Virus record (IMG/VR): IMGVR_UViG_3300044530_000432
Location: 1 to 24,878 of that record
Direction: 5' to 3' (one strand)
From: a virus
Length of the DNA stretch: 24,878 nt
Shown: positions 1 to 24,878 of the stretch, in pieces
How positions within the stretch are numbered: the first letter of the stretch is position 1
How the letters are laid out: the number at the start of each line of letters is the position of its first letter
The notes under the pieces: generated by a model
The model's input: only the letters and a program-made list of their open reading frames with translations
Database searches by the model: none
What the model was told of the DNA's origin: nothing
Made by a program: the position numbers and the translations under genes

Positions 1-1
1 T

Positions 2-790
2 AATGCTTTACAATACGATGCGGCATTCTTCCAACGTGCATTTGGCAACGTAATTGAGATAGCCAAGTTTATGAAAGATTGCGGCTTAAAGATTATTTAC
101 GAGCTAGATGACAACTTGTGGGAGATTCCTTTATCATTTGACATAAAACGATTTTACGATAAGGATAAGCTATCTACAATGGTTTATATGCTAAAGATAA
201 GTGATTTGGTAATTGTAAGCACACAAGCATTAGCCGACTACATAGAAACAGCTTTTGATGTAAAATGCGAAGTAGTAAATAATGCGATTGATTTAAACAA
301 ATATCCTATCCAAACTTATAACGAAGATGGCGCATTAATTTGGAGAGGTTCAAGTACTCATCGCTCAGACCTTAGACAATACAGAGAAGTAATGGAAGGA
401 ATAGCCGAACCAATACAATTATGGGGATATGATGCCGTAAACCTAGAACCTAAGTTAAAGCTAAAAAAGTTTACATTTGTAAAGCCACTAGACCCAATTT
501 ACTATTTTGCTAATTTAAGAGCAGAAAAGCCTAGAGGAATTGTCACACCTTTAGCAGAGGATGTATTTAACGCTTGTAAGTCAAACATTGCCTACTTAGA
601 AGCAACTATGGCTGGTGGTGTATGCTATTCAAACCAATGGGGCGAGTTTAAGAACAAAGGATTGAATTTAAGCGAGGTTAACAACAAAAACCACAAAGAA
701 GCACACGAAGCGGCTACAATTGATGTAAAAGAAAATTATTCACTAAAGCAAGCAAACGATAAACGAATTGACTTGTTTAAATCATTATAA
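2..790 (+). CDS. Glycosyltransferase, GT-B fold (family 1/4-like), 5' partial
   Basis: The reading frame is open from base 2, so the gene begins left of the window; the ATG at 71 is probably internal because the residues before it (FFQRAFG, IEIAKFM) fit the family's usual N-terminal pattern. It should transfer a sugar from a nucleotide donor to a glycan or protein acceptor. Numbering from the ATG at 71, visible motifs are ELDDNLWEIP (11-20), VVNNAIDLNKYP (68-79), an RGS motif starting the second Rossmann half (92-94), and a C-terminal acceptor/donor-site segment containing KSNIAYLEATMAGG (170-183), which is typical of GT-B enzymes. It is followed after 2 bp by another GT-like gene and then a methyltransferase, which suggests a surface-glycan or virion-decoration module. 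The substrate is unknown. Family assignment is fairly secure; role in the phage is inference. Confidence 0.8.
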   Translation, partial: NALQYDAAFFQRAFGNVIEIAKFMKDCGLKIIYELDDNLWEIPLSFDIKRFYDKDKLSTMVYMLKISDLVIVSTQALADYIETAFDVKCEVVNNAIDLNKYPIQTYNEDGALIWRGSSTHRSDLRQYREVMEGIAEPIQLWGYDAVNLEPKLKLKKFTFVKPLDPIYYFANLRAEKPRGIVTPLAEDVFNACKSNIAYLEATMAGGVCYSNQWGEFKNKGLNLSEVNNKNHKEAHEAATIDVKENYSLKQANDKRIDLFKSL

Positions 791-792
791 AA

Positions 793-1332
793 ATGGAATT
801 AAAAATAGTAGTACCAACACATATTTGGGAATTTGAGGCAATACAAAGAGAATGGTTTGAATACGGAAATTTCCCTATTGAGGTTATTCACGAACAAGGC
901 GAAGCTCCTAGCGGAAGAAACGTAAGGCAAAAGTATACCGAAATCTATGCTGGTCAAGATGTTTATGTTCACTTTTTAGATATAGACAACCTTATTCCGA
1001 TGGAAGTTATTGCCGATTTATTTTATTTAGCCGAAGAACCTAAGATTTATATGTTTGACCAAATCTGGCATACAAACGGAATTAAGAGATTAAACGCAAA
1101 GGCAGAAAATTGTCTACCTGCTAGATGCGACATTGCTCAATTATTCGTGCATGGGTCATTTCTTAAAGACATGGTTTGGAGTGCCGATTACGAAAACGAT
1201 GGACAATTTATAGCCGAATTGCATAGACGCTATCCAAATGACTTTGTTTTTGTAAATGATGTGAATGTATGGTATAACGCATTAAGACCGCATAGTCAGC
1301 TTTATAATGGGCAAATAATAACAATAGCGTAA
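793..1332 (+). CDS. Small GT-A-like glycosyltransferase (putative)
   Basis: This 179-residue protein starts with a beta strand typical of GT-A enzymes (KIVVPTHIW, 4-12) and has a DID motif in VYVHFLDIDNLIP (about 57-69) that resembles the metal-binding DxD of family 2 glycosyltransferases. A later DVNVWYNALRPHSQ stretch could be the acceptor side. It is shorter than usual GT2 enzymes (around 230-300 residues), which makes the assignment provisional. It lies 2 bp after the GT-B gene, and its stop overlaps the start of the FkbM gene (TAATG), so the three are almost certainly co-translated. It could instead be a non-catalytic nucleotide-sugar-binding protein. Confidence 0.6.
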   Translation: MELKIVVPTHIWEFEAIQREWFEYGNFPIEVIHEQGEAPSGRNVRQKYTEIYAGQDVYVHFLDIDNLIPMEVIADLFYLAEEPKIYMFDQIWHTNGIKRLNAKAENCLPARCDIAQLFVHGSFLKDMVWSADYENDGQFIAELHRRYPNDFVFVNDVNVWYNALRPHSQLYNGQIITIA

Positions 1333-1940
1333 TGAATGTAAACTTTAATAAACTTGCAGAACAAGTAAAACCAATTGGAATAGTCCATGTAGGTGCTAAC
1401 ACTTGCCAAGAACTACCTCTATACTTATCGTACGGAATAGAAAACAGAATTTGGATTGAACCATTTGTTGAGCTAGAGTTTCCTAATGGGGAAACAATTA
1501 TAAACGTAGGTATAGGCGATAAAAACGAGGAAATAAGCGTAGTGTACCAAGCAAGCAACAATAATGAAAGCACGAGCCTATTAAAGCCAATTAAACATAT
1601 TGAAATGTATAATAACATAAACTTTAATCTGGCTAAAATTCCTACAAAAATTGTCACGCTTGAGGAGGTCATCAAAAACAACCTAGGGGGTGGTCAAAAC
1701 TTTAACTATCTAGTTTTAGATATTCAAGGCATGGAACTAAAAGCTTTAAAAGGATTAGGGCAATACGCAAACCACTTTGATGTGATTATTACTGAGGCTT
1801 ATATTGATGAATTGTACGAGGATTGCGGAAAGCTAAATGAGATTCAAGAACTTTTAACTGATTACCAAATGGTAGAGTTTATAGCAGAACCCTACAAAGG
1901 TTGGGGCGATGCTGCATTTATTAGAAAAGATTTAATTTAA
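1332..1940 (+). CDS. FkbM-family SAM-dependent methyltransferase
   Basis: The 202-residue product has the FkbM methyltransferase layout: SAM-binding glycine motif IVHVGANTCQE (17-27), an acidic residue after strand 2 in WIEP (41-44), VTLEEV (108-113), and the family signature LDIQGMELKALKG (129-141), then EAY and a C-terminal GWGDAAFIRK strand. FkbM enzymes O-methylate small molecules and sugars, so here it probably caps or modifies the glycan made by the two upstream transferases. The start ATG overlaps the upstream stop codon (TAATG at 1330-1334). It is the last gene before a 214-bp gap and before the GATC-rich block. Confidence 0.85.
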   Translation: MNVNFNKLAEQVKPIGIVHVGANTCQELPLYLSYGIENRIWIEPFVELEFPNGETIINVGIGDKNEEISVVYQASNNNESTSLLKPIKHIEMYNNINFNLAKIPTKIVTLEEVIKNNLGGGQNFNYLVLDIQGMELKALKGLGQYANHFDVIITEAYIDELYEDCGKLNEIQELLTDYQMVEFIAEPYKGWGDAAFIRKDLI

Positions 1941-2154
1941 TTTTTATTTTTGTCTGGAGGTTGGGAAAAAAAATAAAAAAATAAAAAAAAATATTTTGGC
2001 GGGGAATTTCCGAAAAATAGAGGGTCAATTTTTTTTTTCAAAAACCCCTACACCCCTCAAAACACACTTTTTTTATTTAGTGTCCTATAAATAGGTCACT
2101 TAGGTGTACAAAAAACTTGACAAAGATAGATAACTAACTAAAAACCAATATATT
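1941..2154. other. Intergenic region, A/T tracts and an interrupted palindrome
   Basis: No coding frame is supported here. The first 100 bp consist of long A and T runs around a short G-rich patch. At 2045-2057 lies a C-rich stretch ending in TACACCCCT; a near-identical TACACCCCCT occurs at 4561-4570 on the other side of the accessory block. At 2079-2100 an interrupted palindrome has arms AGTG/CACT and CCTAT/ATAGG around a central AA. An isolated TATTTTTG (1945-1952) matches the Bacteroidota -7 consensus but sits too far from the next start to be called a promoter. Confidence 0.5.
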
Positions 2155-2769
2155 ATGATTGCTTCACTTGTATACAATACACAGGAATTGATCCCTATAT
2201 TACAGGATCAGATACCAGACATATTTTTGATTGATGCTGGAAGCTCTGAACCTATTCAAGGCTGCCATATAAGATACGAAACCAATCTATTTTGGGTGGG
2301 GAATTGGGATCGTTTTTTAAGGTCTACCAACTCCCAATATGTTTGGATGTTAAACTCAGATATCACAGGCGCAACCGTTGAAATGTACAATGTATTATTA
2401 CACTATGCAATATCAACCGACGCTTTTATAATTACGCCCGCGTTTAACAGCCCTCACAAAGTTTTTAATTCCATAGGCAATACAATAAGATCATCCAATT
2501 GGGTAGATATGGCAGCCCCATTAATAAACGTAAAAATGTATAAACAGCTGGGCGGTTTTGATTTATCGTTTAAAGGCTACTTTGCGGACATAGATTTGTG
2601 CTATAGGGCAAACCAGGAAAAAATGAAAATGTACATAGACGATACATTATATGTTAATCATCTAGGAGGATACACAGTAATAAAGGAAGCAAAGCATGAA
2701 CAGGCAAACATGGCTGATAATGATCTACTAATAAAAAAACATGGTAAAAGCTGGTTTGAATTGATCTAA
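2155..2769 (+). CDS. GT2-family glycosyltransferase
   Basis: The 204-residue protein is a compact GT-A/GT2 transferase: an N-terminal strand with YNTQ (7-10), IDAGS (26-30) around the nucleotide site, MLNSDI (65-70) in the place of the DxD loop, and the rhamnosyltransferase-like acceptor region GGFDLSFKGYFADIDLCYR (133-151), followed by a conserved late histidine in VNHLGG. It should add a hexose or deoxyhexose to a surface polysaccharide or virion protein. Unlike the three sugar genes before it, it contains six GATC sites, so it likely has a different origin from its left neighbours. It is convergent with the minus-strand operon; a hairpin terminator lies between them. Confidence 0.85.
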   Translation: MIASLVYNTQELIPILQDQIPDIFLIDAGSSEPIQGCHIRYETNLFWVGNWDRFLRSTNSQYVWMLNSDITGATVEMYNVLLHYAISTDAFIITPAFNSPHKVFNSIGNTIRSSNWVDMAAPLINVKMYKQLGGFDLSFKGYFADIDLCYRANQEKMKMYIDDTLYVNHLGGYTVIKEAKHEQANMADNDLLIKKHGKSWFELI

Positions 2770-2783
2770 ACCAGTAAGGAAGC

Positions 2784-2819
2784 AAAAAAATCCCTGCAAA
2801 GTATTAAAACAATGCAGGG
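2784..2819 (-). terminator. Rho-independent terminator of the minus-strand operon
   Basis: On the minus strand, a 7-bp stem formed by 2813-2819 and 2792-2798 (CCCTGCA/TGCAGGG, 14-nt loop) is followed by a TGCAGGG-distal run of seven T (the A run 2784-2790 on the plus strand). It begins 15 bp past the stop of the last operon gene. This is a textbook intrinsic terminator for leftward transcription. It may also slow rightward transcription from the glycosyltransferase gene, but no T run follows in that direction. Confidence 0.8.
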
Positions 2820-2833
2820 CATAAAGGTATTAA

Positions 2834-3007
2834 TTATAAAATTTCCCACAAAATATTAATTCCGTCATGTTCTACTATTTTTTGACCTTTTAAATAATTG
2901 ACTAATTTTTTAGCAGTTTCTAAATCAAACCACGAATTTAAACCTGTGCCTGCATTTAAGTAGGTATTATTTGCGTTTAATATCCTATATTTTATATTAT
3001 TTTTCAT
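2834..3007 (-). CDS. Small conserved-looking phage protein, 57 aa
   Basis: A 57-residue protein whose central GTGLNSWFDLETAKKLVNYLKGQKIVEHDG section reads like a compact alpha/beta fold (strand, helix, strand); function unknown. I place the start at 3007 (ATGAAAAAT), not at the longer possible start at 3085, because the longer form would overlap the 37-residue gene just upstream, and the 8-bp spacing from that gene's stop fits the operon. It is the last gene before the terminator. Confidence 0.65.
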   Translation of the reverse strand: MKNNIKYRILNANNTYLNAGTGLNSWFDLETAKKLVNYLKGQKIVEHDGINILWEIL

Positions 3008-3015
3008 ATAATTAG

Positions 3016-3129
3016 TTATTTGGTAAATGTTAAAAAGAATAAAATTGATAAGCCTAAAATTAAGAATCCCCAGTTGACAGCGCAAAGCATAGCAAATAAG
3101 CTGATCAATATAACGTATTTTGTTTTCAT
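3016..3129 (-). CDS. 37-aa membrane microprotein
   Basis: This short frame starts ATGAAAACAAAA at 3129 on the minus strand and ends TAA at 3018-3016, giving 37 residues. After a basic start (MKTK) the protein is almost wholly hydrophobic, with a central N-W-G that could mark a turn between two short membrane segments or a kink in one long helix. It fits exactly between its neighbours: 2 bp after the stop of the 65-residue gene and 8 bp before the 57-residue gene. That packing is the main reason to believe it is real. It is too short for standard gene finders. Function unknown; a membrane-active or envelope-targeted role is inference. Confidence 0.6.
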   Translation of the reverse strand: MKTKYVILISLFAMLCAVNWGFLILGLSILFFLTFTK

Positions 3130-3131
3130 GT

Positions 3132-3329
3132 CTATAAAATTATAAATGTGCAAAAGTCTTGAATGTCTGACGGGTGAATATTCCCATATTTGGCTGATGA
3201 ATAAAAACCTTGTTTTCTATATTTGTTTTTGAATGATTCCAAAGCTTTTAAAGCTTGTTTTTTGCTTTTATAGTTTGCTGTGGTTTCTATAGTGATTCCA
3301 TCAGGTGAAAATATTTGATACTTTGACAT
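3132..3329 (-). CDS. Small hypothetical protein, 65 aa
   Basis: A basic 65-residue protein beginning MSKYQIFSPDGITIE, followed by a lysine-rich helix (SKKQALKALESFKNKYRKQGFYSS) and a C-terminal strand. The beta-alpha-beta pattern suggests a small single-domain protein, but I do not recognise a function. It starts 2 bp after the stop of the Gp88-like gene and ends 2 bp before the microprotein start, so it belongs to the same transcript. Confidence 0.7.
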   Translation of the reverse strand: MSKYQIFSPDGITIETTANYKSKKQALKALESFKNKYRKQGFYSSAKYGNIHPSDIQDFCTFIIL

Positions 3330-3331
3330 AT

Positions 3332-4075
3332 TTACAAGCTTTTAATATTGATCACAAAATTAGATGTCTCTTTTTTAGCTTTGCCTTTAGCAGATAAGCC
3401 CACTATGACATTGGCAGGATCTAAATATCTTAAGTCAGATTCATCCCCATTTATAACTGTATAGTTTAAATAAGTAGCTGGTAACTGACTAAATACTGCT
3501 GCAACATTCCCCCCCAGCTCTAAAAACTTTTTACATTCATGCTCATTTATTTCTGATCTGCTAAATGTCAGGCTGTAGTCAGTATCTAAATACTTTACAG
3601 CTCTTTTATAATTTTTTGTATAGTCATAAAATTTAAGGTTTGCAAAATCTGTTAATATATCCTTATTAAGTTTAATGTTAATCAATTCGATAAAGTCTAA
3701 ATCTGATGTGCCGTTTAAACGTATTGCAATTGCTTTATTTTCAAGCATTGCCTCGGCATTAATTAAGTAAAGCTCCTTATATAATTGAGTTAAAAATCCG
3801 ATGGGATCACTAAAAAACAAATCTGTTTTGCGTTGCCTTGCTGCCTGTACATTGCTAAATTTACCCATCCCCGCAGTATTAAGACAAGCAGCTGCACAGC
3901 CTGCCGAGGCATTTCCGCATACATTTTTACCAAATGAATTCTGTTTATAAGGTGACAAATAAAGTATATAAGATTCTACTATATGCTGATTTTTAGCTGT
4001 TTTGCTGTTAGTAGATCCGTGAGATAGTAATTTGTTTTTAAAGTTTGATCTGGTTTGTAGTGCTGTGTTTTTCAT
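3332..4075 (-). CDS. Gp88-family phage protein (possible metal/iron-sulfur cluster protein)
   Basis: The 247-residue product matches what I recall of the Gp88 phage family: LSPYKQNSFGKNVC (40-53), the cysteine cluster C53-X6-C60-X3-C64 in the NVCGNASAGCAAAC segment followed by LNTAGMGKF, VQAARQRKTDLFF (76-88), RLNGTSDLDF (119-128), YDYTKNYKRAVKY (150-162), LTFSRSE (169-175) and a C-terminal IVGLSAKGKAKK (224-235). The three cysteines in front of a barrel-like fold are reminiscent of radical-SAM-type cluster binding, but the spacing is not the classical CxxxCxxC, and the biochemical role is unknown. It is the first gene of a minus-strand operon with its own promoter, running against the late genes. 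It contains six GATC sites, unlike the phage backbone. Confidence 0.75.
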   Translation of the reverse strand: MKNTALQTRSNFKNKLLSHGSTNSKTAKNQHIVESYILYLSPYKQNSFGKNVCGNASAGCAAACLNTAGMGKFSNVQAARQRKTDLFFSDPIGFLTQLYKELYLINAEAMLENKAIAIRLNGTSDLDFIELINIKLNKDILTDFANLKFYDYTKNYKRAVKYLDTDYSLTFSRSEINEHECKKFLELGGNVAAVFSQLPATYLNYTVINGDESDLRYLDPANVIVGLSAKGKAKKETSNFVINIKSL

Positions 4076-4111
4076 AATAATAGTTATTTTTGTTTATTGT
4101 TAATTATGGCA

Positions 4112-4143
4112 CAAATATATATAAATAGTTATTTAACTATCAA
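4112..4143 (-). promoter_or_regulatory. Candidate promoter of the minus-strand operon
   Basis: Reading the minus strand, TTG (4143-4141) is followed after 21 bp by TATATTTG (4119-4112), an exact match to the Bacteroidota -7 element TAnnTTTG. It lies 36 bp before the start codon of the Gp88-like gene, in the divergent gap with the HNH gene. On the plus strand the region contains ATATATAAATAGTTATT (4117-4133), which recurs exactly at 23857-23873 in another promoter region. Confidence 0.55.
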
Positions 4144-4187
4144 GAAGTATTTTGTATCTTACTACTAATCAATACAATAAAATTAAT

Positions 4188-4499
4188 ATGCCAATCAAAC
4201 CAGTAAGTAATAAAGTAAATAAAACAGGATCACAGTATAGTAATGGAACAGCAGGTAATTTTTATTCGTGTGCTGCCTGGTTAAAATTACGGAATTATAA
4301 AAGGTTATTGAATCCCATTTGCGAGAGCTGCGAAAAGTTGGATCTCATAATTCCATACCATACAATTGACCACATCAAACCAATAAGCGAGGGCGGAGCT
4401 GCTTTGGATCTCGCAAACCTGCAAACCTTATGTAAACAATGCCATGCTATTAAAACAGGCAAAGAAACTAGTAAACGCAACCACATAAAAAACAGATAG
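4188..4499 (+). CDS. HNH endonuclease
   Basis: The protein has the HNH/beta-beta-alpha-metal nuclease signature: two CxxC zinc pairs (C45/C48 and C82/C85), the catalytic DH (61-62) in YHTIDHIKPISEGG, N78 in LANLQTLC, and H86 after the second CxxC. In HK97-like phages such small HNH proteins lie next to the terminase genes and assist DNA cutting at packaging. A TTG start at 4152 is possible, but I chose the ATG at 4188 (MPIKPVSNK), which gives 103 residues and an A-rich leader. It lies 177 bp before terS with a palindrome and a hairpin in between. It carries three GATC sites and so belongs compositionally to the accessory block rather than to the backbone it serves. Confidence 0.85.
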   Translation: MPIKPVSNKVNKTGSQYSNGTAGNFYSCAAWLKLRNYKRLLNPICESCEKLDLIIPYHTIDHIKPISEGGAALDLANLQTLCKQCHAIKTGKETSKRNHIKNR

Positions 4500-4512
4500 T
4501 TAAGTATAAAAG

Positions 4513-4530
4513 TGTCTAGTATACTGGACA
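4513..4530. repeat. 18-bp near-perfect palindrome before terS
   Basis: TGTCTAGTATACTGGACA reads the same on both strands except for one symmetric pair (T4517 opposite G4526). The core AGTATACT is perfect. Such dyads are bound by dimeric proteins or cut symmetrically. Its position between the HNH and terminase genes makes a packaging or regulatory site plausible. Confidence 0.6.
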
Positions 4531-4540
4531 AAAGCCCATA

Positions 4541-4570
4541 GGGGGGTGTCTACTTTATTGTACACCCCCT
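4541..4570. repeat. GC-rich stem-loop between HNH and terS genes
   Basis: GGGGGTGT (4542-4549) pairs perfectly with ACACCCCC (4562-4569) across a 12-nt loop, with one further G-T pair outside. No T run follows on either strand, so it is not a standard intrinsic terminator. In an AT-rich sequence such a G/C block beside the terminase genes could be a terminator, a packaging-site element or a boundary scar of the accessory block. Confidence 0.6.
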
Positions 4571-4606
4571 GCTAACCACTGGATTAATTAAATGTACATA
4601 TTGGCA

Positions 4607-4638
4607 TTTGACAGATTTTGAGTTAGTTACGATATTTG
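4607..4638 (+). promoter_or_regulatory. Candidate late-operon promoter
   Basis: TTTG (4607-4610) is followed after 20 bp by GATATTTG (4631-4638), a one-mismatch copy of TAnnTTTG. It lies 38 bp before the terS start and would drive the packaging and head genes. AT-rich DNA yields such matches by chance, hence the moderate confidence. Confidence 0.35.
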
Positions 4639-4676
4639 ATTTAAACTAAAACTTTATATATTACGCACGCACACAC

Positions 4677-5147
4677 ATGAACACAACAAAACCAACAGAA
4701 TTAAAGAAGATGCAAGGCACTTATCGGAAAGACCGAGATAAAAGTGCAGATTTGAAGCCATCAATGGAAATTGGCTTAGAAGCTCCAGATGATTTGAACG
4801 AATGGGGGCAAAAGTTATGGACTGAGATTTTTACCGAGTACGGCAAAGTAGGATTAATTACTAGAGTTGACTTAGGGTCATTTCATTCTTTGTGTAGTTG
4901 GTATGGAATTTTTAGAGAAGCCGAAGATATTGTAAGAGGAAAAGGACTAGAAGTAGAAGAAGAGGTTTATAGCAAAGATGGTCAAGTAGTCGGAACCAAG
5001 ACAATTACCAATCCAATGATAATGGTTATGGATAAAGCACAAAAGAATTATCTTGCAATGGCTAAAGAGTTTGGAGTAACACCAAGTAGTAGAGCTGCAT
5101 TAAGTTTTGAGGCTAAAAAAGAGTCGGACCCATTTAGCGATTTTTAA
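4677..5147 (+). CDS. terS: Terminase small subunit (P27 family)
   Basis: The 156-residue protein fits the P27-type small terminase: N-terminal LKKMQGTYRKDRD (9-21), a helical middle with LWTEIFTEYGKVGLITRVDLGSFHSLC, an NPMIMVMDKAQKNYLAMAKEFGV helix and the FGVTPSSR motif (132-139) near the end. Small terminase rings recognise the packaging site and hand DNA to the large subunit. It is followed by terL after 2 bp. Length is normal for the family. Confidence 0.85.
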   Translation: MNTTKPTELKKMQGTYRKDRDKSADLKPSMEIGLEAPDDLNEWGQKLWTEIFTEYGKVGLITRVDLGSFHSLCSWYGIFREAEDIVRGKGLEVEEEVYSKDGQVVGTKTITNPMIMVMDKAQKNYLAMAKEFGVTPSSRAALSFEAKKESDPFSDF

Positions 5148-5149
5148 TT

Positions 5150-6799
5150 ATGACTAAATACGAAACATACATAAGCGATGTGATTAGCGGTAAAGTAAAT
5201 CACGGCAAGCAAATAAAGAAACTTTGCGAGAAACTTAATAGCGAATTAGTTTTAAGTGATGACTATTACTTTGATTCAGTAGAAGCTGACCGATATATAA
5301 AATTTATTGAACGATTAAGTTTAACAGAATCTAGATGGGCAGGTAAACCATTTTTGCTAGAAGATTGGCAAGCATTTATTATTGCGATGACTTTTGGGTG
5401 GAAATCTAAACGAACCAACTTAAGAAGATTTGATGAAGTTACTGTTCACGTTCCTAAGAAAAATGGCAAGACAAGTTTGGCTGCATCCATTGCAATAGCC
5501 TACGCATTTTTGGAACAATCCGATTATGCAGGTCAGATTTACATGGCTGCAACAAATAGAGAACAAGCTAATATCTGTTTTAAGGCAGTAAAAAGAACGG
5601 TTCAACTTACACCAAGTTTGCAGAACTATTTTAAAGTTATGCAGTTTGCCGTAATTAGCAATCGCAACCAAACAAACATTAAAGCATTGTCTGGTGACGC
5701 ACCAAGTGTTGAGGGTTTTGGTTCATCTTTGGTAATCTTTGATGAGTACCATTTGCAGAAAACGGATGAGTTAAAAGAAAATTTAATTACAGGTCAAGCT
5801 GCAAGGCAAGGCGCATTGTTCTTTTCTATTAGTACGGCAGGAACAGATAAGAATGGTCCATATTTTACCCACATCAAAAACTGCAAAAACATTTTAAACG
5901 GATTAAGTCAAGTTGAAAGTCACCTAGTTGTGTTGTATGAATCTGACTCAGAGGATTGGCGGGATGAGGAAGTTTGGAAACAAGCTAATCCAAATTACGG
6001 AGTTTCGGTATTGCCAGACAAATTAGAAAAGGAATTTAAGTCGGCATTAGAGCAGCCTAGTAAGCAACCATCATTTATTACCAAACACTTAAACATTTGG
6101 GCAGATTCAGCTAAAACTTGGATTGATTCTAATAAGTGGGGAAGTTTGGGAATATGCGATTCAATAGAAAACTATTATGGACAAATCGCTTACATTGGAT
6201 TAGACTTAGGTTCAACGGGTGACTTCTCAGCATTATCAATTCTGATTCCTAGTGAAGATAGAACTAAAATGAGATGTTTTATGAAGTTTTACATCCCCGA
6301 AGATATGGCTAATAAGCGTACTAGGGCTGACCAATTAAACTTTAGGCAATGGGCAAGGGATGGCTACATTACTTTGACTGAGGGTAATGCGACAGACTAC
6401 AATTATATCAAAAAGGATATTCTTGAGATATGCTCAAAGTTTGATTACAAGCCAATTGCATACGATAAAGCTTTGGCATCAATGTTTATGATTCAACTTT
6501 ACAATGACTATTCTATTAACGTAGAAGCATTTAGTCAATCTGTTGGCTCAGTAACTGGACCGACCAAACAAATGTACGAGTGGATTATGAATGAAACTTT
6601 AATCCATGACAATAACCCAGTAATGGCTTGGATGATTAGTAACGTAGAAGTTTACCAAGATGATGCAAATGGAAACTATAAAATTCACAAAGGTAAATCT
6701 AAAAACAAAGTGGATGGACCTTGTGCATTAGTAAACGCAGTTGGAAGGGCATTAGAGGATTGGAAGGATAACCCATTAATTGAAAACTATGTATTCTAA
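5150..6799 (+). CDS. terL: Terminase large subunit (Terminase_1 type)
   Basis: The 549-residue packaging motor has an N-terminal ATPase with an FLLEDWQAFI adenine-binding region (68-77), a deviant Walker A VPKKNGKT (101-108), Walker B LVIFDE (194-199) and coupling motif SISTAGT (226-232). The C-terminal RNase H-like nuclease begins at IGLDLGSTGDFS (349-360), where D352 is a likely metal ligand, and includes a further acidic strand at YDKALASMFM. Length and motif order are those of HK97-like terminases. It powers DNA entry into the prohead and cuts the concatemer, probably together with the HNH protein upstream. Confidence 0.95.
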   Translation: MTKYETYISDVISGKVNHGKQIKKLCEKLNSELVLSDDYYFDSVEADRYIKFIERLSLTESRWAGKPFLLEDWQAFIIAMTFGWKSKRTNLRRFDEVTVHVPKKNGKTSLAASIAIAYAFLEQSDYAGQIYMAATNREQANICFKAVKRTVQLTPSLQNYFKVMQFAVISNRNQTNIKALSGDAPSVEGFGSSLVIFDEYHLQKTDELKENLITGQAARQGALFFSISTAGTDKNGPYFTHIKNCKNILNGLSQVESHLVVLYESDSEDWRDEEVWKQANPNYGVSVLPDKLEKEFKSALEQPSKQPSFITKHLNIWADSAKTWIDSNKWGSLGICDSIENYYGQIAYIGLDLGSTGDFSALSILIPSEDRTKMRCFMKFYIPEDMANKRTRADQLNFRQWARDGYITLTEGNATDYNYIKKDILEICSKFDYKPIAYDKALASMFMIQLYNDYSINVEAFSQSVGSVTGPTKQMYEWIMNETLIHDNNPVMAWMISNVEVYQDDANGNYKIHKGKSKNKVDGPCALVNAVGRALEDWKDNPLIENYVF

Positions 6800-6800
6800 A

Positions 6801-6989
6801 ATGAGCAAAAAAGAGTATTTTTATAAATACTTAAAAATGATTGTTTTACCAGATAATGCAAAATTAAATGGCGAGGCTATTTGGCAAAATCTAGAAATAT
6901 ATCATTTATCCAAATATGGAGTAAATCGATATAAGTCATATAGTTCATTTAAAAAAGAAAAGAGTAAGTTTTATAAAATAAATAGGTAA
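6801..6989 (+). CDS. Small basic hypothetical protein, 62 aa
   Basis: A lysine- and tyrosine-rich 62-residue protein between terL and the portal gene (MSKKEYFYKYLKMIVL..., ending SKFYKINR). A TTG at 6780 and an ATG at 6789 are in frame, but both lie inside terL; I prefer the ATG at 6801, immediately after the terL stop. Its basic character would suit nucleic-acid binding; no family is recognised. Confidence 0.5.
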   Translation: MSKKEYFYKYLKMIVLPDNAKLNGEAIWQNLEIYHLSKYGVNRYKSYSSFKKEKSKFYKINR

Positions 6990-7015
6990 CTAATTAGGTA
7001 ACTATATTTTTAATA

Positions 7016-7048
7016 TTGATGTAATAATAAAAACTCAAATTACATTTG
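7016..7048 (+). promoter_or_regulatory. Possible promoter before the portal gene
   Basis: TTG (7016-7018), a 22-bp spacer, then TACATTTG (7041-7048), an exact TAnnTTTG. The portal start at 7057 is so close that the transcript would be nearly leaderless. It could boost head-gene expression independently of the terminase promoter, but a chance match cannot be excluded. Confidence 0.3.
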
Positions 7049-7056
7049 CTATCAAA

Positions 7057-8340
7057 ATGGGGATAATACAACGAATATTTGGTGTTGAAGAAAGGGTAGC
7101 TCCCAAAACTTATGGGGGCGTACTAGAAAACACCTACACGCTAAGTTCGGTATCTTCATGGTTTAATAGTCTTTTTAACACAAGTGGGCAGAATGTCAAC
7201 ACCGAAACTTCAATGAAGTTGGCGGCTTACTATGCGTGTGTCCGTAATATTTCGGAAGATATTGCCAAGGTTCCATTTGAAACTTTTGCAATAGATGCTA
7301 ATGGAAACAAGACTTTTATTTTGCATAGAGCAACATCTTTACTAAACAAATATCCAAGCAATCTTTATACTCCTTTTACATTTAGGCAGACAATGACCGA
7401 ATACGCTTTACGTTTTGGAAATGCTTTTGCTTACATAAAAAGAGATAACGATGGCAAGCCAACTCAATTATATTTAGTTGACCCTACTTATGTAACTGTT
7501 CAAGTAGTAGACCAAGTTCTTTACTACATTATTAATGATGTAAAGTCAGGTATCTACGGAACATTCAACGAAAATGCTATATTTCATATTAGAGCAATGG
7601 GCGATGGTTATGTTGGTAAATCAATTCTACAATATGCCGCAGAATCTATTGGCTCAGGCTTAGCTATTCAATCTTATTCAAGTTCGTTCTTTGGTTCAGG
7701 AGCGACAATGACTGGTGTATTAGAAGTGCCAGGCGTTGTTAAGGATGAGAATACTGCACGTTCAATAAAGGATTCGTTTAACAAATCATACAAGTCAGAG
7801 TACGGAACAAATAATGGCGTAGCTTTATTACATAGTGGAGCTAAGTTTACTAAAATTTCAGCGCAACCAAACGAAGCGCAAATGGTAGAAGCCAAAGAGT
7901 TTAGCGTATCTGATATAGCCAAATGGTTTAGAATGCCATTAAGTAAATTACAAGCTGGACCAACTGGTTCAAGTAACTTAGAACAATTGAATATTGAATA
8001 CGTTACAGATTGCTTAATGCCGTGGTTTGTAAGATGGGAACAAGAAGTTGAGCGTAAACTATTCCGTTTTGATGAAATGGATAGATTAGACGCTAAATTT
8101 AACGTGGCTATGTTAATGCGTGGCGATATGAAGGCAACAGCTGAGTATTTAAAAACATTAAAGTACGCTGGTTTTATTACTTCAAACGATGGTAGAAGAT
8201 TTATTGGTTTGAATACTATTAAAGAAGATTTTGCAGACCAAATTTATAGCCCAGTTAATATGATTCCTGCAAATAAGGAAGAAGAATTTTGGGATAATAA
8301 AGACCAATCACAAGCAAGCACGAAAGGAACAGATTCATGA
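7057..8340 (+). CDS. Portal protein (HK97 family)
   Basis: This 427-residue protein shows the phage portal pattern: SMKLAAYYACVRNISEDIAKVPFETF near the N-terminus, a TFRQTMTEYALRFGNAFAYIKRD segment, YLVDPTYVTV, an IRAMGDGYVGKSILQYA stretch, and ISAQPNEAQMVEAKEFSVSDIAKWFRMPLSKL followed by SSNLEQLNIEYVTDCLMPW. Twelve copies form the ring at the capsid vertex through which DNA enters and to which the connector binds. The length is typical. The stop overlaps the protease start (ATGA at 8337-8340), so the two are translationally coupled. Confidence 0.93.
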   Translation: MGIIQRIFGVEERVAPKTYGGVLENTYTLSSVSSWFNSLFNTSGQNVNTETSMKLAAYYACVRNISEDIAKVPFETFAIDANGNKTFILHRATSLLNKYPSNLYTPFTFRQTMTEYALRFGNAFAYIKRDNDGKPTQLYLVDPTYVTVQVVDQVLYYIINDVKSGIYGTFNENAIFHIRAMGDGYVGKSILQYAAESIGSGLAIQSYSSSFFGSGATMTGVLEVPGVVKDENTARSIKDSFNKSYKSEYGTNNGVALLHSGAKFTKISAQPNEAQMVEAKEFSVSDIAKWFRMPLSKLQAGPTGSSNLEQLNIEYVTDCLMPWFVRWEQEVERKLFRFDEMDRLDAKFNVAMLMRGDMKATAEYLKTLKYAGFITSNDGRRFIGLNTIKEDFADQIYSPVNMIPANKEEEFWDNKDQSQASTKGTDS

Positions 8341-8960
8341 AAAAAGAAGATATAGAAAAAATTCATCCAAATGCCGAGGCTAGGATGTTTAATCCAGAGT
8401 TTAAAGTTGTAGTTGAAAAACGCAGCGAAGGCGAAGGAGATGATATGTACGAAACAGAGTACAAAATGATTGAAGGTGTAGGCGCAGTAATGGGCGTTTT
8501 TACTGATATGGGATGGTATAGAGAAAAGATTAACGCAACTGCTTTTGCAGGTTGTGATATGAGTAACGTAGTTTCATTGTTTAACCATGATTCTAACGAG
8601 ATTTTAAGCCGTACCACAGGAAAGCAAGATGACTTAACTTTAATGATTGAAAACAATCAATTGAAGTATAAGTATCAAATAAAAAATGAGTGCGCAGAAA
8701 AGGTAGCAGAAAACATTGGATTAGGTTTTATTACTGGTTCAAGTTTTATGTTTAGAGTTAAAACTGATTCTTGGTCAAGTGGTGCCGATGGAGTAGATGA
8801 AAGAGAAATACTAGAAATTGAAAAGTTGTATGAATTAGGACCAGTTACTTTTCCAGCTTATCAAACTACCACAGTTGCTGCAAGGTCAAGAGATATGAGC
8901 AAGCCAACCGAAGAGAAAAAAGATAAGTATTATTATAAAAAACAATTAAGATTAAAATAA
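8337..8960 (+). CDS. Prohead maturation protease (HK97 type)
   Basis: The 207-residue protein is an HK97-type serine protease (U35/S78 fold). Visible features are GVGAVMGVFTDMGWYREKINATAF (47-70), the catalytic histidine in SLFNHD (80-85), the GSSFMF segment (134-139) carrying the likely catalytic serine, and LGPVTFPAYQTTTV (167-180) near the end of the fold. It cleaves the N-terminal delta domain from the capsid protein during prohead maturation. It overlaps the portal gene by 4 bp and precedes the capsid gene by 1 bp, the standard portal-protease-capsid order. Confidence 0.92.
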   Translation: MKKEDIEKIHPNAEARMFNPEFKVVVEKRSEGEGDDMYETEYKMIEGVGAVMGVFTDMGWYREKINATAFAGCDMSNVVSLFNHDSNEILSRTTGKQDDLTLMIENNQLKYKYQIKNECAEKVAENIGLGFITGSSFMFRVKTDSWSSGADGVDEREILEIEKLYELGPVTFPAYQTTTVAARSRDMSKPTEEKKDKYYYKKQLRLK

Positions 8961-8961
8961 A

Positions 8962-10254
8962 ATGAAAACAGCCCTCCAATTAAGAGAAGAGCGTAAACTT
9001 ATCAATGATAAGATAGACGCTTTAATGGCGATTGAAAACCGTTCAGTTGAGCAAGAAAATGAGCTTAACGGAAACTATGACTCAATCGAAAAGTTAACTT
9101 TGTCTATTGATAATGCTGAACGTGAAGAAAAACGTCAAGCATCAATAGCAGCTGCCGCAGCTGGTGCAAGCGCATCTAGAAGCGAAGAAAAAGAAACTAG
9201 AGGTTTCTCTTTAGCTAAACTAATCGAAGCTAGAGTAAACAATGTACCAGTTTCAGGTTTAGAAAAAGAATTAATCGATGAGTCGGCTAAAGAAGCTCGT
9301 TCACATGGATTTGAAGTTAAAGGTACTTACTTAGGTAAGAAGGTATTAGATGCAATGGCTGAAAAGCGTATGACTGCTGGTAGTGCAACTGCTGGTGGAA
9401 ATACTATCCAAACTGACAAAGTTGGTTTCTTTGATGCTTTGTATGCTAAAAGAGTTTTAGCTTCTTTAGGAGTTAAGATGTTAAGCGGTTTATCTAACAA
9501 TGTAGATTTAACTGGATTTAGCTCAGGTGTTACAAGTACTTGGGGAACTGAAATTGCTGAATTAGCTGCTGGTTCACCAGTTACTGCTTCACGCTCAATG
9601 ACTCCTAAGAGATTAGGTTCATTCATTCCTATGAGTAACCAATTGTTGATTCAAAATCCTCAGTTAGAAGCATTCGTGATTCAATCATTAATGGAGTCAA
9701 TCTATGTAAACGTAGAAGCTGCTTACATCAATGGTTCAGGTGCTGCTCCATTAGGTTTGTTAGGAACTGCTGGAATCCAAAACATTGCAATCGGAACAAA
9801 TGGTGGTGCGCCATCTTATGCTAAGATTCTTGAGTTGGTTCAGTCTTTAGGAACTGCAAATGCTAACGTAGAAGAATTAAAGTTTTTAATCAACCCTAAA
9901 GTTGAAGCTAAATTAAAGCAAACTGCAATCGATTCAGGTTCAGGTGCAATGATTATGGCTTATCAGCAATATTTTAGCGGTACTCCAAATGTAATCGATG
10001 GTAAAATGACTGGCGTTACTTCAAACGTACCAAGCAACTTATCAAAAGGTTCTACAACTGGTGTATGTTCAGCTATCATCTGTGGTGAATTTAGTAAGTC
10101 AGTAATCGGTCAATTTGGTGGAATGGATTTAGTTATCGACCCATACACTTTGGCTCGTAATGGTCAAACAAGAATAGTTGCTAATACTTACTTTGATTGC
10201 GCTTTTGAGCAACCAGCAGTATTTGGTGCTATCTTAGACGCTACCACTACATAA
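8962..10254 (+). CDS. Major capsid protein (HK97 fold)
   Basis: The 430-residue protein starts with a charged coiled-coil delta/scaffolding domain (about 1-65, QLREERKLINDKIDAL), then an Ala-rich linker, and later the HK97-fold core. Recognisable stretches are KVGFFDALYAKRVLASLGVKML, MTPKRLGSFIPMSNQLL, QSLMESIYVNVEAAYINGSGAAPLGLLGT (the spine-helix region), FLINPKVEAKLKQTA and the C-terminal QFGGMDLVIDPYTLARNGQTRIVANTYFDCAF. The protease encoded just upstream should remove the delta domain, with the cut probably before the AEKRMTAGSATAGG region (inference). The copy number and repeated codons suggest high expression. Confidence 0.95.
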   Translation: MKTALQLREERKLINDKIDALMAIENRSVEQENELNGNYDSIEKLTLSIDNAEREEKRQASIAAAAAGASASRSEEKETRGFSLAKLIEARVNNVPVSGLEKELIDESAKEARSHGFEVKGTYLGKKVLDAMAEKRMTAGSATAGGNTIQTDKVGFFDALYAKRVLASLGVKMLSGLSNNVDLTGFSSGVTSTWGTEIAELAAGSPVTASRSMTPKRLGSFIPMSNQLLIQNPQLEAFVIQSLMESIYVNVEAAYINGSGAAPLGLLGTAGIQNIAIGTNGGAPSYAKILELVQSLGTANANVEELKFLINPKVEAKLKQTAIDSGSGAMIMAYQQYFSGTPNVIDGKMTGVTSNVPSNLSKGSTTGVCSAIICGEFSKSVIGQFGGMDLVIDPYTLARNGQTRIVANTYFDCAFEQPAVFGAILDATTT

Positions 10255-10273
10255 TCGTTGTTAGTTGTGTAAT

Positions 10274-10306
10274 GTTATCGGGGGCAGTTTCGGCTGTCCC
10301 CATAAC
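10274..10306 (+). terminator. Stem-loop after the capsid gene (attenuator or processing site)
   Basis: Bases 10274-10287 pair with 10294-10306: an outer GTTAT/ATAAC helix, one bulged C, and an inner GGGGGCAG/CTGTCCCC helix with one G-T pair, closed by a TTTCGG loop. There is no T run behind it, so complete termination is unlikely. Its place directly after the most expressed gene suits partial termination or protection of the capsid mRNA 3' end. Confidence 0.55.
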
Positions 10307-10321
10307 TTATAAAATCAAATT

Positions 10322-10513
10322 ATGAAAGTACAATTTATACAATCACCAGTAGGACCATTTGGATTAGGATATACAATTGGTGACCAAGCTGAGATTAACG
10401 AAACTTTAGCAGCTACTTTAATAGAAAAAAAGTATGCAGTTGAAGTAAAAGAAATTGAAACGGCAACCATTGCACAAATGGAAGCGCCAGAAACAAAAAA
10501 GAAACGTAAATAA
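10322..10513 (+). CDS. Small post-capsid protein, 63 aa
   Basis: A short protein with a compact beta-rich start (MKVQFIQSPVGPFGLGYTIGDQAEI), the helix ETLAATLIEKKYAVEV, and a charged lysine tail (ETKKKRK). Proteins of this shape often follow the capsid gene in Bacteroidota phages, but no function is known to me. It is 1 codon-length apart from the connector gene: its stop TAA directly precedes the next ATG. Confidence 0.7.
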   Translation: MKVQFIQSPVGPFGLGYTIGDQAEINETLAATLIEKKYAVEVKEIETATIAQMEAPETKKKRK

Positions 10514-11101
10514 ATGGCAAATTATAGACTTGTAACAGGACCAACTACTGAACCTTTGACTTATACAGAGGTAAAGAACTTTTTGCGTCTTAATGATGAT
10601 AGCGAACAAGCTTTTGTTACAAGTTTAATAACTGCTGCAAGGCAATTAGTAGAAGATAGAACATGGCGACCATTAATAAGTCAAATATGGGCTATGCAAT
10701 TTGATTATGAGGAAATAAATTATAGCATTTTCTACATTAACAAATCGCCACTACTTAGTGTTCAAAGTGTAACTTATTTTGATGAAAACGATGTTTTACA
10801 AACATTAGCCGCTAGTCAATATGAAGTTGATATTTATGGTAGCCCAGCAAGGTTTAGGCTGATAAATATTCCAGAATTGAAGAAAAGAATGAACGCACTA
10901 CAAGTTAATTTTACTTGTGGATATACAAACGCAGCATCCGTGCCGCTACCAATAAAGCAAGCAATGTATTTAATTATTGGTCACTTATACGAAAATAGAC
11001 AAGATGTTGTTACAGGAACTCAAGTACATGAGATTCCAGATAGCAGTAAATACTTATTAGAATCATATAGAAACAACTTTATTTTTGCCCCACTAATTTA
11101 A
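10514..11101 (+). CDS. Head-tail connector (gp6-like) protein
   Basis: The 195-residue product has the gp6-like connector pattern: TEPLTYTEVKNFLRLNDDSEQAFVTSLITAARQLVEDRTWRPL at the N-terminus (helical ring domain), a beta-rich middle with a YINKSPLLSVQSVTYFDENDVLQTL section, and a C-terminal helix (VPLPIKQAMYLIIGHLYENRQDVV). Such proteins sit under the portal ring and extend the channel toward the tail. Position after the capsid genes agrees. Confidence 0.85.
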   Translation: MANYRLVTGPTTEPLTYTEVKNFLRLNDDSEQAFVTSLITAARQLVEDRTWRPLISQIWAMQFDYEEINYSIFYINKSPLLSVQSVTYFDENDVLQTLAASQYEVDIYGSPARFRLINIPELKKRMNALQVNFTCGYTNAASVPLPIKQAMYLIIGHLYENRQDVVTGTQVHEIPDSSKYLLESYRNNFIFAPLI

Positions 11102-11111
11102 AAACAATATT

Positions 11112-11402
11112 ATGTTAAGTTTAATCGGAAAAAAAGTAGTAAGCGTAACGCCAAGCGATACGGTATCAATCACAGATGAGTTCAACACACCGAACACGGT
11201 AGGCTCATTGTACATTGGAACAGGTGGTAACATAGCTGTTATGCCTTGGTATAATGGTGAAAGCAATAGTGCATCAACTACTGGTGTTTTAGGTGCCAAG
11301 ATATTTTTAAACGTGCCAGATGGTACTTTTTTACCTATCGGATGTACTAAGGTATTTGCCACAGGAACAACTGCAAGCAACATTCTTGCAATTATAGAAT
11401 AG
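11112..11402 (+). CDS. Beta-rich structural protein, 96 aa (putative)
   Basis: A 96-residue, Gly/Thr/Ser-rich protein without a membrane segment. The pattern SLYIGTGGNIAVMPW...FLNVPDGTFLPIGCTKVFATGTTASNILAI recalls small phage beta-sandwich proteins (spike-base-like) that decorate heads or tail tips. It lies between the connector and tail tube genes, so a decoration, connector or tail role is likely, but the exact role is inference. Confidence 0.65.
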   Translation: MLSLIGKKVVSVTPSDTVSITDEFNTPNTVGSLYIGTGGNIAVMPWYNGESNSASTTGVLGAKIFLNVPDGTFLPIGCTKVFATGTTASNILAIIE

Positions 11403-11425
11403 TAACAAATTAAAATAATAAATAT

Positions 11426-11830
11426 ATGCCAAGTTCAGGACCTATGAATGGAACAGCCGTTGTGCTGAAAATAAACGGTACTACCGTTGCAAAACTAAAG
11501 TCAAACACTATGAACTTTAGCCGTGCTTTAATCGATGTAAGTAACAAAGATTCAGGTGGGTGGAAGCAATCAATTTATGGTCAAGGTTCAGGAACCTTTG
11601 ACTTTGAAGGTGTATTTGATGAAGTTGGAAATTGGGGATTTAGCCAAGCATTTTCAGCTTTAGCCGCAAAAACTAATTTAGTTGCTCGTTGGGCTGCTGC
11701 TACTGGTGACATTTACTACGAAGCAACTTGCCAAATTACTTCAATTAGCGAAAGCGCACCAATGGAAGATGCAGTAACTTTTACTGGTACTTTAGAAATG
11801 ACTGGCGCACCTACAACAGGTATTATGTAA
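11426..11830 (+). CDS. Major tail (tube) protein, TP901-1-like
   Basis: The 134-residue protein matches the TP901-1 major tail family: VVLKINGTTVAKLKSNTMNFSRALIDVSNKDSGGWKQSIYGQGSGTFDFEGVFDE, then a helix (GFSQAFSALAAKTNLVARW) and the C-terminal CQITSISESAPMEDAVTFTGTLEMTG. Stacked hexameric rings of this protein form the tail tube, which together with the absence of a sheath gene indicates a siphovirus. It is followed by the head-closure gene with a 1-bp overlap (TAATG). Unusually, it precedes rather than follows the head-completion genes. Confidence 0.88.
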   Translation: MPSSGPMNGTAVVLKINGTTVAKLKSNTMNFSRALIDVSNKDSGGWKQSIYGQGSGTFDFEGVFDEVGNWGFSQAFSALAAKTNLVARWAAATGDIYYEATCQITSISESAPMEDAVTFTGTLEMTGAPTTGIM

Positions 11831-12168
11831 TGAGTATTAACTTTGGCAAATACGACCAAAGAGTCGAAATATTGAATTATACCCAAACTCGCTCCAGTGA
11901 TGGTGGCGAGTTAAGGGTGTATTCAGTACTCTACACTGTATGGGCTAAAGTTACTCCCGTTGGTGGTTCAGAAACGCAGCAAAGCGATGAAAAGGTTGCA
12001 AACATTATTATTGATGTTGATGTAAGAGCGACTGGATTAACGCTGAACGAAACTATGCGAATGAATTGGAGAGGTAAAACTTTTAACATCACTTCAATTG
12101 ATGAATTTGGTTCAAGATTAAACGAAGGCTACAAAATAAGAGGAATAGCAAAAGACAATGTACATTAG
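11830..12168 (+). CDS. Head closure / head-tail adaptor protein
   Basis: This 112-residue protein follows the SPP1 gp16-like pattern: DQRVEILNYTQTRSSDGGELRVYSVLYTVWAKVTPVGGSE with a conserved W in VWAKV, an RATGLTLNETMRMNWRGKTFNITSIDEFG beta barrel and a C-terminal strand. It plugs the connector after packaging and docks the tail. Its start overlaps the tail tube stop and its end overlaps the next gene by 11 bp. Confidence 0.85.
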   Translation: MSINFGKYDQRVEILNYTQTRSSDGGELRVYSVLYTVWAKVTPVGGSETQQSDEKVANIIIDVDVRATGLTLNETMRMNWRGKTFNITSIDEFGSRLNEGYKIRGIAKDNVH

Positions 12169-12703
12169 TATGGTCATAAAAGGTATGGATAAAACCATCC
12201 AAATGCTATCTAGGACTGAATGGCTAGAACCAGCTGATATTGATAGGGTTGTTAGAAGTGCAGCTCAACCAATGGTAGATGCTATTAAAGCAGGTTATGG
12301 CAAGCACACTAAAACTGGTGCTTTAAGAGATTCAGTAATGGCTTTTAGGCGTAATAGAGCAAAAGGTGAGCCATATTTTACTTACTTTGTTGGTCCAAGA
12401 TATACTGGTTCAAGTAGCTTATATTCTTATGGTGGTAATGCTGCTCACTTACTAGAATATGGTACAGTAGAAAGATATAGAGCCAATACTAAATTAGGTG
12501 GAGTAGGTAAAAGAGTAAAAGGCAAATCTACGGGCATAAAAGGCGTTTATGGAGCTAAAATATCAACTGGATTTGTAAAGCCTCATGGAATTATTAGAGC
12601 CGCAGTAGATAGCACTAAAGATAGGTGTACTCAAATAATGACTAGCGGAATAAACGAATTAATTAGAAAACAAGCAAAAGCGGAAGGTTTACAAGTAGCA
12701 TGA
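12158..12703 (+). CDS. HK97 gp10-like tail/neck protein
   Basis: The 181-residue protein has the gp10-like layout: IKGMDKTIQMLS at the start, an AAQPMVDAIKAGYGKHTKTGALRDSVMAFRR helix-loop with the family's TGxLxxS element, an FVGPRYTG...HLLEYGTVERYR section (family xGPx and EyGT motifs), and a C-terminal FVKPHGIIRAAVD. It is a tail-completion protein at the head-tail junction. The ATG at 12158 overlaps the upstream gene; an in-frame ATG at 12170 just after that stop is an equally possible start. Confidence 0.88.
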   Translation: MYISMVIKGMDKTIQMLSRTEWLEPADIDRVVRSAAQPMVDAIKAGYGKHTKTGALRDSVMAFRRNRAKGEPYFTYFVGPRYTGSSSLYSYGGNAAHLLEYGTVERYRANTKLGGVGKRVKGKSTGIKGVYGAKISTGFVKPHGIIRAAVDSTKDRCTQIMTSGINELIRKQAKAEGLQVA

Positions 12704-13086
12704 CAGTAGATAGTATTATATTTGGAATATTAAATGGTAATAGTGCTGTTACGGGAGTAGTTGGTAGTAAAATATTTCCATCACAAGCTCCTCAAACAAC
12801 TCAATTTCCTTTTATTGTATTTGAAACTATTTCAACAATGCCTAACAACACAAAGTCAGGAGTTAGTGAAATGGATAAATACAGAATACAAGTGACTACT
12901 TTAGCCAAAGAAAATAACCAAGCTAATGATATTGCAGACAAAGTAAGGTCAGCATTAGACTATTACAAAAGTGGGGATGTTCAGTTAATAAGTTTTCAAG
13001 CACAAAATAGTGCATTTGATAACATAAGTGGACAAGATGGTATATTTTTGAAGTATCAAGATTATTTTTTAACATTAAGTAGATAA
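12700..13086 (+). CDS. Tail completion protein (DUF3168-like)
   Basis: The 128-residue protein reads VDSIIFGILNGNSAVTGVVGSKIFPSQAPQTTQFPFIVFETIST near its start and has a later YRIQVTTLAKENNQANDIADKVRSALD segment, the pattern of the DUF3168 family, which forms the terminator ring on top of the tail tube. It overlaps the gp10-like gene by 4 bp (ATGA). Confidence 0.85.
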   Translation: MTVDSIIFGILNGNSAVTGVVGSKIFPSQAPQTTQFPFIVFETISTMPNNTKSGVSEMDKYRIQVTTLAKENNQANDIADKVRSALDYYKSGDVQLISFQAQNSAFDNISGQDGIFLKYQDYFLTLSR

Positions 13087-13088
13087 AC

Positions 13089-13415
13089 ATGAAAATCACA
13101 ATTAACAACAACGAGCATGAGTTTAAATTTAGTTTTTTAGCAATCAGAGAGCTTGAAAAAGTTACTGGCAAAAAATTAAATGAGGTATTAAAAGGAATGG
13201 AAGAGATTTCTAACGCTGGTTTAGATTTTTCAATTGTATTAGATATTGCATATTGCGGATTAAAATTTACAAGCAATCCAAAGACAATTGAAGAGGTTGG
13301 CGAGTTATTAGATAATGGCAGTAAAAACGATTTAGAAGCCGTTTTAACGGGTTTTATGGAAGGTATTAACAAATACCTACAAGTTGACCCAAACTTGAAC
13401 AGCCAAGCATCCTAG
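13089..13415 (+). CDS. Tail assembly chaperone, short form (G-like)
   Basis: The 108-residue helical protein (KLNEVLKGMEEISNAGLDFSIVLDIAYCGLKF..., TIEEVGELLDNGSKNDLEAVLTGFMEGINKYL) sits directly before the tape measure, the place of the lambda G/GT chaperone pair. Near its end the codons GAC CCA AAC contain the slippery heptamer CCCAAAC, so a fraction of ribosomes should shift back one base and make a longer fusion with the next frame. The unshifted product ends ten codons or fewer after the slip site. Confidence 0.85.
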   Translation: MKITINNNEHEFKFSFLAIRELEKVTGKKLNEVLKGMEEISNAGLDFSIVLDIAYCGLKFTSNPKTIEEVGELLDNGSKNDLEAVLTGFMEGINKYLQVDPNLNSQAS

Positions 13416-13435
13416 ACTATTGGGAGTGTTTGGCT
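13388..13435 (+). promoter_or_regulatory. Programmed -1 ribosomal frameshift signal
   Basis: The heptamer C CCA AAC (13388-13394) is in the correct X XXY YYZ phase of the upstream frame. A 6-nt spacer (13395-13400) is followed by a stem of nine base pairs: AGCCAAGCA (13401-13409) with TGTTTGGCT (13427-13435), one of them G-T, around a 17-nt loop. The -1 frame has a stop at 13385-13387 and is open from 13388 on, exactly as needed. Confidence 0.88.
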
Positions 13436-13717
13436 TTATCGTGGGGTTGGAGTTATGACCGAATTTACACATCAGATTTGAGAGAATTTGCAATGTGTTT
13501 GCAAGGGCATAAAATAACAGAATTTGAACGTACAAAAGTACTTTACGAGGTTGGTAGATATACTGCTTCAAGAGTTTTAACCGTTCATAAGAAAAAAGGT
13601 TCAATTCCTTTAGATTGGTGGAGTTTTAATTGGGATGCAAAACCAAAAACTAAAGATGATTGGCTAAAAGAAAATAAACAATTAATTCAAACTTGGGATA
13701 AGTTGAGCAAAGCGTAA
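13388..13717 (+). CDS. Tail assembly chaperone, frameshift extension (T-like)
   Basis: This frame has no credible start of its own: a TTG at 13430 is weak and the first ATG at 13493 would cut away conserved sequence. It is reached by -1 frameshifting from the upstream chaperone gene. After the slip the fusion continues LEQPSILDYWECLALSWGWSYDRIYTSD, giving about 209 residues in total (102 from the first frame plus 107). The DYWECLALSWGWSYDRIY and DLREFAMCLQG segments are typical of T-domain sequences that bind the tape measure and tail tube protein. It ends with TAATG shared with the tape measure start. Confidence 0.85.
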   Translation, partial: PKLEQPSILDYWECLALSWGWSYDRIYTSDLREFAMCLQGHKITEFERTKVLYEVGRYTASRVLTVHKKKGSIPLDWWSFNWDAKPKTKDDWLKENKQLIQTWDKLSKA

Positions 13718-15342
13718 TGGATGAAAAAATAAATGTACTTATTGGGGCAAATATAGAAGGTTTAAAAGCCGCCTTAGCCGAATCTGGTAAGAATTTATCT
13801 GATTTTGGAACGCTTGCTCAACAAGCGCCTAAAAGAGCTAAAACTGCTGTTGACCAATTAAACCAAAGTTATAGGGATTCAGCAAGAGACCTTAAAAACT
13901 TGTATTTGACTCAAGGTCAAACTAGCGAGGCGTTTTACGAAGCTGAATTAAAAGTTAAAAATTTAAAAGGACAAATTGAGCAATTAAATCAAGTTGTTGC
14001 GCAGACTGGTCAAGCGGCAGGAGGTAGTGGAGGCGCTCAGCAAGCTACAAGGGGTTTTGATATGTTAGGCAACTCTGTTAATCAATTAACTAGAGAAATG
14101 CCAGCGTTTACATATTCAATGCAAACTGGTTTTATGGCTATTTCCAACAACATCCCAATGTTTGTTGAGCAAATTAATAACGTAAGAAGAGCAAATGAAG
14201 GATTAATTGCTCAAGGAAAACCAGTACAATCAGTATTTAGTCAATTAGCCACTGCTATATTTTCTTGGAATAGCGCAATAAGCATTGGAGTTACTTTATT
14301 ATCAGTTTATGGTGAAAAATTAATAAACTTTTTTACAGGTGCAAAGCAATCAAAACAAGCATTAGAAGACTTAAAAAATTCTCAAAATGATTTAAACGAG
14401 AAAATTAAGTTATATTTAATGACTGACCAAGAAAAAGAAATATATCAGGAAGCTAAAGCCCATAAAGAAGTTACTGATGGTATTAAGGCTAGAATCAAAC
14501 AAACTGTAATTTTAAAAGATGAATATGGTAGACTGCCTGATGCCATGAGATTGATAACACTTGAAGAAGGTTTAATAAACGAACAAGCTAAAGAAGATTT
14601 AATTACGGCAGAAATAAGATACCAAGAAAGATTATTAGAAATAAAACAAAATTACGCAAAAAAACCATCTACTGAATATGATTTGAGAATGCCTGTTGTA
14701 ATAGACTTAAAAGAAGGCGTTAGAGAAGGATTTTTTTTAGATTATACAACTAAACAAATACAAAAGAAATTAAAACTTTGGAGATTAGAATTAGGAGCAG
14801 AACTTCAAAGAGGAATGACTCCAATTGACATTAGTGATTTTGTAAAAAGTGTAGAAAAACCAATATCTGAATTAGAAAAAAGAATAGGAGGATATTCTGA
14901 TTTAATAGCAGAGGCTTTAAGTGGAATAGGTGTTGCAATTGGTCAAGCATTAGTTACTGGCGACCTTGAAGATGGTGCAAGGTCAGTTCTTAAAATGTTA
15001 GGTCAAATAGCAATTAAAATAGGTTCTGCAATGATTGCTATTGGTATACCTATGTTAGCATCGGTAATAACAGCCGCAGAAGGTAAAAAATTAATTGGCG
15101 GTGGTATTGCATTAACAATAGTTGGAGGAGCTATGATAGCTGGTGCTAATATTCCAAAAAAATCTAGCACTCAAGGTGGTGGAGGCGGTTCGTCTGGAGG
15201 TTATTCGTCAGGTAGCTCAGGAGGTGATATTCCATCATTTAACCCAACTGGAATGATGATTAGTATAGATGGACTTGTAAGAGGTAACAACATTGTTGTC
15301 GCATTAGACAACCAAACACGAATGAATAGGAGAGTAAGATAA
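13717..15342 (+). CDS. Tape measure protein
   Basis: The 541-residue protein has the tape-measure build: a long Ala/Gln-rich coiled coil at the N-terminus (about 1-110), a hydrophobic stretch (about 180-210), more coiled coil (about 215-310), a strongly hydrophobic Gly/Ala/Ile region (about 425-480), a Gly/Ser linker (about 481-503) and a short beta C-terminus. It sets tail length and is ejected into the host envelope. It is short for a tape measure; at about 1.5 angstrom per residue the tail would be on the order of 80 nm (rough inference). Start and stop both overlap neighbours by one base. Confidence 0.88.
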   Translation: MDEKINVLIGANIEGLKAALAESGKNLSDFGTLAQQAPKRAKTAVDQLNQSYRDSARDLKNLYLTQGQTSEAFYEAELKVKNLKGQIEQLNQVVAQTGQAAGGSGGAQQATRGFDMLGNSVNQLTREMPAFTYSMQTGFMAISNNIPMFVEQINNVRRANEGLIAQGKPVQSVFSQLATAIFSWNSAISIGVTLLSVYGEKLINFFTGAKQSKQALEDLKNSQNDLNEKIKLYLMTDQEKEIYQEAKAHKEVTDGIKARIKQTVILKDEYGRLPDAMRLITLEEGLINEQAKEDLITAEIRYQERLLEIKQNYAKKPSTEYDLRMPVVIDLKEGVREGFFLDYTTKQIQKKLKLWRLELGAELQRGMTPIDISDFVKSVEKPISELEKRIGGYSDLIAEALSGIGVAIGQALVTGDLEDGARSVLKMLGQIAIKIGSAMIAIGIPMLASVITAAEGKKLIGGGIALTIVGGAMIAGANIPKKSSTQGGGGGSSGGYSSGSSGGDIPSFNPTGMMISIDGLVRGNNIVVALDNQTRMNRRVR

Positions 15343-17696
15343 TGGGAGTAAGATTTACAAGCAGCTTTTATTCGACTTTACAAAATGTTTATTGGACTTG
15401 CGAGTTAATAGATGTTAATTACCCAAGCACGGGAGTTTCTCAAGCAATAGAGTTATTTGGCGAAGGATTTGAGATTGACTACCAACAACAGAGCGATGAG
15501 AGATTTGCAGCTATCAAAGGTAGCGATTGCAAGCTGAATTGTGTAATTACAGACAATCAAACAGGAGTAAATTTATTAAGTTGGATTAATTCAACAATAA
15601 ACGCTACCAAAGAAGACCAATACTTTTTAAACATTAAAAAGAATAGCGAGCCATTTTGGTATGGCGTAATTTTATCCGACTTAAACACTAGGGAAGATGA
15701 AAGTAGACCATTTCAATATGTTATTACTGCAACTGATGGTTTAAAAAGGTTAAGCACAAAACCTTTACAACTTGTTACGGATGAAATAGCAAATTATACG
15801 GGTAGAATCAGATTTACTACTTTTATATACGAAATACTTAAATTAACTCCATTATACTTAACTGATTCAACTGTTTTATTTAGTACCGTTGTAAATTGGT
15901 ACGAGGATGGAATGGGTGACGTTACCGACATTAAAGACCCATTAGAATACTCTAAAATTGCTGCAAATGCTTTTAGCGTAAAAGAAGAAAACGAAAAAAG
16001 AGTTTCAATGAGTGCTTACGATATACTTGAAACTATTTGTGAGCAATGGGGGATGAGAATAATGCTTAGTGAAGGCTATTTTAGGCTATACCAAGTTAAT
16101 GCTTATGAAGATGAAGCTACTACTAAGTACGAAAGACTATACGAGCGTTCAGCAGGTGGTCAAACTGGTTCATCTGAATTTGATGGCTATTCGGTAGACA
16201 TTTTTAATACTAACTTTCCTTATGTAGAAGCTGGTGGACAATTTCAATGGTTTGCGCCACTTAAAAACGGATATTTAAAAATGCCTTTTGTTCAACTTAA
16301 TATGTTAGATGAAGGCGATTCAATGCCTCTTGTTTCTGGTAAATACATTTACTCTCAAAATTTAAGAGAACCAATGATAGGTGGTGCTGGTAAACAATTA
16401 AACTTATCAGGTGCATTAAATTTAGATATTAGAAAAAGAAGCCAAAATCATTTACCTCCAGATGAGGATGAAACATATCCATTGACAACTGGTTACAGAG
16501 CAACTGTTCATATTAAAATAAAGGTTGGAATTTATTATTTAAAATACGAACCAGCAAGAAATATACCTCAAAGTTGGACTACAAATAGTTCAGATAGAGT
16601 AATACTTGCTTTTAGCAATTTATCTAGTGGTTGGTCAATTTTAAATTATAATATTCAAACTATTCAATTGCCAAATGTAACTCTTTTAAGCAATGAATTT
16701 TCAATAGAAGTAAATAGCATAATAAATGACCATTTTGTTCCATTAATCGCAGGCGCAAGTACATATTGGACATCAATAACATTAACTCCTATAACAGATT
16801 TTATTGTATTACGTTGTATTGGTAAAAGTTCATTAGTTTACAATCCAAGTAGCACAAATGAAAGCGAGCAGTATTTTGAATATGTTGGTGGCAATACATC
16901 AACCCCAGTAAATAGTTACGATGTAGAATTTAACGATGCTTTATTTGGTGAAACTCCAGATTCAAGTTATCCTGGTCGATTGTTTGTAAGTTCAGACAAT
17001 ATAGTATTTGGACAAAGCACAAGCAAGTGGAAAATCAATGGAGTTGGAACTGCTTTTAATTTTAACATTCTTAGAGTTCGTGAAGTTATGAGTGGTCAGT
17101 TTAGACCATGTTTAAAGTACCAAAATTCAATCTTAGGACAATTACTACCACATAACGCTATTGAGTACGCTGGGTTTAGGATGATATACAATGGCGGTAC
17201 ATTTAGTGCAATGAGCGATAAACTAAATGGAGAATGGTTTGCGGTATCATTAGATAGACCATCATGGGCAGAAATTCAAGGTGCAGTAGCTCAAGCTGGC
17301 AATGGAGGCGAAACTTTATTTCAAAGACAATTTAGCGAAATTGGAAGTGGTGTTGAATACGCTAATGCTTATTTAGAAAACACGGCAAGTGGAGTAAAAG
17401 TTTATAATGCTTATGATAGCATATCTGTTGAATACGTTTCAGGTAACTATTTTTGCAATACAGCAAACCAAACATTTACAATGCCATCAGCTGCGGATAT
17501 GCTTGTAAACGGCTTCTCAAGCGAGATATACTTTAAAAACATTTGTAGTGGTAGTGGTGATAAAGTTTATGTTATACCAATATCAGGTCAAACAATAGAT
17601 GGCGAAGAGTCATTAGAATTAAAACAATTTGAATCAGTTGTAATAATATCAGATGGAAATAATTTATATTTGAAAAGTACACATAAACCAGCATAA
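15342..17696 (+). CDS. Large tail-tip / baseplate protein
   Basis: The 784-residue protein follows the tape measure, where siphoviruses encode distal-tail and hub proteins. The N-terminal part (about 1-160) is beta-rich with VYWTCELIDVNY and FEIDYQQQSDERFAAIKGSDCKLNCVI. A middle hub-like part contains MSAYDILETICEQWGMRIMLSEGYFRLYQ (about 223-251), as in tail-hub domains that process an assembly pathway. The last 90 residues (YFCNTANQTFTMPSA...IDGEESLELKQFESVVIISDGNNLYLKS) form a pattern common at the ends of phage tail and fibre proteins, likely a small beta domain for contacts. It probably combines distal tail and hub roles in one chain, since no separate genes for them are present. Exact division of roles is inference. 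Confidence 0.75.
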   Translation: MGVRFTSSFYSTLQNVYWTCELIDVNYPSTGVSQAIELFGEGFEIDYQQQSDERFAAIKGSDCKLNCVITDNQTGVNLLSWINSTINATKEDQYFLNIKKNSEPFWYGVILSDLNTREDESRPFQYVITATDGLKRLSTKPLQLVTDEIANYTGRIRFTTFIYEILKLTPLYLTDSTVLFSTVVNWYEDGMGDVTDIKDPLEYSKIAANAFSVKEENEKRVSMSAYDILETICEQWGMRIMLSEGYFRLYQVNAYEDEATTKYERLYERSAGGQTGSSEFDGYSVDIFNTNFPYVEAGGQFQWFAPLKNGYLKMPFVQLNMLDEGDSMPLVSGKYIYSQNLREPMIGGAGKQLNLSGALNLDIRKRSQNHLPPDEDETYPLTTGYRATVHIKIKVGIYYLKYEPARNIPQSWTTNSSDRVILAFSNLSSGWSILNYNIQTIQLPNVTLLSNEFSIEVNSIINDHFVPLIAGASTYWTSITLTPITDFIVLRCIGKSSLVYNPSSTNESEQYFEYVGGNTSTPVNSYDVEFNDALFGETPDSSYPGRLFVSSDNIVFGQSTSKWKINGVGTAFNFNILRVREVMSGQFRPCLKYQNSILGQLLPHNAIEYAGFRMIYNGGTFSAMSDKLNGEWFAVSLDRPSWAEIQGAVAQAGNGGETLFQRQFSEIGSGVEYANAYLENTASGVKVYNAYDSISVEYVSGNYFCNTANQTFTMPSAADMLVNGFSSEIYFKNICSGSGDKVYVIPISGQTIDGEESLELKQFESVVIISDGNNLYLKSTHKPA

Positions 17697-17699
17697 AAC

Positions 17700-19730
17700 A
17701 TGAGAGCAATCGGAATAGCAATACCATTTATTAGGCGTAGTGGCGCAGCAATAGACGCACAAGCACAAGCGCACTTTAACAGAGTAATAGCTGATGGCGG
17801 ATTAGTTCCTAGTGGGCTAAGTGGCGTTAATGCCTTTTTTAATACTATTAAAACCATTTACGGAACATCAGATATAAATACTGCCATTAGTGTAGGATTA
17901 GACCCTCAAGTTTTAGGCTATAAACTTGGAGCTGGTTCTGGTACTACTTTAGGACAAGCAGCGCAGAAATTGTATTCTCCAAAAGATGTATTTGGTGGCA
18001 TAGGAACAGGAAATGCATATTGGGAAGGTAGTGGAGTTGCTGGTAATTATGTAAGTACACCAAATGCGGCAGCAAATCAAATTACAAGTGATATTGAAAT
18101 TATTGCTAAAATTGATTACTCAAATAGTGGTAGTTTTCAATTTATACAAAGTACATACGCAACAAGTGGATATAGTATAGGTATTTCTTCAAGCGATAGA
18201 ATTTATGCAGAATTTAAGGTAGGTGCTACAAATTATGGTATTAATTCAACAGTATCTATTGGAGCAACATTTAGTGGTTTTATAAAAGTAACGAGAACAA
18301 CTGCTGACGGAATTGCAAAATTTTTTACAAGTTTAGATGGAATTACTTATACTCAATTAGGTGCAAATGTCGGAACTGCAGTTGGTGCATTAGTTGTGAG
18401 TGGCACAAACCTTTTAATAGGTGCATATTTAGGAGGCTCACCTTTTAGAGGTAAAATATATCGTGCAACAATTTCCAACTCAATCGGAGGCGCACCCGTA
18501 GTTGACTTTAACCCTAATCAATATACAGGAGCGAATACATGGACATCTACTACCTCAGAGGTATGGACAGTAAATAGTACAGGAGCAGGTTTAGCAGACG
18601 TGGTACAAACAACCGCAGCAAGTCAGCCGCTTTTATTGAATTACACGGGTTCAAATTACCTTTTTAGTAGTGGCATAGCTAGTAATAATTGCACAACATC
18701 AACAAATAGTAGTTTTCAAGTAAACGGAGATTTTACAATTGATTTCAATGTTTCTGATTTGGTTACAAGTGGAGAATATATTTGCAAAGGTAATAGTACA
18801 GACGGTTTTACTATACTTTTAAATGCAGGTGTAGTTAGGTACACTTTTTTTGATACGGGAGTAAGAACCGTAGACCTATCAAGCGCAGCAATAAATCTAG
18901 TTACTCAAAAATGGTGTAGATTTCAGAGAAGTGGAATAAATTATTCCTTTTATACTTCAACTGATGGCATTACATTTACTCAAGTAGGTTCTAATATTGT
19001 TGACGTTGTAGTTACAAAGGCAATAACAGCACCTTTAAGAATTGGGCAAGGTGTGAGTTTTTATGCAAGCCCTTGTGTGATGAAAACATATAGGGCTAAG
19101 TTTTATAACGATGCAACGCAAACAACATTGATAGCAGATTTTAATCCTGCAACTTACAACGCAGCAACAAGTCAAACACAATGGACTAGTACAACGGGTG
19201 AGGTTTGGACTATTAATACGGGAACGGCAAGTACAGGTTATAAAGGGGTTTTGGTTGATAGGACTATTGTGCAAGGCGATGGGGTAGATGATAGAATGGT
19301 AAGCGGAACTTTAGCAAGTAGGCAATATTTTACAAGTTATTCATCATCAAGAATATTCCCAACTACAGGAGATAGACCAATTTATTCAGGCAGTTCTGTT
19401 TCTCACGTTTTATATGGTGGATTAGGTCCAATTACTGCTTACAATGGAGCTAATTTAAATTCATTAATTACTTCGTATTTATTAAATATGGCAACTGTTG
19501 ATTTCAATAGTACAACTTCTAAAATTAGAATCAATACAGGTTCTGATGTGATTGGAACTACAGGCGCATTAGGGTTAACTTCAACGACAGTAAATCTATT
19601 TAGCTATGCTGCTGCTACTTTTGGTAACACTCAATTAAACACATTAATTCAACCAAGTTCATTAAATTCAGATGCAATTAAAACAGCAATGTATAACTAT
19701 ATTAAATCAATTAACAACTCAGCATTTTAA
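17700..19730 (+). CDS. Tail fibre / receptor-binding protein with repeated lectin-like domains
   Basis: The 676-residue Ser/Thr/Gly-rich protein has an N-terminal anchor (about 1-100, including AQAHFNRVIADGG and SPKDVFGG) and then two clear copies of a concanavalin A/LamG-like domain (about 105-295 and 315-507), with a third, diverged copy after about 515 (starting at QGDGVDD). Matching segments are LDGITYTQLG (212-221) with TDGITFTQVG (421-430), DFNPNQY (269-275) with DFNPATY (480-486), and WTSTTSEVWTVN (281-292) with WTSTTGEVWTIN (495-506). Such jelly-roll domains bind surface sugars, so this is the best candidate for the host-recognition protein. No reverse transcriptase or variable repeat is nearby, so targeted diversification is not suggested. 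Confidence 0.82.
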   Translation: MRAIGIAIPFIRRSGAAIDAQAQAHFNRVIADGGLVPSGLSGVNAFFNTIKTIYGTSDINTAISVGLDPQVLGYKLGAGSGTTLGQAAQKLYSPKDVFGGIGTGNAYWEGSGVAGNYVSTPNAAANQITSDIEIIAKIDYSNSGSFQFIQSTYATSGYSIGISSSDRIYAEFKVGATNYGINSTVSIGATFSGFIKVTRTTADGIAKFFTSLDGITYTQLGANVGTAVGALVVSGTNLLIGAYLGGSPFRGKIYRATISNSIGGAPVVDFNPNQYTGANTWTSTTSEVWTVNSTGAGLADVVQTTAASQPLLLNYTGSNYLFSSGIASNNCTTSTNSSFQVNGDFTIDFNVSDLVTSGEYICKGNSTDGFTILLNAGVVRYTFFDTGVRTVDLSSAAINLVTQKWCRFQRSGINYSFYTSTDGITFTQVGSNIVDVVVTKAITAPLRIGQGVSFYASPCVMKTYRAKFYNDATQTTLIADFNPATYNAATSQTQWTSTTGEVWTINTGTASTGYKGVLVDRTIVQGDGVDDRMVSGTLASRQYFTSYSSSRIFPTTGDRPIYSGSSVSHVLYGGLGPITAYNGANLNSLITSYLLNMATVDFNSTTSKIRINTGSDVIGTTGALGLTSTTVNLFSYAAATFGNTQLNTLIQPSSLNSDAIKTAMYNYIKSINNSAF

Positions 19731-19732
19731 TT

Positions 19733-19996
19733 ATGATAGAGCAAACACAAAATTACCCTTGCTTTTTTGCTTGTAAAAGTGAAGCAGAGTTTCAAAGTTT
19801 AGATACTCAGGCGTGCGAATTGTTAAACTTTCCAAATGCTGGCGCTTTAGATTATTGTAATCCGATTATAGACGTTAACGGGGTTTATTATTTTACTGTC
19901 AATCCTGAGGTGACTTCTTTATTTACTAAAAAGCAATTAGACACTTGCATACCTTACGAGGATATTGTTTTGCCAACACCTGAGCCGATAGGATAA
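19733..19996 (+). CDS. Small hypothetical protein after the fibre gene, 87 aa
   Basis: An 87-residue acidic protein with four cysteines (positions about 10, 14, 28 and 42, plus one near 72), ending in a Pro-rich tail (LPTPEPIG). It follows the fibre gene by 2 bp and overlaps the PAS gene start by 1 bp (TAATG). Position suggests a fibre chaperone or fibre-tip accessory, but no family is recognised. Confidence 0.6.
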   Translation: MIEQTQNYPCFFACKSEAEFQSLDTQACELLNFPNAGALDYCNPIIDVNGVYYFTVNPEVTSLFTKKQLDTCIPYEDIVLPTPEPIG

Positions 19997-20742
19997 TGAG
20001 AAACTTACCTAAAGAAGAATTACTTAGCAGACTAGAAGCGATTAATAGAAGCAACGCTATTATCTACTTTGACCTTAACGGCTTTATTCTTGGCGTAAAT
20101 GCAATCTTTTTGAAGGCTATGGGCTTTCAAGAAGATGAGCATGACAAGCTAATTGGCAAGCATCACTCTATCTTTGTTGATTACGAGTATGGTAAGTCGG
20201 AAGAATATGTAAAGTTTTGGGAAGTGCTACGAAGCGGAAAGTTCTTCGAAGGAGAGTTTGAAAGGAAGAAGATTGATGGCAGCCCAATTTATTTGCAGGC
20301 TACCTATAACCCAATCTTTGATGAAGACGGAAACATCACTAAAATAATGAAGATTGCAACCGATATTTCTCAGATGGTTGTAAGTAAAAAAAAGATTGAT
20401 GAATTATCCGCAACTTTACAAGCAGAATTAGAGAACTCAAACAAGCTAAAAGAAGCGATTGAAATAGAAAAGGATGCGGCTTTAAACGACCTAGACGCAA
20501 GTATCAAAAAAAGCCAAAACGAACTGATTAAAGTGATTGTGAAAAGTGCTTTATTTGTGATAATGAGCGTGGGCTTCATTACAACTATCATGTATTCATT
20601 CGCTATCTTATCAAACAAAGATACTCAGATAATCGGTTCAACGTGGTCAAATATGTTTAGTGTATTATTAACTAACGCATTCTCTATTGTCGGAACTATT
20701 ATGGGTATCAAATACGCAACCTCAGATAATCAACCAAAATAA
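19996..20742 (+). CDS. PAS-domain protein with coiled coil and C-terminal two-helix membrane hairpin
   Basis: The 248-residue protein has a PAS domain at about 12-127: AIIYFDLNGFILGVNAIFLKAMGF, IGKHHSIFV, EYVKFWEVLRSGKFFEGEFERKKIDGSPIYLQATYNPIFDEDGNITKIMKIATDIS. This is the type found in chemoreceptors and Aer-like sensors. A charged coiled coil follows (about 128-178), then two strongly hydrophobic segments (about 179-206 and 217-240) separated by a short polar loop. No kinase, cyclase, HAMP or chemoreceptor signalling domain is present. It directly precedes the endolysin gene (2-bp gap), in a place where holins are encoded. The membrane hairpin with a soluble N-terminal sensor resembles a class II holin carrying a sensory domain (inference). 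Alternatives are a superinfection or host-signalling protein. Confidence 0.75.
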   Translation: MRNLPKEELLSRLEAINRSNAIIYFDLNGFILGVNAIFLKAMGFQEDEHDKLIGKHHSIFVDYEYGKSEEYVKFWEVLRSGKFFEGEFERKKIDGSPIYLQATYNPIFDEDGNITKIMKIATDISQMVVSKKKIDELSATLQAELENSNKLKEAIEIEKDAALNDLDASIKKSQNELIKVIVKSALFVIMSVGFITTIMYSFAILSNKDTQIIGSTWSNMFSVLLTNAFSIVGTIMGIKYATSDNQPK

Positions 20743-20744
20743 AT

Positions 20745-21209
20745 ATGCAATTAAGTACAAATCTTTCATTAGCGGAAGTGACTAGAAGCGAAACCGCTAA
20801 ACGCAGAGGCATAAGCAATATGCCAACAGCAGAGCATATCGAAAACTTTAAAAAGTTAGCTGCAAATATTTTTCAGCCAATCCGTGAACACTTTGGCAAA
20901 CCTATTATAATCAGTTCAGGTTATAGAAGCGCAGAGTTAAACAAAGCCATCGGTGGTTCTTTGTCCAGCCAGCATTGCTCAGGTGAAGCGATTGATATTG
21001 ATATGGATGGAACGGACATCACTAATAAGCAAATCTTTGATTACATTAAAGAAAACTTAAATTTTGACCAAATGATTTGGGAATTTGGAACAGATGCTAA
21101 TCCTGATTGGGTTCACGTTTCTTTCGCTGCAAATAGGTCACAACGTAAACAAATATTAGTTGCTAAAAAAGTAAATGGCAAAACTACTTACATCCCTTAC
21201 TCAAAGTAA
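20745..21209 (+). CDS. Endolysin: peptidase M15-like (D-Ala-D-Ala / L,D-peptidase type)
   Basis: The 154-residue protein has the M15 peptidase fold: PIREHFGKPIIISSGYRSAELNKAIGG, then the zinc motif SSQHCSGEAIDID (H77 and D84 as ligands), the likely catalytic E113 in MIWEFG and the third zinc ligand H124 in DWVHVS. Such enzymes cut peptide cross-links in peptidoglycan. There is no signal peptide, so release depends on a holin; the neighbouring membrane proteins fit. Length is typical for single-domain phage M15 endolysins of Gram-negative hosts. Confidence 0.88.
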   Translation: MQLSTNLSLAEVTRSETAKRRGISNMPTAEHIENFKKLAANIFQPIREHFGKPIIISSGYRSAELNKAIGGSLSSQHCSGEAIDIDMDGTDITNKQIFDYIKENLNFDQMIWEFGTDANPDWVHVSFAANRSQRKQILVAKKVNGKTTYIPYSK

Positions 21210-21210
21210 A

Positions 21211-21591
21211 ATGAAAGAGAAATACTTAGTCTACTTAACAACAGGCTTAATAGCCTATTTAACCCCTATTTTAACCTCTCTATTACTTGTTGGAGGTTTG
21301 GTTATGTTTGATTGGATTACAGGCATTATAAAGAGCCATAAACTAGGAACGCTAAGCAGCCGAGCAATGATAAAGAAGTTCTATACGGCATCTTCTTACT
21401 TAGTTGCGATAGGAGCGGTTAGATTATGTGAGGTTTATTTTGGTGACCAGATTCCACTTGTTAAGCCTGTGATTGCAATGATAGCTTTAAGCGAGTTACA
21501 ATCTATGAGAGAGAACATTGAAGCAATTACGGGAGTTGATTTACTTAAAAACTTATTTGGATTCTTACAACGCAAATCACAATCAGAATGA
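21211..21591 (+). CDS. Phage holin (toxin-secretion/Phage_holin_4-like)
   Basis: A 126-residue membrane protein with hydrophobic segments at about 8-33 (LTTGLIAYLTPILTSLLLVG), 52-70 and 80-95. The pattern VMFDWITGIIKSHKLGTLSSRAMIKKF is characteristic of the Phage_holin_4 family. It would open the inner membrane for the M15 endolysin. An in-frame upstream start at 21175 would overlap the endolysin gene; I prefer the ATG at 21211, one base after the endolysin stop. Confidence 0.83.
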   Translation: MKEKYLVYLTTGLIAYLTPILTSLLLVGGLVMFDWITGIIKSHKLGTLSSRAMIKKFYTASSYLVAIGAVRLCEVYFGDQIPLVKPVIAMIALSELQSMRENIEAITGVDLLKNLFGFLQRKSQSE

Positions 21592-21926
21592 TTTACTTTT
21601 TATTAGTACTTACAATCGCTTCAAACGCAGTTATGGATGCCATAATGAGCAATGATTCATTTGCAAAATATGGTATGTGGTTTAGCAGGGATGGATGGAA
21701 GATTAAGCACGTCTTTGCAGATTGGTTATCGCAGTTTATTCCCGATTGGTTAGCTGAATTATTAGCAGGCACAGTTCTAGTGATGTTTACCGAGTTATAC
21801 AAGTTTGCAAAAATGATTATGATTCTTTCTTTTTTGATTGCCATATTCGGCTTCACTTGGTATACGTTAATCATTTACATTATTTGGGGAGGTTTGTTTT
21901 CAATTTACTACACTTTGATAAGGTAG
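21588..21926 (+). CDS. Membrane protein, 112 aa, unknown
   Basis: A hydrophobic 112-residue protein: one membrane segment at the N-terminus (FLLVLTIASNAVMDAIM), a Trp-rich amphipathic middle (HVFADWLSQFIPDWLAELLAG) and two more helices at the C-terminus (about 73-111). It overlaps the holin stop by 4 bp (ATGA), so it is made together with it. It may be a second holin, antiholin or lysis regulator; no family is recognised. Confidence 0.65.
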   Translation: MIYFLLVLTIASNAVMDAIMSNDSFAKYGMWFSRDGWKIKHVFADWLSQFIPDWLAELLAGTVLVMFTELYKFAKMIMILSFLIAIFGFTWYTLIIYIIWGGLFSIYYTLIR

Positions 21927-21927
21927 A

Positions 21928-22161
21928 ATGGAAGAAGCAGAAGCGGAAGCGGAAGTTTACTACGAAGATTATGACACAAGGGCTGAGGTAATCAATCAAT
22001 GTCATTCTGCTTTAACTGCTATTGAATATGTTGACCCATACGATAAAAAAGGGCAAGAGCAAAAGAACAGAATCAAACGTAAGGCTTTAGACGTTTTAGA
22101 CTATTACATTTCGGAAATTCACGCAGAAATATTTGACGTAACCTATGAAGAAGAAGACTAA
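21928..22161 (+). CDS. Small acidic hypothetical protein, 77 aa
   Basis: A strongly acidic 77-residue protein (MEEAEAEAEVYYEDYDTR... and YEEED at the end) with a predicted helical middle (KNRIKRKALDVLDYYISEIHAEI). No recognised family. The first GAAGCG-type codon repeat encodes the EAEAEAE start. Its 3' end overlaps the metallophosphoesterase gene by 17 bp. Confidence 0.6.
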   Translation: MEEAEAEAEVYYEDYDTRAEVINQCHSALTAIEYVDPYDKKGQEQKNRIKRKALDVLDYYISEIHAEIFDVTYEEED

Positions 22162-23152
22162 ATCAGAATTGACTAAGGAGGTAATGTTGGAGAACCCAAC
22201 AATTACTACAAATAGAACGCTTGCAAAAGTTCTTTTAAATAAATATCCAATGTTGTTTAAAAACTTGGAGGATGCAAGGGAGTCTGTAAGATATGTTCAA
22301 GGCAAGTCAGGCGTGAAGAAACATAAACAAATAAATGAGAAAATTCCTATCTTCTTAGAAAAGTTAAACGCTGAACGTGCAAAGTACGATTTAGACCTAA
22401 GAACCCAAGAAGATAAGACACCTTACATATTTGGGGAGAACCACAATAAGGCACTTGTAGTGGGCGATTTTCATTATCCCTATACAGACATCGACTCTTT
22501 AACTTTAGCGTTAGAATACGGCTATAATGAGGGCGTAGACTGCATAATTATAAACGGAGATAGCTTAGACTTCAACACCATATCTAGATTCGTTAGTAAA
22601 CCAAACGAGATGCGAGTAATGGAGCAGATTGAGGGCGTTAAGAATTTACTAGCTTGGATGCTTAAAGTTATGGATGTGAAAATAGTTTTTCATGCAGGTA
22701 ATCACGACAAGAGAATTGAAGATTATGTAATAAGACAAGCACCTGAACTTTATCTTAACAATAAGTTAGAAAAGTTATTGATGCTTGAAGATATGAAGAT
22801 TGATTACGTTCAAGATTATAGGTTTATGAAGTTTGGCAAACTAAACATTGCACACGGACATCACATTGTAAAGGGCATATTCGCACCTGTAAGTCCTGCA
22901 AGGGGAGTATTTACAAAGACCAACACATCAACACTTATAAGCCACGTTCATAGAACCTCTGAACACATGGAATCAGATATGAATGGAAACGTCTTAGGAT
23001 GCTTTTCTATTGGCGCAATGACAACCATTACTCCAGACTATAACCCACAAGTAAGCAAACACAATCAAGGCTTTGCAATCGTTACAAAAGACCCTATAAC
23101 AGGTGACTTTGAAGTTAACAATAAGAAGATAATTAATAAAAAGATACGATGA
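22145..23152 (+). CDS. Calcineurin-like metallophosphoesterase with N-terminal HTH-like domain
   Basis: The 335-residue protein has the complete metallophosphoesterase signature: GDFHYP (107-112), GDSLDF (138-143), GNHDKR (185-190), HGHH (237-240) and SHVHR (266-270), supplying the dimetal ligands. Residues 1-60, with NPTITTNRTLAKVLLNKYPMLFKNLEDARESVRYVQGKSG, look like a small helix-turn-helix DNA-binding domain. The family hydrolyses phosphomono- or diesters, including nucleic-acid ends and nucleotides; the substrate here is unknown. The added DNA-binding part suggests action on DNA (inference). It sits, unusually, inside the lysis gene region, overlapping genes on both sides (ATGA at its end). 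Confidence 0.85.
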   Translation: MKKKTKSELTKEVMLENPTITTNRTLAKVLLNKYPMLFKNLEDARESVRYVQGKSGVKKHKQINEKIPIFLEKLNAERAKYDLDLRTQEDKTPYIFGENHNKALVVGDFHYPYTDIDSLTLALEYGYNEGVDCIIINGDSLDFNTISRFVSKPNEMRVMEQIEGVKNLLAWMLKVMDVKIVFHAGNHDKRIEDYVIRQAPELYLNNKLEKLLMLEDMKIDYVQDYRFMKFGKLNIAHGHHIVKGIFAPVSPARGVFTKTNTSTLISHVHRTSEHMESDMNGNVLGCFSIGAMTTITPDYNPQVSKHNQGFAIVTKDPITGDFEVNNKKIINKKIR

Positions 23153-23409
23153 ACGAAAAGCGCAAACAAGCTGTTATTGATTTAATCAATCTTATGTTTT
23201 CCATTAGCAAACATAATGTGTCTTATGATGATATTGTTGGCAGACAAGATGCTTGGTATAATGATTACACAATGACCTTAGAGCAAAATCACGAATGGAT
23301 AGAGCAAGGCGTAAAATATTTATCTAAGAAGTTAAAGATTACTCATGTAGCTGCACGAAAAGAAATGCTTTGGGTAAATTGGATGTGGGGATTAAAGATT
23401 ATTGAATAA
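23149..23409 (+). CDS. Small hypothetical protein, 86 aa
   Basis: An 86-residue, mostly helical protein rich in Trp and charged residues (MNEKRKQAVIDLINLMF..., MLWVNWMWGLKIIE). No membrane segment or recognised family. It overlaps the phosphoesterase gene by 4 bp and shares one base with the spanin start (TAATG), so it is translated in the same run. Confidence 0.65.
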   Translation: MNEKRKQAVIDLINLMFSISKHNVSYDDIVGRQDAWYNDYTMTLEQNHEWIEQGVKYLSKKLKITHVAARKEMLWVNWMWGLKIIE

Positions 23410-23789
23410 TGAGAAATTTATACATTTTATTAGCCCTTACTACGCTGGTAAGTTGCTACACAAAGAAACGTGCTATTGAAAAATTCTGCACAACCGACAC
23501 GTTAGAGGTAACGCTGCACGATACTATTCGCACCGAAACAATACGCAAAGACACGGCATTTGTTTACAAGGGCGATACAGTTACAATCATAAAAGATAGG
23601 CTGCAAATCAAGTATTACCGAGTAAACGATACTACCTACATAGAGGGAACTTGTAAAGGCGACACAATTTATATCACCAAATCGGTAAAAATCCCTACAC
23701 TTCAACCCAAACCACATCCTTTTAAGTGGTATTGGTTACTATTCGCTGCATTGTTTGGAGCGGTAATAGTGCTTACTATAAAAAAATAG
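23409..23789 (+). CDS. Putative unimolecular spanin (lipoprotein with C-terminal membrane anchor)
   Basis: The 126-residue protein starts with a lipoprotein signal peptide (MRNLYILLALTTLVSC) with lipobox L13-V-S-C16, so it should be attached to the outer membrane through C16. The middle (about 28-92) is rich in Thr/Asp and predicted beta strands. The C-terminus has one membrane segment (about 107-123, WYWLLFAALFGAVIVL) ending in two lysines. A lipoprotein start plus a C-terminal inner-membrane anchor is the architecture of u-spanins such as T1 gp11, which fuse the two membranes at the end of lysis. Residues after the Cys are basic (YTKKR), unlike the acidic export signal of surface lipoproteins in this phylum, which agrees with a periplasm-facing position. 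The lysis gene neighbourhood supports the call. Confidence 0.72.
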   Translation: MRNLYILLALTTLVSCYTKKRAIEKFCTTDTLEVTLHDTIRTETIRKDTAFVYKGDTVTIIKDRLQIKYYRVNDTTYIEGTCKGDTIYITKSVKIPTLQPKPHPFKWYWLLFAALFGAVIVLTIKK

Positions 23790-24015
23790 GCTTCATTTTC
23801 AGTTAGTTACAAATTAATTATAAAATAATTATTTAATTTATAGGTGCGTTGCTTGCATATATAAATAGTTATTGTAGATTTGCCCTACATTGACACGCAC
23901 GGCAACCGAACGCATACTAGACACTGCATAGGCAATGCGAACGAACACACAAGATACCTCACAGTGCGTAGGTAAGTTTCAAGTCTTGTTGACAGCTCGG
24001 AAAGACGAGCAAAAT
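23790..24015. other. Gap with promoter and possibly structured leader RNA
   Basis: No coding frame is supported between the spanin gene and the tRNA. The first 60 bp are nearly pure A/T with weak dyad symmetry. A promoter lies at 23853-23882. From there to the tRNA about 130 nt would be transcribed; base composition becomes mixed and several short helices are possible: TTGCC/GGCAA near 23881-23907, CGCAT/ATGCG near 23910-23940, CACTG/CAGTG around 23924-23966, and GCTCG/CGAGC (23995-23999 with 24006-24010). A small regulatory or processing RNA is possible but unproven. Confidence 0.4.
23853..23882 (+). promoter_or_regulatory. Promoter for the tRNA and small-gene unit
   Basis: TTG (23853-23855), a 19-bp spacer and TAGATTTG (23875-23882) match the Bacteroidota housekeeping promoter exactly at the -7 element. 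It follows the last late gene and precedes a non-coding leader, a tRNA and small genes, so it most likely starts a new transcription unit, perhaps early. The spacer contains the 17-mer ATATATAAATAGTTATT also seen at 4117-4133. Confidence 0.6.
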
Positions 24016-24101
24016 AGTCAGGTGGCGGAATGGTAGACGCTTGCTTCCCATAAGAACAGCAAATCCTTAGAGATTACAAGGTTCGAATCCTGTCCTGACT
24101 A
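24016..24101 (+). tRNA. tRNA, class II with Leu-type body, irregular anticodon arm (CAT in loop)
   Basis: The 7-bp acceptor stem AGTCAGG (24016-24022) with CCTGACT (24094-24100) is perfect, with A24101 as discriminator and no encoded CCA. The D arm TGGCGGAATGGTAGACGC is the Leu type. A long variable arm (AATC/GATT stem) makes it class II, and the T loop is canonical (GTTCGAATC). Two arms are irregular. The anticodon stem TGCTT/GAACA has a C-A mismatch and a T-G pair, and its loop CCCATAA has C instead of T at position 33, giving CAT as anticodon. The T stem ACAAGG/CCTGT needs one bulged A. It is either a degenerate tRNA or one with an unusual function; amino acid identity is uncertain. Confidence 0.7.
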
Positions 24102-24119
24102 CAAAAACCAATTAACAAT

Positions 24120-24305
24120 ATGGCAAACATAACTAAACCAAAACGTAAAGTAGCAACAACGCTACTCAATGTAGACCTACCAAATAGGCTGCAAGCCCTA
24201 CAAGTTAGGCGCAACAAAATCAAAGCAGATTCTGAACCAATCGTGTCAATCGCTGACCTACACAACGAGGCTATTGAGATGTTATTAAGAAAGGAGCAAA
24301 TATGA
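24120..24305 (+). CDS. Small putative ribbon-helix-helix-like protein, 61 aa
   Basis: The 61-residue protein has a basic start (MANITKPKRKVAT), a strand TTLLNVDLPNRLQALQ and two helices ending in DLHNEAIEMLLRKE. The strand-helix-helix layout with LxVDLP and a final helix NEAIEMLL resembles ribbon-helix-helix DNA-binding proteins. It lies just behind the tRNA and overlaps the next gene by 4 bp. A regulatory role is plausible but not proven. Confidence 0.6.
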   Translation: MANITKPKRKVATTLLNVDLPNRLQALQVRRNKIKADSEPIVSIADLHNEAIEMLLRKEQI

Positions 24306-24490
24306 TGTGGCTATTTACAATCACTTTGCTTGCCTTAATAGTTGGCAAGGAAGCTAGAAAAGAAAAGCAAGACTTCATTAAACGCAACGGCATGACACGC
24401 AACCAACTTTTCAGAGCCTGCAAGTATATGAGAGGCGAGAACGGCAAAGTAAGCTATCGGGAGTTATTGCAAAACATGAATAATAACTAA
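24302..24490 (+). CDS. Small membrane-anchored hypothetical protein, 62 aa
   Basis: A 62-residue protein with an N-terminal hydrophobic segment (MMWLFTITLLALIVG) followed by a basic soluble helix region (KEARKEKQDFIKRNGMTRNQLFRACKYMRG). Starts at 24302 or 24305 are both possible; the first overlaps the previous stop (ATGA). Function unknown. Confidence 0.6.
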   Translation: MMWLFTITLLALIVGKEARKEKQDFIKRNGMTRNQLFRACKYMRGENGKVSYRELLQNMNNN

Positions 24491-24491
24491 C

Positions 24492-24728
24492 ATGGAAAAA
24501 GAAACACTTGAAGAAGCGGCTAAAAGAATATATCCAATTAATATTGTAGTGGATTATGATACAAATGAAGATATAAGAAATATTTGGATTGAAGGTGCTA
24601 AATGGCAAGCTGAAAGAAGTTTTAATAATGAAGAAGTAATAAAAATAATTCAAGAATGTAAATCATATCTTTCATTTGGTGATGAATTTGATGAAATAAA
24701 TTGGTTTGAACAATTTAAAAAGAAATAA
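24492..24728 (+). CDS. Small hypothetical phage protein, 78 aa
   Basis: The 78-residue acidic protein has TLEEAAKRIYP at the start, EGAKWQAER in the middle and a WFEQFKKK end, a pattern I recall from many small early proteins of Flavobacterium-type phages and prophages. Function unknown. It starts 1 bp after the previous stop. Confidence 0.7.
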   Translation: MEKETLEEAAKRIYPINIVVDYDTNEDIRNIWIEGAKWQAERSFNNEEVIKIIQECKSYLSFGDEFDEINWFEQFKKK

Positions 24729-24729
24729 T

Positions 24730-24878
24730 ATGAAACGCACAGAATTAAAACTAAAAATTAAAAGAGCAACTGATAACACCATCAGGCTATTTAATAACTA
24801 CGGAAAGCAAATTAAGATTTGCAACTCAGCCAATAGCACGGATGAAGACTTCACAATCCTTACCAAGATTAAAGAAGA
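24730..24878 (+). CDS. Unknown basic protein, 3' partial
   Basis: The frame starts ATGAAACGCACA at 24730, one base after the previous stop, and stays open to the right edge (49 complete codons). The visible part, MKRTELKLKIKRATDNTIRL followed by FNNYGKQIKICN and a DEDF segment, is basic and beta-rich. No family can be assigned from this fragment. Confidence 0.6.
   Translation, partial: MKRTELKLKIKRATDNTIRLFNNYGKQIKICNSANSTDEDFTILTKIKE

Follow-up and report, generated by a model that had tools for sequence, protein, structure and literature searches.

All GATC sites of a phage contig lie in a recombinant module carrying a Gp88 operon

Introduction

Why should a palindrome that is missing from almost an entire phage genome be frequent in one small part of it? 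The question is raised by IMG/VR record IMGVR_UViG_3300044530_000432, a virus contig of 24,878 bases (the whole of which we call the window) with terminase, portal, protease, capsid, tail and lysis genes. Phages that avoid restriction sites are already known, as are mosaic modules, and site-rich exceptions to avoidance have been reported; the present locus is a clean new case that comes with an unexplained enrichment. All 46 phages with hosts encoding a GATC enzyme under-use GATC in the survey of palindrome avoidance by Rusinov et al. 2018 (PMC6286503). As in that survey, short type II palindromes including GATC are depleted genome-wide here; in the present phage, by contrast, depletion reaches zero for four words, and one recombinant tract is exempt from it and enriched instead.

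Results

GATC is absent from the backbone and avoided in related phages

An exact recount of the window agreed with a previous sequence-only reading, finding 16 GATC sites at exactly the positions listed there (2190 to 4407) and none elsewhere in the 24,878 bases. The several dozen sites that had been expected in the backbone correspond to 49.8 under a maximal-order Markov model, against none observed in the other ~22.7 kb. The left part of this GATC-free backbone (positions 1-2102) contains glycosyltransferases and an FkbM methyltransferase, and the right part (4501-24878) contains terminase, head, tail and lysis genes and a tRNA-Met gene.

Synonymous-codon shuffling of the 33 backbone genes (21.6 kb) gave an expectation of 52.5 GATC sites against the observed zero. 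The lowest count over 300 shuffles was 38. With a z of -10.3, GATC is avoided more strongly in these genes than any other of the 256 tetramers. The count is far below both the composition-based and the codon-based expectation, as in restriction-site avoidance. The most over-represented tetramer is GACC (51 against 23.1 expected, z 7.1), which is one transition away from GATC; its excess would be expected if sites had been lost by synonymous substitution. Running across the whole backbone, this excess looks like a scar of synonymous GATC loss. Comparison of palindromic 4-mers with Markov expectation showed that CCGG (observed/expected 0/14), CGCG (0/19) and GGCC (0/23) are also absent from the backbone, so that depletion is complete for four words where GATC alone had been named before.

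Relatives, taken as clades of IMG/VR contigs, were compared by observed/expected word counts. In the clade of the window the values for GATC are 0/50 (the window itself), 0/19 and 0/54 (relatives at 95% identity). They are 2/89 in an 88% clade, 5/170 in a 76% clade (relatives at 74-78%) and 13/52 in a clade sharing about half of its terminase residues. Near-absence of GATC is common to related genomes down to ~74% DNA identity. Neither a backbone GATC count near expectation nor close relatives with block and backbone equally poor in GATC were found; the backbones of close relatives are GATC-free.

Other palindromes behave differently. When the window was set against contigs L005, L048, L049, L060 and L061 and against L007, L009, L011, L013 and L051-L053, the observed/expected count of CTAG was 50/69 in the window, 1/111 in the 88% clade and 0/172 in the 76% clade; CATG stood at 30/66 in the window versus 0/144 in relatives, and GGCC at 0/23 versus 55/87. 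CTAG, CATG and GGCC avoidance is thus lost or kept clade by clade, whereas GATC avoidance is common to all clades. Because the avoidance covers a number of classical type II palindromes together, in a set that switches between clades, we read it as restriction, and the turnover of words, with GATC as its constant member, points to changing sets of type II host enzymes. The earlier proposal that the backbone evolved under a GATC-specific enzyme thus stands as regards strong, long-standing selection against GATC, but the pressure falls on a set of palindromes that changes between clades.

Genome map and the likely cos end

Contig L114 overlaps both the right end of the window (127 bases, 100% identity) and its left end (1,591 bases, 96%), so that the genome map closes at ~32.8 kb. 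The missing part is spanned by L113, a 98%-identical relative with no GATC outside the block, and encodes a primase-helicase, a NinG-like gene, a DnaA C-terminal-like gene and an N6/N4-type DNA methyltransferase. In L114 unrelated sequence takes the place of the methyltransferase gene (L113:1986-2642), and no such gene was found in L117. Among the PDB matches of the L113 enzyme are proteins named DpnA, together with MboIIA, CcrM and RsrI, enzymes with other specificities, and no specificity can be inferred from them. Replication genes vary as well, with a PrimPol/VirE-like primase and a helicase in L117 (4296-7906) and a primase-DnaB fusion in L113 (4415-6148).

Five contigs of relatives (L004, L009, L011, L012 and L013) have as their first base the equivalent of window position 4587, between the HNH endonuclease gene and the small terminase gene, and L005 probably does likewise. 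The position falls within a conserved motif, CACTGGATnnnTwAAATGTA (4577-4596, plus strand), and 4587 most likely marks the cos end; the linear genome would then have the GATC-bearing block at its right-hand end. An inverted repeat (AGGGGGGTGT...ACACCCCCT, 4530-4575) lies between the HNH gene and the likely cos and may act as a terminator or bind terminase. The small terminase subunit (4677-5147, plus strand) is the first backbone gene to the right of the block and is followed by the large subunit (5150-6799, plus strand), also in GATC-free backbone. The order of HNH gene, likely cos, terS and terL, with HNH ahead of both terminase genes, matches that of HK97-type cos phages (gp74); here, in contrast, the HNH gene belongs to an exchanged module together with a Gp88 operon, and the cos is a predicted one.

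In phage P1 the pac site contains clustered GATC, and the sites described here likewise lie near the likely start of packaging. They are, however, spread across 2.2 kb of genes, with none less than 170 bp from the likely cos. A P1-like, methylation-controlled pac site was rejected, there being no tight cluster and the nearest GATC lying at 4407, with the likely cos at 4587.

Two further features of the map may be mentioned. A tRNA-Met (CAT) gene is located near the right end (24016-24102), and positions 19996-20742 encode a 248-aa protein that by eye resembles a PAS domain followed by hydrophobic segments, unusual for a phage tail/lysis region; a PADLOC search with this protein gave no match.

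Genes of the GATC-bearing module

The first gene of the module (2155-2769, plus strand; 204 aa, 6 GATC) was taken as a GT2 glycosyltransferase in the sequence-only reading, in agreement with its context, and has no Pfam or PHROG match. It has GATC-free homologues in L117 (71% identity) and L142 (52%), a distant relative in which the gene sits in a glycosyltransferase cassette adjoining terL.

The Gp88 operon is located on the minus strand. It comprises an orphan gene of 83 aa (2834-3085) found only in the window, L002 and L113, a gene of 65 aa (3132-3329) with a weak, below-cut-off match to DUF7204, and the Gp88 family gene itself (3332-4075; PF17338, E 4.8e-36), which contains 6 GATC. Three conserved cysteines of Gp88 (C53, C60 and C64) are invariant and suggest metal binding. 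An AlphaFold2 model of Gp88 (pLDDT 86) gave weak but no significant matches in the PDB; these are mostly enzymes that we take to be TIM barrels, and we claim no function from them. Directly upstream of Gp88 there is a candidate Bacteroidota-type promoter (TTG-21-TATATTTG; 4112-4143, minus strand), a pattern match of a kind that occurs 11 times in the window.

The last gene of the module encodes an HNH endonuclease (4152-4499, plus strand; likely start ATG 4185; PF01844, E 4e-14; 3 GATC), homologues of which directly precede the terminase genes in many distant relatives. The description of the block as accessory is therefore apt for the Gp88 operon, which looks like an insert, but not for the GT2 and HNH genes, which have homologues in relatives.

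The module is a recombinant tract

Comparison of the window with L003 defined the GATC-bearing module as a recombinant tract (2103-4500), its edges being set where identity to L003 changes. To the right, ~3.3 kb reaching from terS into the portal gene has 6 differences (~99.8% identity), and the left non-coding flank has 1 in 86 nt, versus ~400 in the 2.4 kb of the tract, or roughly 15%. Identity to L003 is 83% for GT2, 60% for the 83-aa gene, 88% for Gp88 and 94.5% for HNH. Comparison with L113 gave 31 differences in 2103-2310 and then none over 2.4 kb. Different alleles of the module have therefore been exchanged in near-identical backbones, with the sharp identity change at both edges that characterizes mosaic modules. 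Edges in or near non-coding DNA had been proposed; the left edge (~2103) is non-coding, and the right edge is at the HNH stop codon (~4500). The composition of the tract is also atypical, its di-, tri- and tetranucleotide signature lying outside those of all 90 backbone windows.

Contig L117 has neither a Gp88 operon nor any GATC. Its GT2 and HNH proteins are 70-71% identical to those of the window, versus 92-94% for neighbouring glycosyltransferases, and the zero GATC count of these two genes is, taken alone, only suggestive (1.9 expected). Since the GT2 and HNH homologues in L117 and the GT2 homologue in L142 are GATC-free, GATC content reflects the history of the alleles, not the genes.

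The block is carried by four contigs (the window, L002, L003 and L113), so its GATC sites are evidently tolerated. Because two GATC-rich alleles, diverged by 15%, occupy near-identical backbones, at least two exchanges are required. Searches for a donor with GT2, HNH and Gp88 found no GATC-rich donor genome.

Some Gp88 cassettes are enriched in GATC

In coding sequence of the block there are 15 GATC sites against 7.5 expected from its own codon shuffle, a number that none of 1000 shuffles reached. The L003 module has 18 against 9.2; the two enrichments are not independent, having 12 sites in common. Gene windows of block size were taken as controls from 14 other phages, and none of the 88 was enriched in this way (P <= 0.005). 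Between the module alleles 4 of the 16 sites are lost and 7 are gained, so that no purging is visible. The earlier view of the block as a recent import from a lineage without pressure is thus upheld in that the tract is recombinant, but it has to accommodate repeated exchange, and its absence of pressure does not by itself predict a roughly twofold excess of GATC.

A second, unrelated phage family (L081, L084-L087) has a Gp88 gene beside a small-terminase-like gene. In L081, the 1.9 kb that includes the Gp88 operon (L081:1-1900) has 9 GATC, and the remaining genes have none, against 15.6 expected. The Gp88 operons of L084-L087 are 1.5-fold enriched in GATC over the codon shuffle (P <= 0.004; L084:6590-9150, L087:400-2550), and GATC outside the operon is at 0.7-0.84 times expectation where measured (L084 and L087). 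This second Gp88 family, with a GATC-bearing cassette in a GATC-poor genome, does not fit plain import. The Gp88 operons of L081 and L084 have diverged as much as the backbones have, and separate import is therefore not evident there. Gp88 itself is unsupported as the cause of GATC richness: in the GATC-free phages L097-L105 and L107 the Gp88 genes are GATC-free too, and Gp88 phages L065-L079 show no GATC enrichment.

The enrichment is the chief strength of the main rival explanation, according to which selection for some function keeps or favours GATC near the Gp88 cassette at this end of the genome; methylation-dependent expression, packaging or injection may be imagined. The twofold excess in two alleles, unequalled in the control windows, is joined on this side by the similar pattern of the unrelated family and by the N6-adenine type methyltransferase gene of L113. 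The sites, however, turn over between alleles, are spread through coding sequence and have no extended motif in common; L117 has GT2 and HNH genes without GATC, the Gp88 genes of L065-L079, L097-L105 and L107 are not GATC-rich, and the module bears independent signs of recombination. We regard such a local exemption as unlikely, if the best placed of the alternatives. The more specific proposal, that two or more unrelated phage families which otherwise purge GATC positively maintain it in Gp88 cassettes beside the terminase end, where it would be functional, perhaps via methylation, seems to us doubtful to a slightly greater degree.

Restriction enzymes and the probable host

Named-phage best relatives of the L113 methyltransferase are mostly flavobacterial, and Flavobacterium phage lillamy9-7 has a similar avoidance profile (observed/expected GATC 2/66, CGCG 1/30, GGCC 2/17, CTAG 6/72). 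Flavobacterium psychrophilum CSF259-93 encodes HpaII (CCGG), FnuDII (CGCG) and ScrFI (CCNGG) systems together with a GATC methyltransferase (PMC11837570), and may serve as a precedent for a host with a matching set of enzymes. With the Bacteroidota-like promoter added to these three lines, a flavobacterium-like host is likely. Alignment of the terminase against genome contigs gave two matches only, both to distant terminases, and a near-identity search among named phages gave none.

Avoidance might instead stem from another GATC-directed process, for example a methyl-specific or phage-borne nuclease. No partner nuclease was detected for the GATC methyltransferase of F. psychrophilum CSF259-93 (PMC11837570), which would suit such a process; the joint avoidance of classical type II palindromes, in a set that varies by clade, would not, and we consider this improbable. 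A still weaker proposal is that the pressure is over for this phage, because it is no longer exposed or because its own methyltransferase protects it, and that the block merely regained its sites. It can draw on the four block-carrying contigs and on the methyltransferase gene of L113, but sites should then return genome-wide, yet the rest stays at zero, L113 outside the block included. A genome-wide gain under relaxed selection is ruled out by the zero backbone count of all carriers, and an end of pressure acting on the block is highly improbable. For an assembly chimera or chance composition, which have next to no probability, no supporting point was found: both junctions recur in the independent contigs L002, L003 and L113, and uniform placement would put 16 sites inside 2.2 kb with p ~3e-15.

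Discussion

We conclude that the backbone was probably purged of GATC by restriction and that the module was exchanged, its alleles probably coming from a lineage that was not selected against GATC. The backbone would belong to a cos-type, HK97-like family of freshwater phages that has long met hosts carrying type II restriction enzymes. One such enzyme, presumed from the observed avoidance, would cut GATC, with sites lost by mostly synonymous change. The 2.4-kb module near the genome end (GT2, Gp88 operon and HNH) would be swapped among phages by homologous recombination in its flanks; the mosaic pattern is observed, and the conserved non-coding flanks are the presumed route. The present alleles would derive from a donor lineage without selection against GATC, too recently for their sites to have been purged. 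Most likely, the module was taken from viruses that never faced the GATC-cutting enzyme behind the avoidance. The import reading is strained, because absence of selection leaves the roughly twofold enrichment unexplained and a second, unrelated family has a similar GATC-bearing Gp88 cassette.

Restriction sites are unevenly distributed in phage T5 as well, whose first-step-transfer DNA is without EcoRI sites. There the end of the genome is site-free, whereas here the end holds all the sites. A recombinant phage, T3(K12), offers another comparison. It is the exception to the T7-like phages of the BASEL collection, being a member of a site-poor group that has many sites for one type II enzyme (10 EcoRV sites) and is restricted (PMC8594841). 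The cost of restriction was measured for T3(K12); in the present phage, known from its sequence, the sites are confined to a defined module.

A genome without GATC exposes any imported stretch and thus provides both a natural clock and a tracer, which reveals which module moves, where recombination falls and how slow the purging of restriction sites is. The words avoided clade by clade provide a means of inferring past host enzymes, and hence probable hosts, from the genomes of uncultured phages. The roughly twofold GATC excess in the module, with its echo in a second phage family, is unexplained but testable, and would be more interesting if it proved general.

Follow-up and report, generated by a model that had tools for sequence, protein, structure and literature searches.

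The analysed stretch of DNA, a linear virus record of 24.9 kb (24,878 nt; hereafter the window), carries four closely spaced ORFs on its minus strand, separated by gaps of 2, 2 and 8 bp in the ORF calls, as the original prediction had described for a four-gene operon. These are the only apparent genes of the minus strand; the plus strand carries glycosyltransferase-like genes, an HNH endonuclease gene, the terminase and further late genes. The GC content of the cassette is 29.6% vs 34.9% in the window. The AT-rich sequence and the promoter form TTG...TAnnTTTG would suit a Bacteroidetes host, and the terminase of the window is matched only distantly by named phages. An Rfam scan of the window gave no RNA family. 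All features are listed in Table 1.

Table 1. Features of the minus-strand cassette and its surroundings (window coordinates).
Feature	Position	Strand	Remarks
Left flanking gene (GT204)	2155..2769	+	204 AA; probably a glycosyltransferase, by inspection without family match
11-bp direct repeat AAACCAGTAAG, left copy	2768..2778	+	Cassette border
Intrinsic terminator (candidate)	2784..2820	-	CCCTGCA...TGCAGGG followed by a T-run; 7-bp GC-rich stem; -15.2 kcal/mol
orf57	2834..3007	-	57 AA; small protein; L004 has an unrelated ORF of 59 AA in this slot; phage L058 has a relative (62%)
orf37	3016..3129	-	37 AA; hydrophobic peptide that probably spans the membrane once; coding support weak
orf65	3132..3329	-	65 AA; small protein without family; purifying selection
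gp88	3332..4075	-	247 AA; Pfam GP88 (PF17338), phrog_1617; predicted radical-SAM-like barrel with C53, C60, C64
Bacteroidetes-type promoter TTG-N21-TATATTTG (candidate)	4112..4143	-	Spacer carries inverted repeat ATAGTT-AAAT-AACTAT
Right flanking gene, HNH endonuclease	4188..4499	+	70% identity to the HNH homologue of L228
11-bp direct repeat AAACCAGTAAG, right copy	4197..4207	+	Lies within the initial HNH codons
Probable physical genome end (cos-like)	4580..4590	.	Related contigs begin at C(T)TTAAATGTA

An own promoter and a strong intrinsic terminator had been claimed for the cassette, and candidates for both were located. The exact pattern TTG-N21-TATATTTG occurs once in the window. Since 9 of 100 shuffles also contain it, the pattern is weak when taken alone. 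A relaxed pattern gave 7 matches (~3 expected) and was not informative. In the related record L004, which holds the cassette at about 10% divergence, the region upstream through the promoter is identical to the window and the first difference lies just past the promoter. The hairpin and T-run of the terminator are nearly unchanged in L004 as well, despite the unrelated gene preceding them there. This terminator was missed by the terminator scan because the loop limit of the scan is 8 bases. If both signals act as their sequence suggests, the terminator would insulate the cassette from the convergent late genes.

The gp88 promoter carries the sequence ATAACTAT within its spacer (4125-4132). Further copies lie between this promoter and the gp88 start (4080-4087) and in another promoter of Bacteroidetes type, upstream of tRNA-Met (23853-23882). 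A possible operator shared by the two promoters was not borne out as significant, since shuffles reached an equal count in 8-16 of 100 cases, and is left as a hint.

The same cassette is present in the records L002 and L003. Substitution rates (NG86) were computed for the window vs L004. For gp88, dN is 0.034 and dS 0.49, for orf65 0.033 and 0.74, and for orf37 0.14 and 0.19, the latter giving weak coding support. Since dN is far below dS, gp88 and orf65 are regarded as real genes, and the sequence comparison indicates strong purifying selection on both. The fourth gene has been exchanged: an unrelated 59-AA ORF occupies the slot in L004 and a homologue of orf57 is absent there. The one relative of orf57 (62%) lies among structural-type genes in another phage, L058, and relatives of orf65 were found only within the same species group. 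Outside this group, none of the companions orf65, orf37 and orf57 was found beside GP88, which is itself widespread; the expectation that homologues of all four genes travel together is therefore not borne out past the species group. The small genes downstream of gp88 would be exchangeable accessories.

In a further relative, L228, the site is empty. The stop codon of its GT204 homologue (71% identity) and the start codon of its HNH homologue (70%) are 2 bp apart, and the whole 1.4 kb is missing. In the window, the cassette is bordered by the 11-bp direct repeat, a repeat length that 9 of 2000 shuffles and 1 of 2000 random window pairs attained. Empty site and border repeat together are good evidence, on the level of sequence, that the cassette was gained or lost as a unit. 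A simple target-site duplication was rejected as the origin of the repeat, because the right copy is preceded by the start codon of the HNH gene and the left copy is not.

The cassette had been predicted to be a moron, expressed from the prophage or early after entry. Structurally, this stands. As in phage morons, a cassette with what appear to be its own promoter and terminator, judged from the sequence and from conservation in L004, is inserted between two genes which adjoin in a relative. Because the signals are kept in L004 and the site is empty in L228, we regard it as an inserted, probably independently transcribed cassette with the structure of a moron; the exchange of its fourth gene and the lower GC content agree with this. 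It differs from phage morons in that its phage is without sign of lysogeny and in its probable position at a genome end. Expression from a prophage did not find support, because a search for tyrosine integrases found none in the window or in 11 related records, which are fragments. Alternatively, the cassette could be a moron of the classical lysogenic-conversion type, whose expression from the prophage would benefit the host or exclude superinfecting phages. This would explain an inserted opposite-strand cassette with independent promoter and terminator, and also the probable small membrane peptide, which is typical of exclusion genes. We nevertheless consider it improbable, given that no tyrosine integrase was found in these records and that GP88 is present also in T7-like Autographiviridae (e.g. 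HTVC134P, Lo5R7ANS) and at early genome ends.

A probable genome end is indicated by related contigs. Five terminase contigs (L180, L185, L187, L188 and L189) begin at the same base of C(T)TTAAATGTA, corresponding to about position 4587 of the window, between the HNH gene and the small terminase gene; two more (L182 and L186) begin about 20 bases earlier. The five are mutually 71-91% identical, except that L187 and L188 belong to a single species, so that about four species are represented. The common starts are most simply explained by a fixed genome end, though an assembly break is possible. The cassette then probably lies about 0.5 kb (gp88 start) from the genome end and would be transcribed inward from a promoter on the side of this end. 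In the gap between HNH and terminase genes (4500-4590), an inverted repeat AGGGGGGTGT...ACACCCCCT is located just before the probable end; it is possibly a packaging or cos-site element. When L228 (3166-6250) is compared with window positions 1-4499, the glycosyltransferase-like genes and the HNH gene are in different order, and this end of the genome is therefore considered mosaic.

A position at the genome end recurs for GP88 in other phages. Thirty named records were drawn from match lists and are not a random sample; in 19 of these, GP88 lies 0.2-2.4 kb from the record end on its upstream side, reading inward (HTVC134P, HTVC120P, CRP-143, CRP-235, CRP-6, HTVC309P, HTVC115P, HTVC035P, HTVC024P, Lo5R7ANS, RHEph21, HMO-2011 and seven tabulated mycobacteriophages). 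Among these phages are Autographiviridae, HMO-2011 and mycobacteriophages; Turbido and Peaches have only one gene between GP88 and their right end. The other tabulated records deviate from this pattern, in part because assemblies may be permuted. GP88 is far from the record end in Sansa, DC31, HTVC023P, XacN1, CM1 and Tunturi_5, some of which may be permuted records. The right end is where Pleft, the early lytic promoter, is located in L5/D29-type mycobacteriophages, and right-arm genes of D29 are on at 15 min (PMC5712189). By analogy, GP88 is probably made early after entry; of the two times of expression originally proposed, this one thus gains indirect support from the position of GP88 in other phages.

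The protein encoded by gp88 matches Pfam GP88 (PF17338) over residues 22-242 with an E-value of 4.8e-36 and 125.2 bits (cut-off 24.4), and all 32 aligned members match this family, too. It shares with the family (phrog_1617, phrog_1392) a near full-length match, three cysteines and the motifs RLNGTSD and FYDYTK; it differs in its setting, since the closest relatives outside the species sit in long same-strand arrays of small genes and not in an opposed cassette. GP88 had been called widespread in phages, which is borne out by at least 264 phage records, including mycobacteriophages and marine Pelagibacter phages. Relatives were found, with other neighbours, at 51 viral loci and at 30 loci in bacterial or archaeal assemblies. 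The cysteine cluster C-X6-C-X3-C is present as described (C53, C60, C64) and invariant in the 32 aligned homologues with respect to the three cysteines, the spacing being C-X5-8-C-X3-C: the first gap varies and the second is always three. In total, 21 positions including these cysteines are invariant, and the invariant residues R119, N121, G122, D125, D151, K154, S172 and D214 lie at or just past strand ends, a placement that resembles the active sites of barrels.

The AlphaFold model of the window GP88 (pLDDT 87.8) is barrel-like, with strand 1 at residues 35-38, then the cysteines, and then strands at 116-119, 147-153, 167-172, 190-195, 205-209 and 224-228. With VIA-align, rows 1-33 are all radical-SAM proteins (Z 6.0-4.2) before any other fold appears. 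The second subfamily, phrog_1392, which is GP88 in Pfam too and homologous to the first (hhalign 98%, E 1e-13), was modelled separately (pLDDT 89.6) and gave radical-SAM proteins in rows 1-20, viperin being first at Z 6.6. The entries include NifB, spore photoproduct lyase, viperin, EpeE, SuiB and QueE. Z values under 8 can merely reflect a common arrangement. Other searches were negative: Foldseek alone gave no significant match to the PDB for either model, a PDB sequence search with the GP88 profile gave no match, neither Radical_SAM (PF04055) nor its kin was among the families matched by the 32 members at E ≤ 1, and hhalign of GP88 against MoaA-like, MiaB-like and other radical-SAM alignments yielded probabilities ≤ 1.5%. 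Since the two models agree and the cysteines follow strand 1, a likeness to radical-SAM proteins beyond chance is nevertheless probable on the level of predicted structure. The metal centre at which the cysteine cluster had been thought to hint is consistent with this and can be sharpened to a putative radical-SAM-like barrel.

Compared with the Radical SAM superfamily (viperin, NifB, spore photoproduct lyase), GP88 may share a partial barrel, predicted at Z values of 6.6 or less, with a cysteine triad after strand 1 and conserved polar residues at strand ends. It differs by C-X5-8-C-X3-C vs CX3CX2C and by the lack of detectable sequence similarity; SAM binding is putative. Because the cysteine spacing of the window protein, C-X6-C-X3-C, is not the canonical CX3CX2C, GP88 is termed radical-SAM-like and not a member. 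DUF5131 (Gp37/Gp68, PF07505) also has three cysteines (C-X6-C-X2-C), and some GP88 proteins are annotated as 'Gp37/Gp68-like'. However, hhalign with GP88 is not significant and with phrog_1392 weak (E 0.0025, probability 12%), and PF07505 was not among the families matched by the 32 members.

The non-canonical spacing, the missing sequence link to Radical_SAM and the only middling structural Z values would also fit a barrel-like protein of structural or regulatory function, with zinc bound at the three cysteines, which acts by binding a host protein instead of by radical chemistry. We consider this unlikely, though the most serious competitor, as radical-SAM proteins rank first for both separately modelled subfamilies (33 and 20 rows), above aldolases and other barrels. 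Moreover, a set of three cysteines that has no invariant fourth cysteine or histidine should fit a site-differentiated Fe-S cluster better than a four-ligand zinc site. A peptide-modifying radical-SAM enzyme acting on a small protein encoded beside it is suggested by the structural neighbours SuiB, EpeE and SkfB, which modify peptides, and by the small ORFs directly after gp88; it is very improbable, as GP88 of other phages is not accompanied by these ORFs, one of which is replaced even in L004.

We therefore favour, with a probability of roughly 0.5, an inserted end-proximal cassette whose radical-SAM-like Fe-S protein GP88 is made early for host takeover or counter-defence. As the empty site shows, the 1.4-kb cassette was inserted between a glycosyltransferase-like gene and the HNH gene, probably next to one genome end; GP88, its cysteines probably holding an Fe-S cluster, would chemically modify a host or phage molecule. 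Defence, exclusion or counter-defence had been named as examples of a role; direct evidence for these was not found, and searches gave no match in PADLOC and nothing useful in NCBIfam. A literature search on the function of PF17338, DUF5131 and GP88 found no paper; in the papers followed up, 'gp88' was a shared gene number only. More tentatively, and with odds somewhat against it, GP88 may be a new radical-SAM class with a non-canonical motif, among the first proteins made in many unrelated phages and modifying a common host target, e.g. a nucleotide, tRNA, DNA or the transcription machinery. Should the radical chemistry prove real, GP88 would represent a phage enzyme of wide occurrence and early action, of which no description was found in the searchable papers. 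Pfam names the family without function, and the radical-SAM-like prediction is a testable lead: the family can be put to the test through its predicted enzyme class, its candidate residues for an active site and the early position that recurs among phages.

Some phages carry two GP88 paralogues (L017, 1114-1842 and 4998-5687; L018, 4896-5705, together with L096, 1255-1923). The paralogues may differ in substrate, because the phage of L018 carries one per subfamily. In Candidatus Uabimicrobium amorphum (L080, 1094-5852), a GP88 gene is located beside the type I restriction-modification genes hsdM and hsdS, as judged by eye from the translations.
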